DNA of 47,693 nt, taken from contig JAJZPO010000010.1 in assembly GCA_021811155.1 (NCBI GenBank), forward strand, positions 3,054 through 50,746, given 5' to 3'. Origin of the DNA: Bacillota bacterium (lineage in GTDB: Bacteria; Bacillota; Desulfitobacteriia; Desulfitobacteriales; JAJXUE01). The notes under the pieces are model-generated. The model had not been told where the DNA came from. It worked only from the letters and a program-made list of their open reading frames with translations, and ran no database searches. A program made the position numbers and the translations under genes. Of the stretch, positions 1 through 47,693 are shown in pieces; the first letter of the stretch is position 1, and the number at the start of each line of letters is the position of its first letter.

Positions 1-107
1 TGCGAAGTTAGCTGACGGGTTAGGGCTTTGGAGACGCCCATCCTGCAGGCAGGATTCACCCCAATTGATGGTTCCTCCGCTTCCACAAGGGAATTTGGCT
101 GTTAGTT
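1..107 (-). promoter_or_regulatory. c-di-AMP riboswitch (ydaO/yuaA class), cut by the window edge
   Basis: On the minus strand this segment carries the conserved blocks of the ydaO class in order: AGCCAAAUUCC, GGAAGCGGAGGAACC, GGGGUGAAUC, then CCCUAACCCGUCAGCUAAC. A second, complete copy of the same architecture lies at 25181-25290. The class senses cyclic di-AMP and usually turns off cell-wall hydrolase, K+ or osmolyte transport genes when the ligand is high. The regulated gene lies left of position 1 and is not visible. The 3' end of the aptamer is cut by the window edge. Confidence 0.85.
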
Positions 108-122
108 TTTGCTGGTAAATGT

Positions 123-151
123 ATTATAATCCAGACCAATCCGCTTGGCAA
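123..151 (-). promoter_or_regulatory. sigma-A promoter for the left-edge riboswitch
   Basis: Minus strand: -35 TTGCCA (146-151), 17-nt spacer, -10 TATAAT (123-128). The start site would fall just upstream of the riboswitch aptamer, so the pair makes a coherent leader. Confidence 0.8.
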
Positions 152-160
152 CACTAACTT

Positions 161-364
161 TTACTCAAAGTAATAATAGTTAGAATTAAGTTCCAGGTCA
201 GATTCCGGGGTTTCCACCTGCACATCTTTAGGCACATTGGACAGGAGCGTGGAGACTATCCCCATGGAAAAAACGGAAAAGGCATAAAGGAAAAAGCTGA
301 GAGCCAGCCAGCGCAGGGTCAGGTCAAGGCTGTTGAGCCATGTTTCCTTTTCCTCCTGGTCCAT
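161..364 (-). CDS. small single-pass membrane protein, unknown
   Basis: 67-residue protein beginning MDQEEKETWLNSLD. The start is set by GGAGGT six nt before the ATG at 362-364; an upstream in-frame TTG would place the ribosome site inside the gene. Residues about 11-40 form one hydrophobic segment (LRWLALSFFLYAFSVFSMGI), preceded by an acidic N-terminus and followed by an acidic, Asn/Tyr-rich tail (NSNYYYFE). I do not recognise the family. It ends 10 nt before the promoter of the riboswitch leader, so it is probably a separate transcription unit that reads toward that leader. It is real by ribosome site and composition; function unknown. Confidence 0.6.
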   Translation of the reverse strand: MDQEEKETWLNSLDLTLRWLALSFFLYAFSVFSMGIVSTLLSNVPKDVQVETPESDLELNSNYYYFE

Positions 365-460
365 AACAACACCTCCGGCCAATGATATTCATAATATTTT
401 GACATTTGCCTGGAGATTCCTGCCAGCCTAGGGACAGAAGCAATTACATTTTTTGGTGGG

Positions 461-501
461 GTGTCAGGGGGAAAGTGTCACGGGGACAGTCCCCTTGACA
501 C
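461..501. repeat. REP-like palindrome, family A (GTGTCA...TGACAC)
   Basis: GTGTCAGGGGGAAAGTGTCA followed by CGGGGACAGTCCCCTTGACAC. The stem is GTGTCA/TGACAC around GGGGACAGTCCCC. Related copies sit at 5139-5187, 28399-28541 and 32566-32592. It lies downstream of the MFS gene ending at 658, between genes. Confidence 0.75.
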
Positions 502-540
502 CCACAAAGTATTCTTCCATTTCCGTGAACTTCCTGCAGA

Positions 541-574
541 AAAAGCGAAAAATCAGCCTGACCAGGTCAGGCTG
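541..574 (-). terminator. intrinsic terminator of the HK-RR-MFS operon
   Basis: Minus strand: stem CAGCCTGACC/GGTCAGGCTG (554-574) followed by ATTTTTCGCTTTTT. It lies about 85 nt past the stop of the MFS gene ending at 658. Confidence 0.75.
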
Positions 575-583
575 TTCAATAAC

Positions 584-623
584 TTGGGTCTGCTGGGGTC
601 GAGTTTACTTTCTGCTCCGTTCA
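584..623. repeat. 40-nt dispersed repeat, partial copy of the MITE-like element at 46656-46850
   Basis: Matches 46656-46695 over 40 nt without gaps and with few differences (TTGGGTCTGC, GGGTCGA, CTTTCTGCTCCGTTCA blocks). Only the left end of the element is present here. See the entry at 46656. Confidence 0.55.
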
Positions 624-657
624 TGTTCATTCTCTCGCTCAACCTCTTACCTGGGAA

Positions 658-1983
658 TCAGTCGGGCAGTGACTGGCCCCTGGTTTCCTTGGCCCAGAAC
701 AGAGTCAGGATACCCACGAGATAAATCATGGATACCAGGGTTACCGCCCTGGCGTACGAGCCCACGCTGCTGACCAAAAATCCGGTGAGCAGCGGGCCGC
801 TGGCAGCCAGAATCCGGCCGAAATTAAAGCAAAACCCCTGACCCGTGGCCCGCAGCCGGGTAGGATAGAGTTCAGCCAGGTAAATCGGGAAACCGGAAAA
901 AATGCCGTTGTTGAAAAAACCCAGCACCGGGAGCAGCAGAAGCAGCGTGGTATAGTCCGTGATTTTATAGAAGGTAAACGGAGCCAACAGGAGACTGCCG
1001 GCAAAGAAAATAAAGAAGGTGTTTTTGCGCCCGATACGGTCAGCAACAGGACCAAACACAACATAACCCAGGACCGCGCCGAAATTGAGCGCCATGGTGG
1101 CATAGCTTTTATAGTCGGAGATTACTGCATCTGACAGCTGTTTGCCGCGCAGCAGTTCTTCCACAAAAGTAGGAGTCCAGTTGGTGACTGCCCACAGGCC
1201 AAAGACCGCGGTGAAGGCCAGCAGGGAGCCAATGACAGTATGGCGGCGCAGGCCGGGCCAGAAAATCTGCTTCAGGGTGAGTTCGGTTAGCGCCTTGCTC
1301 TCTTTATCCTGCCGCTTGGCTGTCCTGATTTTCTGGCGCTGGAGTTGCACCTTCAGCCATGGTTCCGGCTCTCCCACTTTCTCCCGCACAAAGGCTGCAA
1401 ACAAGGCCGGGATAATGCCGATCACCAGCACAGCCCGCCAGGGTGTGAAACGGTGGACCGTCGCCAGGGGCACCACCAGCAGGTTGACCAGGGCAGCAAG
1501 GAAAAAACCTACCCCCCAGGCGCTTTGCATAATGCTAAGTACCCTGGTCCTGTGCCGGTCCTGGAAGGATTCCGCTACCAGGGCCGAACCGGCAGCCCAT
1601 TCACCGCCGATGCCCAAGGCTGTAAGAAAGCGAAACATAGCCAGCTGCTCCCAGCTTTGCGCCAGGGCAGCCACCCCGGTAAACACCGCGTAAAACAGTA
1701 TAGACACAGCCAAGGTTCTGCTGCGACCAAAATAATCAGCGAGCACGCCAAAGATCGTGCCGCCCAGGGCCCAACCGATAAGGAAAATTGCAAAAATGAT
1801 TCCCCCATGGGCGGCAATGTCAGCCTTGTGGGCTGCAGGACCCATGACATCAGCCAGGGATGCGGGCATGACCATGGAGTAGAGAGTGGAATCCATGGAG
1901 TCGAAAACCCAGCCGAGCCAGGCAGCGAAAAGGACCAACCACTGTTGGCGCGTAATCTCCTGAACCCATGTTTTTTCCTTCAT
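658..1983 (-). CDS. MFS transporter, sialate/aromatic-acid symporter-like
   Basis: 441-residue major facilitator protein with 12 predicted membrane segments. The N-terminal segment contains WVFDSMDSTLYSMVMP, like the FDxxD-type helix 1 of NanT/aromatic-acid:H+ symporters. Loop 2-3 has the family motif GVLADYFGRSRT, and the second half repeats it as GPVADRIGRKNT. The ATG sits three nt after the stop of the sigma-54 regulator gene (TAG-GTT-ATG) with GGAG upstream, so kinase, regulator and transporter form one operon. The likely role is uptake of an organic anion with proton or sodium, in the inner membrane; the substrate cannot be read from sequence. Co-transcription with the two-component system suggests that the substrate or a related compound is what the kinase reports on. 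Confidence 0.88.
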   Translation of the reverse strand: MKEKTWVQEITRQQWLVLFAAWLGWVFDSMDSTLYSMVMPASLADVMGPAAHKADIAAHGGIIFAIFLIGWALGGTIFGVLADYFGRSRTLAVSILFYAVFTGVAALAQSWEQLAMFRFLTALGIGGEWAAGSALVAESFQDRHRTRVLSIMQSAWGVGFFLAALVNLLVVPLATVHRFTPWRAVLVIGIIPALFAAFVREKVGEPEPWLKVQLQRQKIRTAKRQDKESKALTELTLKQIFWPGLRRHTVIGSLLAFTAVFGLWAVTNWTPTFVEELLRGKQLSDAVISDYKSYATMALNFGAVLGYVVFGPVADRIGRKNTFFIFFAGSLLLAPFTFYKITDYTTLLLLLPVLGFFNNGIFSGFPIYLAELYPTRLRATGQGFCFNFGRILAASGPLLTGFLVSSVGSYARAVTLVSMIYLVGILTLFWAKETRGQSLPD

Positions 1984-1986
1984 AAC

Positions 1987-3357
1987 CTAGTTCTCCAAAC
2001 CGTATTCCTCAATTTTGTACTGCAGGGCCCGCCGGCTGATATCCAGCAGCTTTGCTGCCTGCAGCTTGTTACCGCCGGTCTTCTTCAAGGCTTGGGCAAT
2101 AGCCTCTTTTTCCACCGCTTTTACCCTGTCCCGCAGCGTTTCCTGCCGTTCACCGGCATCAGGCATATCCTTGCCCTGGTACATCAGGATATCTTCCGGC
2201 AGGTCTTCGGGCAGGATAACCCGCCCGCTGCCCATGACCACCGCGTGTTCAATCGCATTTTCCAGTTCCCGCACATTCCCGGGCCAGTCATACCCTTCGA
2301 TGATCTCCATGGCCTCGGGGGATATCCGTTTTGGCTCCTTGCCCAGCTTGCTGCAGTACTTGTCCCGGAAATAGGAGGCCAGAAGCTGGATGTCTTCCTT
2401 CCTCTGCTCCAGTCTCGGCACCTGGATCGAGACCACGTTGAGACGGTAAAACAGGTCTGCCCGGAAGGTCTTAGCAGCGATACTCTGGCGCAGGTCCTTG
2501 TTGGTGGCAGCGATGATGCGAACATCAACAGGAATGTTTTCGTTTCCCCCAACCCTTTGGAATTCCCGTTCCTGCAATACCCTGAGGAGTTTCACCTGAA
2601 GCTGGGGACTCATCTCTCCCACCTCATCCAGGAAAATAGTCCCCCCGTCGGCATATTCAAACTTGCCGATTTTCCGCTGATTAGCGCCTGTGAAGGCGCC
2701 TTTTTCATAACCGAAAAACTCGCTTTCCAACAGGTTTTCCGGCACAGCCCCGCAGTTTACGCTGACAAAAGGCATGTTCTTGCGGTTGCTGTACTGGTGA
2801 ATGGTACGGGCAATCAGTTCCTTGCCCGTGCCGCTCTCCCCCTGAATCAAAACCGATGAGTCGCTGGCGCTCACACGGCCTATGGTCTTGAACACGTCCT
2901 GCATCAGGGGACTGGACCCAACAAACGCATTCACCCAGGGTTGGGCGAGGGCCGGTTCCCCACCGGCAGCGCCGCGGCGGGAGGACATCGCCTTTTCCAC
3001 CACCGCCTTGACTACCGGGACATCAAAAGGTTTGGTCAAATAATCGAAAGCGCCCAGGCGCATCACTTCCAGAGTGGTCTCCATACTGCCAAAGGCTGTC
3101 ATCATAATAATCGGCAGTTCCGGGTATTCGCGCCGCAGCACTTTGAAGGCCTCCATGCCGTCCAATTTGGGCATGCGGATATCCATAATCAAGAGGTCCA
3201 GCTCCCTCTGCCCAACCTCGTTCAGGACTTCTTCACCATTACCGGCCGTAAAGGTCGCATAGCCCATTTTGCTTAAGACTTTTACCAGCAAACTGCGCAG
3301 ACTTTCCTCATCATCAGCAATCAGGACTGTGCCTTTATGCTCATCCAAGCCCAACAC
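1987..3357 (-). CDS. sigma-54-dependent response regulator, NtrC/AtoC family
   Basis: 456 residues with three domains. The receiver (1-125) has phosphoacceptor D59 in LLIMDIRMP and K109. The AAA+ domain (about 145-380) has Walker A GESGTGKE (173-180), the sigma-54 contact loop GAFTGA (220-225) and Walker B TIFLDEVGE (240-248). A Fis-type helix-turn-helix closes the protein (about 425-456, LQAAKLLDISRRALQYKI). These show an activator that remodels sigma-54 RNA polymerase after phosphorylation. The gene overlaps the kinase gene by about 17 nt if the GTG start is used; a TTG three codons later has the better spacing from AAGGGGG. A perfect sigma-54 promoter lies at 6758-6774, before the MFS gene at 5321-6646, which is the obvious target. 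Confidence 0.93.
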   Translation of the reverse strand: MLGLDEHKGTVLIADDEESLRSLLVKVLSKMGYATFTAGNGEEVLNEVGQRELDLLIMDIRMPKLDGMEAFKVLRREYPELPIIMMTAFGSMETTLEVMRLGAFDYLTKPFDVPVVKAVVEKAMSSRRGAAGGEPALAQPWVNAFVGSSPLMQDVFKTIGRVSASDSSVLIQGESGTGKELIARTIHQYSNRKNMPFVSVNCGAVPENLLESEFFGYEKGAFTGANQRKIGKFEYADGGTIFLDEVGEMSPQLQVKLLRVLQEREFQRVGGNENIPVDVRIIAATNKDLRQSIAAKTFRADLFYRLNVVSIQVPRLEQRKEDIQLLASYFRDKYCSKLGKEPKRISPEAMEIIEGYDWPGNVRELENAIEHAVVMGSGRVILPEDLPEDILMYQGKDMPDAGERQETLRDRVKAVEKEAIAQALKKTGGNKLQAAKLLDISRRALQYKIEEYGLEN

Positions 3358-4765
3358 CCCCTTGACGCAGCGGCAGGATCACCGTGAATTCGGTGCCTTG
3401 GCCGACCACGCTTTTTACCTGGACCTTACCCTGGTGGAGTTCCACCAGTTGGTGCACCATGGCCAAGCCAAGCCCGGTGCCTTTCTCCTTGGTAGTGAAG
3501 AAGGGGTCAAACAGCTTGTCGAAGTTTTCCGGCGCAATACCGCAGCCGCTGTCGGCTACGGCAATGGTAGCCCATTCGCCTTGCCGCCTGATACTTACCT
3601 TGATCACGCCCTTTGCTTCGATGGCCTGACTGGCGTTGATCAGCAGGTTTAAGAGGACCTGCTTCAACTGCTCCTTGTCTACTTCAGCCCAGACCTCTCC
3701 CTCATAAGACTTTTGCAGTTCAATCCTGCGCCTGAACTCTCCGTTGTCCACCAGGACCAGGGTTTCCTCCATGATTTCAGGCAAATTTTCCTTTTGAAAC
3801 TTGCTTCTGGCCGGCCTGGCAAAAGCCAGGAGACTGCGCACGATCCGTTCCAGGCGTTCCACCTCTTTGGTGATGACGGCCGTATATTCCCGTCTTTCGT
3901 CACCAGGGGCCAGTTCCTCTTCCAGCACCTGGGTAAACCCCTTAACCGCTGTGAGCGGATTGCGGATTTCGTGCGCCACGCCTGCCGCCAGTTCGCCCAG
4001 GCCTGCCAGCCGGCTGGCATGCAGCACCTGTGCCTCCAAGAGCCGTTTTTCGCGCAAATCAATCAATATTGCCAGGGCCCCAATGGCTTCGTGCTCATCA
4101 CTCTGCAGGCGGGAAGTTGAAACAGCAACAGCGAGGGATTTGCCATCGGGGCGGAGCAGTGTCTCTTCCCTGGCGATCACCATGGTTCCTTCGCTTAACA
4201 CGGCTGCCAACAGCCGGACCAGCCCTGGGTCCAAGCCGACATTGCGGTAGTCAGAGCCCAAAGCCTGCTCCTGCCCGATACCTGTAAAACCGGAAATCGC
4301 CGGATTGAACAGGACTATGCGGCCTTTGCGATCGATGGTTATTATTCCGTTCGGACTGCTCGTTAAGAGGGCATCCCTGTGGCTGCGGGTTTCCCTGAGG
4401 ACCTGGGCCATGTGGTTGATAGAGGCGGCTATTTCGCCCAAAACCCCCCGCAGGGGCGGAATGCTCACATTGACATCCCTGCTCAAGCCATCCAAACCGT
4501 TTTTAATTATGTTGACGGAACCGGCCAGACCCGTGGCAAAAATCCCCGCGCCGGTGAGACTGATCACCGTTCCGATAATAAGCATATAGACGATGTTTTC
4601 GCGCAGCCTGTCAATTTGATAGGTCGGGGCCTGCAACGCCTGGCCCGGGGCCGCGCGGTAAAGCAGCGCGTTTTCAGCAGCCTCCATGGTAACCAGCCCG
4701 GTGATGACAATGGGTGTGACCACAAGCAGAAAAACTGAAATTATTAAACTGAGGCGAAATTTCAT
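3341..4765 (-). CDS. membrane sensor histidine kinase with PAS domain
   Basis: 474 residues starting MKFRLSLIIS; this ATG has GGTGGGG at good spacing, better than a GTG three codons upstream. Order: TM1 (about 4-27), a short outside loop of about 30 residues, TM2 (57-80), HAMP-like linker, PAS domain (SSPNGIITIDRKGR), phosphoacceptor H-box AHEIRNPLTAVKGF, then the ATPase domain with N-box NLLINASQA, G1 DSGCGIAP and G2 GTGLGLAM. It is the partner of the regulator whose gene overlaps its 3' end. The outside loop is too short for a classical ligand domain, so sensing may be through the membrane, the PAS domain or a co-transported MFS protein (inference). Cognate pair by overlap: very likely. Confidence 0.92.
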   Translation of the reverse strand: MKFRLSLIISVFLLVVTPIVITGLVTMEAAENALLYRAAPGQALQAPTYQIDRLRENIVYMLIIGTVISLTGAGIFATGLAGSVNIIKNGLDGLSRDVNVSIPPLRGVLGEIAASINHMAQVLRETRSHRDALLTSSPNGIITIDRKGRIVLFNPAISGFTGIGQEQALGSDYRNVGLDPGLVRLLAAVLSEGTMVIAREETLLRPDGKSLAVAVSTSRLQSDEHEAIGALAILIDLREKRLLEAQVLHASRLAGLGELAAGVAHEIRNPLTAVKGFTQVLEEELAPGDERREYTAVITKEVERLERIVRSLLAFARPARSKFQKENLPEIMEETLVLVDNGEFRRRIELQKSYEGEVWAEVDKEQLKQVLLNLLINASQAIEAKGVIKVSIRRQGEWATIAVADSGCGIAPENFDKLFDPFFTTKEKGTGLGLAMVHQLVELHQGKVQVKSVVGQGTEFTVILPLRQGGVGLG

Positions 4766-4822
4766 CGGGTCCACCCCACCGGCAAATAATCCAGAAGTCG
4801 TTTACTGTTATTTATCAGAACC

Positions 4823-5030
4823 GGCAATAAGACACCTATCCTCTATCGGCAGGAGATGAATTGCAGGCCCCAAATACAAACATCAGTTCCACGCATTACC
4901 ATAATATGGTATAATTTTGTACTCACACCATTAGGTGGGCTATCTTCTAAAGAAGATTGCGATGGGACAAAAGATTTAGCTGGTCGGAAGCCCCTGCCTC
5001 TTAGCGATAGCCTGGACAGGTGAGGTTCAC
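4823..5030. mobile_element. miniature IS200/IS605-like element remnant, copy 1
   Basis: Pairs with 35757-35901. Shared blocks in the same order: CCTCTAT-GGC-GGAGATGAAT, CCCCAAA-ACAAAC, CAGTTCCA, an ATATGGTATAAT-like block, then GGTC(C)GAAGCCCC-GCCTCTTAGCG and GAGGTTCAC at the right end. The right end resembles the terminal hairpin/guide-RNA end of IS605-family elements, and the TATGGTATAAT block resembles the region before tnpB in such elements. No transposase or tnpB reading frame remains. This copy has about 60 nt of extra sequence in the middle. The IS605 assignment is from memory of the family. Confidence 0.5.
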
Positions 5031-5138
5031 TTCGTGGTTATTTTATTATTTTCCTGCAAAAATTACTCAAAACCGGCACATTGTTCGAACCAAACAACAA
5101 ATACGACCCTAACGTTAAAAATTTGCAGCAGTTTCCGA

Positions 5139-5187
5139 GTGTCAGGGGCAGTGTCAAAGGGACAGTCCCCCTGACACTGCCCCTGAC
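5139..5187. repeat. REP-like palindrome, family A
   Basis: Nested palindrome GTGTCAGGGGCAGTGTCA-AAGGGACAGTCCCCC-TGACACTGCCCCTGAC; the whole 49 nt folds on itself. It occupies part of the gap between the kinase gene and the MFS gene ending at 5321. Confidence 0.75.
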
Positions 5188-5246
5188 GCCGGACGCTCTC
5201 AATATTACGAGGAGCCCCCGCCATTTCGGCGAGAGCTCCCACCCTT

Positions 5247-5292
5247 CCCCACAAAATCATGGGGCGGGCTCATAAGTCAGGATTTTGTGGGG
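5247..5292 (-). repeat. inverted repeat, possible terminator of the 5321 MFS gene
   Basis: CCCCACAAAAT (5247-5257) and ATTTTGTGGGG (5282-5292), 11 bp perfect with a 24-nt loop that can itself fold. It lies about 30 nt past the stop of the minus-strand MFS gene. There is no good T tract, so termination is a guess. Confidence 0.35.
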
Positions 5293-5320
5293 ACCCCATT
5301 TTGAAAGATTGTTCGTTCCG

Positions 5321-6646
5321 TTAGGCCAGTTTTTGCGCCGGGGCTTTAATAGGAGCCGCACCCTTCTTGCCAGGTTTGACAAACAGCATGGCTACCATGC
5401 CAATCAGAGCTGCCACCATGGCTGCGGTAAACATGGAAGAATAACCGTAGGCGGCCACCAGGAAACCGGTCAGGGTTGGGGCGACAATAGTGGCAATGTT
5501 GGTGATGAAGTGGGTCACGCCGCCGAAGACTCCGGCCCGGCTGGGCTCGGTATCGAGGATTACAGTCCAGTAAACCGAGTTGGGCAGGAAGTTAAATGCG
5601 TTGCCAACAGCCATCAGGGTCAGCACAGCTGCAGCTGTATGCACTGTAGGAATGAGCAGGAAGCAAACAGCCGTCAGGAGCAGGGAGACCACCGCCAGGC
5701 CGGCACGGGCTATCCGCAGGTTTCCGGTCTTGCGCCGCAGGGCATCGGAGATCTTACCGCCCAGGACGACAGTGGGGATAGCCCCGAGCCAGGGAATCAT
5801 GCCCAGGTACCAGAGGGAGCCAAGGTTGTAGTGGAACACATCCATCAAATACTTGGGTGTCCACATCAGGATCAGGAAGTTGACGTATTGGAAAGCGAAA
5901 TAGCCGATTGCGTTGAAAATCAAGGTCGGATTGGCAAAGAAATGATACCATTTGACATCAGTGTCAGCCATGAAGCTGCTTTCATTGGCCACCAAACCGG
6001 ATTTGGAACGGATGATCGCCAATTCTTCCTTGGAGACATTGGGGTGATTTTCAGGCAGGTTGGTGAACACCTTGGACCAGATGACGACCCAGGCCAGACC
6101 CAGGGCGCCGAGAATCACGAATGTCACCTGCCAGCTGAACACGGACAGGAGGGCAACAGCAACCGGCGCGGTAACGGCAGCGCCCACAGGCACACCTAAC
6201 AGACCAAGCGATGCGGCAAAACCTTTTTCCTGGGGAGCTGCCCAGTTCGCCATGGTTTTGTTCATGGTTGAAAACAAGGGACCTTCTGAGAGGCCAAACA
6301 GGACGCGGAAGGTGCCAAAGCCGGCAAGGGCAGAACCGCCCAGCACAGCCAGGCCGACCTGCCCGGCAAAAGCAGTGCCGATTTCAAAGATGGACCAGGC
6401 TGTCCCGGCCAGGAGCCAGACAAACTTGGGCCCCTTTTTGTCGGACAGGGCGCCGCCGAACAGGGCGCCGAACATGTAGCCATAGCCAAAGTAGCCCAGG
6501 ACCTCGCCCCAGGACTTGGCATTCAGGGCAAAAGTTTTGATGATGTCTTTTTGCGCATAGGAAATGGCGCCGCGGTCGATGTAGTTGACCACTGTCATAA
6601 AGACAATCATGCTCATGATAAAATGCCTGTAATTTGTTTTCTTCAT
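5321..6646 (-). CDS. MFS transporter, anion:cation symporter (ACS) family
   Basis: 441 residues starting MKKTNYRHFIMSM; GGAGG lies eight nt before this ATG, so an ATG five codons upstream, which overlaps that ribosome site, is rejected. Helix 1 contains VVNYIDRGAISYA, the NYxDR signature of the ACS family (hexuronate, glucarate, organic-anion symporters). Loop 2-3 has GGALSDKKGPK. About 12 membrane segments. Likely role is import of an organic anion; the exact substrate is open. A consensus sigma-54 promoter lies about 110 nt upstream, and a sigma-54 activator is encoded next door, so expression is probably under that two-component system, while its sister MFS gene is co-transcribed with the regulator. 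Confidence 0.88.
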   Translation of the reverse strand: MKKTNYRHFIMSMIVFMTVVNYIDRGAISYAQKDIIKTFALNAKSWGEVLGYFGYGYMFGALFGGALSDKKGPKFVWLLAGTAWSIFEIGTAFAGQVGLAVLGGSALAGFGTFRVLFGLSEGPLFSTMNKTMANWAAPQEKGFAASLGLLGVPVGAAVTAPVAVALLSVFSWQVTFVILGALGLAWVVIWSKVFTNLPENHPNVSKEELAIIRSKSGLVANESSFMADTDVKWYHFFANPTLIFNAIGYFAFQYVNFLILMWTPKYLMDVFHYNLGSLWYLGMIPWLGAIPTVVLGGKISDALRRKTGNLRIARAGLAVVSLLLTAVCFLLIPTVHTAAAVLTLMAVGNAFNFLPNSVYWTVILDTEPSRAGVFGGVTHFITNIATIVAPTLTGFLVAAYGYSSMFTAAMVAALIGMVAMLFVKPGKKGAAPIKAPAQKLA

Positions 6647-6757
6647 GTCACTAACCTCCATAAAGATCCATTATAAGTCCTAATCGGTTAAAGATTGAAA
6701 AGTCCAGCTTTCCTCCTTTCCAAAATTTAAAAAAAGAAAAAATTCAATTAACGAAAT

Positions 6758-6774
6758 ATGCAAGTTGCATGCCA
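6758..6774 (-). promoter_or_regulatory. sigma-54 (-24/-12) promoter
   Basis: Minus strand TGGCATGCAACTTGCAT: GG and GC are separated by exactly 10 nt (TGGCA, 6 nt, TTGCAT), matching the TGGCAC-N5-TTGCA consensus. It precedes the MFS gene (start 6646). Two direct copies of AGTGATTT, at about 6821-6828 and 6847-6854, lie about 50-90 nt further upstream and could be part of the activator site (inference). Confidence 0.82.
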
Positions 6775-6897
6775 ACCTTCAACAAAACAACAAAAAATTT
6801 ATATTTCTCGGTAAAAAGAGAGTGATTTGTCGCAATATTTACATAAGTGATTTTTTTCTCAAGCTTATAATAAAGTTTTGTTCAATGCATATCCGCT

Positions 6898-6942
6898 AAA
6901 AAAATGCCTACTTTTTATCCACCGTTGGGAAAAAAGTAGGCA
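6898..6942 (-). terminator. intrinsic terminator of the amino acid permease gene
   Basis: Minus strand: stem TGCCTACTTTTT/AAAAAGTAGGCA followed by seven T. It separates the permease gene (ends 7061) from the sigma-54 promoter region downstream. Confidence 0.75.
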
Positions 6943-6962
6943 GAAACCTAACAGACTTACTT

Positions 6963-7012
6963 GAGAAGTCAGGAGTCAGGAGCCAGGAGTTCTGAGTTCT
7001 GAATTCTGGGGC
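6963..7012. repeat. simple dispersed repeat of the AAGTCAGGAGTCAGGAG type
   Basis: Short units GAAGTCAG, GAGTCAGGAG, CCAGGAG, TTCTGAGTTCTGAATTCTG follow each other. Similar blocks occur at 14178, 24503, 29871, 46587, 46906 and 47643, always between genes. Confidence 0.6.
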
Positions 7013-7060
7013 AACCGAAAGACGGTGGCCGACTTGACCACCGTCCCAAAATACCGGTTT

Positions 7061-8473
7061 TCACTTCGCAGCTTTGAGAGCCCCGGGCTTGTTGGCCGCG
7101 TTGAGCTTGCTGTGCTTGTACCCGTAGAGGAAGTAGATTATGAACCCCAGTACGAGCCAGACAATAAAGCGGATCCAGGTAGCCAGCGGCAGCTGGAACA
7201 TCAGGAAAACGCAGAATCCGGCCGCGAGCAGGGGTACCACCGGAACGGCAGGGCAGCGGAAAGCCCGGGGCACATCGGGTTGGGAGCGGCGCAGGACTAT
7301 AACTGCAATTGAGACCATGGTAAAAGCGGCCAAGGTGCCGATATTGACCATCTCTGCCACAATTCCGATAGGGGTTGCAGCGGCCACAACGGCCACCACA
7401 ATGCCGGTAAGCCAGGTGCTCTTGAACGGGGTCTTGTGCTTGGGGTGGATGTCGCTAAATACTTTGGGCAGCAGGCCGTCCCGGGACATGGCGTAGAATA
7501 CACGGGTCTGGCCGTAGAGCATTACCAGGAGCACTGTGGTAATCCCGCCGATGGCGCCCAGGGAAATTAGTCCCGCAGCCCAGTTCTGACCGATCAGCTG
7601 CAGAGCCAAAGCAACCGGAGCAGAGACATTCAGCTGGGTATAGGGGACCGCCCCGGTTAAAATCGCTGCGACAACAATATAGAGGACAGTACAGACTATT
7701 AACGAAGCGATGATGCCTATAGGCAGGTCGCGCTGCGGGTTTTTCACCTCTTCCGCAGCTGTTGAGACCGAATCAAAGCCGATATAGGCAAAGAACACTA
7801 TGGCCGCGCCCCCGAACACACCCTTCCAGCCGAAGGGCATAAAGGGCTGCCAGTTTGCCGGCTTGACATACCACACAGCCACAACGATAAACACTACAAC
7901 CGCAATGAGCTTGACAAAGACGATGATGTTATTCACCCGGGCGCTTTCCTTCACTCCCATGGAGAGCAGCCAGATAATCAATAAGGTGATGACGAGGGCC
8001 GGAATGTTCAGGAGTCCGCCCTCGCTGGATGACTTAATGGCCCAGACCGGAAAATTGATTCCGAAGCCTTGCAAGAGCTTAACGAAATAGCCCGACCAGC
8101 CAATAGCCACCGTACTGGAGGCCAGTGCGTATTCGAGCATCAGGTCCCAGCCGATAATCCAGGCAAACAGTTCTCCTAAAGCGGCATAGCTGTAAGTGTA
8201 GGCGCTGCCCGCCACCGGAACCATGGAGGCAAACTCGGCGTACACCAGAGCAGCGAAGGCGCAGGCCAGACCTGAAACTATAAACGATACCACCAGGGCC
8301 GGGCCGGCATAGTTCGCTGCCGCCACACCGGTCAAGACAAAAATACCGGTGCCGATGATGGCCCCGATGCCCAGCATTGTCAGGTCCAGGGCGCCGAGAG
8401 CCTTTTTCAGGCCGCTCTTCTGCTGGGACTCTAGTACCAGGTCTTGAATCGATTTTTTTCTGAATAGATTCAC
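7061..8473 (-). CDS. amino acid permease, APC superfamily (CAT/YfnA-like)
   Basis: 470 residues, about 12 membrane segments. The N-terminus has the cytoplasmic lead-in KALGALDLTMLGIGAIIG followed by TGIFVLTG, the unwound-helix motif of APC transporters. FFAYIGFDSVSTAAEE is typical of the CAT/YfnA branch, as is NPQRDLPIGI. GTG start with AAAGGAG seven nt upstream. It would import (or exchange) an amino acid at the inner membrane; the branch contains cationic and broad-specificity permeases, so the substrate is not fixed. It stands alone, flanked by its own terminator at 6898-6942 and by the ferredoxin gene's terminator at 8680. No clear riboswitch or attenuator was seen in its 5' region. Confidence 0.9.
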   Translation of the reverse strand: MNLFRKKSIQDLVLESQQKSGLKKALGALDLTMLGIGAIIGTGIFVLTGVAAANYAGPALVVSFIVSGLACAFAALVYAEFASMVPVAGSAYTYSYAALGELFAWIIGWDLMLEYALASSTVAIGWSGYFVKLLQGFGINFPVWAIKSSSEGGLLNIPALVITLLIIWLLSMGVKESARVNNIIVFVKLIAVVVFIVVAVWYVKPANWQPFMPFGWKGVFGGAAIVFFAYIGFDSVSTAAEEVKNPQRDLPIGIIASLIVCTVLYIVVAAILTGAVPYTQLNVSAPVALALQLIGQNWAAGLISLGAIGGITTVLLVMLYGQTRVFYAMSRDGLLPKVFSDIHPKHKTPFKSTWLTGIVVAVVAAATPIGIVAEMVNIGTLAAFTMVSIAVIVLRRSQPDVPRAFRCPAVPVVPLLAAGFCVFLMFQLPLATWIRFIVWLVLGFIIYFLYGYKHSKLNAANKPGALKAAK

Positions 8474-8679
8474 AAAACTTCTCCTTTCCTATACTATCGT
8501 TGTAGTATTTTGTCGAAACGTGTAATCCAATTCGCTTCTAGTTCTAAAAATCCATCTAACTATTAAAATATTCTGCAAAAGAACTTTTTCCAGGGTGACA
8601 AGTAAAACGGCCTAGCTTTACGCTCATGCTTAAGTTTCACCGGAGATTGCTCTTTTTAACCATCTGTTTTTCAAATGCC

Positions 8680-8707
8680 AAAAAAAAGGAGCCCAAGCGG
8701 CTCCTTC
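8680..8707 (-). terminator. intrinsic terminator of the NROR-cooS-cooF operon
   Basis: Minus strand: AAGGAGCCGCTTGGGCTCC hairpin followed by seven T, about 30 nt past the ferredoxin stop. Confidence 0.85.
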
Positions 8708-8736
8708 TCTCATTTATTTTCACAACATTCCATTTT

Positions 8737-9237
8737 TTAGACTTGGAATTTTCTGAATCCCCTAACGTAGCTCGCTCTACGCTCTTTGGCCCAATTGTCC
8801 CCGGCTACGAAGGTCAGGGCGCCCGTAGGACACGCCTGGACACAGGCCGGGACGGTGGCAGAACCCACACACTCCCTGTTGCACTTAACCGCTTGTCTTG
8901 ACCGGTAGTCCGGCCGCACTACCCCATAAGGGCAGACCATGACACACATCCAGCAGCCCACACACGTTCCCGCCGCGTTTGATACCAGTCCCGGCCCCTC
9001 AGAGCGCATGGCGCCTGTGCTGCAAGCATCCACGCAGGGAGCGTCTTGGCAGTGGCGGCAGGTCAGAGGGAGTTTGTATGGAGGTGCAGGTTCCACAAAA
9101 ATCCTGGCAGAGGCGAAGGGAGTTTCCTCGATCGCCCCCCTCAGGGTCCTGCTGCCGGAATGAGCAACAGCACAGGCCAACTCACAGCTATGGCACCCGA
9201 GGCATAATTCATACTGGATGGCAATGTCGTAATCCAT
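8737..9237 (-). CDS. cooF: CooF-like polyferredoxin (four [4Fe-4S] clusters)
   Basis: 166 residues of the HycB/CooF/DmsB type. Cysteine groups: CLGCHSCELAC (12-22), then CRHCQDAPCVDAC, CVGCWMCVMVCPYG, and CNREC with a distal ACVQACPTGAL. These can bind four [4Fe-4S] clusters and make an electron wire. It is the last gene of a three-gene operon, 16 nt after the CooS-like gene, with a strong GGAGGGGGG ribosome site. In known systems CooF carries electrons from a CO dehydrogenase to a hydrogenase or a flavoprotein; here the flavoprotein partner is encoded at the head of the operon. Because the CooS partner lacks key active-site ligands, electrons may run the other way, into a reductase (inference). 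Confidence 0.85.
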   Translation of the reverse strand: MDYDIAIQYELCLGCHSCELACAVAHSGSRTLRGAIEETPFASARIFVEPAPPYKLPLTCRHCQDAPCVDACSTGAMRSEGPGLVSNAAGTCVGCWMCVMVCPYGVVRPDYRSRQAVKCNRECVGSATVPACVQACPTGALTFVAGDNWAKERRASYVRGFRKFQV

Positions 9238-9253
9238 GGCGTCCCCCCTCCAG

Positions 9254-11077
9254 TCAGCTTGCGTTCAGGCCAAGCCCTTTGCGGCGCTGGCCGATAGCAT
9301 CAGACAGTTTCTCCACCGCCTGATGCGGGTCAGACTCCGGCAGGAAATACCCACCGAACAGATCTTTGAACCCGCCTGTTAAAATGCCGGCTAGCAGGTT
9401 GCTGCCCATCACCGGGGGAGCGGCTCCCAAGTGTACAGGCAGCCCCAAGGCAAGGGCTGAAACAGCAAAGGTTATCGCCCTTTCACTGCTGTACTCAGGC
9501 AGTGAAACAACCATGGGCAGACGGTTAAGGTCTACTCCCAGCTTGTTTGCCAGGTCCACCGCGAGAGCAATAGCCCGGCAAGTATCCAGACACGCCCCGA
9601 GATGCAGCAGTAATGGCCAGGGCCCGCCTGTAGCGCTGGCTTCCCCCGCGGCGGCAAGGAAAGCTTTCAGCCCAGGACCGGCAAATTCGCGGGTTGCCTC
9701 AGGTGTAAGCATCCCATGCCTGGCAAAGGTTCCCGCTCCGCACCCGGCGGTTAGGAGAAGGATGTCGCGCTGGGCCAGTTCTTTGGCCATGAGCAGGAAA
9801 TCCAGGGGCAGCTTAATGTTATTGCAGCCGCTCAAAAGGGCTATGCCCCGAATGCGCCCCTTAACTATATTCTCCAACAAAAACTGCAAGGGATCAGCAG
9901 GGTTTAACTCAGCCAAAGCCGTCAGGATGCTTGAGTTAGAAAAACCGGTCACCGCTCTTGGCGCTTCAGCAGAGGTTGGAGCAGGATTGTCCTGACGGGC
10001 CTTGAATGCCTCCAAAGCTTCCCGCACTATTTTTCTGCCGTTTTCCCCTGCCTCGCTTTCCTTCGGATCGAGCTGATAAACACCTGGTACGCCGGCCCTG
10101 CCAACTGTAAAAATCTTGGTTCCTGTCCGCGCTGCCGCACCTGGCAAGGAAGGATAGCTGCACTGACCGGTAACCACCAGGGCATCCCAGACTCCGGTGA
10201 AAAGGGCTAATTCTTGCAGTATTGCCTGTCCCCAGGCAAACTCCATCACGTTAAACCCTGTTGCGCCGAAAACCTTGGCTTCCTCAGCCAACTCCCCGGC
10301 AGCAATAGCCAGGGATTGCTTCAGAGCCGGGTCAAAACCCTGCACGCCAATATTGACCTCATTGCCGGCAATGGGGGCAATGCGTGCGGCAGCCGGCTGG
10401 GGTGTGCCGAAAACCACATCGTTTAGGTCTGATGCCAGGCGGCTGGCCGCAAAACCGGCAACAGCACACTTGACCCCGCTCAGCAACAGGTCTAATGGGT
10501 CTGAGTCAGCGCCCATGGCGCTGCGCTGCAAGCTGTCCGCTATAGCGCTGTCAATCCCGCGCGGCAGGACGCCGGCTTTGCCCAGGACCTCGATTCGTCC
10601 CTGGGTCAGGGCAGTTTCTATCCATGCCAGCGGTTCATCCCGGTAACCAAACTCGGCCCGGGCCGCATCAGCCAACTGCTGCAGCCTGGCCGCAGGTCCT
10701 GCGGCGGGCGCCAAACCCAACCGTTCGATAATGGGCTTGAGCCCTCCGATGTCCTTTATTCCCTCACCCGTTGCACACAGCAGGCGCAACAGTCCTTTGG
10801 CGTGAGCCGAAAGCGCCGCTGTGCCGGCAGCCACAGCCCGGACAAAGTTCACCGCCGCTATGGTATCCCGTCCTGCTCCGCACACCCCAGACCGGGGCCC
10901 GTTGCCGAAAGGGTCAATGCGGCAAGGACCCTGGCTGCAGTTATGGCAGCAGATGCCGAGTTCACCAAAACCGCATTGAGGCAGCTGGGCCTGGCAGCGG
11001 TCCCAAACCGTTTCTATCCCCAAATTGCAGGCCCTTTCCCACAAAGCCTGAATGCCGGGATCGCTGGGAATTTTCAT
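9254..11077 (-). CDS. CooS-like protein with altered C-cluster (probable non-CO-oxidising variant)
   Basis: 607 residues of the anaerobic Ni-CO dehydrogenase family, near normal length. The N-terminal cluster Cys set is present: C35, C43, C44, C47, C52, C66 in QCGFGELGICCHNCSQGPC and GVCGAG. Four C-cluster Cys are present: C306 (GQCSYPSL), C418 (SGCNN), C446 (AGCGAG), C496 (GACLD). Against the usual family pattern, the Ni/Fe-site His of GHEP is Phe248 (GFDP), the ICCTGNE Cys is replaced at A281/W282 (FAWGQA), and the HSDHG proton-relay stretch reads LSAHAKG. So it should not build a normal [Ni-4Fe-4S] site. Carboxydothermus CODH-V is a described variant with an unusual Fe-S-O cluster and may be the nearest precedent. 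Operon: oxidoreductase, this gene, ferredoxin. Confidence 0.88.
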   Translation of the reverse strand: MKIPSDPGIQALWERACNLGIETVWDRCQAQLPQCGFGELGICCHNCSQGPCRIDPFGNGPRSGVCGAGRDTIAAVNFVRAVAAGTAALSAHAKGLLRLLCATGEGIKDIGGLKPIIERLGLAPAAGPAARLQQLADAARAEFGYRDEPLAWIETALTQGRIEVLGKAGVLPRGIDSAIADSLQRSAMGADSDPLDLLLSGVKCAVAGFAASRLASDLNDVVFGTPQPAAARIAPIAGNEVNIGVQGFDPALKQSLAIAAGELAEEAKVFGATGFNVMEFAWGQAILQELALFTGVWDALVVTGQCSYPSLPGAAARTGTKIFTVGRAGVPGVYQLDPKESEAGENGRKIVREALEAFKARQDNPAPTSAEAPRAVTGFSNSSILTALAELNPADPLQFLLENIVKGRIRGIALLSGCNNIKLPLDFLLMAKELAQRDILLLTAGCGAGTFARHGMLTPEATREFAGPGLKAFLAAAGEASATGGPWPLLLHLGACLDTCRAIALAVDLANKLGVDLNRLPMVVSLPEYSSERAITFAVSALALGLPVHLGAAPPVMGSNLLAGILTGGFKDLFGGYFLPESDPHQAVEKLSDAIGQRRKGLGLNAS

Positions 11078-11094
11078 CTTTACCCCCCTTTCGG

Positions 11095-12345
11095 CTATTT
11101 AGCACAAAACTGTTCCGGTTCGCCAGAGAGCATCAGGCTGAAAACCTCTCCCCTAAGCAGGGCGTTTTTTTCCCTGCGGCTTAGCTCCCGGCCCTTTCTG
11201 ATCAGCCAGTTATAAACTCCCGCCCCGGCAATATCCCCCATCAGAACAGCCCCCAGCAGCCTGTCGCCCCGGAAAACCAGGCGGCGGTATGCCCTGCCCG
11301 CATCCCAAACCTGCACCTCGCCCGGGTAGGTGTTCAAACCCGCGGCCACGAGGGGAACGCCGGCTATTGTTGCCGCATATTGCTTTGTAAAAGGCTCTCC
11401 GTAAGGGACTAAGTCTGATTCCTGCCATGAACCTTCCGGATGCCTTAGGCGCCAAAACATGCCTTGGGCCGCCCGCTTGCCCTGTTCGACGGCCAGGGAC
11501 CACGCTCCCGGGAGCACGGTTTCCCCGCTAAGGGCATCCCTGACCCAGGTACAGTCCCCGGCAGCAAAAACCCCCTTGCGGTCAGTTTCAAAGCAGGGGT
11601 TGACCTTAATACCTGTGCCGGCCCGCAGGGCCAGAGAAACATTGGCCCGTACTCCCTTGGCGGCTGTCACTATATCGGCAGGAAATTCGCGCCCATCTTC
11701 CAGCCCGACACTCTGCACCTTTTTGTTCCCCAGTATTTGAGCAGGGTTCTGACCGAAAACCATTGCTATCTTGCGGTTTGACAGCGCCTTGGCAACCCGC
11801 TCCGCTCCCTGCTCATCCAATTGGCCGGCAAGGAGCCTGGAAGCTTTGACGACCAGTGTAACTTGCGGAATTCCCCTGTCCCTTAAAGCTTCAGCCAGGG
11901 CCACACCGACGGGGCCCCCTCCGAATACCACTGCCTTCCCCGCTTCCCACCTGGCTATGTGCAGCGCGTCCCTGTACTGGTTCAGCCGGAAGACGCCGCG
12001 CAAATCCTCGCCCGCGATTTCCAGTTTCCTCGGCCGGGCGCCTGTAGCCAGCAAAAGGACTTGAAACCGGAGCCTGCCGCCGTCCTCCAGCAAGACCTGA
12101 GGCTTGTCGGGCCAAAGAAATAGCGCCCTCTTGCCGGCAATCAGTTCTATGTCATTGCGGGTAAAAAAATCCGGCGGACGGAAATCATCTATTAAACGCC
12201 CCGCAACCACACCCGGCAGTTGGCAGCGAGCATACAACAATCTCTCCCCATCCACCACGGTAATCTCCAACCTGTCAGAAAGCTTGCGCAGGGTTTCAGC
12301 GGCGCTGAGGCCGGCAGGTCCCGCGCCGATGATTAAACACTTCAT
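11095..12345 (-). CDS. FAD/NAD(P)-dependent oxidoreductase, NADH:rubredoxin reductase-like
   Basis: 416 residues of the pyridine-nucleotide disulfide oxidoreductase fold. FAD site at the N-terminus: CLIIGAGPAGLSAAE (3-17). A second nucleotide site, VVFGGGPVGVALAEAL (about 139-154), fits NAD(P)H. FAD-closing motif GVFAAGDC. The redox disulfide of classical reductases is not evident, as in the NROR/ferredoxin-reductase group. It heads the operon with the CooS-like and CooF-like genes (17-nt gap). The same trio occurs around some clostridial CODHs, where the flavoprotein passes electrons between NAD(P)H and CooF. The promoter must lie between 12346 and 12467; I could not assign it with confidence. 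Confidence 0.85.
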   Translation of the reverse strand: MKCLIIGAGPAGLSAAETLRKLSDRLEITVVDGERLLYARCQLPGVVAGRLIDDFRPPDFFTRNDIELIAGKRALFLWPDKPQVLLEDGGRLRFQVLLLATGARPRKLEIAGEDLRGVFRLNQYRDALHIARWEAGKAVVFGGGPVGVALAEALRDRGIPQVTLVVKASRLLAGQLDEQGAERVAKALSNRKIAMVFGQNPAQILGNKKVQSVGLEDGREFPADIVTAAKGVRANVSLALRAGTGIKVNPCFETDRKGVFAAGDCTWVRDALSGETVLPGAWSLAVEQGKRAAQGMFWRLRHPEGSWQESDLVPYGEPFTKQYAATIAGVPLVAAGLNTYPGEVQVWDAGRAYRRLVFRGDRLLGAVLMGDIAGAGVYNWLIRKGRELSRREKNALLRGEVFSLMLSGEPEQFCAK

Positions 12346-12467
12346 CCAGTCCTACCCCCTGGCGCAATACGCTTCATACTTGTCCACGCTAAAAGGGCCG
12401 CAGGCATTGTGCAGTTTTCCCTTAAAATTTATGCGCAGCCGCAAACTTTAGAAGGGGTAAAGGAGCA

Positions 12468-12521
12468 CAAACAAAGGCGGCAGAACTCCACAGGCGCTAA
12501 AACCCGAGAAATTCTGCCGCC
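12468..12521 (-). terminator. intrinsic terminator after the 12537 MFS gene
   Basis: Stem GGCGGCAGAA (12476-12485) and TTCTGCCGCC (12512-12521). On the minus strand it is followed by TTTGTTTGT. It separates the MFS gene from the promoter region of the CooS operon. Confidence 0.65.
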
Positions 12522-12536
12522 CTTATCAAAAGCCTG

Positions 12537-13751
12537 TCAAATGGTCTTGAAGGACTTGAGGCGGAAAGTGAGCAAGGACATGACGGTTAATACCACGCCG
12601 GAAGCCAGGTAGACCGTTTGCACATGCGTGCGGCTGGCCCCATAGGTCAGTAAACCTACGGAGAGCATGAAGGCAATCCTGGTTAAGGTGAAGCGGGCGG
12701 CGAACACTCTGCCCCGCAAGTCAGCCGGGGTCAGTTCCTGGAAGATAGCCTGGACCGGTATCAAAAACATGGCGTTTGACAGCCCGGTAAAAAAGAAGCC
12801 AACCACCGCCAGGGGATACCGGGGGAAAGCCCCTAAGAGAGCAATTGTAACTCCTGACAGCAAATACCCTCCAACCATCAGGCGCCCCTTAGACAGCTTG
12901 GAGCCGATAAAGCTCAAAGCCAGACCGCCCACGGTAATGCCCACCGCATGCATACTCTCCAGCATGCCCAAACCGAAATTGGAAGTGCCCAGAGACTCCA
13001 GGGCATAGACGAAAATCAGAGGATTAAAACCGCTAAAGACTAAGAGCGCCAGGCAATATACCGCCAAAACATGCAGAAGAGTCTTGTTATGGGCAACGAA
13101 GGACATACCCTGGGCTATATCTGCAAATACTTTGGTCTTTTCAGGCTTGGGCGGCGCTTCGAACCGGAAACTCATAGCAGATATGCTTAAAGCCGATACC
13201 AGAAAAGTGAGAGAATCAAGATAAAACACCTTGTCCAGACTGAGCAGGACAGTCACCACCCCGGCAATAGCGTAGCCCATAATCTCGGTAACATTTTCCA
13301 CGGACTCGGCCAGAGATGTGGCCGGGAGTATCTTTTCCCGTTGGAACAAAGCCGGTATTACAGCCATCTTCGCCGGACTGAACAGCAGACTGACAGTTGT
13401 CAGCAGAAAGGTTATGACATAAACCAAATTCAGGGATATATGTATCGCAAACGGCAGTAAGACCACCAGCCCGGCCCTGGTGAGATCACAAATTATCATG
13501 GTGCGTTTTTTATCCCACCGGTCCACATATACACCGGCCAGGAGGCCAAACAAGAGGTATGGGAGCAAGGTCGAAATGGCCATAGCGCCCACCGCCAGGG
13601 GGTTTCCCGTCAGCCGGAACACCCAGATCCCCAGAGCTACATAGTGAATTTTGTCCCCAAGGTTAGACACAAACTGGCCGGTAAGCAGCAGACTAAAGTC
13701 CCGTTCTTTCAGGAGCTTAAAAGGCATGTCGTGTTTGATACTTGTGGCCAT
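12537..13751 (-). CDS. MFS transporter, MFS_3/TMS efflux type
   Basis: 404 residues starting MATSIKHDMPFKLL; the ATG has GGGGG seven nt upstream, and a TTG two codons earlier is less likely. The start FKLLKERDFSLLLTGQFVSNLGD is typical of the MFS_3 group (macrolide-efflux/enterobactin-exporter relatives). Loop 2-3 reads GVYVDRWDKKRTMI. About 12 membrane segments. The group exports drugs, siderophores or peptides; no substrate can be inferred. A perfect 14-bp AT-rich palindrome (13768-13781) sits just before the ribosome site, where a repressor would block expression. A paralogue of the same broad group is at 39762-40991. Confidence 0.85.
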   Translation of the reverse strand: MATSIKHDMPFKLLKERDFSLLLTGQFVSNLGDKIHYVALGIWVFRLTGNPLAVGAMAISTLLPYLLFGLLAGVYVDRWDKKRTMIICDLTRAGLVVLLPFAIHISLNLVYVITFLLTTVSLLFSPAKMAVIPALFQREKILPATSLAESVENVTEIMGYAIAGVVTVLLSLDKVFYLDSLTFLVSALSISAMSFRFEAPPKPEKTKVFADIAQGMSFVAHNKTLLHVLAVYCLALLVFSGFNPLIFVYALESLGTSNFGLGMLESMHAVGITVGGLALSFIGSKLSKGRLMVGGYLLSGVTIALLGAFPRYPLAVVGFFFTGLSNAMFLIPVQAIFQELTPADLRGRVFAARFTLTRIAFMLSVGLLTYGASRTHVQTVYLASGVVLTVMSLLTFRLKSFKTI

Positions 13752-13767
13752 AACCAATCCCCCAGAT

Positions 13768-13781
13768 TCTAAATATTTAGA
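13768..13781. promoter_or_regulatory. 14-bp palindrome, candidate operator
   Basis: TCTAAATATTTAGA, a perfect palindrome immediately upstream of the ribosome site of the MFS efflux gene. Its placement fits a MarR/PadR/TetR-type repressor site, but no regulator gene is adjacent. Confidence 0.4.
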
Positions 13782-13946
13782 TTAATTTCCTTAATATTCG
13801 CGAAACTCCAATAAATTCCTCTCTATTTTCTAATTTTTAATTTTTTTCCTTTCGGCATGGTATCAGTTCGTCATGGCATAAGTTGGAAGTGTTTTTCCGC
13901 CGGGCCTTGGAAACAATAAGCCCGACAGATAGGAGGCAAAATTGAG

Positions 13947-14084
13947 TTGGAAGACGACACAAAACCTTGCAGGGTTCTCATCAGCGAGTATCTCTCGGTT
14001 ACCCGCCGGGTGGACCAATTAACCGGCGAGGCTTCCAAACATATCCGGGAACAGGCCGAAAACCTTATTTGCCGCGGTTTTTAG
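13947..14084 (+). CDS. small protein, 45 residues, unknown
   Basis: TTG start (13947) with AGGAGG ten nt upstream. Predicted product begins MEDDTKPCRVLISEYLSVTR and ends RGF. It is charged and mostly helical, with one Cys near each end. A TTG five nt upstream, in another frame, has closer spacing but yields only 26 residues. I do not recognise it. It is transcribed away from the MFS efflux gene, and a strong plus-strand terminator follows at 14294. Moderate support from the ribosome site and codon-like composition only. Confidence 0.4.
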   Translation: MEDDTKPCRVLISEYLSVTRRVDQLTGEASKHIREQAENLICRGF

Positions 14085-14177
14085 ACCTGAGCTGCAGCAC
14101 ACCCGCTAATGGGGCCGGTCCGGAAGATTGACGCAGATTCCGGCCCCGGCAAATAATAACTATGGAGCTTTATCTGT

Positions 14178-14262
14178 GGTCAGAAGTCAGAAGTCAGAAT
14201 TGGAGAACGGATTGTATCTCAAAGTATTCTGAATTCTGACTACTGTATTCTGACTTCTCAAA
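14178..14262. repeat. simple dispersed repeat (GTCAGAAGTCAGAA type), inverted pair
   Basis: CAGAAGTCAGAAGTCAGAATT on the left and ATTCTGAATTCTGACT...ATTCTGACTTCTC on the right make a loose inverted pair about 85 nt long. Unit and composition match the blocks at 6963, 24503, 29871, 46587 and 46906. Confidence 0.6.
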
Positions 14263-14293
14263 GGAAGCAGCGAGCCCGTGACCAGGAGTCAGG

Positions 14294-14324
14294 AGGCCGG
14301 TACAAAAGTACCGGCCTTTTTGTT
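14294..14324 (+). terminator. strong intrinsic terminator
   Basis: AGGCCGGTAC-AAAA-GTACCGGCCT followed by TTTTTGTTT. The only upstream plus-strand gene is the small frame at 13947-14084, which supports transcription there. The 14325-14500 segment after it shows no gene I can support. Confidence 0.85.
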
Positions 14325-14501
14325 TGATGTCAAGACTTATTGCCGCCGCTGCCTGCGCCGCATCTACCTGACCAAAGTGACCAGCGACACTTCTGCCCAC
14401 CGCAGGAGGTTTCTCGACCGGAGGAGGAAAGCGGGCCCGGACCAATCCGACCTGAAATCGATATTCGCTGTTCGAATGCAGCATTTCTTTTGAGAAATAA
14501 T

Positions 14502-14533
14502 TTAGGCAGTCTCCATAGCTGAAGACTGCCTAA
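14502..14533 (-). terminator. terminator of trxB
   Basis: Stem TTAGGCAGTCT/AGACTGCCTAA with a 10-nt loop, about 40 nt past the trxB stop. On the minus strand it is followed by the T-rich run ATTATTTCTC. Confidence 0.6.
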
Positions 14534-14574
14534 TTAATTCTATACCATAGAAATCAGGAAGCGTGAAAATCCGG

Positions 14575-15486
14575 TTATAGGTTGGCCAGGTATTTTTCGG
14601 CTTCCATGGCGGCCAGAGCCCCATCCCCCACAGCGGTGGAAACCTGCCTTAACAGGGTATCCCTTACATCCCCCGCCGCGAAAACCCCGGGTATGCTGGT
14701 TTGCAGATTGAGACCGGTCTTGACATAGCCCTGGGGAGTCAAGTCCGCCTTGCCTATCAAAAACTTGGTGTTAGGATCTTGTCCCACGTAAACAAATACA
14801 CCCTTGGCCGGAATTTTGCTCACTTCACCCGTGCGGACATCCTTGACCACCACCGCTTCCACCCCGCGGCTGCCTTCGATGGCTTCAATTACCGCATTCA
14901 AGTGAAACTCTATTTTCTCATTAGCTCTGGCACGGTCCAGAGAAATCTGTGCAGCTCTGAAACCTTCCCGCCTGTGCACAATCGTCACTTTGCTGGCAAA
15001 CCGGGTTAAAAACTGGGCTTCATCCACAGCCGCGTCCCCGCCGCCCACCACCACGACTTCGCGGTTTCTGAAAAACGCCCCGTCGCAGGTGGCGCAGTAG
15101 GACACCCCCTGGCCGTAAAAGTCAGCCTCACCGGGAACTCCCAAGTTCTTGGGGCGGGAACCGGTAGCGATGATTACCGCCTTGGTTTCATAAACTCCGC
15201 TTGAAGTCTGAATCTTTTTCACCTCGCCGGCCAGCTCCACACCGGTTACCTCTTCGCTGCGAATTTTCAGTCCGAGCCGCTCCGCCTGTTCCTGGAAACG
15301 CATCATCAGTTCCGGCCCGGCAATCCCCTCGGGAAAGCCAGGATAGTTTTCAATAATCTCCGTGGTAGCCGCCAAGCCGCCGGGTATGCCCAGCTCCAGC
15401 ATGCAGGTTTTCAACCGGGCTCTGGCGCCGTAAATTCCGGCGGTCAAGCCGGCCGGGCCCCCACCGACAATCACTAAATCATACAT
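14575..15486 (-). CDS. trxB: thioredoxin reductase
   Basis: 303 residues, the usual length of low-molecular-weight thioredoxin reductase. FAD site VIVGGGPAGLTAGIYGARA (5-23), NADPH site VVVVGGGDAAVDEA, redox-active C131-A-T-C134 in SYCATCDGAF, and C-terminal FAD motif VFAAGDVRD. It transfers NADPH electrons to thioredoxin in the cytoplasm. AGGAGG precedes the ATG. It is transcribed alone, divergently from the UPF0182 gene, from a promoter at 15537-15564. No thioredoxin gene is next to it. If the nearby selenoprotein and DUF1858 candidates are redox proteins, this is the only general disulfide reductase in the window, but nothing links them directly. Confidence 0.96.
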   Translation of the reverse strand: MYDLVIVGGGPAGLTAGIYGARARLKTCMLELGIPGGLAATTEIIENYPGFPEGIAGPELMMRFQEQAERLGLKIRSEEVTGVELAGEVKKIQTSSGVYETKAVIIATGSRPKNLGVPGEADFYGQGVSYCATCDGAFFRNREVVVVGGGDAAVDEAQFLTRFASKVTIVHRREGFRAAQISLDRARANEKIEFHLNAVIEAIEGSRGVEAVVVKDVRTGEVSKIPAKGVFVYVGQDPNTKFLIGKADLTPQGYVKTGLNLQTSIPGVFAAGDVRDTLLRQVSTAVGDGALAAMEAEKYLANL

Positions 15487-15536
15487 TGTTTATTTCCTCC
15501 TACCACCCGGGGGTATACCCTCAAGTCTTACTATAG

Positions 15537-15564
15537 AGTATATCAGAAAAATTTGGCTTGCCAA
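15537..15564 (-). promoter_or_regulatory. trxB promoter
   Basis: Minus strand: -35 TTGGCA (15559-15564), 16-nt spacer, -10 TATACT (15537-15542). Confidence 0.65.
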
Positions 15565-15616
15565 GAGATTTTCAGTTTTATTCCAGCTCAATTGGCAATA
15601 ATATAACATTACTGGC

Positions 15617-15705
15617 CCAGCGCTCAACCTTGTTTGCTATAAGTTATAGAGCGCCCCCGTGACTCACCTGCTGATTGCTGCATAATTATCGAGATTGAGC
15701 GCTGG
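15617..15705. repeat. 11-bp inverted repeat between divergent genes
   Basis: CCAGCGCTCAA (15617-15627) and TTGAGCGCTGG (15695-15705) enclose 67 nt in the leader of the UPF0182 gene. In RNA this closes a large hairpin. I see no known riboswitch core inside. Confidence 0.5.
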
Positions 15706-15773
15706 CGGAGCAGGAATTTCCCTCTCGGGGCAGAAAATGTACCTAGGCATTTTTACTTAGGGGGGCAAACCGT

Positions 15774-18506
15774 TTGCGACGCTTTGTGTTCAGCCTGATT
15801 CTTGTTTTACTCTTAATTGGACTGCTCTCCACAACCAAGCTCTATGAAGACTGGTTGTGGTTTAGAGACCTGGGCTACTCCCAGTTGTTTTGGACCCCTC
15901 TGCTGACAAAACTTGTGGTCCAGGCCTTTAACGGCATATTTCTTCTAATCGCTATTTTTATTACTTTGCTGTTGCTGCGGACCTCTCTGATCACCTTGAT
16001 CAATGACCGTTTTCAAAAGCAAATCCGGGTGATCCGGGAACATGATATGGCTCCAGTGGCCGAGACCCTCCAGAGCCGGATAGTTACAGTAGCCCTGTTT
16101 CTAATATCCCTGCTGATCAGCTATGCTATCAGCTTCGTCTCGGGGAGCGCTGGCTGGATGGATTATCTGACATTGCAGCACGCCACAAACTTCAATGTCA
16201 GCGACCCCATCTTCGGATTAGACTTGTCCTTTTATTTTTTCCGCCTGCCCTTTTTCCAGATCTTGTACCAATCCTTCTATTTACCCCTGCTTTTTCTGGG
16301 TATTGTCAGCGGTTTGTTCTATTTGCTCACCGGCATGCTCTCCATCAAAAGCCTGGCCCTGTGGCGGCAGGGTGCAGTAACAATCCAGCGGCAGGCACGC
16401 CATCACCTGGCGGCTTTTGGCATCCTGCTTTTCCTGCTCAAAGCCTTTGACTATAGTCTCAACATATTTGAACTGGTGTATTCAAGCCACGGTCACGTTT
16501 TCGGCGCCGGCTTTACCGATCTTTTTGCCACCGCTCCTGCCCTGAAAGTTTTGGTTGTGTTATCCATCGTCGGCGCACTGGCTGCGGTCCTGGCTCTCTT
16601 TTTCAGGGACACCCGGCTGCTGACCCTGCCCATAGCAGCCACAATTCTGCTTTCGGTAATCGGATACGGCCTGATCCCCGCTGCGGTTCAGTCCCTGGTG
16701 GTGGTTCCAAACGAACTGAACAAAGAACTGCCCTATATCAATAACGAAATCAACCTGACCAAATTCGGCTTTGGCCTGGACAAAATCAAAGAGGTGGAGT
16801 ATCCGGGGACCACCCCACTCTCGGCAGAGGACTTGGCCAAAGACCAGGGTACCATCAACAACATCAGGCTCAATGACCCAAGGCCCATGAGCCTCACTTA
16901 CGCCCAAAAACAGGGTATCAGGCTCTACTATAAATTCAACGACATCGACGTTGACCGCTACATGCTCGATGGCCAGCTGCGCCAGGTAATGCTCGCAGCC
17001 CGGGAGATGTCCTCAAATGACATTGACCCCAAGGCAAAAACTTTTGTTAATTTGCGCTTCAAATATACCCACGGCTACGGGGTGGCGGCGTCCCTCGCCA
17101 ATGCCGTAACCCCAGAGGGCCTGCCCAGTTACGTCATCAAAGATATACCCCCCGTATCAAGCTACCCTCAGCTAAACATCTCGGAACCCCGCATCTATTT
17201 TGGCGAACTCACCAATGATTGGGTGGTAACCAACACTTCCACCAAGGAATTTGACTACCCGCAGGGTTCCAATAACGCAGAAAATACCTATCAGGGCAGC
17301 ACAGGCATCAAGCTGACGGGTTTGAACAAACTGATGCTCAGCCTGAACCACGCCACCTTGCGCTTTTATCTTTCGAGTGAAATTACCCCCGACAGCAAAA
17401 TCCTGCTCACCCGCAACATCATGGACAGGGTCAAAAAGCTGGCCCCTTTCCTCTATTACGATTCCGATCCATACCTGGTTATCAGCGACGGCAAACTGTA
17501 CTGGCTTATTGACGCCTATACCACCTCGAGCTACATGCCCTATTCCAATCCAGCCAAAGACTCGGGCATCAATTATATCCGCAACTCGGTCAAAGTAACG
17601 GTTGACGCCTACAACGGCACCGTAGACTTCTACCAGGCTGACACAACCGACCCTGTGGCACAAACTTACGGCAAGATATTCCCCGGCCTGTTCAAGCCTT
17701 TGAACCAGATGCCCGCGGATCTAAGGGCTCACCTGCGCTACCCTGAAGACCTGTTCAAAATCCAGATCAATGTGTTTAAAACCTTCCACATGACCAACCC
17801 GACCGTTTTCTACAACAAGGAAGACGCCTGGGACGTTGCCACCGAACTCCACAACTCCAAAGACGTTCAGGCCATGGAACCCTATTATACTGTGATGCGC
17901 CTGCCGGGGGAAAGCAAAGCGGAGTACGTGTTGATGATTCCCTTCACCCCGGCCAGCAGCGCGACCAACAAGCGCAACAACATGGTGGCCTGGATGGCGG
18001 CCCGCATGGACGGCTCCAACTACAGCCAGCTTGTCCTGTATAAACTGCCGAAAAACATCGAGGTGGACGGCCCCTTCCAGGTAGAGTCACGCATTGACCA
18101 GGATACGGAGATATCCAAGCAGTTGACCCTGTGGGACCAGAGGGGCTCTTCCGTAATCCGCGGCAATACCCTGACCCTGCCCATTGGGGGCAACTTCCTC
18201 TACGTGGAACCTATCTATCTCCAGTCTGACAACGGAGCCATTCCGGAGATGAAACGCGTGGTGGCGGTTTATAACGACAAGATCGTCATGTCTGAAACCC
18301 TTAAAGCTGCCCTGGATGGCATCTTTGGCAAAGGTGCAGCGCTTCCCCCGCCCTCCCCCGGCACAACAGCGCCAACTTCGCCGCAGCAAGGCCAGGCGGA
18401 CCAAATCCAGAAGCTGACAGATCAAATAGACCAAATGCGGCAGCTCCTCGATGCCATGGGCGAGCAGCTGAAGGCGCTCCAGAGCACAACTCCCGCCAAA
18501 CCGTGA
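15774..18506 (+). CDS. UPF0182 (COG1615) integral membrane protein
   Basis: 910 residues, full length for the family. The N-terminal 300 residues hold about seven hydrophobic segments, starting with FVFSLILVLLLIGLLSTTKL and followed by the family-typical YEDWLWFRDLGYSQLFW. The middle and C-terminal 500 residues are a large soluble region, presumably outside the cell (DRYMLDGQLRQVMLAAREM, RNSVKVTVDAYNGTV). The last 70 residues are a Pro/Ser/Thr linker and a Gln-rich coiled-coil-like tail (DQIQKLTDQIDQMRQLL). TTG start with AGGGGGG eight nt upstream. Function of UPF0182 is unknown. The gene is single, with a hairpin (15617-15705) in its leader. Confidence 0.93.
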   Translation: MRRFVFSLILVLLLIGLLSTTKLYEDWLWFRDLGYSQLFWTPLLTKLVVQAFNGIFLLIAIFITLLLLRTSLITLINDRFQKQIRVIREHDMAPVAETLQSRIVTVALFLISLLISYAISFVSGSAGWMDYLTLQHATNFNVSDPIFGLDLSFYFFRLPFFQILYQSFYLPLLFLGIVSGLFYLLTGMLSIKSLALWRQGAVTIQRQARHHLAAFGILLFLLKAFDYSLNIFELVYSSHGHVFGAGFTDLFATAPALKVLVVLSIVGALAAVLALFFRDTRLLTLPIAATILLSVIGYGLIPAAVQSLVVVPNELNKELPYINNEINLTKFGFGLDKIKEVEYPGTTPLSAEDLAKDQGTINNIRLNDPRPMSLTYAQKQGIRLYYKFNDIDVDRYMLDGQLRQVMLAAREMSSNDIDPKAKTFVNLRFKYTHGYGVAASLANAVTPEGLPSYVIKDIPPVSSYPQLNISEPRIYFGELTNDWVVTNTSTKEFDYPQGSNNAENTYQGSTGIKLTGLNKLMLSLNHATLRFYLSSEITPDSKILLTRNIMDRVKKLAPFLYYDSDPYLVISDGKLYWLIDAYTTSSYMPYSNPAKDSGINYIRNSVKVTVDAYNGTVDFYQADTTDPVAQTYGKIFPGLFKPLNQMPADLRAHLRYPEDLFKIQINVFKTFHMTNPTVFYNKEDAWDVATELHNSKDVQAMEPYYTVMRLPGESKAEYVLMIPFTPASSATNKRNNMVAWMAARMDGSNYSQLVLYKLPKNIEVDGPFQVESRIDQDTEISKQLTLWDQRGSSVIRGNTLTLPIGGNFLYVEPIYLQSDNGAIPEMKRVVAVYNDKIVMSETLKAALDGIFGKGAALPPPSPGTTAPTSPQQGQADQIQKLTDQIDQMRQLLDAMGEQLKALQSTTPAKP

Positions 18507-18541
18507 CTTCCCTCCCCCCCTGGCCCGGCAACAATTCACAC

Positions 18542-18575
18542 AAAGGGCAGCGCCCTAGCGAGCGCTGCCCTCGGC
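18542..18575. terminator. shared terminator between convergent genes
   Basis: GGGCAGCGC-CCTAGCGA-GCGCTGCCC (18545-18570). It lies between the UPF0182 stop and the M6 protease stop. On the minus strand it is followed by TTTGTGTG; the plus side has only a weak T run. Confidence 0.6.
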
Positions 18576-18588
18576 ATTTGCGGCCAAA

Positions 18589-20838
18589 CTAATAGTCTAT
18601 GTGTACGAAAGCTGCCGACCCGTCTTGAGATACCCCTAGTACTTCCATATCAACCCCGTAGGTGGGAGTCTTAACGCTATTGTAAGGAGCCATGGAGTTG
18701 TAGTAAGACCTGGAATCATCGAATTCTTTGACACCGGGCAGGGATGGGAAGCTTACCAGCGCCCCGTCTTTACCGTGAACAGCCAAAGGCGACGTGGCTT
18801 TCGGTCCGAAGGGAGCATCATAAATCTGGATCCGGGTGCGGAACGGCCGGCCATTCGCCTGCATCATAGGTGCGCTGTGGGAGTCAACCAGCAGCAATCT
18901 GCCTTGACCGGGATGCAGACCCACATTATTATCAACAAAGGCCGTATCGCGGTACCACAGCAGAACGCCAGGTTCACAGGCAAACCGCTCAAAGTTGGCT
19001 GCATAGAAATTGTAAGCCCAGTTGAGGCCCAGGTTTGTGCCAAAGGGCCGCACCAGTTCACCAATGTAGTAGTGGGTCTTGCTAACCGTTTCACTGCCTG
19101 CAAATTGCCGGAAGCCGTTCAGGCTCCAACCGTTGGGTGAAACCTCGGCATTGTCGCCAAAGCCAATTTCCGGGATACTGATGCTGTCAATGGCCCAGCC
19201 CTTAAGGGCAACGCCGCCATCTGTCAGGTAGTGGAAGCGGAGTTGAACCGTTTTCCCGGCATAGGCCGACAGGTCATACACAGCGTCCACCCAGCCGTTG
19301 CTGGAACCGTCAATCCCTTGTACACCGCCGCCTATGTCACGGGTGATATTTCCGGCAATTTTACTGAAGCTGGCGCCGTTATCGGTAGACACTTCCACAA
19401 AACCGTAGTCATAGTCGTATTCTATATTGTACCATGTCTTGAACCTAAGAGTGGCAGATGCTGCTCCTGTCAGGTCCACAGTACGGGTCATGGTAGTGCT
19501 GAGGTCATCACCCATGGTGCTCCACCACTCGTACTGGCCCTCAATGGGCGTATTGATAGATGTGGTAACAGGATGCGGAGGCAGGTTAATCCTGAAGCCC
19601 TTGTTGAACGTGCCAAAACTCTCTGTACTGCGCACGAGAAAATCCTTCTGGCCGCCGGGACCCTGGTTCACCTCTACCATATCAGGCGTCCAACCCAGCA
19701 CCATTTTGGACCAGATATCCAGGTTTGCCGGTTGGGTTCCCAGGGGTTTGCCCAACCAGCTGCCGCTGGACATAAGGGTGTAGAACCCGGTTGAAGACTC
19801 GCCGATATAGGTGGTGTCGTACAAGTCGGGCAGACCCAGTTGATGCCCGTACTCATGCGCAAACACTCCCACCGCACCGTCTTCCGGTTCTATGGTGTAG
19901 GGGCCGACCATTGTGCCGTCCCAGGTCCTCACGCCGCCATTGGCATAGTCCACAAACCAGCTGTGAGACCATATTGAGTCATCACCCTGAGCTCCCCCGC
20001 CGCCCTCCTGGCCGGCTCCGGCATGGATAACCATCAGGGAATCAACATAGCCGTCTCCATCGCCATCAAAGTCCCGGTAGGGAACTTGGATGCCCTGATC
20101 TATGGCTGCCCGAATCGCATCCTGCACAATGCGCCAGGCAGGTCCGTTGGCATTGTCATGGCCACCTTCCCCACTGTCCGCACCGTAATGGGACTCTGGA
20201 TAAGGCAGGCGGATCCAGCCGAATACACTTCCGTCCACTGTGAACACACCGTCCGACTGGGCCAGATAGAAATTAGCCAGCGAATTTGCGCCGGGGCTTC
20301 GGTCAAACAGCATTTGAGCATAGTGTTGCTTGTCAAAGTTCGGTACCCAGTAATCCTTGTTCGGGTCGGCCGGTTCTGGCAGATTTCCTGCCAAAGGGCC
20401 GGGGTCGGCGCCGAATTCCACTAACAGCGCCAGGATCTTGCCTGTCCGCCTTGTAGGATGCAGGGGGAGCGGGATTGAATTGGGAACCATTCTGATGCGG
20501 GGACCGCCGGATTTGGCTTGACCCCTGAACTTGTCTTCAGCCTCCTTGATTTTTCCGTCCATTAGGGGGTTCTTCTCATCTTTCGGACTGGCATAAGGGG
20601 TTTTTTGACCAGGATTGATTTTCTTTTCAAGATAAGCCTTGACAATTGAGTCTGCTTGCGCCTGGGTGCTCCCAGCAGGAATCTGTCCGCGGGCTTGCAG
20701 GGCCGCCTGAATCTTTTCTTCGCTGGGCGGCATGGGACTGGGTCCGTTTCCCTGCGCCGGAGCCGCCATGGCAGGAACGCTGAACAGGAGTGTAACCATG
20801 CTGACAACGCTGATAACGCCGGCCATTTTTTTGAACAT
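18589..20838 (-). CDS. secreted M6-family metalloprotease (immune inhibitor A type)
   Basis: 749 residues. Signal peptide 1-26 (MFKKMAGVISVVSMVTLLFS, cut after AMA). The peptidase domain holds the zinc motif H328-E-Y-G-H332 in GVFAHEYGHQLGLPDLYD, preceded by a Ca-binding-like stretch DFDGDGDGYVD (257-267). Residues about 430-560 form a MAM-like beta domain (ASATLRFKTWYNIEYDYDYGF, VEVSTDNGASFSK) usual in InhA-like proteases. The product would be exported and degrade extracellular protein for nutrition; a virulence role is not implied. ATG with GGGAGG 11 nt upstream. Transcribed alone. Confidence 0.93.
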   Translation of the reverse strand: MFKKMAGVISVVSMVTLLFSVPAMAAPAQGNGPSPMPPSEEKIQAALQARGQIPAGSTQAQADSIVKAYLEKKINPGQKTPYASPKDEKNPLMDGKIKEAEDKFRGQAKSGGPRIRMVPNSIPLPLHPTRRTGKILALLVEFGADPGPLAGNLPEPADPNKDYWVPNFDKQHYAQMLFDRSPGANSLANFYLAQSDGVFTVDGSVFGWIRLPYPESHYGADSGEGGHDNANGPAWRIVQDAIRAAIDQGIQVPYRDFDGDGDGYVDSLMVIHAGAGQEGGGGAQGDDSIWSHSWFVDYANGGVRTWDGTMVGPYTIEPEDGAVGVFAHEYGHQLGLPDLYDTTYIGESSTGFYTLMSSGSWLGKPLGTQPANLDIWSKMVLGWTPDMVEVNQGPGGQKDFLVRSTESFGTFNKGFRINLPPHPVTTSINTPIEGQYEWWSTMGDDLSTTMTRTVDLTGAASATLRFKTWYNIEYDYDYGFVEVSTDNGASFSKIAGNITRDIGGGVQGIDGSSNGWVDAVYDLSAYAGKTVQLRFHYLTDGGVALKGWAIDSISIPEIGFGDNAEVSPNGWSLNGFRQFAGSETVSKTHYYIGELVRPFGTNLGLNWAYNFYAANFERFACEPGVLLWYRDTAFVDNNVGLHPGQGRLLLVDSHSAPMMQANGRPFRTRIQIYDAPFGPKATSPLAVHGKDGALVSFPSLPGVKEFDDSRSYYNSMAPYNSVKTPTYGVDMEVLGVSQDGSAAFVHIDY

Positions 20839-21134
20839 ACCTTTTTTTACCTCCCTGAAACATAAAAATATTGGCTCTCAAACCTTCTTTTTTCGTTCCC
20901 ACCTCCCGGAAGATAATAGAAGAGGAAATAGCTTTGATTGTCTAAAGTATACAAGCCACACCCGGCAAACCATGTCGTTTGGTGTAGCTAAACCCAAAGT
21001 GTTATCTTAAAATTCTGATATATTGCTTCAATGACCTTGGTCATCAAAAGATCATGCCGTTTTACAGCACAATACAGGCTTATTTATAGAAACATGTCAA
21101 AGCAGAGAATTGAAAACTGCCAGTGCATCCCCCC
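20839..21134. other. intergenic region between divergent M6 protease and thi genes
   Basis: Holds the leader of the protease (minus) with a TATACT-like -10 at about 20946-20951, and no gene I can support. A short dyad TGACCTTGGTCA (21031-21042) is visible; its role is unknown. Confidence 0.4.
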
Positions 21135-21163
21135 TTGTTAGCGCCCCGGTTTCGTGTTAAGCT
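21135..21163 (+). promoter_or_regulatory. promoter of the thiE leader
   Basis: -35 TTGTTA (21135-21140), 17-nt spacer, -10 TAAGCT (21158-21163), placing the start site about 25 nt before the TPP aptamer. Confidence 0.5.
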
Positions 21164-21192
21164 AATGCCATTAAAAGTAGATATTTCCACAC

Positions 21193-21285
21193 TAGGGGCG
21201 CTTTGCACGGCAAGCTGAGAAAGGGAGTCTCAATCCCTTGACCCTTATCACCTGATCCGGATAATGCCGGCGGAGGGAAGTGAAG
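21193..21285 (+). promoter_or_regulatory. TPP riboswitch (THI element)
   Basis: Contains AGGGGCGC, GCTGAGAAA, ACCCTTATCACCTGATCCGG, ATAATGCCGGCGGAGGGAAG: the conserved CUGAGA and ACCUGAUCYGGAUAAUGCCRGCGnAGGGA blocks. It binds thiamine pyrophosphate and represses the downstream thiE-thiS genes. Confidence 0.96.
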
Positions 21286-21298
21286 ACTAAGGTTTTTA

Positions 21299-21330
21299 CC
21301 GTCACTCCTACCGGGTGGCGGCTTAATTTT
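21299..21330 (+). terminator. expression-platform hairpin of the TPP riboswitch
   Basis: CCGTCACTC (21299-21307) pairs fully (with G-U) to GGGTGGCGG (21313-21321), followed by CTTAATTTTG. It ends 14 nt before the thiE ribosome-binding region, so it could terminate weakly or act on translation. Confidence 0.6.
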
Positions 21331-21349
21331 GCGGAAAGGAGCAATTTGT

Positions 21350-21976
21350 TTGCAGAATTTTGGCCTTTATGTCGTTAGCGGCAGCATCTTTTCCCGTGGC
21401 AGGTCTTTGCTCGAAGTCTCTGCCCAGGCCCTGGCAGGAGGGGCCGGTATCTTCCAGCTGCGAGAAAAGGAGCTTAACGGGAAAGAACTGGTGAGCCAGG
21501 GTTTGAAACTCAGGCAACTCTGCGCCTCCTATGGCGCCAGGTTTATCGTCAATGACCGGGTAGACATAGCCTTGGCCGTGGATGCGGACGGAGTGCACCT
21601 GGGCCAGGACGACATCCCCATCTCCTATGCGCGGGAAATCCTCGGCCCTGATAAAATCATCGGCATCTCAACCCACAGCCTGGAACAGGCCTTGGCCGCC
21701 CAGGCAGCGGGAGCTGATTACATCGGAGTGGGACCTGTCTTCGCGACCCAGTCCAAGGCCGACGTATGCACACCGGTGGGCCTGGATCTGGTAGCCAAGG
21801 TTGCGGAAGTTATTGCTATTCCTTTTGTGGCCATAGGCGGCATCAAACTGCACAATGTCGACCAGGTCCTGGCGGCTGGGGCAAAAAACATCGCCGTAAT
21901 CACGGAAGTGGTGGGGGCTGAAGACATCCGGCAGGCTGCCCTGGCCCTGAAGGAAAAGATATCCTCGGTAGAGTGA
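21350..21976 (+). CDS. thiE: thiamine-phosphate synthase
   Basis: 208 residues, normal for ThiE. It joins hydroxymethylpyrimidine pyrophosphate and thiazole phosphate to thiamine monophosphate in the cytoplasm. Family motifs: FQLREKELNGKEL (pyrophosphate-binding region), FIVNDRVDIALAVDADGVHLGQDD, GADYIGVGPVFATQSK and FVAIGGI. The start is a TTG at 21350 with AAAGGAG eight nt upstream; the longer frame from 21329 would overlap that site. It is controlled by the TPP riboswitch at 21193-21285. thiS follows after 20 nt. No thiG, thiH, thiC or thiD is in the window. Confidence 0.93.
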   Translation: MQNFGLYVVSGSIFSRGRSLLEVSAQALAGGAGIFQLREKELNGKELVSQGLKLRQLCASYGARFIVNDRVDIALAVDADGVHLGQDDIPISYAREILGPDKIIGISTHSLEQALAAQAAGADYIGVGPVFATQSKADVCTPVGLDLVAKVAEVIAIPFVAIGGIKLHNVDQVLAAGAKNIAVITEVVGAEDIRQAALALKEKISSVE

Positions 21977-21996
21977 GTATGAAAGGAGTGAGCTGA

Positions 21997-22197
21997 ATGG
22001 AAATATCGGTTAACGGCAAAACCCAGACGATTGAGGCTCCGCTTACAGTGGCTCAATTCCTGGAAACATTGGGGTTAGCCGGCCGCCGGGTTGCATTGGA
22101 GCTAAACCGGGAAATCGTGCCCCGGAACTCCTACGACTCTGTTCGCCTGAAAACCGGTGACTCGTTGGAAATCATTCATTTTGTGGGCGGGGGTTGA
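21997..22197 (+). CDS. thiS: sulfur carrier protein ThiS
   Basis: 66 residues with a ubiquitin-like fold pattern, starting MEISVNGKTQTIEAPLTVAQ and ending in the essential Gly-Gly (FVGGG). The C-terminal Gly is adenylated by ThiF and thiocarboxylated to feed sulfur into the thiazole ring. AAGGAG lies eight nt before the ATG. It is in the TPP-controlled unit with thiE. The usual partners thiG, thiF and thiH do not follow; the next gene is unrelated, so thiazole synthesis genes must be elsewhere. Confidence 0.92.
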   Translation: MEISVNGKTQTIEAPLTVAQFLETLGLAGRRVALELNREIVPRNSYDSVRLKTGDSLEIIHFVGGG

Positions 22198-22203
22198 GCG
22201 AGA

Positions 22204-22247
22204 AAAACCTTGCTTTTAACGTCTATATCAGTGAAGCAAGGAGGTTT
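22204..22247 (+). promoter_or_regulatory. hairpin that sequesters the ribosome site of the beta-propeller gene
   Basis: AAAACCTTGCTT (22204-22215) pairs with AAGCAAGG-AGG-TTTT (22234-22248), so the AAGGAGG site lies in the 3' arm. It may work as a weak terminator after thiS, as a translational lock, or both. Confidence 0.5.
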
Positions 22248-22252
22248 TATTT

Positions 22253-24253
22253 ATGAAGCGCGTGATTATCCCCGTGGCGGTGCTGCTCCTGGCAGGCGCC
22301 GGACTGTTTCTTGCGGCCAGGGGTCCGTCCGTGCCCACCCCCACATCCACTGCCCAGCCAGACCCTGGCCTGCCGTCGGTGGGTTCGGCAGAAAAGCTCA
22401 AGGCTCTTCTGGCCCAGGTACAAGATTCCCCTCTCGCCTATGGCACACAAATGCGGGGAGGAATGGGCAAGGGCCTGGCGAGCCAGGCTGCCCCCCAAAC
22501 CGGCCAGGCTCATCAGGGCGCTGCGCAGGGAGCGGACTATTCCCAGACCAACGTCCAGGTTGCGGGGGTAGACGAGGCTGACGTGGTGAAAACGGACGGA
22601 AAATACCTTTACCAGGTCAACAAGCAGCGGGTGATCATCGTCCAGGCCTACCCGGCCCAGGCGATGAAGGTCGTTGATACGCTAGACTTCAACCAGGCAG
22701 ATTTCCAACCGCGGGACCTGTATGTTGACTCCAGGTACCTGGTGGTAATCGGGAACGCCTCGTCGCCGGGACCTTACTACGGCGACATGACTCAAGTCAG
22801 CCCAAGGGGCGGCGCCGTGGAGTCTTTGTACCCGGTATACACCGGTTCTGTCAAAGCCATAATCTATGACATTGCGGACAAAGCCGGCATCAAAAAGCTG
22901 CGGGAAGTGGAACTGCAAGGGAGATATGTAACCTCCCGCAAAATAGGTTCATCCCTTTATTTGGTTGCCAACCAGTACCTGGATGTATACCGGATAATGC
23001 AGCAGGGCGCAGAACCCCAGAACCCTTCTTTCCGGGACTCGGCGCTCGGCGGCAGCGCGGTTGGCATCGACTACAAAGACATCCGTTACTTTCCGGATTT
23101 CACCCAGCCCAACTACCTGCTTGTGGCCGGAGTGGACCTGGACCGTTCCGCTAAAGGGATGCAGGTCGCGGCTTACCTCGGCGCCGGTCAAAACGTTTAC
23201 GCCTCTACGGACAACCTTTATGTGGCCCTGACGCATTATGAACAGCCCAACAGCAAAGCTCCATCCCCAGCCATCATACCCGCTGTCCCTGCCAAAACCA
23301 CAACCCAGCTATACAAGTTCGCCCTGGAGCCTGGGGGCACCGCTTTCAAGGCCAAAGGCGAGGTGCCGGGCACGGTTTTAAACCAGTACTCAATGGACGA
23401 GTTCAAGGGGCATTTCAGGCTGGCCACGACCACGGGCGATGTCATGCGCACAGATGAATACACTGCCAAAAACAATATTTATGTACTGGACTCTTCCCTC
23501 AAGCTTAGCGGCAGGCTGGAAAACATAGCTCCGGGCGAAAGGATTTATTCCACCCGCTTTATGGGGGACCGGGCGTACATGGTCACTTTCAAGAAGGTTG
23601 ACCCCTTTTTCGTCATCGACATGAAGGACCCCGAAGCCCCCAAAATCACCGGGGCCCTGAAGATACCGGGGTACAGCGACTACCTGCTGCCTTATGACGC
23701 TAACCACATCATCGGTTTCGGCAAGGACACTGTGGAAGCCACACCGAATTACGGTCCCGGAAACAAGCCTCAAAACACGGCCTTCTACCAGGGCCTGAAA
23801 ATTGCCCTCTTCGATGTCAGCAATGTGGCCGAGCCGGTGGAACAATTCAAGACAGTGATTGGTGACAGGGGCACAGAGTCGGAAATCCTGCACAACCCTA
23901 AAGCCCTGTTGTTTGACAAGGAAAAAAACCTGCTTGCCTTCCCGGTCACTGTGGCTGAAATCAAAGGCAAACAGCCCAGTTTCAAGGGGTTCCCTCCCTA
24001 CGGCGAGTTTGTGTTCCAGGGGGCTTACGTCTACCATCTGGACTTAAGCAGCGGTTTCAGCCTGGCGGGCAGAATCACCCACGTGAGTGACGCAGCCTAC
24101 CGGTCCGCTGGGCGCGATTGGTACGGGAGCGGCAGGAATGTAGAGCGTATAGTGTATATAGGCGATACCCTTTACACCTTGTCGCAAGCCGAGGTCAAAG
24201 CCAATGAACTGTCCAATCTCAAAGAAATCAGCAGCCTGGCCCTGCCAGGATAG
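22253..24253 (+). CDS. exported beta-propeller domain protein
   Basis: 666 residues. N-terminal hydrophobic segment (RVIIPVAVLLLAGAGLFLAA, 3-22) as signal or anchor, without a lipobox Cys. A Pro/Ala/Gln-rich linker precedes a large beta-propeller with the family start VAGVDEADVVKTDGKYLYQV and repeated blade-like segments (NNIYVLDSSLKL, MVTFKKVDPFFVIDMKDPE, RIVYIGDTLYTLS). This matches the C-terminal beta-propeller family (PF09826 type) of secreted proteins, whose function is unknown. The ribosome site is held in a hairpin (22204-22247). A strong terminator follows at 24372. Confidence 0.88.
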   Translation: MKRVIIPVAVLLLAGAGLFLAARGPSVPTPTSTAQPDPGLPSVGSAEKLKALLAQVQDSPLAYGTQMRGGMGKGLASQAAPQTGQAHQGAAQGADYSQTNVQVAGVDEADVVKTDGKYLYQVNKQRVIIVQAYPAQAMKVVDTLDFNQADFQPRDLYVDSRYLVVIGNASSPGPYYGDMTQVSPRGGAVESLYPVYTGSVKAIIYDIADKAGIKKLREVELQGRYVTSRKIGSSLYLVANQYLDVYRIMQQGAEPQNPSFRDSALGGSAVGIDYKDIRYFPDFTQPNYLLVAGVDLDRSAKGMQVAAYLGAGQNVYASTDNLYVALTHYEQPNSKAPSPAIIPAVPAKTTTQLYKFALEPGGTAFKAKGEVPGTVLNQYSMDEFKGHFRLATTTGDVMRTDEYTAKNNIYVLDSSLKLSGRLENIAPGERIYSTRFMGDRAYMVTFKKVDPFFVIDMKDPEAPKITGALKIPGYSDYLLPYDANHIIGFGKDTVEATPNYGPGNKPQNTAFYQGLKIALFDVSNVAEPVEQFKTVIGDRGTESEILHNPKALLFDKEKNLLAFPVTVAEIKGKQPSFKGFPPYGEFVFQGAYVYHLDLSSGFSLAGRITHVSDAAYRSAGRDWYGSGRNVERIVYIGDTLYTLSQAEVKANELSNLKEISSLALPG

Positions 24254-24371
24254 ATCCGTGCATGGACAAGTTGACGTGTACAAGCATACTATACAGCAGG
24301 CTCACAGGTTGTCCTGCGAGCCGCCAACCTCCCTGGCGCCTGGGGAGAAATCTCCAGGCGCTTATGCAAAA

Positions 24372-24410
24372 AAAGAGCCGGTTTTGGCCTAACGGCCAAA
24401 CCGGCTCTTT
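24372..24410 (+). terminator. strong intrinsic terminator after the beta-propeller gene
   Basis: AAAGAGCCGGTTTTGGCC-TAAC-GGCCAAACCGGCTCTTT, 17 bp with one bulge, with A and T tracts so that it can act in both directions. A second hairpin, GCGCCTGG...CCAGGCGC, lies just before it (24338-24361). Confidence 0.85.
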
Positions 24411-24457
24411 ATGCATTTTATGAAATCACAGACAAGCGTCAAAATTCGGCAAGATAT

Positions 24458-24498
24458 GCTAGGACGCTAAGGACCGTCCCAACCGTCCCAGTCCTAGC
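24458..24498. repeat. REP-like palindrome, family B (GCTAGGAC...GTCCTAGC)
   Basis: Stem GCTAGGAC/GTCCTAGC around GGACCGTCCCAACCGTCCC. Other copies: 37363-37395, 45021-45066, 46443-46477. Confidence 0.7.
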
Positions 24499-24502
24499 CC
24501 AA

Positions 24503-24536
24503 ACCATTCTGACTCCTGACTCCTGAATTCTCCTCA
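24503..24536. repeat. simple dispersed repeat (TGACTCCTGACTCC type)
   Basis: CATTCTGACTCCTGACTCCTGAATTCTCC, reaching the end of the NlpC/P60 gene; same unit as at 6963 and 46587. Confidence 0.55.
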
Positions 24537-25163
24537 CTGGGGCAGCACTCGCCTCGCTGCGTAGAACTTCTCCCGGTAAATACCGGCTACCTTAGAAATC
24601 TGCACCCTGGGAGGGGACTCGTGGATCATTTGTCCATTCCCGAGATATACGGCTACATGGGACGGACCGGGACCGTCGGTGGAAAAAAACATCAGGTCCC
24701 CTGGCTGCAAATCCTTGAATTCTACTGGATTTCCGGCCTTGATCTGCCCATAAGTACTGCGCGGCAGCTCTATGCCGGTTGAGCGGAAAATGAGCTGTAC
24801 ATAAGCTGAACAATCCAGGGAGCGTTTGGGGTCACTTCCCCCGAAACGGTACGGCACCCCCAAATAGGTTTTGGCGCTCGTTGTCAGGCGGTCAAACAAG
24901 CTTGGCTCTGGAACAGGCCCGGACTCCGCTTGGTTTGTAGGTGCTGGACGATATGTTGGTCCCAGGATCCGGCTCTGCGCCGGCCGGACAGCTGGCCGGT
25001 CCACCTGGCCCCTGATCAAGGTCACAGCGCCGTTTTTTGCCCCGGTCCCGGGCGCTGCAGCACCGGTCAACAGGGCTGAAAAAGCTAATGTGAAAAATAG
25101 TACAATTATGGTTTTGAGCCGCGTTTGAGTTAGAATTCCGGTTGCAGCCTGCCTAATATGCAC
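24534..25163 (-). CDS. NlpC/P60 peptidoglycan endopeptidase
   Basis: 209 residues. N-terminal membrane/signal segment (about 17-35), a Pro-rich spacer, then the NlpC/P60 domain from about residue 90. Catalytic Cys118 in SLDCSAYVQLIF, His169 in PSHVAVYLG, and third polar residue His181 in MIHES. It would cut D-gamma-glutamyl-meso-DAP-type bonds in the wall. GTG start with AAAGGA six nt upstream. A complete c-di-AMP riboswitch precedes it at 25181-25290, the classic control for this family: high c-di-AMP should shut it off. Confidence 0.93.
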   Translation of the reverse strand: MHIRQAATGILTQTRLKTIIVLFFTLAFSALLTGAAAPGTGAKNGAVTLIRGQVDRPAVRPAQSRILGPTYRPAPTNQAESGPVPEPSLFDRLTTSAKTYLGVPYRFGGSDPKRSLDCSAYVQLIFRSTGIELPRSTYGQIKAGNPVEFKDLQPGDLMFFSTDGPGPSHVAVYLGNGQMIHESPPRVQISKVAGIYREKFYAARRVLPQ

Positions 25164-25180
25164 GTCAAGTCCTTTCTCAG

Positions 25181-25290
25181 CCTGCGAGGTTAGTTGACGG
25201 GTTCGGTAGAAAAGAAAAGAACCTACGGGTTGCCCCGATTCACCCCGGAAATATTATTCCCCCGCTCCAGCAAACTGGATTCGGCCTTTG
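25181..25290 (-). promoter_or_regulatory. c-di-AMP riboswitch (ydaO/yuaA class)
   Basis: Minus strand, in order: AAGGCCGAAUCC, GGAGCGGGGGAA, CCGGGGUGAAUCGGGGCAAC, UACCGAACCCGUCAACUAAC, CUCGCAGG. All conserved ydaO blocks are present. It ends about 15 nt before the ribosome site of the NlpC/P60 gene. The extended -10 TGTTATACT at 25307-25315 fits as its promoter. Confidence 0.92.
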
Positions 25291-25306
25291 AGTTTTTCTC
25301 ACAAAC

Positions 25307-25315
25307 AGTATAACA
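25307..25315 (-). promoter_or_regulatory. extended -10 promoter of the NlpC/P60 leader
   Basis: Minus strand TGTTATACT (TGn plus TATACT). The -35 region TTCAGC is weak, consistent with an extended -10 promoter. Confidence 0.55.
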
Positions 25316-25418
25316 TTGACAAAAGCTTGGCTGAACCCCTAAAAATTTTCCAATTTATTTCACACAATCCTGCACCAAGGAATATCCTGCCATAGGACTT
25401 TTGAAAGGAGTGTAGGTT

Positions 25419-26798
25419 GTGGTTGAGCCTGCTCACCCCTGTGATTGCCTGCCCTACCGCAATATCTGCAGCCGCGGGCCCAAAAACGGCATTTCCGTCA
25501 CCCAGCCGGCCTGCCAGAGTCTGCCCGACGGCAGCGTAGTCAATAACCCGGCCTTTGTCGGACCTCCGGTCAACAAATCTTACTGGACCTATAAATTCCT
25601 CATTGATGCCGGTGAGGAAACAGAACCCATTGGCAAAATCGCCATCGTCATCTGCGAAACCATCAAAATAACGGACCTGGTGGTCAGTGAAAAGGTAGAT
25701 GAGTGCGGCCGTTTTATCCCCGTGCCCTTTACCCTGACCCACAGCGATCCCAACTTCGGTACTGCGCCCCACGGCTTCCAACTCCTGGTCGTGCACAACA
25801 ACGACCGTTATGATACCGGAGTAAGCGTAGCCTACCGCCTCGAAATCAGTGGGGATTTTGCCACAGCGGTCGAGCCCATCAAGGTTAGGGCCGGTTTTTG
25901 CGTCCTCATCTATGACTGCGGCTGCTTTATTATCCCTAAGTGCCAGGACCAGGGCCAGCTGGCCGTAAGCAAGGACTGTGAGAGGGCGATAATTGATAAC
26001 CGGCTCCTGTTAAATTACAGCGTTGTTGTGTCCAACATCGGCAACGCCTCCCTGTCCGATGTGGACTTCCTGGACGAAATCGAAATTCCCCTCCAATTCA
26101 CCCTGGGAGTGATAACGGTCGATCCGCCTTCTTTGGCTGTGGACACCGAAACACCTGGTTTGATCAAAATCAGCGGGAGCCTCGGAACAATGGATCCGGG
26201 CGAGAAACAGCACATTGAATACCAAATCCAGGTCGTCTCTATATCCGGCCCAGGCGAATATGTTGTTGCCAACACAGCCTCTGCCACGTCTGGCGGGGTT
26301 CAGGCCTCCGCCAGCTGCCATCTCAAAGTAGATGCCGTCGAGCTTAGTGTAAATAAATGCTGCAGCCTCAACAATACCAGCGGTGAATTCGCCTTAAAGC
26401 TGAGCGCGATTGAACTGTCACCCGCAACTCTGCTTGATATCCGGGACAGCATGGAAATCCCGGCGGGCATCACCCTGCAATTCCACAGCTTTGACGGGTG
26501 CCTGGCGACTTTTGAGGACAGCGGTGACCCAGTGCCCCTGGACACCGACATTCCTGGCCCTGCGGCCATTAATATCAGATGTTCCGAGGTCTCTGTCCCC
26601 GCCGCAGGCATGACCCAAAGGCACATCACCTTCACTGTGGTCTGCATTTCCGACCTGAGAACTCTCGAACTGGTCAATATTATTCAGCAGGTCACTCCCT
26701 CGGATCCGGGCAAACAAATATTCCTCGGCGCGCACCCTGTCCCGGCGGAAGCCAAGATAACGCTTTTTGCCAGCGCAACCTGCTCCAACCCGTGCTGA
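25419..26798 (+). CDS. unknown protein, tandem paralogue 1
   Basis: 459 residues, GTG start with GAAAGGAG eight nt upstream. No signal peptide or membrane segment. N-terminal third: a domain shared with the next gene, with KNGISVTQPACQSLPDGSVV, a TYKF motif, PVPFTL and VSVAYRLEISG. Then a Cys-containing hinge (YDCGCFIIPKC) and two beta-rich repeats of DUF11/Ig-like style (LNYSVVVSNIGNASLSDVDF; FALKLSAIELSPATLLDIRD). Ends SATCSNPC. About 18 Cys in total, so cross-linking is possible. I do not recognise the family. With YyaC and a Cse60-like protein in the window, a spore-surface or other structural role is possible, but this is only inference. Confidence 0.85.
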   Translation: MVEPAHPCDCLPYRNICSRGPKNGISVTQPACQSLPDGSVVNNPAFVGPPVNKSYWTYKFLIDAGEETEPIGKIAIVICETIKITDLVVSEKVDECGRFIPVPFTLTHSDPNFGTAPHGFQLLVVHNNDRYDTGVSVAYRLEISGDFATAVEPIKVRAGFCVLIYDCGCFIIPKCQDQGQLAVSKDCERAIIDNRLLLNYSVVVSNIGNASLSDVDFLDEIEIPLQFTLGVITVDPPSLAVDTETPGLIKISGSLGTMDPGEKQHIEYQIQVVSISGPGEYVVANTASATSGGVQASASCHLKVDAVELSVNKCCSLNNTSGEFALKLSAIELSPATLLDIRDSMEIPAGITLQFHSFDGCLATFEDSGDPVPLDTDIPGPAAINIRCSEVSVPAAGMTQRHITFTVVCISDLRTLELVNIIQQVTPSDPGKQIFLGAHPVPAEAKITLFASATCSNPC

Positions 26799-26888
26799 TG
26801 TTGGGCGCCTGGCCTGTATGGCGCCAGGTCCCTGTCCTTGCCTCAATCGGCCTCGCCTAAGCCCGGCAGTCTAACTCCAGGATTGATT

Positions 26889-26919
26889 AACTCACCTTCA
26901 CATCGGGGGTGAGTTTTTT
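26889..26919 (+). terminator. intrinsic terminator between the tandem paralogues
   Basis: AACTCACC...GGTGAGTT followed by TTTTT. The two paralogues are therefore probably separate transcripts. Confidence 0.8.
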
Positions 26920-27018
26920 CCTTGCCCTGCTCCTGCCGGCTAAATCGCTGCAGGCAAGGTGTAACACGGTAGCCAAGCCTTGAATAACCTGTAACAAAGC
27001 AAGAAAGGGGGAATCCTC

Positions 27019-28395
27019 ATGGCGGACCGGGCCTGCGGATCACTCTATACCAGCCTGTGCTGTTTGGCGAAAAACGGCATCTCCGTGATGCAGCCTTCGT
27101 GCCAGGTTCTGCCGGGAGGCGCTGTGGCCCAAAACCCCGTTTACCTGGAACCACCCACAGCCAAAACCTTTTTCACTTATAAATTCTTCAGCGATGTCTC
27201 CGAACTGACCAAACCTGTTACCTGTATTGCCATTCCGGTTTGCGCCAGCCTGACCACTTCCGATATCATTGTCAGGGAGAGCATTGACGGCTGGGGGGAT
27301 TTCACCCCTGTTCCCTTCTCACTCTCTCCAGTGGATCCGGTCTTCGGCGATGCCCCAACGGGATATCAGTATCTCAAAGTAGAAATTGACGGACGTTACG
27401 GCAAGGGTGTTTCAGTCTTTTACCGCCTGGAAATTGCCGGGGAGATTCCGTTAACCCTCCAGCCGGTAATGGTAAAGACCGGCAATGTCTCCGGATTGGT
27501 TTTCGACTGCCCGGATTGTTTCCCAGTCCCCGGCTGCGCCAAGGACGGCAAACTTCACCTCACCCAGGATTGTTTCACGGTCATCAGCAAAAACAGGGCA
27601 ATAATCCTGCATGAGCTTTTGATCCAAAACACAGGCTCAGCGGCGCTCAGCAGTGTGCGCTTCCGCGAAACCATAGGACTCCCCCCGGGTCTGACAGCCG
27701 GGGCAGTAATTTCTCCAACTCCACCCTGCTTGTTCGCAGTTTCCGGCGCAGAGGGGCAAATTAGTGTGGAGGGCGAGCTAGGGCAGCTAAATCCGGGCCA
27801 GCTGGCGCCCATAACTTTCAGCCTTCCCATTGAGGGCATATCTGCCCCCGGGGAATATGTGCTAAACTGCACCGGCGAGGTCCGGAACGACACCTCCGCT
27901 GCCACAGTTGTATCTAATCCATCCATAGGAGCAGTAAGTCTGAGCGCGGATAACTGCAGCCGCATCGACAGCCTCAACCTGGGAGTGTTTTCTCTCAAAA
28001 TTTCCAGCGCCGGAGATTCCCCGGCCAGTGTGGCAGCTTTCTTTGACCAGATTAACCTGCCCTTTGGTGTGACTGTCCAGTTCACTGATTTTGACGGCTG
28101 TACAGCGACCTTCGCCAAAAACCTCAGCCCCGTGCCCCTCAATACCAATGTCACAGGCCCCATGACCATCAATCTTGCCTGCAGCTCGGTAAAAGTCCCT
28201 GCCCGGGGTACCGCGCAAAAAAACATTACGTTCGTGGTGCTCTCCACCGCAATCTTCGGGTCCCTGACCATTACCAACACCCTGAGAGAAGTCAGTTTGG
28301 CGGAGCCTTCCCGGCAAGTTTTCCTGGGAGCAGGCCCCTTGCCTCTAGCAGCTTATATCAACATCACAGCAGGAGCCAGCAGCCACCGCCCCTAA
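27019..28395 (+). CDS. unknown protein, tandem paralogue 2
   Basis: 458 residues; ATG with AAAGGGGG seven nt upstream. Collinear with the previous gene: KNGISVMQPSCQVLPGGAV, FTYKFFSD, FTPVPFSLSPVDPVFGDAP, VSVFYRLEIAGE, a Cys hinge (FDCPDCFPVPGC), and two beta-rich repeats (HELLIQNTGSAALSSVRFRE; FSLKISSAGDSPASVAAFFD) with a conserved FDGC-ATF motif. Fewer Cys than paralogue 1. No signal peptide. The pair arose by duplication; divergence is large, so it is old. Function unknown. Confidence 0.85.
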   Translation: MADRACGSLYTSLCCLAKNGISVMQPSCQVLPGGAVAQNPVYLEPPTAKTFFTYKFFSDVSELTKPVTCIAIPVCASLTTSDIIVRESIDGWGDFTPVPFSLSPVDPVFGDAPTGYQYLKVEIDGRYGKGVSVFYRLEIAGEIPLTLQPVMVKTGNVSGLVFDCPDCFPVPGCAKDGKLHLTQDCFTVISKNRAIILHELLIQNTGSAALSSVRFRETIGLPPGLTAGAVISPTPPCLFAVSGAEGQISVEGELGQLNPGQLAPITFSLPIEGISAPGEYVLNCTGEVRNDTSAATVVSNPSIGAVSLSADNCSRIDSLNLGVFSLKISSAGDSPASVAAFFDQINLPFGVTVQFTDFDGCTATFAKNLSPVPLNTNVTGPMTINLACSSVKVPARGTAQKNITFVVLSTAIFGSLTITNTLREVSLAEPSRQVFLGAGPLPLAAYINITAGASSHRP

Positions 28396-28398
28396 ACG

Positions 28399-28541
28399 GG
28401 TGTCACGGGGAGTGTCACGGGGACGGGTACATTGACACTCTTTCATTAACATTTTACCGCCATCCGTCTCCCAACTCGGTTAAGACAATGTCATAGAGTG
28501 TCAAGGGGACTGTCCCCGTGACATCCCCGTGACATCCTTGC
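28399..28541. repeat. REPIN-like pair of family A palindromes in inverted orientation
   Basis: Left arm GTGTCACGGGGAGTGTCACG with GGGACGGGTACATTGACACTCT; the right arm, read on the other strand, is nearly the same (ATGTCACGGGGATGTCACGG, GGACAGTCCCCTTGACACTCT). About 43 nt per arm around a 55-60 nt spacer. Confidence 0.75.
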
Positions 28542-28550
28542 GCAAACAGT

Positions 28551-28592
28551 AAACAGCATGCCTGGTGTAAGTCGGCATGCTGTTACTTTTTG
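28551..28592 (+). terminator. intrinsic terminator after tandem paralogue 2
   Basis: AACAGCATGCC-TGGTGTAAGTC-GGCATGCTGTT followed by ACTTTTT. Confidence 0.75.
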
Positions 28593-28736
28593 GGGGTGAT
28601 AGGGTCCAGGGGGCAGGGCCAGCCAGATTGTCTGCTAATTGCTGTAATTGCTGGAACATTTTTTTACCTGAAACGTAATAAAAAATAACACAGCGGCAAT
28701 ACATGCCGCTCCAAAAAGAAGGAGGAATATTTCGAG

Positions 28737-29057
28737 ATGATCTTAACCACAACCCCGTCGCTCGAAGGCAAAAAAATCTTATCCTACAAAGGCGTAATTA
28801 CCAGCGAAGCAATTATGGGGGCAAACATCGTGCGGGATTTTCTGGCAGGCATTACGGACATAATCGGGGGCCGTTCCGGAGCCTATGAAGAAAAGCTCCA
28901 GGAAGCGAGGCGGGTCTGCCTGCAGGAACTGGAGTACAGAGCCTCACGCCTCGGCGCCAACGCCGTGGTGGGCATTGACCTGGACTACGAAGTGGTAGGA
29001 CAGGGCGGCAGTATGCTGATGGTGAGCGCCAGCGGCACCGCTGTGGTCACAGAATAG
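28737..29057 (+). CDS. YbjQ/UPF0145 family protein
   Basis: 106 residues, the family's usual size. It has the pattern [21 protein letters not shown], then an Arg/Glu-rich helix ([20 protein letters not shown]), [18 protein letters not shown] and a closing [16 protein letters not shown]. These oligomeric small proteins have been called putative heavy-metal-binding; the biological role is unproven. ATG with GGAGG 11 nt upstream. Converges on the YyaC gene with a 13-nt gap. Confidence 0.9.
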
Positions 29058-29070
29058 CGGGCATAACGGA

Positions 29071-29619
29071 TTACCTGTAACCACTAACCATTGGGCGCCG
29101 GACTTGCCCCCTTAGGGACATAGCCCGGTAAATCCCCAGGGCGGTTGCCTGGGCTCCGGCATAGACAAGGGACAGACGGGTATTGGCCAGGACCATATTT
29201 TCCATAAAGCCGCCCACATTTACGGTCATGGTGATGCCCAGGTCACCGACCTTCTCCAGCTTTTTACCCACCCCTGCGCCAGGTGTAATGGGCCCCAGGT
29301 AAAAATTTAACTGACCTACTGAATTCAAGTTTCCCAGGCAGGCATCTATGGCCAGGACAAAAGAGCCTGGGTCGAGGTTTCGCATTGAGTCCTTCAGGTT
29401 TCCGGCATGCACCGGGTGGTCCAAAGTTCCCAAAGGGTTCAGCCCGAACCCTTTGAGGAAAGTCCCCACCAGCGGTCCGAAACAGTCCCCGGTGACCCGG
29501 TCCGTCCCGATGCACAGGGGCACAACCGGACGGGATTCTTCGGGGAGAAATTCACGGATAATTTCTGTTATCCGCAAGAATGCATTCCTTTCATCGTAGC
29601 GTATCGATGCAATCAGCAT
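29071..29619 (-). CDS. yyaC: spore protease YyaC-like (DUF1256)
   Basis: 182 residues starting MLIASIRYDERNAF; the ATG at 29619 has GGAGGG four nt upstream, which is preferred over an upstream in-frame ATG that gives 213 residues. Core motifs: CIGTDRVTGDCFGPLVGTFL, GTLDHPVHAGNL, VLAIDACLGN and PGAGVGKKLEKVGD. This is the GPR-like DUF1256 family found in endospore formers and expressed in sporulation; the exact substrate is not settled. It marks the organism as a sporulator. No operon partner is obvious. Confidence 0.92.
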   Translation of the reverse strand: MLIASIRYDERNAFLRITEIIREFLPEESRPVVPLCIGTDRVTGDCFGPLVGTFLKGFGLNPLGTLDHPVHAGNLKDSMRNLDPGSFVLAIDACLGNLNSVGQLNFYLGPITPGAGVGKKLEKVGDLGITMTVNVGGFMENMVLANTRLSLVYAGAQATALGIYRAMSLRGQVRRPMVSGYR

Positions 29620-30007
29620 AAAACCCTCCGGAAAGTATTCCAGTATGAGGTTCAACCTCCAATTGGAAATACCTTCCATCAAATTTATGCTGTTTTCTTC
29701 ATTATTCCCCATGCGAATGGTAAAACCAGCGAATCTTTCGAGACCAGTAAACTTCTACAAGCGCTTGACCCAAAAATCTCCGTTGTTCGTCCAAAAAAGA
29801 AATTGCACAAGTATTAGTATGTCGTAAAAAAGTAGTGAGTCAGTTGGGGACGGTTCTTGATTGACTCACTCAGAAGTCAGAATCAGTACGTCCTATCTTT
29901 AGCCATTGTATCATTCATCAGTGGTGCCGCTGAGCGGCATGGGAGTCTGGAGTCTGATTTCTGACTAATGACCATTCTCAAACTCGGTCGGGAAAGGGGA
30001 GAATTTC
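29620..30007. repeat. 388-nt gene-free gap filled with repeats
   Basis: Holds a family C REP-like palindrome at 29835-29869 (GTGAGTCA...TGACTCAC around GGGGACGGTTCT), a 38-nt dispersed repeat at 29911-29948 shared with 46873-46910 (CATTCATCAGTGGTGCCG, AGCGGCATG), and short GTCAGAATC/GTCTGGAGTCTG units on either side. No further gene is supported. Confidence 0.65.
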
Positions 30008-30496
30008 ATGACCGGCACTAAAGTCCTTGGGTTGGTTTTGGTGATTGCGGGCAGTTTGTTTACGCTGGATTCCCTGGGGTGGATCCATTTATCCTGGGGT
30101 TATCTTTGGCCTCTGTTTTTGCTTCTGCCGGGAATCGCCTTTCATGCAGCATTTTTTGCCGGCAGGAATCAGAACGCGGGCCTGCTGGTACCTGGCGGGA
30201 TACTGACTGTTTACGGGCTGCTCTTCAGTGCAATGACAATCTTCGGCTGGCAGCTGATGGAGGTATTCTGGCCGGTGTTCATCCTGGGGGTTGCCTTGGG
30301 CCTGTTTGAGCTTTACGTTTTTGGGCCCCGGGAGACCGGGCTGCTCATCCCGGTGGGCATCCTTTCCCTGGTGGGCTTCGCCTTTCTGTTTATCAACCTG
30401 CTGCACACCGGCGGGAGCGTTTTGGTTGGGCTGGCCCTCATCCTTGCCGGAGGAGCAGTAATCCTCAAAGGCAGCGGTCTTAATACCAAAAAGTGA
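30008..30496 (+). CDS. membrane protein, LiaI/LiaF-TM-like (DUF5668 type)
   Basis: 162 residues, almost entirely membrane helices: five or six segments with short turns, beginning KVLGLVLVIAGSLFTLDSLG and including the repeated pattern WGYLWPLFLLLPGI / MEVFWPVFILGVALG. This matches the hydrophobic N-terminal module of LiaF and related DUF5668 proteins, often found near envelope-stress or ABC-transporter operons. ATG with AAAGGGGAG upstream. Converges on the ABC permease gene (10-nt gap), so it is likely functionally near the envelope-stress-type sigma locus to its right. Confidence 0.75.
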   Translation: MTGTKVLGLVLVIAGSLFTLDSLGWIHLSWGYLWPLFLLLPGIAFHAAFFAGRNQNAGLLVPGGILTVYGLLFSAMTIFGWQLMEVFWPVFILGVALGLFELYVFGPRETGLLIPVGILSLVGFAFLFINLLHTGGSVLVGLALILAGGAVILKGSGLNTKK

Positions 30497-30506
30497 CCGG
30501 GTATGT

Positions 30507-31262
30507 TCACAATTCCTGCCGTTTCAGGATCAACACGGCCGCTGTGAGCAGGACGACGATCAGGCCTGCATTAAAAGCCAAAGGCTGCCATAACAGTTCC
30601 GGCTCTTTTCCCGCAAAAATCTTTTCCGCCTGCCCTATAAGGGCCCCAGGAAACAACCTCTCTGACCAGGAGGCCAGCTTGGGCAGCAAGGTCAGGGCCA
30701 GGATTCCCAGCAAGGCTGCGCCCCCCGCTGAGGCCTGACCTGAAAACAGGGTACTCGCCAAAATGGCCAATGCCACCGTGATGAGCAAATAGAGCAGGTA
30801 CACAAGCCCCCCAGACCAGGCGGCCTGCCAGTCCACCGGACCGATCAGCGCCTGGGTGTAATATGCGCTTGCCCCCAGACCGAGCCAGAAAGCCACAGCA
30901 GCCAACAGGCTGCAGGCAAAGAATTTGGCCGCCAGGTAAGCGCCCCGGGCTACGGGTTTGACCAAGACCGCAGCCGCAACCCCGCTGGCCTTTTCCTGAG
31001 CCACAGTCCCCATCACCACCAGGATCACCATCAGCACACCCATCTGGTTGAACTGGCCCAGGGTAGCCTTCAGGACATCCATCGGTGCAGTGGGCGGCAT
31101 TACCAGGGTTGTGCCGGGCGGCAAGGAGTTTTTTAGGATCTCCGGCATCAGCTTGAAGGCAATGGGCTGTCCCAAGCCCAACACCAGGAAAACGCACGGC
31201 AGGAGCAGCCAGCGGTAAGTCCGGAGGATCTCCTTCAATTCCTTTTGCAGCATAGCTTTCAT
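30507..31262 (-). CDS. ABC transporter permease, YxlG-like
   Basis: 251 residues starting MKAMLQKELKEIL. The ATG overlaps the ATPase gene stop in ATGA, with GGTGG upstream; an in-frame start 27 codons earlier lies inside the ATPase gene and is rejected. Six membrane segments of the ABC-2 type, with a large first loop (LPPGTTLVMPPTAPMDVL), and the typical GTVAQEKASGVAAAVLVKPV after TM2. Partner of the ATPase at 31259. In Bacillus the equivalent gene, yxlG, closes the sigY operon; here gene order yxlE-yxlF-yxlG is the same. The substrate is unknown. Confidence 0.85.
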   Translation of the reverse strand: MKAMLQKELKEILRTYRWLLLPCVFLVLGLGQPIAFKLMPEILKNSLPPGTTLVMPPTAPMDVLKATLGQFNQMGVLMVILVVMGTVAQEKASGVAAAVLVKPVARGAYLAAKFFACSLLAAVAFWLGLGASAYYTQALIGPVDWQAAWSGGLVYLLYLLITVALAILASTLFSGQASAGGAALLGILALTLLPKLASWSERLFPGALIGQAEKIFAGKEPELLWQPLAFNAGLIVVLLTAAVLILKRQEL

Positions 31263-32176
31263 TTGCTCACCACCCTGAGGAACACCTCTTCCAGACTTGG
31301 GGTTTTCAGCTGGTAACGTCTTAACACTGCGCCTTCTGTCCACAGAAATCCGGGCAGCTGCAGTTTTGCCTGGGCCAGGTCACTCACCACAACAGTGAGC
31401 AGCTGCCCGGAACTTTGATGCGACTGGTAATAGGGCAGGACCTGCAGCTTATCCAGCAGCCCGTCAGGCGCGCTTTCCAGTTCCAGTTCAAACACCGGGT
31501 CAGTGTACCCCTGCCTCAGTTCCTCCACACTCGCCTGCAGGGCGACCTCTCCCTCCTTCAGGATAACCACGTCATCGCAGATTTGGTCGGCGTCGTTAAG
31601 GACATGAGTGGAAAAGAATACTGTAGAGTCCTGTTTCAGTTCACGGATCAGTTCCAGCAGTTCATGCCTCCCCACCGGGTCCAGGGCCGAAACAGGTTCA
31701 TCCAGAAAGAGGACTTTCGGGCGGTTGATCAGGGCTTGGGCTATCCCAAGCCTTTGTTTCATGCCGCCGGAATACCCCCCCGTTTTGCGCCGCGCCGCTT
31801 TTTCCAGGCCCGTCAGGGCCAGCAGTTCCCGCGTCCTTTGCAGCGCTTCCCGCCGGGGCAGTTTAAACAGCCCGGCGCAAAAGAGCAGGTATTCCTCCCC
31901 GCTCATCCAGTTATAGAAGGCGGGAGACTGGGCCAGATAGCCGATATGCCTGCGCACCCCCGCGGGGTCTTGCACCACATCGACCCCGGCTACCTCCACC
32001 TGCCCAGCGTCAGGCCGGGCCAGTCCCGCCAGGATCTTGATCGTGGTCGTTTTCCCGGCCCCATTCGGGCCGAGAAAACCCAGGCAGGAATTCTCGCGCA
32101 CTGCAAAGCTTACACCGCGCAGAGCCTCAACCCGGCCGTAGTTCTTGCGTACGCCTTGGCATGAAATCAGTGTCAT
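31259..32176 (-). CDS. ABC transporter ATPase, YxlF-like
   Basis: 305 residues starting MTLISCQGVRKNYG with GAGG six nt before the ATG; the longer frame would overlap the small gene upstream. Walker A GPNGAGKTT, Q-loop IGYLAQSP, signature SGGMKQRLG, Walker B KVLFLDEPVSALDP, switch His in FFSTH. The C-terminal 80 residues are the extension typical of the ABC-2/Nod-type subfamily. Works with the overlapping permease gene as a homodimeric exporter or self-protection pump. One nt separates it from the PLDc_N-type gene upstream, so the three are co-translated. Confidence 0.92.
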   Translation of the reverse strand: MTLISCQGVRKNYGRVEALRGVSFAVRENSCLGFLGPNGAGKTTTIKILAGLARPDAGQVEVAGVDVVQDPAGVRRHIGYLAQSPAFYNWMSGEEYLLFCAGLFKLPRREALQRTRELLALTGLEKAARRKTGGYSGGMKQRLGIAQALINRPKVLFLDEPVSALDPVGRHELLELIRELKQDSTVFFSTHVLNDADQICDDVVILKEGEVALQASVEELRQGYTDPVFELELESAPDGLLDKLQVLPYYQSHQSSGQLLTVVVSDLAQAKLQLPGFLWTEGAVLRRYQLKTPSLEEVFLRVVSK

Positions 32177-32177
32177 T

Positions 32178-32381
32178 TCAATCCTCTTTCCGGCCAAATA
32201 TAAAGTAGATGATGGCGCCAAGAATCTCACCGAAGACAATAACCAGTACCCAGATCCACTTCTTTCCGCCTGTCACCTGCTCCCGCCTGTACAGGTCCAC
32301 CAGCGCCACCACTTGAACTATCAGCTGGACTGCAAACAGCGGTGCAATAATCATCAAATTTGTCCTGGATAAAACATCCAT
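32178..32381 (-). CDS. PLDc_N-type small membrane protein, YxlE-like
   Basis: 67 residues, two membrane segments (IIAPLFAVQLIVQVVALVDL and WIWVLVIVFGEILGAIIYFI) joined by a basic loop RREQVTGGKK, ending FGRKED. This is the PLD-nuclease N-terminal module that stands alone in YxlE. ATG with GGAGG ten nt upstream. In Bacillus subtilis, YxlE together with YxlC and YxlD acts on SigY. Here it heads the ABC genes downstream of a sigma-factor gene, separated by a repeat-filled gap of about 230 nt. Confidence 0.82.
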   Translation of the reverse strand: MDVLSRTNLMIIAPLFAVQLIVQVVALVDLYRREQVTGGKKWIWVLVIVFGEILGAIIYFIFGRKED

Positions 32382-32434
32382 TTCATTTTCCCCTCCTTTG
32401 TTTTAGCTGCTCTGAAAAATAAGTCGTCTGCCAA

Positions 32435-32511
32435 GTGTCATCCTTAGCAAAGCGAAGGATCTTCACCCCAAATTGCGGGCCTAAGATTCTTTGGCTCCGC
32501 CTCAGAATGAC
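32435..32511. repeat. head-to-head pair of GTCAT(T/C)CT-type dispersed repeats
   Basis: GTGTCATCCTTAGCAAAGCG with AAGGATCTT on one side and AAGATTCTTTGGCTCCGCCT with CAGAATGAC on the other: two diverged copies facing each other. Similar units are widespread in clostridial genomes (from memory). Confidence 0.5.
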
Positions 32512-32535
32512 TGGAGTGGTGATTGCCGAAGAACT

Positions 32536-32592
32536 ATGTCAGGGGGACAGTTCACTGCGCCCCAGGTGTCAGGGGGACAGTCCCCTTGACAC
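32536..32592. repeat. REP-like palindrome, family A, with a half copy
   Basis: A half unit ATGTCAGGGGGACAGTTCAC (32537-32556), then the full GTGTCAGGGGGACAGTCCCC-TTGACAC (32566-32592). It lies between the sigma-fusion gene and the YxlE-like gene. Confidence 0.7.
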
Positions 32593-32612
32593 TCTCCTTT
32601 TGACGCCTTTGA

Positions 32613-34340
32613 TCAGGTTTCCGCGTTTTGCCCGCCACGGTCTTGCGCCAGGGACCCCGCCCAGGCGAGAATCTGCTCCTTGCTGCCGTTTCCACCCAGG
32701 TTAAGATACACACCGTCCCTTTGCAATGAAACAAACCCCTTAACCTTAAAAGTTTCCATGGGGATGTAGATCCCTTTTTCCCCGCCAATCTCAATTTCCT
32801 CGCGTGGAATCCCGGGGGGCAGGTTGGTATGGTACACCGCCGCCTGGGTCAGGGTAACCTCGGGCAAGGGGTCCCCGGGCAAATGATAGTTCAGCAAGGC
32901 TATGGGTGATCCGGCGATATCCACCAAATGGCATGAGTGCAGCACGAGAGGGCTATCCGTCAAAAGGAAAGGTTCAAAGGGCAGGGCCGCCTTCACTTCC
33001 GCCAGGCTGCAAGCACGTGGCGCCTTAGCTTCGGGCGCAGGCGCAGCTTCAGAGGAGACCTCTGGCGGAAACTCAAACAGGCTGTCAGGGAGTCCGGTGT
33101 TTAGAGTTAGGTTCCTTACCACTTTTCGGCTTACCAGTACCCCCTCCGAATTATACTCCTCCGTCAGCAGCGGCATCCAGGTCAGCTTATCCAGCCAGAT
33201 GTGGGTGGAAACCTGCCCCTCAGCGGCGCCGGGAGCTGCTTGCAGCAGCAGGAGGTGGTAGCTGTTTCTTCCCTCCACATACTCAGTTCCGAGCAGCCGG
33301 GTAGAATGCCCGGTACTAAGGGCTCGCAGAGTTGCGCCGAAATCAACGCCCATAGACTTCAGCATTTCTGCCTCGACCCGTGTGCGCTGAGGTTTGGCAT
33401 TATTTCCTGCCATGAGTACGGCGTCCTGGCCCCGTACAATTGCAATAAACGAGCCGAGCAGGGGATGTTGGGCCTCGCTGCGCAGTAAATCAGGCTTTTT
33501 GAACCATGTTTGGTGTACTAAGGTCTGAGGCGAGCCGCCGCTAATCAGTGTCTGCTCTGTTATATGACTGTAATCCCGGATCTCGGCGTAGACTTCTCCC
33601 ATCTTGGCGGCGATTTCGGCCGAGCTCAGGGAAATTTTACCGGTCAGGCTGTGCAGCAGCCGCAAAAATTCCCGTTGTTCCGCCAAGCGCCCTCTGAGAT
33701 CCTGGTCTTGCGCCAGCCGGGATTCCAGTTGTGCCTCTGCCACAGCATCAAGCCTGCCCTCCAAATAATCGAAAAGCAAATCTTCCATCGGTCTGTCCAC
33801 CGCTCTCTCCTCCCTTCTCTGCCGGAAATCTGATAATAGGCCCCGCAGATTCTCCCTGCCCCTGGAGAGCCTGGACTTTAGCGTACCCAATGGTACGCCG
33901 CAGTGCGCCGCTGCATCCTGCACTTTCCAGCCCATGACATCGCAGAGAACCACAGCTTCTTGAAATTCGGGCGGCAGGGTGCGCATGGCCCGCAGGAATT
34001 CTGTCCGGAAAGTTGCCCGTTCTGCCGGATCCCCGGCTGTACCGGCCAAGCTTGCAACAGTTTCGCTGACCGCCTCCCGCTGGTAAACCCGCAGGGCCAG
34101 ATAGGCTTCATTGCTGACCACACGGTTGAGCCAGGCAGGCAGGGCCTGACTGTCGCGGACTTCACCCAGGTGCCGGTACACTTTAAGCAGAGCATTTTGA
34201 GCCACATCATGGGCCAGTTCCCTGTCCCGCATAATCCTGCCGGCTATGGCCAATGCCCTGGGGTACAACTGCTGCAGCAGTTCTTCCCAGTTCAGGTTGC
34301 CACTGGGCGCGCTCGTGTTGGTGATTTCCCCATCCGTCAC
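32613..34340 (-). CDS. ECF sigma factor fused to anti-sigma-like and LolA-like domains
   Basis: 575 residues in one frame. Sigma region 2 at 21-85 (RIMRDRELAHDVAQNALLKV), region 4 at 115-168 (LPPEFQEAVVLCDVMGWKVQ, GTLKSRLSRGRENL). Residues 183-232 look like a helical anti-sigma module without zinc Cys (MEDLLFDYLEGRLDAVAEAQ). Residues about 240-400 resemble the LolA/RseB fold (SAEIAAKMGEVYAEIRDYSH, WFKKPDLLRSEA), followed by a C-terminal domain (VKGFVSLQRDGVYLNLGGNG). I find no membrane segment between the parts, so the sensor-like half should be cytoplasmic. GTG start, GAGGAG 11 nt upstream. A GGAACC -35 lies upstream (auto-control likely). The yxlE-F-G-like genes follow, as in the Bacillus sigY operon. 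Confidence 0.85.
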   Translation of the reverse strand: MTDGEITNTSAPSGNLNWEELLQQLYPRALAIAGRIMRDRELAHDVAQNALLKVYRHLGEVRDSQALPAWLNRVVSNEAYLALRVYQREAVSETVASLAGTAGDPAERATFRTEFLRAMRTLPPEFQEAVVLCDVMGWKVQDAAAHCGVPLGTLKSRLSRGRENLRGLLSDFRQRREERAVDRPMEDLLFDYLEGRLDAVAEAQLESRLAQDQDLRGRLAEQREFLRLLHSLTGKISLSSAEIAAKMGEVYAEIRDYSHITEQTLISGGSPQTLVHQTWFKKPDLLRSEAQHPLLGSFIAIVRGQDAVLMAGNNAKPQRTRVEAEMLKSMGVDFGATLRALSTGHSTRLLGTEYVEGRNSYHLLLLQAAPGAAEGQVSTHIWLDKLTWMPLLTEEYNSEGVLVSRKVVRNLTLNTGLPDSLFEFPPEVSSEAAPAPEAKAPRACSLAEVKAALPFEPFLLTDSPLVLHSCHLVDIAGSPIALLNYHLPGDPLPEVTLTQAAVYHTNLPPGIPREEIEIGGEKGIYIPMETFKVKGFVSLQRDGVYLNLGGNGSKEQILAWAGSLAQDRGGQNAET

Positions 34341-34369
34341 CGGCTATTCATCTCCTCTGCACACTAATA

Positions 34370-34397
34370 AGGATTGCATCAAACGCGAAAAGGTTCC
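34370..34397 (-). promoter_or_regulatory. candidate ECF-type promoter of the sigma-fusion gene
   Basis: Minus strand GGGAACCTTTTCGCG: the -35 GGAACC (34392-34397) is the typical ECF element, with a possible -10 around AATCC (34370-34375). The distance to the start codon is short but workable. Confidence 0.45.
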
Positions 34398-34518
34398 CGC
34401 AAAAAAGAAATATTTTTTACTGTCAAACAGGCCATGGGTAGACATCAATGTTCTGAGCCTGCGGCATCTTTCGCTCCTCCGTCTTCCCAGCCATATCTTA
34501 CCACAGCCCCCGCAGAGA

Positions 34519-34553
34519 TGAAAACACCCCCGGTACACTCTCCAGAGGGTGTT
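34519..34553 (-). terminator. terminator of the small gene 34572-34709
   Basis: AACACCC...GGGTGTT with a 17-nt loop; on the minus strand followed by TTCATCTC. Confidence 0.5.
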
Positions 34554-34571
34554 ATGGAAAACTTGAATGGG

Positions 34572-34709
34572 CTAATACAAACGGCTGGCCTTTTTTAGTT
34601 TGTCCACCGCTTTCTTTAATTGTTCATCGCTTAAGCGCAAGACCCTGTCCAGGGGGACGCCCCGGACATATAAAAAACGCTGTTCCCGGGTCAGCTTGCT
34701 GTCATCCAA
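34572..34709 (-). CDS. small charged protein, 45 residues, unknown
   Basis: TTG start with GGAGG ten nt upstream. Product MDDSKLTREQRFLYVRGVPL followed by DRVLRLSDEQLKKAVDKLKK and ASRLY. It is basic and predicted to be helical; no membrane segment or Cys. It has its own ribosome site and a terminator hairpin after it. It is divergently placed from no other gene and reads toward the sigma-fusion gene. I do not recognise the family. Confidence 0.6.
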   Translation of the reverse strand: MDDSKLTREQRFLYVRGVPLDRVLRLSDEQLKKAVDKLKKASRLY

Positions 34710-34763
34710 GTACAAAACACCTCCGGTTTATTTTTTCCCCGCCAGACCCGGAAAAATGCTTGG

Positions 34764-34809
34764 CTGTAAACAAAAGAGACCTCACAGGCGGTTGCCCGAG
34801 AGGTCTCTT
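34764..34809 (-). terminator. terminator of the LytTR-small protein unit
   Basis: AAGAGACCTC/GAGGTCTCTT with a 16-nt loop, followed on the minus strand by TTTTGTTT. Confidence 0.8.
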
Positions 34810-34839
34810 GTCTAAATTCTCAATCAGTTAGGTATGCTT

Positions 34840-35151
34840 TTACGGCTGTTTGTTCTTCGCACTCCTTTCACTGGCTGTATCCAGACTCAAAAAGAGAAAT
34901 GAGAACGGAAGTTTTTTCTCCAAGAATATTACCTTCGGGGTTTCGCAGTTGCGTTTGATCAGCTTTTCAATGTCAATAAAACCTGTTATCGCGGTGCCGC
35001 CCAAGATACCGTCACTCGGACCAATTTTCGTAGACTCAGTAACAATTTGCTTACTAACTTCTTCAATTTCAATACACCTGTCGTCTGCCACAGCTAAACC
35101 TCCTTCTAAGTTCGTTACCACAACATATTCCTCGCTGCATGCAAGGGCCAT
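34840..35151 (-). CDS. unknown 103-residue protein overlapping the LytTR gene
   Basis: Starts MALACSEEYVVVTN at 35151, where GGAG lies eight nt upstream; this leaves a 37-nt overlap with the LytTR gene, against 73 nt for a start 12 codons earlier. Contains a Gly-rich middle (SDGILGGTAITGFIDIEKLI) and a hydrophobic patch (KLPFSFLFLSLDTA) near a basic C-terminus. No recognised domain. The overlap implies translational coupling to the LytTR protein, so it may be a modulator, sensor or product of that system (inference). Confidence 0.55.
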   Translation of the reverse strand: MALACSEEYVVVTNLEGGLAVADDRCIEIEEVSKQIVTESTKIGPSDGILGGTAITGFIDIEKLIKRNCETPKVIFLEKKLPFSFLFLSLDTASERSAKNKQP

Positions 35152-35615
35152 GTGATTTGCTCCAAAGGGCAGTTCTTTTGCCCACAAAGCCCCTGGTCCT
35201 GCACGTAAAGGAGATTAGTCAATACTAGTAGCAGAAGCCATGGAAAGACCGCTAACAATGCAAGTGAAAATAAACAACAATATTTTGAAAAAAATTCCTT
35301 AGCTCTTTCTAATGTCACCAAAGCTGTCTCGATTGTCTTTGCCAGTTTTATAACATAGGTCTTACTCCCCAAGGGCTCAAATCCTTTAACCATTTCAACA
35401 TTAACGATATAGCCCTTATGGCAGCGGAAGAAGGATTCGCTGTTTAAGCGTTGTTCCAATTTTTCCAGTGATTCATTTGTCTCGTACACACCGAGTGTAG
35501 TGTGAATGACAGTCTTACGTTTGTGTCTCGTTATAAAAATAATGTCCGAAGGATTAATGAAGAAGTAATTGTTGTATCTCTGAACAAGCAGTTTCTTCAT
35601 TCGGTATACTGTCAA
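35115..35615 (-). CDS. LytTR-domain DNA-binding protein with a C-terminal membrane segment
   Basis: 166 residues. Residues about 8-108 are a LytTR domain (SDIIFITRHKRKTVIHTTLG, FFRCHKGYIVNVEMVKGFEP). Residues 113-136 form one membrane segment (CCLFSLALLAVFPWLLLLVL), followed by a short tail with two Cys (QGLCGQKNC). There is no receiver domain. The start is uncertain: TTG at 35615 or ATG at 35600, and the only AAAGGAG is 14 nt before the TTG. Membrane-anchored LytTR regulators without a receiver are known in quorum or bacteriocin-type systems. The local DNA is clearly more AT-rich than its neighbours and lies next to a mobile-element remnant at 35757, so the locus may be acquired. Confidence 0.78.
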   Translation of the reverse strand: MTVYRMKKLLVQRYNNYFFINPSDIIFITRHKRKTVIHTTLGVYETNESLEKLEQRLNSESFFRCHKGYIVNVEMVKGFEPLGSKTYVIKLAKTIETALVTLERAKEFFSKYCCLFSLALLAVFPWLLLLVLTNLLYVQDQGLCGQKNCPLEQITWPLHAARNMLW

Positions 35616-35756
35616 ACTAGCTCGGCAAACTCCTTTCGTTGCTACCCATAACTTTTACATGAATAATCATAAATAATAGATAATTCTGAATATTTCGGCA
35701 TAATTAAGAAATTTCCTTTGTTCTTGCATATTTATTTTCACTGGTTCATCATGATT

Positions 35757-35901
35757 GGCGAGAAGACTCCCGTCCTCTATAGGCGGGAGATGAATCGCGC
35801 CCCCAAAAACAAACGCCAGTTCCATATGCTGCCAAAATATGGTAAAATACATGGTCCGAAGCCCCCGCCTCTTAGCGGTAGTGTAGGCGGAGGAGGTTCA
35901 C
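35757..35901. mobile_element. miniature IS200/IS605-like element remnant, copy 2
   Basis: 145 nt. Left hairpin GACTCCCGTCCTCTATAGGC GGGAG, then CCCCCAAAAACAAACGCCAG, AATATGGTAAAATAC, GGTCCGAAGCCCCCGCCTCT and TAGCGG, ending GGAGGTTCAC. Aligns block by block with 4823-5030. No protein is encoded. Confidence 0.55.
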
Positions 35902-35948
35902 TAGCTGCCCGTGCTGAAGCCGGCATGGGGACTGATTACTAAAGCCCC

Positions 35949-37052
35949 CTACTGCGACCTTCCTCTTGCAGCAACCCTTAAAACCTCTGTCACCTTGCCC
36001 TGCCTGGTTCCCAGCACAGTGTCAAACAGATTGACCACGGTACAGGCATGGTTCGGAATTATCTCAATCACGTCCCCTACCCCGAGGGTCTCTTCCGGGT
36101 GCAGGGCCAGAATCCCGTGTTCTTCCGATAAGCGATCAACGGTTATGCCCGGCCTGTCCCGCACCAGGCCGAAGCCGCGGACCAGGCTGGCGCCGTGGGC
36201 TCCCTTGTCCAGGTTCAGGGCCTTGCTGCCCGCATCGATTACCGCCCGGTCCGGCGCCGGCCGGCTGATGACCGTTGCCCGCACTGTCAGGGCACAGTTA
36301 TCCAGGGAAGTAACCCCGAGGGCCAGTTGGATCGCGTCGTAAAAGACATAGTTGCCCGGTCTCAGTTCTGTCACACCGGGAACCTGGACCGCATGCCTGG
36401 CGGTTGGGGTGGAACCGACGCTCACAACTTCCACCGGTGTGCCTGCCCGGGCCAATTCCCGGGCCAGTTGGACCATCGCCTCCCCTTCCTGACGGCCAAT
36501 CGCTGCAACCTGCGCCGCGTCCGCGGCTGCGTAGGCATGGCCCGCATGGGTAAAAATGCCCTTCAGGTACAGGTTATTGCACTCCCTCAGCTTTTGTGCC
36601 AGCCTGATTGCCTGGGGGCCAGGTTCCAGGCCGCAGCGGTGCAGGCCGGTGTCGATTTCAAGCAGGACATCCAGGACCAGCCCCGTTTCACGCGCCAGTT
36701 GGTCCAGTTCCAGGGCGTTTGTCCAACTGTCCACTCCCACACTGAGTTTGCTCCCGGACGCCAAAGCAGCGAACCTTTTGAGTTTGGCCGGACCGGTAAT
36801 CTGGTTGGCTATAAATATATCCTTTATCCCCGCTATGGCCATTTCTTCCGCTTCACCCAGTTTGGCAGCCGTAATCCCTATGGCGCCGGCCTTAAGCTGG
36901 GCCAGGGCAATCTCCGGCATCTTGTGGGACTTGATATGCGGGCGCAGGGCAATACCCCGGTCCCGGCACATAGCTGCCATCTGCTCGATGTTGTTCTCAA
37001 GTTTGTCCAGATCGACCACAGCTACAGGCGTGTCATAAAGCAGTTTTTCCAT
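35949..37052 (-). CDS. D-threonine aldolase/D-serine dehydratase-like PLP enzyme
   Basis: 367 residues starting MEKLLYDTPVAVVDLDKL; TTGGAGG precedes this ATG, so a TTG four codons upstream that overlaps the site is rejected. Alanine-racemase-fold TIM barrel with the PLP lysine in LRPHIKSHK, the barrel motifs LLEIDTGLHRCGLEPG and VVSVGSTPTARH, and a C-terminal metal-site pattern IIPNHAC as in eukaryotic-type D-serine dehydratases and D-threonine aldolases. Likely cleaves a D-beta-hydroxy-amino acid (for example to glycine plus aldehyde) or deaminates D-serine; the two cannot be separated from sequence alone. Transcribed alone, divergent from the DUF1858 pair. Confidence 0.88.
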   Translation of the reverse strand: MEKLLYDTPVAVVDLDKLENNIEQMAAMCRDRGIALRPHIKSHKMPEIALAQLKAGAIGITAAKLGEAEEMAIAGIKDIFIANQITGPAKLKRFAALASGSKLSVGVDSWTNALELDQLARETGLVLDVLLEIDTGLHRCGLEPGPQAIRLAQKLRECNNLYLKGIFTHAGHAYAAADAAQVAAIGRQEGEAMVQLARELARAGTPVEVVSVGSTPTARHAVQVPGVTELRPGNYVFYDAIQLALGVTSLDNCALTVRATVISRPAPDRAVIDAGSKALNLDKGAHGASLVRGFGLVRDRPGITVDRLSEEHGILALHPEETLGVGDVIEIIPNHACTVVNLFDTVLGTRQGKVTEVLRVAARGRSQ

Positions 37053-37171
37053 TGAGTCCTCCAAGCGGTAATATTCTTTGACCTATTTTGGCACAAGTTG
37101 TCCGATTCCTGCTTACATTACAGTAAAAGCCCAAGTAATCTTCAGACGATAGCGGGAGGTGCGAAACTCAA

Positions 37172-37366
37172 GTGCCAATCAAAGCTCACATGACTATAGC
37201 GGAAATAATCGCCAGATACCCCAAAACAATCCAGGTATTCACCTACTACGGACTCGCGTGCTACAGCTGAGGCAGCCCGCGCAATACAGCGCTCGAGCAG
37301 GCTGCCCGGGCCCAAGGCATCAACCTGGAAAATCTTTTACGCGACCTCAACACGGCTGCATACTAG
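37172..37366 (+). CDS. DUF1858 redox-disulfide protein, probable selenoprotein (in-frame TGA at codon 33)
   Basis: 64 residues if TGA at 37268-37270 is read as selenocysteine (U): MPIKAHMTIAEIIARYPKTI, then QVFTYYGLACYSUGSPRNTA, ending LLRDLNTAAY. GTG start with GGGAGGT 11 nt upstream. It aligns without gaps to the next gene (MPITGDMSITEIVEKYPKTA...GMHCFGC...LLRDLN); C30 matches C30 and U33 matches C33, so the CxxC motif is CxxU. The frame stays conserved past the TGA (EQAARAQGINLENLLRDLN vs EQGARAHGIDFPSLLRDLN), which a pseudogene would not need to do. A hairpin with an AGGCT loop follows the TGA. DUF1858 proteins are small redox-disulfide proteins, some linked to hybrid-cluster proteins. 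The stop TAG is shared with a REP palindrome. Confidence 0.78.
37271..37311 (+). promoter_or_regulatory. SECIS-like hairpin after the DUF1858 TGA
   Basis: GCTCGAGC (37291-37298), loop AGGCT, GCCCGGGC (37304-37311): seven of eight pairs with one A-C mismatch. The loop starts 29 nt after the TGA and has the GG of bacterial SECIS apical loops (Escherichia coli fdhF has AGGUCU). An alternative outer pairing is GGCAGCC/GGCTGCC. Confidence 0.5.
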
Positions 37367-37395
37367 GACAAAGGGGACGGTTCTGGGCGTCCTAG
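37363..37395. repeat. REP-like palindrome, family B
   Basis: CTAGGAC-AAAGGGGACGGTTCTGGGC-GTCCTAG. Its first TAG (37364-37366) is the stop codon of the selenoprotein candidate. Confidence 0.7.
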
Positions 37396-37516
37396 CTAAA
37401 TCTGTCGAACCGGAGTCTGAAAGACCTGCGCCGGAATGCCGAAAAAACTGATATGAATTTTTAATAGTCTGAAACCCTATTAAAAAAGGCATAATATTCT
37501 CAGGAGGTGAGCGAAA

Positions 37517-37717
37517 ATGCCTATCACCGGTGATATGAGTATTACGGAAATAGTTGAAAAATATCCAAAAACGGCAGATGTGTTCCTGCGCTACGGCATG
37601 CACTGTTTCGGCTGCATAGCCGCACGTTATGAAAACGTGGAACAGGGGGCGAGGGCCCACGGCATCGATTTCCCCAGTTTGCTGCGCGACTTAAACATGG
37701 TAACGGAACAAAAATAG
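37517..37717 (+). CDS. DUF1858 redox-disulfide protein, Cys form
   Basis: 66 residues; ATG with AGGAGG nine nt upstream. One DUF1858 domain: helix (MSITEIVEKYPKTADVFLRY), redox motif GMHCFGC (C30, C33), and YENVEQGARAHGIDFPSLLR. This is the hybrid-cluster-protein-associated disulfide family; the two Cys are taken to form a reversible disulfide or to bind a metal or thiol ligand. It follows the Sec form by 150 nt containing a REP unit. No hybrid-cluster protein gene is in the window. The CooS-like protein at 9254 belongs to the same fold superfamily but is far away. Confidence 0.9.
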   Translation: MPITGDMSITEIVEKYPKTADVFLRYGMHCFGCIAARYENVEQGARAHGIDFPSLLRDLNMVTEQK

Positions 37718-37740
37718 GGAGCAGAAATCCTGCTCCTTAG
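37718..37740. terminator. short hairpin between convergent genes
   Basis: GGAGCAG-AAATC-CTGCTCC (37718-37736) starts right after the DUF1858 stop and abuts the stop of the acyl-CoA synthetase gene; TTAGTTCTT follows on the plus side. Confidence 0.6.
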
Positions 37741-39440
37741 TTCTTGCCTGACTGCTCCAGCTCCAACAGCTGCCTCTTCAGTACTTTGCCAATGATGGAC
37801 TTGGGCAGTTCCTGACGGAATTCCACCAGGCGGGGTACTTTAAATGTGGCGAGCCTGGCCCGGCAGAACCGGATTATTTCCTCTGCGCCGCATTGTTCGT
37901 CTGGCTTTAGTACCAGAAAAGCCTTGACGGTTTCTCCCCGGTAAGGGTCGGGAACCCCAATCACCGCAGCTTCCTTGATCTTAGGATGCTGATAAAGCAC
38001 CTCCTCAATTTCCCTGGGGTAAATGTTAAACCCTCCGGCAATAATCACGTCTTTCTTGCGGTCCACGATCTGAAAGTAACCGTCCTCATCCATACGGGCA
38101 ATGTCCCCTGTAAACAGCCAGCCGTCGCGCAGGCAAGCAGAACTCTCCCCCGGACGCCCCCAGTACCCGAGCATCACCTGGGGACCTTTGACAACCAGTT
38201 CACCTGCCTCGCCCAGCGGCAGTTCCTCTCCGCTTGCCGGGTCAAGGATTTTGCACTCGGTGTCTGCCAGGGGAACACCGATTGAACCGTTTTTGCGCAA
38301 ACCGGTGAGGGGATTGCAGTGAGTGACCGGTGAAGCCTCGGTAAGCCCATACCCCTCGACCAGCTTGCCCCCGGTTATCCTTTCAAAAGTTTCCTGGACT
38401 TCCACCGGCAGGGGAGCAGATCCGCTGATGCAGGAGCGGATGGACGACAAGTCGTACTTGCCTAAGCCCGGGAAGGTATTGAGGGCCACGTACATAGTGG
38501 GCGCTCCCGGAAAAAAGGTGGGTTTGTGCTTGTTGATTGCTTTTAATACCCGCTCGACTTCAAACTTGGGCAGGATTATCATCTCGGCGGCGATGGACAC
38601 CGCCAGGTTCATTCCCACCGTCATGCCGTAGACATGAAAGAAGGGTATGGCACAAAGCATTTTTTCCCCGCCGGCCCTGACATCAAGCATCCAATCCCGA
38701 ATCTGATACACGTTTGCCACCAGATTGCGGTGGGTCAGCATGGCGCCTTTGGCTACCCCTGTAGTTCCACCCGTATACTGCAAGAGGGCAAGGTCAGTTG
38801 CCTTGACCTCAACCTGGGGCGGCAAGGGCTCCGCTTCTCGCAGCAGGGCCTGAAAAAAATATACCCCTGCCTTAGGCCGGATTGCCACTGTTTTCTTGTC
38901 CCACCTCAGCTTGAGAGGAAACAACAGCCTAAGAGGCAAGGGCATATAGTCGTGCAGGCACGTCACAATAACATCCTTCAGTCCTGTCCGCCCGCCAACA
39001 GCTTCAACCCGCGGGTAGAGCAGGTCCAAGACCACCAGGGTCCGCGCCCCGCTGTCACGGAGCTGAAATTCCAGCTCTCTTTCCACATACAGCGGGTTAA
39101 CCTGGACAACAACAGCGCCGAGCAGCAGCGCACCGTAATATGAGATAACCGCCTGGGGGCAGTTGGGCAGCATCAGGGCCACCCTGTCCCCTTTTTCTAC
39201 CCCCAGTCCTGCCAAAGCCCGGGCAAACTTGCGGGCTTTGGTCAGGAGGTCAAGATAGGTGAGCCTGGCCCCGAAAAACTCTGTCCCGGGGCTGTCCGGA
39301 AATTCCCTGGCCGCCTTTTCCAAAAACCTGGTCACTGGAACATGGGGGTACTCCAAATTGCATGAAACCTGCGGAGGATAGTGCTTCAGCCACGGCTTGC
39401 CGGCATAGGTCGCACCGCCGGCTGATTGCCCATTAGTCAT
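37737..39440 (-). CDS. long-chain fatty acid-CoA ligase
   Basis: 567 residues of the AMP-forming acyl-CoA synthetase family, full length. Motifs: the P-loop YTGGTTGVAKGAMLTHRN, VEGYGLTEASPV, the adenylate motif GWLFTGDIARMDEDGYF, and the C-terminal swinging-domain Lys in PKSIIGKVLKRQL. It would activate a fatty acid with ATP and CoA in the cytoplasm, as in FadD; chain length and aromatic versus aliphatic preference are open. ATG with GGAGG eight nt upstream. Transcribed alone. A 9-bp inverted repeat lies about 130 nt upstream (39567-39614). Confidence 0.92.
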   Translation of the reverse strand: MTNGQSAGGATYAGKPWLKHYPPQVSCNLEYPHVPVTRFLEKAAREFPDSPGTEFFGARLTYLDLLTKARKFARALAGLGVEKGDRVALMLPNCPQAVISYYGALLLGAVVVQVNPLYVERELEFQLRDSGARTLVVLDLLYPRVEAVGGRTGLKDVIVTCLHDYMPLPLRLLFPLKLRWDKKTVAIRPKAGVYFFQALLREAEPLPPQVEVKATDLALLQYTGGTTGVAKGAMLTHRNLVANVYQIRDWMLDVRAGGEKMLCAIPFFHVYGMTVGMNLAVSIAAEMIILPKFEVERVLKAINKHKPTFFPGAPTMYVALNTFPGLGKYDLSSIRSCISGSAPLPVEVQETFERITGGKLVEGYGLTEASPVTHCNPLTGLRKNGSIGVPLADTECKILDPASGEELPLGEAGELVVKGPQVMLGYWGRPGESSACLRDGWLFTGDIARMDEDGYFQIVDRKKDVIIAGGFNIYPREIEEVLYQHPKIKEAAVIGVPDPYRGETVKAFLVLKPDEQCGAEEIIRFCRARLATFKVPRLVEFRQELPKSIIGKVLKRQLLELEQSGKN

Positions 39441-39761
39441 TTTCTCAACCTCCCTGCGGAAACCCGGCCTATTCCTTTGCTAAAGTATATTCCGCAGGAA
39501 AACCGCACATCACCTCACAACTTGCCACATTTTTTGTCTTATACGGCAAACAAGCTAACCTAAATGGTTTTCACCGCATATCCTGTAGTACAAGCAGTAT
39601 AAGGTGGTGAAAACGATGTCCGACCCAGGCCTGCAAAAGTGTCTCAAATAATGTTTCGACCGTCTCAGAAGCAAAACCGGATCTCACGGTTTACCTTTGG
39701 GACACCCCTTTTTCTGTTGCTACAAACATCTGTAAGATTGGTCAAGTTCCGGCAGCCCATT
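39441..39761. other. gap between acyl-CoA synthetase and MFS genes
   Basis: Contains an inverted repeat GTTTTCACC (39567-39575)/GGTGAAAAC (39606-39614), a candidate operator or leader hairpin, and a 10-codon frame with a good ribosome site (39616-39648, MSDPGLQKCLK) that I do not call as a gene. Nothing else is supported. Confidence 0.35.
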
Positions 39762-40991
39762 TTAGGATTGAGATGCTGAACGCTTGCCCGCACTCCTGCC
39801 GCGGCTTACCGCTGCCAATAAAACCACGACGATTGCCCCGCTCAGCACGAAGGTAGGGCCGGCGCCCAATAGGCGGGCCAGCCCGCCTGCATAAAGGCTG
39901 CCAAAGGGACTGAATCCCACAAACACCAGACTGAACAGGCTCATCACCCTGCCCCGCAGGTGGTCTGGAGTTGAAATCTGCAGGCTGGTATTGGCGGAGG
40001 CGTTAAACACAATCATTGCCCATCCCGCCAAGGCTAGGAGTACCAAGGATACCCAGTAACTTTTCTGCAGCCCCAAAAGTATGAGCATGATTCCCAGGGC
40101 CAGAGCCGCAGTGCGCAAGAAACCGGTTTTTGGCCCGGACCTGCTGGCTGCAGCCAGGGTAACCGCCCCAGCCAGAGCCCCAAGCCCCAGAGACGAAACC
40201 AGAAAGCCGTATCCGCCTGCTGATTGCCCCAGTGCGCCCTGGGCAAACACAGGCACCAGCACATTAAAATTGACGCCAAAGATGCTGACCACCGCCATCA
40301 GCAGCAGGGTGGAGGCGATACTTTGGCTCCCCCGGGCAAAACGCAGACCCTCCTTCACCTCGGCCAGGACAGGGGCGCGCCTCCCCGCACGGGGGATCCG
40401 GGGCGGATCTGATATCAGGGTCAAGCCTACCAGCACGGCAATAAAACTCAGGCCGTTGACCAGGAAACTCACCCACAAGCTTAAAAAGGTCATCAGGATT
40501 CCCGCCAAAGCTGGGCCTACCACCCGGGCAGCGTTAAAAATCGAAGAATTGAGCGCAATGGCGTTCATCAGATCTGTCTTGCCCACCATCTCAACCACAT
40601 ATGCCTGCCGGGTTGGGTGGTCGATTGTGGTCACCAAACCCAGGATAACAGCCAGCACCACAATCTGCCAGTAGCGGATTGCCCCTGCCCAGACCAGCGC
40701 AGCCAGAACAAATGCCTGCAGCATCAAGATACTCTGCGTTATGATCAGGATCTTTCGTTTGGGATAGCGGTCAATAATTACCCCGGCAAAAAGGGCAAAA
40801 AAGAACATGGGGGCAAACTGCAGAGCGCTGACCACCCCCAAGAGCCAGGCAGACCTTGTCAACTGCAGCACCAGCCAGGCCTGGCCCACGTTCTGCATCC
40901 AGGTGCCGATAAGCGATATGCACTGCCCGCTCCAAAACAGGCGGAAATTGCGATGCCGCAAAGCCGGAAAGGTTTTCTCAGTAAGCTTCAA
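39762..40991 (-). CDS. MFS transporter, MFS_3/EntS-like
   Basis: 409 residues; TTG start with AGGGAG about eight nt upstream. It begins FPALRHRNFRLFWSGQCISLIGTW, the MFS_3 signature, with loop 2-3 GVIIDRYPKRKIL and the family's conserved ADHPTRQA-like segment (TTIDHPTRQAYVVEMV). About 12 membrane segments, ending in a basic tail (SRGRSAGKRSAS). Probably an exporter of a small hydrophobic or siderophore-like compound. It is less like the 12537 gene than its own subgroup, so not a recent duplicate. It stands alone upstream of the uracil permease promoter (divergent). Confidence 0.86.
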   Translation of the reverse strand: MKLTEKTFPALRHRNFRLFWSGQCISLIGTWMQNVGQAWLVLQLTRSAWLLGVVSALQFAPMFFFALFAGVIIDRYPKRKILIITQSILMLQAFVLAALVWAGAIRYWQIVVLAVILGLVTTIDHPTRQAYVVEMVGKTDLMNAIALNSSIFNAARVVGPALAGILMTFLSLWVSFLVNGLSFIAVLVGLTLISDPPRIPRAGRRAPVLAEVKEGLRFARGSQSIASTLLLMAVVSIFGVNFNVLVPVFAQGALGQSAGGYGFLVSSLGLGALAGAVTLAAASRSGPKTGFLRTAALALGIMLILLGLQKSYWVSLVLLALAGWAMIVFNASANTSLQISTPDHLRGRVMSLFSLVFVGFSPFGSLYAGGLARLLGAGPTFVLSGAIVVVLLAAVSRGRSAGKRSASQS

Positions 40992-41151
40992 AGTGTTGCT
41001 CCCTGTTGGTATTCACCTGCTATTAACATAGCACACTTGGATACTTCGTGTCACGAAAAGTTATTCAAACTGACAAGGTAATAGAACCAGCAACACGATG
41101 CTATTACGACCTTAATGTCGAATACCGTATATATCAGTCGAAAATTCTTTA

Positions 41152-41180
41152 TTGAAGTCGCAAATGAAATATGTTATGCT
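41152..41180 (+). promoter_or_regulatory. promoter of the uracil permease leader
   Basis: -35 TTGAAG (41152-41157), 17-nt spacer, -10 TATGCT (41175-41180), about 45 nt before the PyrR site. Confidence 0.7.
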
Positions 41181-41226
41181 TCAGGACGAGAATAAAAGAA
41201 TGGTCCCAGGACCTGCCTTTTAATTT

Positions 41227-41318
41227 AGTCCAGTGAGGCTAAGAAAGGGAAAGATCCGGCGCTGCACGATGCGACCTCTTTCTGGCCAAAAGGTAGGAAG
41301 AGGCCGTTTTTATTCCCG
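41227..41318 (+). promoter_or_regulatory. PyrR-dependent attenuator
   Basis: PyrR-binding loop AGTCCAGTGAGGCT (41227-41240) matches the AGUCCAGAGAGGCU core of Bacillus pyr anti-antiterminators. A terminator follows: CGACCTCTTTCT pairs with AGGAAGAGGCCG, then TTTTTA. With UMP, PyrR would stabilise the first hairpin and let the terminator form. Confidence 0.85.
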
Positions 41319-41344
41319 CAAAAATCTGTGGAGGTGTTTGGCTC

Positions 41345-42586
41345 ATGCAAACCACTGTCGGAATCAACGAAAGACTGCCCCTGGTCAGGGCGATACCCTT
41401 AGGAATTCAACACGTTTTCGCCATGTTCGGCGCCACAGTCCTGGTACCCTTTCTGACCGGTCTCAGCCCGGCCGTAGCTCTTCTCTCCTCAGGCGTGGGA
41501 ACAATCATCTTCCTGCTCCTGACCGGCCGCAAGGTTCCTGCCTACCTGGGCTCTTCCTTTGCTTACATCGGAGCGCTCACCATCTTCGTCAAACAGAACC
41601 ACACCCTGGGGTCTGCCATGGGCGGCGTGGTATCTGTAGGCCTGGTCTATGTAGTCTTCTTTCTGCTGATGAAAGTATTCGGCACCGGGTTCATACATAA
41701 GCTTGTTCCCCCGGTTGTGGCCGGACCCGTGGTGGCCATTATCGGCCTCAGCCTCACCCCGGTCGCCGCAGGCATGGCGGCAGACGACTGGCGCATCGCC
41801 GCCTTTACCCTGGCGGTGACCGTCCTGCTCTCGGTGTACGCCAAAGGCTTTTATAAAGTCATTCCTATCCTGCTCGGGATTATTGCCGGCTACATCTTTG
41901 CGGCGCTATTGGGCAAAGTTGATTTGACCGCGCTCAAGGCTTCCTTCGCCACACCCTTTGTCTCACCCATCCAAGCGGGGTCCTGGCAGTTTCCCCAACT
42001 TGACATGGCGGCCATCGCAGCCATGGCGCCTCTGGCCCTGGTTACGATCATCGAAGACCTTGGGCACATCTTTGTCCTGGGCAATATCACAAATAAGGAC
42101 ATGATCACCAATCCCGGCTTCGACCGCGTTGTTCTGGGCAACGGCCTGGCCACCCTGTTCGCCGGTTTCCTGGGCGGCCCTCCGGTGACCACCTACGGCG
42201 AAAATATCGGCGTCCTCGCCGTTACCCGGGTGTACAGCACATTTAACATCTTGATGGCGGCAATTATTGCTATTATTCTCAGCTTCGTCAACCCGTTGCA
42301 GGCTGCGGTGCATTCCATTCCTCTGTCGGTTATGGGCGGGGTAACAATCCTCCTGTTCGGCATGATCGGCGCGGCTGGCTTAAGGACCCTGGTGGAAGCG
42401 AAAGTTGACTTCTCAGACGCCAAAAACCTCATCGTGGCCTCGGTTATCTTCGCCCTGGGCATCGGCCTGAAAGACCACTCGGTTGCCTGGGCTTCCGGCG
42501 TGGGCATTGTGTTAAACCTAGTTCTCAGCGGGTTTGGCGGTAAAAAAGGAGCAGAAAAAACCGCCGCCGGCAGGGCTGTCAAGTAG
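41345..42586 (+). CDS. uraA: uracil permease (nucleobase:cation symporter-2 family)
   Basis: 413 residues, 12-14 membrane segments. NCS2 family landmarks: LGIQHVFAMFGATVLVPFLT near the start, the substrate-loop motif ALVTIIEDLGHIFVLGNI, and NGLATLFAGFLGGPPVTTYGENIG, the motif that includes the conserved Asn/Glu residues. PSV of xanthine permeases is absent, and the leader is pyrimidine-type, so uracil is the best substrate. ATG with GGAGG ten nt upstream. It sits behind a PyrR attenuator (41227-41318), so expression falls when pyrimidines are ample. No other pyr gene follows; it is a single-gene unit. pyrP is an equivalent name. Confidence 0.92.
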   Translation: MQTTVGINERLPLVRAIPLGIQHVFAMFGATVLVPFLTGLSPAVALLSSGVGTIIFLLLTGRKVPAYLGSSFAYIGALTIFVKQNHTLGSAMGGVVSVGLVYVVFFLLMKVFGTGFIHKLVPPVVAGPVVAIIGLSLTPVAAGMAADDWRIAAFTLAVTVLLSVYAKGFYKVIPILLGIIAGYIFAALLGKVDLTALKASFATPFVSPIQAGSWQFPQLDMAAIAAMAPLALVTIIEDLGHIFVLGNITNKDMITNPGFDRVVLGNGLATLFAGFLGGPPVTTYGENIGVLAVTRVYSTFNILMAAIIAIILSFVNPLQAAVHSIPLSVMGGVTILLFGMIGAAGLRTLVEAKVDFSDAKNLIVASVIFALGIGLKDHSVAWASGVGIVLNLVLSGFGGKKGAEKTAAGRAVK

Positions 42587-42590
42587 GTTT

Positions 42591-42650
42591 AGCAGACAGC
42601 ATACATGAAAGGCTGGCAATATCGCCGGCCTTTCATGTATGCTGTCTGCT
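42591..42650. repeat. 60-nt near-perfect hairpin after uraA
   Basis: AGCAGACAGCATACATGAAA + GGCTGGC, loop AATATC, GCCGGCC + TTTCATGTATGCTGTCTGCT: 27 paired positions with one T-G pair. No T tract follows, so it is not a standard terminator, though it can stop exonucleases or polymerase. Confidence 0.9.
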
Positions 42651-42862
42651 GCCTGAGGCGCATTCCCTGCCGGAGCATACCTGCCGGGTGCTGAGCCCGC
42701 CTTCCGCTATCCCTTAACCAGCCCTCGAAGCGGCTAAAGGCCTGGCATTGAAACCCGGTTATTACCGCACGGAAAAATCCGCAGCGCAGGTGTTCCAGCG
42801 GCAGGTTTTACCGGCTCGCTGCCGAAAGAGTAAGGTATTCTAGCTAAAAGGGGTGATAGTTT

Positions 42863-43681
42863 TTGCCTGATAAACTTATAACCCTGGCTCAGGCGGTAGC
42901 GGCGATTCCGGACGGCTCCACTGTGGCCCTGGGCGGCAATACCCTGCACCGCTCTCCTTCGGCAGCTGTGCATGAGTTAATCCGTCAAAACAAACGCAAC
43001 CTCAGCCTAGTCACCACCGCCGGAGCTTATACGGTGGATGTCCTCTGCGGCAGCGGCGCCGCCTCCCAGGTAATTGCAGCGTACGTGGGGTTCGAATCTT
43101 TCGGTCTCGCCCCCCGCTTCCGCCGCAGTGTGGAACAGGGCCAGGTGAACCTGCTTGAGCATACCTGACCAACCCTGATTGCAGGACTGCGGGCCGCAGT
43201 CCAGGGAGTATCCTTCCTGCCGGTAGTAGGGGTCAAGGGTTCGGACCTTGTCCAGGCGCAGGGGTTCAAACTCGTCCAGGATCCATACAGCCTTAAAGAA
43301 TACGTGGCGGTCAGAGCTATTGAACCCGATTGGGCCCTGATTCACGTGGAAAAGGCGGACAAGGAAGGCAACGCCGTAATGTGGGGTTCCAAATATGATG
43401 ATCTTCTCCTGGCGAAAGCGAGCAAACAGGTCATCATCACCTGCGAACAGGTGGTCCCGACTGAAGATCTGCAAGCCAGGCCGGAGGGGACAGATATTCC
43501 GGGTTTCATGGTGCAGGCTGTGGTGGAAGCGCCCCGGGGCGCCTGGCCCTGCAGCTGCGGGCAGACCTATCCCTTTGACGCTGAATTCTTCCAGGCCTAT
43601 TTGCAAGCTGCGGCAAGCGACGAGAATTACACCAAATTCATGGCCCGGATTCTTGCCGGCGAAAGGGGGCCCGTGTTGTGA
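42863..43681 (+). CDS. CoA-transferase subunit A with in-frame TGA at codon 102
   Basis: 272 residues if TGA 43166-43168 is read through. TTG start with AAGGGGTGAT upstream. Part 1 (1-101): ITLAQAVAAIPDGSTVALGG (glycine loop), GFESFGLAPRFRRSVEQG, ending LLEHT. Part 2, same frame: PTLIAGLRAAVQGVSFLPVV, SLKEYVAVRAIEPDWALIHV, EKADKEGNAVMWG. Both parts are normal for glutaconate/IpdA-type CoA-transferase alpha subunits, and length is right only if joined. A 7-bp stem with loop GGGCC lies 22 nt after the TGA, like a SECIS element, so selenocysteine (perhaps in place of Cys) is possible; a nonsense mutation or sequencing error is the alternative. The subunit B gene overlaps by 4 nt. From frame conservation, selenoprotein or recent pseudogene. 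Confidence 0.75.
43184..43202 (+). promoter_or_regulatory. SECIS-like hairpin after the CoA-transferase TGA
   Basis: GGACTGC (43184-43190), loop GGGCC (43191-43195), GCAGTCC (43196-43202), a perfect 7-bp stem. The loop begins 22 nt past the TGA, inside the 16-37 nt range of bacterial SECIS elements, and starts with G. It also encodes family-conserved residues, so chance is possible. Confidence 0.45.
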
Positions 43682-44397
43682 GTCTGGAACAAAGCAATAT
43701 GATGGTGGTAGCCCTGGCCCGCTTACTGCGGGACGGCGAAACCGCATTTCACGGGGTGGCATCCCCCATACCCATGCTGGCTATCCTTTTGGCTCAAAAG
43801 CTCCAAGCCCCCAATCTGACCTATATCAATATCACCGGCAGTGTCAACCCGTCTCCTGCCTCCTTCACCTCTTCCACAGCAGACCCGGTACTGTTGCGGG
43901 GTACAGCGTCTATCTTCACCCTGGCCGATGCCTTTGATCTGGCCGCCCGGGGCAAGCTGGACACGGCTTTTCTCAGCGGGGTGCAGATCGACAGGCACGG
44001 CAACATCAATATGAGCGCCATCGGCGACTACGCCAAACCCAAAGTCCGACTGCCCGGCGGGGCCGGGTCCGCCTTCCTGACTGAAACAGCCGGAAGAATC
44101 CTGGCCTGGCGTACCCGCCATGACAGCAAGACCTTCGTGGACCGGGTGAATTTCATCACCGCCGCCGGGGCCAGGCTGGACAGAGTGATCACACCCCTTT
44201 GCGTCTTTGCCCTGCGCGACGGAGAACTGAAGGTGGAGAGCATCCATTATTATTCAGGTCCTAACGACGTAAAAGCCAATACCGGTTTTGAGGTGCAAGT
44301 GGACTCTTCTACGCCCTTCACCCATCCACCGACGAAAGAGGAAACAGAAGCTTTGGATGAGCTTGATCCTGACTTAATCCGTCTGGTGGAATTCTAA
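43678..44397 (+). CDS. CoA-transferase subunit B
   Basis: 239 residues; GTG start overlapping the stop of subunit A (GTGA), so translation is coupled. Beta-subunit features: NMMVVALARLLRDGETAFHG, VASPIPMLAILLAQKLQAPN, a Ser/Thr-rich FTSSTADP, GKLDTAFLSGVQIDRHGNIN, and KVRLPGGAGSAFLTETAGRI. The last is the typical GGxGGA-like loop in altered form. Family: glutaconate CoA-transferase/IpdB type, which moves CoA between carboxylic acids or (IpdAB) opens rings of CoA-bound substrates. The usual catalytic Glu of ordinary transferases is not evident at its expected loop, so the IpdAB-like hydrolytic role is possible. Depends on whether subunit A is expressed. Confidence 0.85.
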   Translation: MSLEQSNMMVVALARLLRDGETAFHGVASPIPMLAILLAQKLQAPNLTYINITGSVNPSPASFTSSTADPVLLRGTASIFTLADAFDLAARGKLDTAFLSGVQIDRHGNINMSAIGDYAKPKVRLPGGAGSAFLTETAGRILAWRTRHDSKTFVDRVNFITAAGARLDRVITPLCVFALRDGELKVESIHYYSGPNDVKANTGFEVQVDSSTPFTHPPTKEETEALDELDPDLIRLVEF

Positions 44398-44564
44398 GCA
44401 GCAACCGTCCCCGGTTGAATCGATAGCCAAGGGACCTTTCCCCCTGCCACATTTTGCAGTCAGGTGAAAACCATTCGCCTGGTGACTCAAAAAAAGCATA
44501 ATAATCTCCTTTAGCAGCAAAAATAAACCTGACACCGAAAACAGTCTAAAGGAGAGAGAATAAC

Positions 44565-44735
44565 ATGCTCAGGAGCACAGGTTTTAAAACCGGAACCACT
44601 CAAACCCACCTGGGTACTTTCAACCTTCTGACCTTGAACCTGAGAGGCGACCGTACCGACTCCCATTCTCCCAGTGACGAGCCCCGGAATTACGCCGACA
44701 ACGGCGGACCCAAAGTTATCACGGACAGCTTATGA
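44565..44735 (+). CDS. small protein, 56 residues, unknown
   Basis: ATG with AAAGGAG about ten nt upstream. Product MLRSTGFKTGTTQTHLGTFN, then LLTLNLRGDRTDSHSPSDEP, ending VITDSL. Polar, rich in Thr/Ser/Asn/Asp, no Cys and no membrane segment, predicted disordered. A terminator hairpin starts 3 nt after the stop codon. I do not recognise it. The good ribosome site and terminator support a real gene. Confidence 0.6.
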   Translation: MLRSTGFKTGTTQTHLGTFNLLTLNLRGDRTDSHSPSDEPRNYADNGGPKVITDSL

Positions 44736-44737
44736 GT

Positions 44738-44762
44738 GAAGGCACCCCTGGAGGGTGCCTTC
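44738..44762 (+). terminator. terminator of the 44565 small gene
   Basis: GAAGGCACCC-CTGGA-GGGTGCCTTC; only a weak T run follows (AGCTTGTC). Confidence 0.55.
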
Positions 44763-44828
44763 AGCTTGTCAAGCCTTGCTTTCCCGGCTAAGATATAAGA
44801 GAAAATATTCCCGGGAGGTTTTGCACGC

Positions 44829-44999
44829 ATGAAAGTTAAAATCTTTGAGGCCGGGAACTCCGGCGCCTTGGAAAGCGAGGTCAACCAGTGGCTCCAGGAC
44901 AACTCCTGGGTCAAGATCAACACCATAACCCAAAGTTCCAGCTCCAAGACAGTAATTTCAATCTGGTACCAGGAACCTGATGTGCCGATTCTCGGCTGA
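44829..44999 (+). CDS. Cse60-like small protein, 56 residues
   Basis: ATG with GGGAGG ten nt upstream. Product MKVKIFEAGNSGALESEVNQ, then WLQDNSWVKINTITQSSSSK, ending PDVPILG. The pattern, a short beta strand, an ExxxNQWLQ helix, then strands ending in (I)SIWYQ, resembles the sporulation protein Cse60 group and similar small dodecin-like or beta-alpha-beta proteins. Recognition is from memory, so the name is tentative. If right, it adds to the sporulation signal given by YyaC. A family B REP unit follows, bridging to the convergent methyltransferase gene. Confidence 0.6.
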   Translation: MKVKIFEAGNSGALESEVNQWLQDNSWVKINTITQSSSSKTVISIWYQEPDVPILG

Positions 45000-45020
45000 T
45001 CACCCGACTGACTCATTTTT

Positions 45021-45066
45021 CGCTAGGACGCCAAGAACCGTCCCTGACGTCCCTGACGTCCTAGCG
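45021..45066. repeat. REP-like palindrome, family B
   Basis: CGCTAGGACG...CGTCCTAGCG with internal GAACCGTCCC and a doubled TGACGTCCC. The TAG that ends the methyltransferase gene (45061-45063, minus strand) is part of the right arm. Confidence 0.7.
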
Positions 45067-46395
45067 GTCACGGACTTCGAAGATGGCGAACTTGAGGTAG
45101 TTGCTTTCCTCGGAGGCCAGGAGGATGGGGTGGTCCTTGCCTGCGGAGCGGAACTCCACGAGGCGCAGGGTTTTGCCGGCGTCCCTGGCAGCATCCGTAA
45201 TCAGGGAAAGAAACATCTCCTTGCTCAGGTGAAAGGAGCAGGAGGCGGAGACCAGGAAGCCGCCGCTGCGCACCAGCTTGAGGCCGTGCAGGTTGATGTC
45301 TTTGTACCCCCTGCCGGCGCCCGCTAGGGCGGTGCGGGACTTGGCAAAAGCCGGGGGATCGAGGATGACCACATCCCAGCTGCGTCCCTCATGGGCGCTG
45401 GCCCGCAAATAATCAAAGGCGTTAGCGGTGACAAATTCAACCCGGTGCAGAAAACCGTTCAGCTGGACATTGCGGCGCGCGCTTTCTATGGCATGGTCGG
45501 AAATATCCAGGCAGGTCACTTTCTTGGCGCCGTATTTGCAGCTGTTCAGGGTAAAGGCGCCCGTGTGGGCAAAACAGTCCAACACCTCGGCTCCGTCCCA
45601 AAACGGATTCTTGACGACCTTTCCCCGCCGGTCCACCGGGTACAGAACAAGTTCCCCCTGTTCATCCAACAGGGGTTCTCCGCCGGCCTGCAAGGACTGC
45701 AGGTCCCGGCTAACGGGCTTCATCTCGATCCCATGGGCCTTGCCCCAGCCTGTCATGAGCGGAGCGATAGAGGCACGGTTTTCCCGCTGGTCGAAAAAGT
45801 AGCCGGTTTTTTGGCCTTCGGCAATATCAACCGCCAGACGCAAGCCGTTTTCTTCAATTTCCACCAAGGTGTCAAAAGGCTCGCTCAGAAAACCGGTAAC
45901 CTGGTCCAGTCCTTCCAGTTCACGCACAGGGACATCATTACGCTCGTAAATCCCGAGCGGGTTGAAGACCTGCTGCAAAGCCTCCACCAGCCAGGCCTTG
46001 CGCAGTTCCATCCCATAAGATAGAGTCTGGAGCGCCAGGACATCGCCAAATTTGTCTACCACTACTCCCGGCAGGAAATCGGCCTCCCCGTAAATCACCC
46101 GGCACGCCTGCAGATTGGTCGCGAACCGCTGGCGGTACTGCCACGCGTCACGCACCCTGGCCAGGAAAAGTTGGGGGTTGATGTCTTCCTGGCGGTAAGT
46201 CAGAATCCTGACCGTGATCTGGGACTTGGGGTTGTAAAGCCCGCGGGCCAGGAAGCGGCCATCGTGGTTCAAGACGTCCACCACCTCGCCAATCTCCGGC
46301 GAACCTTCAGTAGCATCAATCTCGCTGCGAAATACCCAGGGATGCCCCTGTTCCAATCTCTTCTTACGATCCTTTTTCAGCACAACTTTGTTCAC
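45061..46395 (-). CDS. rlmI: class I rRNA methyltransferase, RlmI family
   Basis: 444 residues; GTG start with GAGG seven nt upstream. An N-terminal PUA domain (VVLKKDRKKRLEQGHPWVFR, SEIDAT) is followed by the linker (LPGVVVDKFGDVLALQTLSY) and a Rossmann methyltransferase with SAM motif I VLDCFAHTGAFTLN, LDISDHAIESARRN, and catalytic-region DVVILDPPAFAKS, plus the SCSFHL motif. RlmI makes m5C1962 in 23S rRNA in E. coli; homologues here probably methylate rRNA cytosine, though exact position is inference. It is longer than the usual near-395 residues: residues about 225-280 (MKPVSRDLQSLQAGGEPLLD) look like a local insertion. Confidence 0.9.
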   Translation of the reverse strand: MNKVVLKKDRKKRLEQGHPWVFRSEIDATEGSPEIGEVVDVLNHDGRFLARGLYNPKSQITVRILTYRQEDINPQLFLARVRDAWQYRQRFATNLQACRVIYGEADFLPGVVVDKFGDVLALQTLSYGMELRKAWLVEALQQVFNPLGIYERNDVPVRELEGLDQVTGFLSEPFDTLVEIEENGLRLAVDIAEGQKTGYFFDQRENRASIAPLMTGWGKAHGIEMKPVSRDLQSLQAGGEPLLDEQGELVLYPVDRRGKVVKNPFWDGAEVLDCFAHTGAFTLNSCKYGAKKVTCLDISDHAIESARRNVQLNGFLHRVEFVTANAFDYLRASAHEGRSWDVVILDPPAFAKSRTALAGAGRGYKDINLHGLKLVRSGGFLVSASCSFHLSKEMFLSLITDAARDAGKTLRLVEFRSAGKDHPILLASEESNYLKFAIFEVRDR

Positions 46396-46442
46396 TTCTA
46401 GCCCTCACAGTCAATTATTTAGGTCAGAATTCAGACTCCCAT

Positions 46443-46477
46443 GCTAGGATAAAGGGGACGGTTCTATCCGTCCTAGC
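46443..46477. repeat. REP-like palindrome, family B
   Basis: GCTAGGAT-AAAGGGGACGGTTCTATCC-GTCCTAGC, with the GGGGACGGTTCT core. Confidence 0.7.
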
Positions 46478-46529
46478 GAATCTTGCCGAATCTTAAGCCT
46501 TGCATTGGATTCATTCGTAATCGCCTAGG

Positions 46530-46563
46530 GTGAGTCAAGCATGAACCGTCCCCGCTAACTCAC
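46530..46563. repeat. REP-like palindrome, family C (GTGAGTCA...AACTCAC)
   Basis: GTGAGTCA-AGCATGAACCGTCCCCGCT-AACTCAC; the opposite strand has the GGGGACGGTTC core. Same family as 29835-29869. Confidence 0.7.
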
Positions 46564-46586
46564 GGAAGCGTAAGAACCGTCCCTTT

Positions 46587-46645
46587 GCTTCTGCTGACTC
46601 CTGACTCCTGACTCCTGGCTCCTGTCTTCTGGCTTCTGCCCTGAA
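46587..46645. repeat. simple dispersed repeat (TGACTCCTGACTCC type)
   Basis: TGCTGACTCCTGACTCCTGA repeated, then CTCCTGGCTCCTGTCTTCTG and GCTTCTG. The longest run of this unit in the window. Confidence 0.65.
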
Positions 46646-46655
46646 ACAAGCCTTT

Positions 46656-46850
46656 TTGGGTCTGCCCGGGTCGAATTTTCTTTCTGCTCCGTTCAGCAGA
46701 CTACGTCGCCTAGCATGCTTTTCGGCTCGCTTCCTCACTTGCCGCAAACGTAGCCATAAATGGGGCGCGAGCATTCGTGCTCCCGTTCGGTCGCTCGCCG
46801 AGCATGCTAACGGCTCCTCCGTAATGCTTCTCTGCGCAGAAAGAAAATTC
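46656..46850. mobile_element. MITE-like element with 15-bp inverted ends
   Basis: GAATTTTCTTTCTGC (46673-46687) and GCAGAAAGAAAATTC (46836-46850) are perfect inverted repeats enclosing about 150 nt, which contain AGCATGCT twice. The left 40 nt (46656-46695) recur at 584-623. No protein that I trust is encoded, though frames run on both strands. No target duplication was identified. Confidence 0.5.
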
Positions 46851-46872
46851 ACCCTTAGCTTACCGGCCTGTT

Positions 46873-46952
46873 TCATTCATCAGTGGTGCCGTCAAGCGGC
46901 ATGCATGTCTGAATTCTGAATTCCGACCCAGTAGGAATACCCCAGGTCCTGA
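46873..46952. repeat. dispersed repeat plus GAATTC-type units
   Basis: 46873-46910 matches 29911-29948 (CATTCATCAGTGGTGCCG, AGCGGCATG, GTCTG). It is followed by TCTGAATTCTGAATTCCG and, at 46946, CCTGAATTCTGG units. Together with 46396-46872 this makes a 560-nt gene-free gap. Confidence 0.55.
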
Positions 46953-46960
46953 ATTCTGGC

Positions 46961-47536
46961 TTAGCTACAGGCGCCGGCAGCCTGGGAGTTTGTACCATAT
47001 ACTGCTCGGGCGCCGCCGATGAGCTTGGGCCGTGTCCGGGCCAGGGTCAGGTGCGCTGAGCCGATTTGGGACAGGCTGATGCGGACCGGCACCGCCACAG
47101 GCCGCAAATGCATGCCGATAAATGTGTCGCCGATGTCCAGACCGGCATGGGCCTGGACACTCTCCACCACAACAGGATCCGAGATCCCCCGGTAAGCTGA
47201 GGCAGCCATGGACCCGCCGGCGCCAGGGACCGGGACAACCGAAACTTCAGTCAGCCTGTATTTCTCGGCACAGGCCCTTTCCATTACCAGAGCCCTGTTC
47301 AGGTGCTCGCAGCACTGAAAGGCAGGGAAGATACCCAGCGGAAGGCACTGGTTGGAGATGACCCGGTAAAACTCTTCGCCCAGTTCCTGGCTGAAGCCTT
47401 TGCCGATGGTGTGTCCCATGACCTCGCTGGTGCTGCAGCCGACTACAAGAATCTGGCCCGGCTTCAGGTTGGCCAGAGGCAGGAATTCTGCCAGGGCATT
47501 TTCAAGCGCTTGAGCATATTCTCTCATTTGTCTCAT
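46961..47536 (-). CDS. ywlG: UPF0340/YwlG family protein (TIGR01440)
   Basis: 191 residues, normal length. Conserved blocks: LKPGQILVVGCSTSEVMGHT, LPLGIFPAFQCCEHLNRALV, VVPVPGAGGSMAASAYRGIS, VESVQAHAGLDIGDTFIGMH and LTLARTRPKLIGGARAVYG. The family is widespread in Firmicutes and its biochemical role is not known to me. ATG with GGCGGTGAG upstream. Transcribed from the right edge; 47537-47693 holds only its leader and a simple repeat (GGAATACAGAA, ATTCAGAATTCAGG). Confidence 0.93.
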   Translation of the reverse strand: MRQMREYAQALENALAEFLPLANLKPGQILVVGCSTSEVMGHTIGKGFSQELGEEFYRVISNQCLPLGIFPAFQCCEHLNRALVMERACAEKYRLTEVSVVPVPGAGGSMAASAYRGISDPVVVESVQAHAGLDIGDTFIGMHLRPVAVPVRISLSQIGSAHLTLARTRPKLIGGARAVYGTNSQAAGACS

Positions 47537-47693
47537 TGTCTCACCGCCGCATTTGCCCGTCCGGGCGATGTTTTCCAGTTACTTACGACACAAAAATATC
47601 TTATTCTACATTATCCAAGATTCTACCTGCCAAAGACGGAAATGTATTCAGAATTCAGGCCAAGAAGCCTTTCTTTTAGGTCGGAATACAGAA

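Follow-up and report, generated by a model that had tools for sequence, protein, structure and literature searches.

A clade F carbon monoxide dehydrogenase homologue that lacks part of the C-cluster site is retained in an FNOR-CooS-CooF operon

What becomes of a carbon monoxide dehydrogenase (CODH) when active-site residues are missing and the flavoprotein and ferredoxin encoded beside it are still in place? A gene in the window, the 47,693-nucleotide stretch of a Bacillota genome analyzed here, raises this question. A preliminary description proposed that its product no longer oxidizes CO and may act as a reductase of the hybrid-cluster protein (HCP) kind. The gene is the minus-strand open reading frame from 11077 to 9254 (no strand had been given) and encodes a CooS-like protein of 607 residues. 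The protein matches PF03063 (Pfam, Prismane/CO dehydrogenase) at 355 bits and the NCBIfam model TIGR01702 at 487 bits, barely above the cut-off of 478, whereas the HCP model TIGR01703 gives 59 bits against a cut-off of 361, which places it outside the HCP family. In a phmmer search of the PDB, CODH-II is homologous across the entire length of the protein (E about 1e-150, 507 bits), and entry 7b7q (629 aa), presumably the CooS-V of the organism from which CODH-II comes, reaches only 199 bits. Identity is 43% to CODH-II, 45-49% to the closest CODHs with complete sites and up to 50% to the nearest relative. Full-length homology, together with the position in the tree described below, makes the protein a clade F Ni-CODH by descent.

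Residues were mapped with the sequence and numbering of Carboxydothermus hydrogenoformans CODH-II as the reference (Table 1). Four of the six C-cluster ligands are kept, and His261 and Cys295 are lost in both species that carry the gene. The preliminary description had the ligand His replaced by Phe248, and the mapping agrees (H261>F248), although the motif it named, GHEP, is GHNP in the consensus of the relatives. It also had the Cys of ICCTGNE replaced at A281/W282. The substitutions stand (C294>A281, C295>W282), but an in-frame deletion of about 14 residues, which takes out the Cys294/295 (CCTGNE) loop, had been missed. In the alignment, ICCTGNEVLMRHGIPxxTHSxSQE of the relatives becomes FAWGQAILQE, and the stretch that replaces the loop holds no His or Cys in either species. 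Where the description read HSDHG as changed to LSAHAKG, the ancestral motif here is HSGHAKH, and two of its His are lost, the acid-base His93 (>L89) and His99 (>G95). The acid-base pair His93 and Lys563 (Lys563>R533) is lost in both species, and D219>G208 and I567>F537 are also found. All six Cys of the B and D clusters are present in both species, as had been said of the N-terminal Cys; Cys 39, 47, 48, 51, 56 and 70 of CODH-II are C35, C43, C44, C47, C52 and C66. The combination of losses occurs in none of about 80 other aligned CODHs. The segment around Cys526 differs between the two species (GACLDTC and GGCPDIC). C500, four residues past ligand C496, might serve as an extra ligand.

Table 1. 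Positions in the window of the three operon genes, the mapped residues and the terminator
Feature	Position	Strand	Basis
FAD/NAD(P) oxidoreductase (FNOR), first operon gene	11095..12345	minus	PF07992 164 bits; both nucleotide-binding motifs kept, alignment with complete-operon FNORs
CooS-like protein, 607 aa, full length	9254..11077	minus	translation; PF03063 355 bits; TIGR01702 487 bits; CODH-II mapping
D-/B-cluster Cys region (C35, C43, C44, C47, C52, C66), intact	10880..10975	minus	about 96-97% identical between two species
F248 codon, site of C-cluster ligand His261	10334..10336	minus	CODH-II mapping; Phe also in 75% ortholog
A281/W282 codons, site of deleted Cys294/Cys295 loop	10232..10237	minus	mapping; translation without Cys between C204 and C306
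C306 codon, ligand Cys333, kept	10160..10162	minus	CODH-II mapping
C418 codon, ligand Cys446, kept	9824..9826	minus	CODH-II mapping
C446 codon, ligand Cys476, kept	9740..9742	minus	CODH-II mapping
C496 codon, ligand Cys526 (Ni ligand in CODH), kept	9590..9592	minus	CODH-II mapping
C500 codon, new Cys common to both deviant proteins	9578..9580	minus	Ser/Thr in clade E/F relatives
CooF-like polyferredoxin, 166 aa, last operon gene	8737..9237	minus	PF13247 and other Fer4 models; relatives' conserved Cys kept
Intrinsic terminator after CooF, AAGGAGCCGCTTGGGCTCCTT then T run	8680..8706 (stem 8686-8706)	minus	stem prediction and minus-strand sequence

In CODH-II structures, the exo-iron (Fe1) is bound by His261 and Cys295, the 3Fe-4S part by Cys333, Cys446 and Cys476, and nickel by Cys526. 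The loss is not scattered, because the lost ligands are the exo-iron pair and the kept Cys, reported earlier as C306, C418, C446 and C496, are the cubane half. What has been dismantled is the exo-iron half with its proton network; the cubane half still has all four of its Cys. With His261, Cys295, the acid-base His and Lys, and D219 gone in two species, the proposal that CO oxidation has been lost is well supported, and almost certainly correct. AlphaFold2, run on two sequences only, gave a pLDDT of 31 and a pTM of 0.24, and no structural argument made here rests on the model.

A second genome of the genus (G001, contig JAJYNB010000030.1) carries an ortholog that is 75% identical and has every loss, within the same FNOR-CooS-CooF operon and between the same flanking neighbors. 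Neither copy contains a stop or a frameshift. Because the second species has all of the losses at this level of identity and in the same operon, a sequencing or assembly error is ruled out and the gene is not a fresh pseudogene. These two draft or metagenome-derived genomes provide one pairwise comparison. By the Nei-Gojobori method, the CooS-like gene has a dN/dS of 0.22, with FNOR at 0.23 and CooF at 0.14; in the CODH/ACS operon that both genomes carry, the CODH, CooC and ACS genes lie lower, at 0.045-0.05 (CODH 0.047). The CooS-like gene is under purifying selection, weaker than in a working CODH. Measured against CooF and FNOR, CooS now evolves at 2-3 times the rate seen in complete operons (a ratio taken from identities); CooF is 83% identical between the two species.

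The distribution of change within the protein is informative about what selection maintains. Among 42 complete clade F CODHs, 133 alignment columns are invariant. The two deviant proteins both keep 88 of these, both change 36, and differ in the remaining 9, where one of them is changed. In a leave-one-out count, no complete clade F member departs at more than 4 invariant columns, and the pattern of loss in the deviant pair is well beyond chance. The B/D segment (31-75) keeps 17 of 17 invariant columns, and the segment of H261 and C295 (241-340) keeps 13 of 27. Since most invariant columns are kept, the four retained C-site Cys are weak evidence when taken alone. We also compared the deviant pair with 142 control pairs, drawn from complete CODHs and close to it in total identity. 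The shells of the B and D clusters are 97% identical in the deviant pair against a control mean of 83%, at the top of the range, while the shells of the four C-site Cys are 78% identical against 90%, at the bottom of it. The acid-base segment (76-110), at 60% against a mean of 80%, falls below every control. No control pair (0 of 142) has as large a difference between B/D and C site in this direction. This is a strong hint, from non-independent controls and a single deviant pair, that the strictest constraint has shifted to the B/D region, away from the cluster site.

The CooS-like gene likely descends from a clade F CODH in a complete FNOR-CooS-CooF operon. In an IQ-TREE tree of 71 CODHs, which includes those of genome G128, presumably C. 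hydrogenoformans as recognized by its CODH-II sequence, the deviant pair lies inside clade F beside the CODHs of G356, G254 and G224 (88/84) and of G073 and G074 (99/98), and the CODH-II group is sister to the pair and these relatives (99/94). Grouping with CooS-V is rejected (p-AU 1.8e-48), though the CooS-V group is equally long-branched; the stem of the deviant pair measures 1.15 changes per site. The closest relatives have complete C-clusters and the gene order FNOR-CooS-CooF, so a complete operon of this order is the likely ancestor.

Further genomes (at most 689, all from one phylum) were searched for a third deviant. None was found in the same class, in the classes of G254, G356 and G224, or in 398 genomes from across the phylum, and the motifs read in the top loci were complete. 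A contig scan whose patterns fell at the N-terminus yielded nothing beyond the known ortholog and one remote, partial CODH. In the sister-genus genome G002, the gene present is complete and CODH-IV-like, and it is not an ortholog of the CooS-like gene. The loop-deletion form in clade F is known so far from one genus.

The rest of the operon appears sound. The preliminary description noted that a CooF ferredoxin and a flavoprotein accompany the gene, and both are intact with their cofactor motifs. The order FNOR-CooS-CooF is kept in both species and in the complete relatives, co-transcription is predicted, and purine-rich ribosome-binding sites precede all three genes. A Cys>Ser change in CooF was considered as a lost ligand and rejected, as Ser is normal at this position in the relatives. 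The CooF of the second species (L034 10363-10860) has an extra Cys (CMGC) that is absent from the window CooF (8737-9237) and from other relatives. The region upstream of FNOR (12346-12536) is conserved in both species. Past the MFS gene it has a palindrome that resembles a terminator, GGCGGCAGAA ... TTCTGCCGCC, and it also includes a conserved block rich in A+T, GCGCATAAATTTT. A search for regulator sites ahead of the operon gave nothing convincing, and the strongest promoter-like match there lies partly within the end of the MFS gene.

The source genome (G000) encodes several related proteins. A second deviant CODH (C28:23880-25700; L004, L039) is of the CooS-V type, its Cys295 being replaced by Glu (GSIETGQELL), and has an unrelated neighborhood. 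Contig C20 (L038 7947-11662) carries a clade C type CODH in the order CooS-CooF-FNOR, which gives the genome two FNOR modules. An operon of CooC, CODH and an ACS-like 724-aa protein, on C60 (L037) and on C406 of G001 (L087), is 94-96% identical between the species and suggests an acetogen-like Wood-Ljungdahl metabolism. A true HCP (C106:3456-4736) matches TIGR01703 at 573 bits, in two pieces. Neither dsrA, for sulfate reduction, nor NrfA scores over the cut-off in the source genome, and so neither offers a clue to a substrate. With an HCP, a CooS-V type protein, a clade C CODH with CooF and FNOR, and a CODH/ACS operon with CooC at hand, the organism probably does not depend on the CooS-like protein for CO metabolism or for HCP functions.

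We tentatively favor the explanation that the CooS-like protein is a former CODH that now transfers electrons, as the Fe-S subunit of a complex with FNOR and CooF that is linked to NAD(P)H. Loss of the exo-iron His/Cys pair and of the acid-base residues would have ended CO/CO2 interconversion, and the protein would have been retained as a dimeric Fe-S subunit with which FNOR, by way of CooF and the D and B clusters, may exchange electrons. C306, C418, C446 and C496 probably hold a simple cubane, either [4Fe-4S] or possibly [NiFe3S4], unless the old site is empty; a cubane there could be the end point or a store of the electron chain. Electrons would pass through FNOR, CooF and the B/D clusters, with NAD(P)H at one end and a partner of low potential at the other. 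Such a subunit explains the data better than a tuned new enzyme does, because the parts for docking and wiring are the most constrained and the former reaction site drifts. The stricter constraint on the B/D region accords with a scaffold, and would be compatible also with catalysis at the old site. The further FNOR and CooF genes on C20 speak somewhat against the need for an extra complex.

There are several other possible explanations. First, the protein could reduce hydroxylamine, NO or a similar small molecule, with NADH electrons passing by way of FNOR and CooF to a cluster of the Fe-S or Fe-S-O kind in the former C site. The electron-supplying FNOR and CooF are intact. CooS-V, in which Cys295 is Glu, contains an Fe/S/O cluster; it lacks CO chemistry and turns over hydroxylamine slowly (kcat 0.13 per s; PMC9311411). 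The His-ligand variant H265V of the Rhodospirillum rubrum enzyme, as quoted in that paper, raises kcat/KM for hydroxylamine from 450 to 1600 per M per s. However, the protein lacks the His and both Glu of the hybrid cluster; it has F248, the deleted loop and S531 in their place, S531 being where HCP has Glu434. Conservation of its C-site shells is below that of the control pairs, a true HCP and a CooS-V-type protein are already encoded in the genome, and NrfA is not found over the cut-off. We regard a reductase as doubtful. The hybrid-cluster type in particular, as put forward in the preliminary description, finds no support in the sequence, with the constraint on the cluster site below that of true CODHs.

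Second, the gene could be dying, a functionless CODH paralog that erodes slowly under weak selection along with its operon. This would fit a dN/dS of 0.22, higher than the 0.047 of the CODH in the CODH/ACS operon, the faster change of CooS relative to its partners, and the 36 invariant residues changed in both deviants. Yet the frame is open in both species with dN well below dS, the B/D segment has lost none of its 17 invariant residues, CooF has a dN/dS of 0.14, and the ribosome-binding sites and terminator are intact. A stem of 1.15 changes per site is also long for an unselected frame to have remained open. Slow decay is unlikely.

Third, deletion of the exo-iron site may have left a bare four-Cys cubane, [NiFe3S4] or [4Fe-4S], which is wired to the flavoprotein and CooF and carries out a new redox reaction. 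We consider this rather improbable. If it were true, the protein would be a counterpart, made by evolution, of the nickel-ferredoxin models of CODH.

Fourth, a [NiFe3S4] cubane without the exo-iron might still bind CO, and the protein would then sense CO or carry out slow redox chemistry that depends on CO. Cys526, which binds nickel in CODH, remains in place together with the three Cys for the 3Fe-4S part, and a [NiFe3S4] ferredoxin model, which has no exo-iron, binds CO and cyanide (PMC11040638). Against this, nickel insertion is an assumption, the CO-pocket residues I567, H93 and D219 are gone, and the surroundings of Cys526 are not the same in the two species; a CO binder would be a long shot. 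Finally, a working CODH with substitute ligands is the least credible option, since the score above the curated cut-off of TIGR01702 is opposed in both species by the deleted ligand loop, which nothing with His or Cys replaces, by the loss of the exo-iron His and the acid-base His, and by the change of Lys to Arg.

Among known systems, the closest are the monofunctional Ni-CODHs of clade F (group F-1, CODH-II type). The CooS-like protein resembles them in fold, in the type II spacing of the D-cluster, in the B cluster, in operon order and in tree position, and is unlike them in having no His261, Cys295 or loop, His93, D219 or Lys563. To our knowledge, it is the first relative of the clade F CODHs to be described without an active site. 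The survey by Inoue et al. (2019) reports that the active-site motifs of all clade E and F groups are complete (PMC6344411). It also lists two clade A groups, A-4 and A-6, with the C-cluster His and Cys1 replaced and the other four Cys kept (Table 2 of that paper), and A-4 also has Lys>Arg. By these entries, both groups share the residue pattern of the CooS-like protein, in A-4 down to the Arg. They are Cdh-type proteins of clade A, whereas the protein studied here is CooS-type, of clade F, with a loop deletion, and belongs to neither group. The common pattern would be convergent. By the survey's listing, proteins that have lost both His and Cys1 were known before from A-4 and A-6, and the clade F loop-deletion version is a separate case.

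CooS-V of C. hydrogenoformans (group D-1) is likewise a CODH scaffold without Cys295 and, by analogy, without CO chemistry. It differs in keeping the His, in having Glu at position 295 and in belonging to another clade, and the CooS-like protein is not of the CooS-V type (199 bits, against 507 for CODH-II). HCP belongs to the same superfamily (PF03063) and has four equivalent Cys. The counterparts of its ligands His193, Glu217 and Glu434 (M. marburgensis numbering) are absent; at the positions given in PMC10502027, the CooS-like protein has F248, the deleted loop and S531 (Asn in the ortholog).

Automatic annotation would mislabel the CooS-like protein as a CODH, since TIGR01702, the NCBI model for the CODH catalytic subunit, scores just over its cut-off and still applies that label. 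Recent surveys discard sequences without C-cluster ligands (PMC13240472, PMC11338639), so proteins such as this one are removed unseen, and their frequency does not appear from the surveys. The exo-iron and the cubane are parted here in a natural protein, which makes the cubane's own capability testable. The case also suggests that the FNOR-CooS-CooF complex may have a use that is independent of CO.

Follow-up and report, generated by a model that had tools for sequence, protein, structure and literature searches.

The window, that is, the whole stretch of 47,693 nucleotides analysed here, carries two neighbouring DUF1858 genes on its plus strand. The first of these (37172–37366) is predicted to encode a selenocysteine (Sec)-containing protein. 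Its reading frame starts with a GTG at 37172, runs over 32 codons to a TGA at 37268–37270, which is the only in-frame TGA, and continues for another 31 sense codons, as the original prediction had stated, to a TAG at 37364–37366. With TGA translated as Sec (U), the 64 aa product (VPIKAHM...CYSUGSPRN...LLRDLNTAAY) matched the profiles PF08984 (DUF1858; 53.8 bits, cut-off 32.2) and TIGR03980 (61.8 bits, cut-off 44.95), in whose scoring the profile programs treat U as C. The predicted ribosome-binding site, GGGAGGTG, was read directly at 37154–37161 (+), 10 nt 5' of the GTG, and GGGAGGTG also lies upstream of the GTG of the orthologous Sec gene in a second species of the genus. When 36 homologues were aligned, six columns were invariant, among them C30 and position 33 of the motif C30-x-x-C33. 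The TGA occupies the second of these two positions, exactly where the second redox Cys had been claimed to be replaced, and is read here as U33 of a CxxU motif.

The second gene (37517–37717, +) encodes a Cys paralogue of 66 aa with the motif CFGC (PF08984, 70.7 bits; TIGR03980, 87.7 bits), and its ribosome-binding site, AGGAGGTG, was read directly at 37502–37509 (+). A distance of 150 nt separates the stop codon of the Sec gene from the ATG of the Cys gene. The ungapped alignment of the two proteins on which the original prediction was based is real, with 50% identity over 60 aa (E = 3e-23). Between both genes, and overlapping the stop codon of the Sec gene, direct reading revealed an imperfect palindrome, CTAGGACAAAGGGGACGGTTCTGGGCGTCCTAG, at 37362–37396 (+), which resembles REP-like intergenic elements, is kept in the second species and is not needed for Sec insertion. 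Its core, GGGGACGGTTC, occurs four times in the window (37362–37396, 46445–46477, 29830–29870 and 46530–46590) vs 0.01 occurrences expected. A search of the host genome with the palindrome pattern yielded three exact matches only, and missed the window's own element, the spacer of which is longer. The host genome also contains four further Cys-form DUF1858 domains (on contigs C96, C144, C81 and C97), giving six copies in total, and two of these four lie in frames of approximately 310 aa that are possible fusions.

Other features of the window comprise two c-di-AMP riboswitches (1–110 and 25167–25296, minus strand) and one TPP riboswitch (21184–21295, plus strand), all above their gathering scores, while an Rfam search returned no match at the Sec-gene locus. 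On the minus strand, a 614-aa frame (9377–10231) shows weak similarity to hybrid cluster protein and possibly represents a carbon monoxide dehydrogenase, and a 575-aa frame (32613–34340) combines the start of an ECF sigma factor with a C-terminal part of approximately 400 residues.

An orthologue of the Sec gene, 85% identical and with the same TGA, was found in a metagenome-assembled genome (MAG) of the second species (DBS2-4.bin25, contig JAJYNB010000150.1). This contig ends at the end of the Sec gene. Another contig of the MAG opens with the identical gene end, followed by the intergenic element, a Cys copy with 98% identity and the acyl-CoA ligase found in the window as well, and the tandem is thus conserved in both species of the genus. 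Past the TGA, five codon differences between the two species are silent and two change the amino acid, the last one at the contig end. Over the 27 codons that directly follow the TGA, the NG86 method gave a dN of 0.017 and a dS of 0.36, compared with a dN of 0.124 and a dS of 0.659 before the TGA. The resulting dN/dS ratios are approximately 0.05 past and 0.19 before the TGA, which means that the gene is better preserved in the portion that would stay untranslated if the TGA acted as a normal stop.

The TGA is not confined to this genus. DUF1858 matches at E ≤ 1e-9 were obtained in 93 of the 399 Bacillota genomes searched, and 11 genomes besides the window's own had a TGA inside the match. These 11 genomes contributed 12 loci, in all of which the TGA was located at exactly codon 33, so that it occupies the identical codon in all 14 Sec loci (the window, the same-genus orthologue and the 12 others). 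A class-level search around one of these 12 loci listed four more candidate rows with a TGA. One row (G274) had been listed as a stop-containing homologue with TAA, and was rejected when its retrieved locus proved to encode a Cys form whose 60-aa domain is free of stops. Homologues that keep the TGA and lose the frame behind it had been named as evidence against a selenoprotein; at the Sec loci, the frame past the TGA was retained together with the TGA.

These comparisons bear on two alternative explanations of the stop codon. The host genome is a draft in 149 contigs, and an error of sequencing or assembly at 37268–37270 might therefore be suspected. However, the TGA also occurs in the independent same-genus MAG and at the 12 loci of the 11 other genomes. 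With the same codon affected in independent genomes, such an error can be regarded as ruled out, and the original prediction's proposal that resequencing might reveal TGC/TGT or TGG at 37268 is countered by the same observation. The gene could also be a decaying copy of a Cys gene, with the TGA as a mere nonsense mutation and the later frame as a relic. An intact related Cys gene located only 150 nt downstream and the imperfect stem of the window's SECIS-type hairpin (see below) would fit this scenario. In contrast, decay does not account for a constraint that is stronger past the TGA than before it, for the sharing of the TGA with 13 other loci, for a stop placed exactly on the redox Cys, or for the conservation of the start and the ribosome-binding site. 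The conserved TGA and the purifying selection in practice refute this scenario, which we consider very improbable.

The host genome, 3.22 Mb in size and 99.5% complete, possesses the machinery for Sec synthesis and insertion. A tRNA-Sec was detected with 69.3 bits, in agreement with ARAGORN (tRNA-SeC(tca)), and is adjoined on contig C10 by selB (632 aa), while contig C22 carries both selA (596 bits) and selD (408 bits). All four genes that the original prediction had proposed to look for (selA, selB, selC and selD) are thus present, and the host, with its tRNA-Sec(UCA), is equipped for making Sec proteins. The host selD (C22:17879–18808) has an in-frame TGA of its own at the usual catalytic Cys (SSKAGUGCKIG). 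This catalytic position is occupied by Sec in many SelD proteins, and the host SelD is probably a selenoprotein itself, as predicted from its sequence. For the window gene, decoding of the UGA as an amino acid other than Sec (as Trp, as Cys or by near-cognate read-through) would be compatible with the sequence taken by itself. It is nevertheless extremely unlikely, given the tRNA-Sec with a UCA anticodon and the complete set of sel genes, the coincidence of codon 33 with the redox Cys position, and a SECIS-type hairpin that is specific to the TGA forms.

This hairpin lies at 37291–37311 (+) and was identified by folding and by comparison across the Sec loci. Its arms (37291–37298 and 37304–37311) form an eight-pair stem that includes one A.C mismatch at the third pair, enclose the loop AGGCU (37299–37303) and have a folding energy of −9.8 kcal/mol. 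A stem with an AGGCT loop had been predicted behind the TGA; it is present, although the spacing is 28 nt instead of the 29 nt claimed and the stem is imperfect. According to published limits, a bacterial SECIS has an apical loop of 3–9 nt, an upper stem of 4–16 bp, a G in the first two loop positions, a distance of 16–37 nt from the UGA and an energy of at most −7.5 (PMC13188914). For the hairpin of the window, the loop, the position of the guanine, the 28-nt spacing and the energy of −9.8 lie within these limits; its upper stem reaches eight pairs only if the A.C mismatch is tolerated. Most of the related Sec genes have hairpins within the limits.

A common hairpin, RGC-AGGNU-GCY, is present in 12 of the 14 Sec genes at 24–44 nt from the T of the TGA, with C-G, U-A or A-U as outer pairs. 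It fits the loop form N-G-G-N-N' and the spacing described for bacterial SECIS elements (PMC13188914). At two core pairs of the stem, both bases differ between genes while pairing is maintained (C-G/U-A/A-U and A-U/G-C). An AGG.T loop with at least four of five pairs was found in 12/14 Sec forms vs 0/56 Cys forms; the corresponding p = 9e-12 is too small, because the sequences are related and do not represent 14 independent events, yet the contrast between Sec and Cys forms is clear despite this relatedness. When synonymous codons were redrawn with the protein held fixed, full five-pair stems were present in 10/10 members of the main Sec clade vs 0.5 expected, whereas at the same columns of the 56 Cys homologues the stem count matched the expectation from synonymous resampling. 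The Sec genes G204 and G138 have no such hairpin in register, and other hairpins fold nearby.

For the window pair alone, synonymous resampling was not significant (p = 0.09). As free RNA of 44–56 nt, the region had a z-score of about −1 and adopted a competing GGCAGCC/GGCUGCC pairing as its minimum-energy fold, in which the GGCAGCC directly after the UGA pairs with the loop region. The window's hairpin is therefore unconvincing by itself, and the comparative evidence carries the case. With the UGA in the A site, the bases of GGCAGCC would be placed inside the ribosome, which could allow the downstream hairpin to form.

Hence, we conclude that 37172–37366 is almost certainly a genuine selenoprotein gene, whose actual incorporation of Sec we infer from the combined data. 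Each of the refuting tests named in the original prediction that was run supports this reading. A gene that gene callers would normally lose is thus shown to be real by comparative evidence that goes beyond a single reading frame. According to the mechanism we propose, the ribosome would start translation at the GTG (37172); Sec-tRNA(UCA) would be delivered to the UGA (37268) by SelB, itself bound to the hairpin that follows after 28 nt; and after Sec insertion the ribosome would continue to the TAG at 37364–37366.

The arrangement of a Sec and a Cys copy in tandem had been called unusual, and among the Sec loci inspected it indeed occurred only in the window's genus; at the other loci inspected, no such tandem was seen and the Cys matches were located on other contigs. 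In a tree of 73 rows and 57 columns, the Cys copy grouped with the Cys forms of its own order (98/93), while the Sec copy was placed on a long branch joined only by the same-genus orthologue. As far as this tree can tell, these separate positions indicate that the Sec copy did not arise by recent duplication of its neighbour. The best tree contained four Sec/Cys changes, but with only 57 columns available a single Sec clade was not rejected (p-AU 0.43). An independent Cys-to-Sec change may have occurred in the genus. We consider it doubtful that the DUF1858 domain acquired its Sec in this genus separately from the main CxxU clade and that the adjacent Sec and Cys copies form a dedicated pair. 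In such a pair, for example, one copy could reduce the other, or replace it under selenium scarcity.

An AlphaFold2 model of the Sec protein (pLDDT 87) consists of four helices and resembles the DUF1858 NMR structures 2K5E (TM 0.85) and 2K53 (TM 0.82) as well as the N-terminal domain of YtfE (5FNN; TM 0.75). The Foldseek E-values of these short matches were 1e-3 and weaker, and 2K5E and 2K53 were also found by sequence. Helices 2 and 3 are connected by the loop that holds the CxxU motif, and the confidence of the model is lowest for the Sec-bearing loop residues 31–40 (pLDDT 67). Judging from motif and family, the protein is likely a small selenol-thiol redox module, in which CxxU in place of the thiol pair CxxC would cycle through a selenenylsulfide. 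A DUF1858 relative, DrpB of Thermus, occurs in a nitrate/NO setting (PMC6282519), and a DUF1858-related gene controlled by NnrR in Bradyrhizobium was 29-fold down in the mutant (PMC6710368). By analogy with these relatives, a specific link of the Sec protein to NO or Fe-S stress may be considered as a tentative lead, albeit an unlikely one. The nearest neighbours of the Sec loci vary between genomes, and since they are not conserved, the genomic context gives no partner. A link to hybrid cluster protein through gene neighbourhood was rejected, because the host gene is present but located on another contig (C106).

Sec forms of DUF1858 are already known. A 'DUF1858 domain-containing protein, pfam08984, CxxU, WP_012065717.1' is listed among the prokaryotic selenoproteins in reviews from 2022 (PMC9312934) and 2026 (PMC13188914), and the window gene thus does not represent a new selenoprotein family. 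This answers the question, raised with the original prediction, of whether such forms had been reported, and lowers the novelty of the prediction, not its correctness. New here are the divergent Sec lineage and the conserved Sec/Cys tandem, which was found only in this genus and of which we found no description in the literature, as far as our partial coverage extends. The set of 14 DUF1858 genes with Sec, in 12 of which the SECIS loop (AGGNU) can be recognised, can be used for finding more, and the conserved tandem offers a side-by-side test of what Sec contributes to a DUF1858 redox domain.

The window protein shares PF08984 and a Sec at the second CxxC position with the catalogued exemplar WP_012065717.1, which was compared by its listed motif only. 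It differs from this known selenoprotein in its tandem arrangement with a Cys copy, and from most of the other Sec forms detected here in having CYSUGSPRN instead of CLGUGG or CVGUGG. Its match to TIGR03980, the hybrid cluster protein-associated redox disulfide domain, is full-length, and the CxxC columns are invariant; compared with the Cys form of this family, however, Sec takes the place of Cys and the hybrid cluster protein gene is not adjacent. The N-terminal domain ScdA_N of the RIC proteins (YtfE, ScdA), which function in Fe-S cluster repair, has the same four-helix fold, and the window protein matches its profile PF04405 weakly (32.8 bits, just above the cut-off of 32.5). In ScdA_N, however, the cysteines form a CC pair, and a di-iron domain comes next in the protein, whereas no such domain follows in the window protein.
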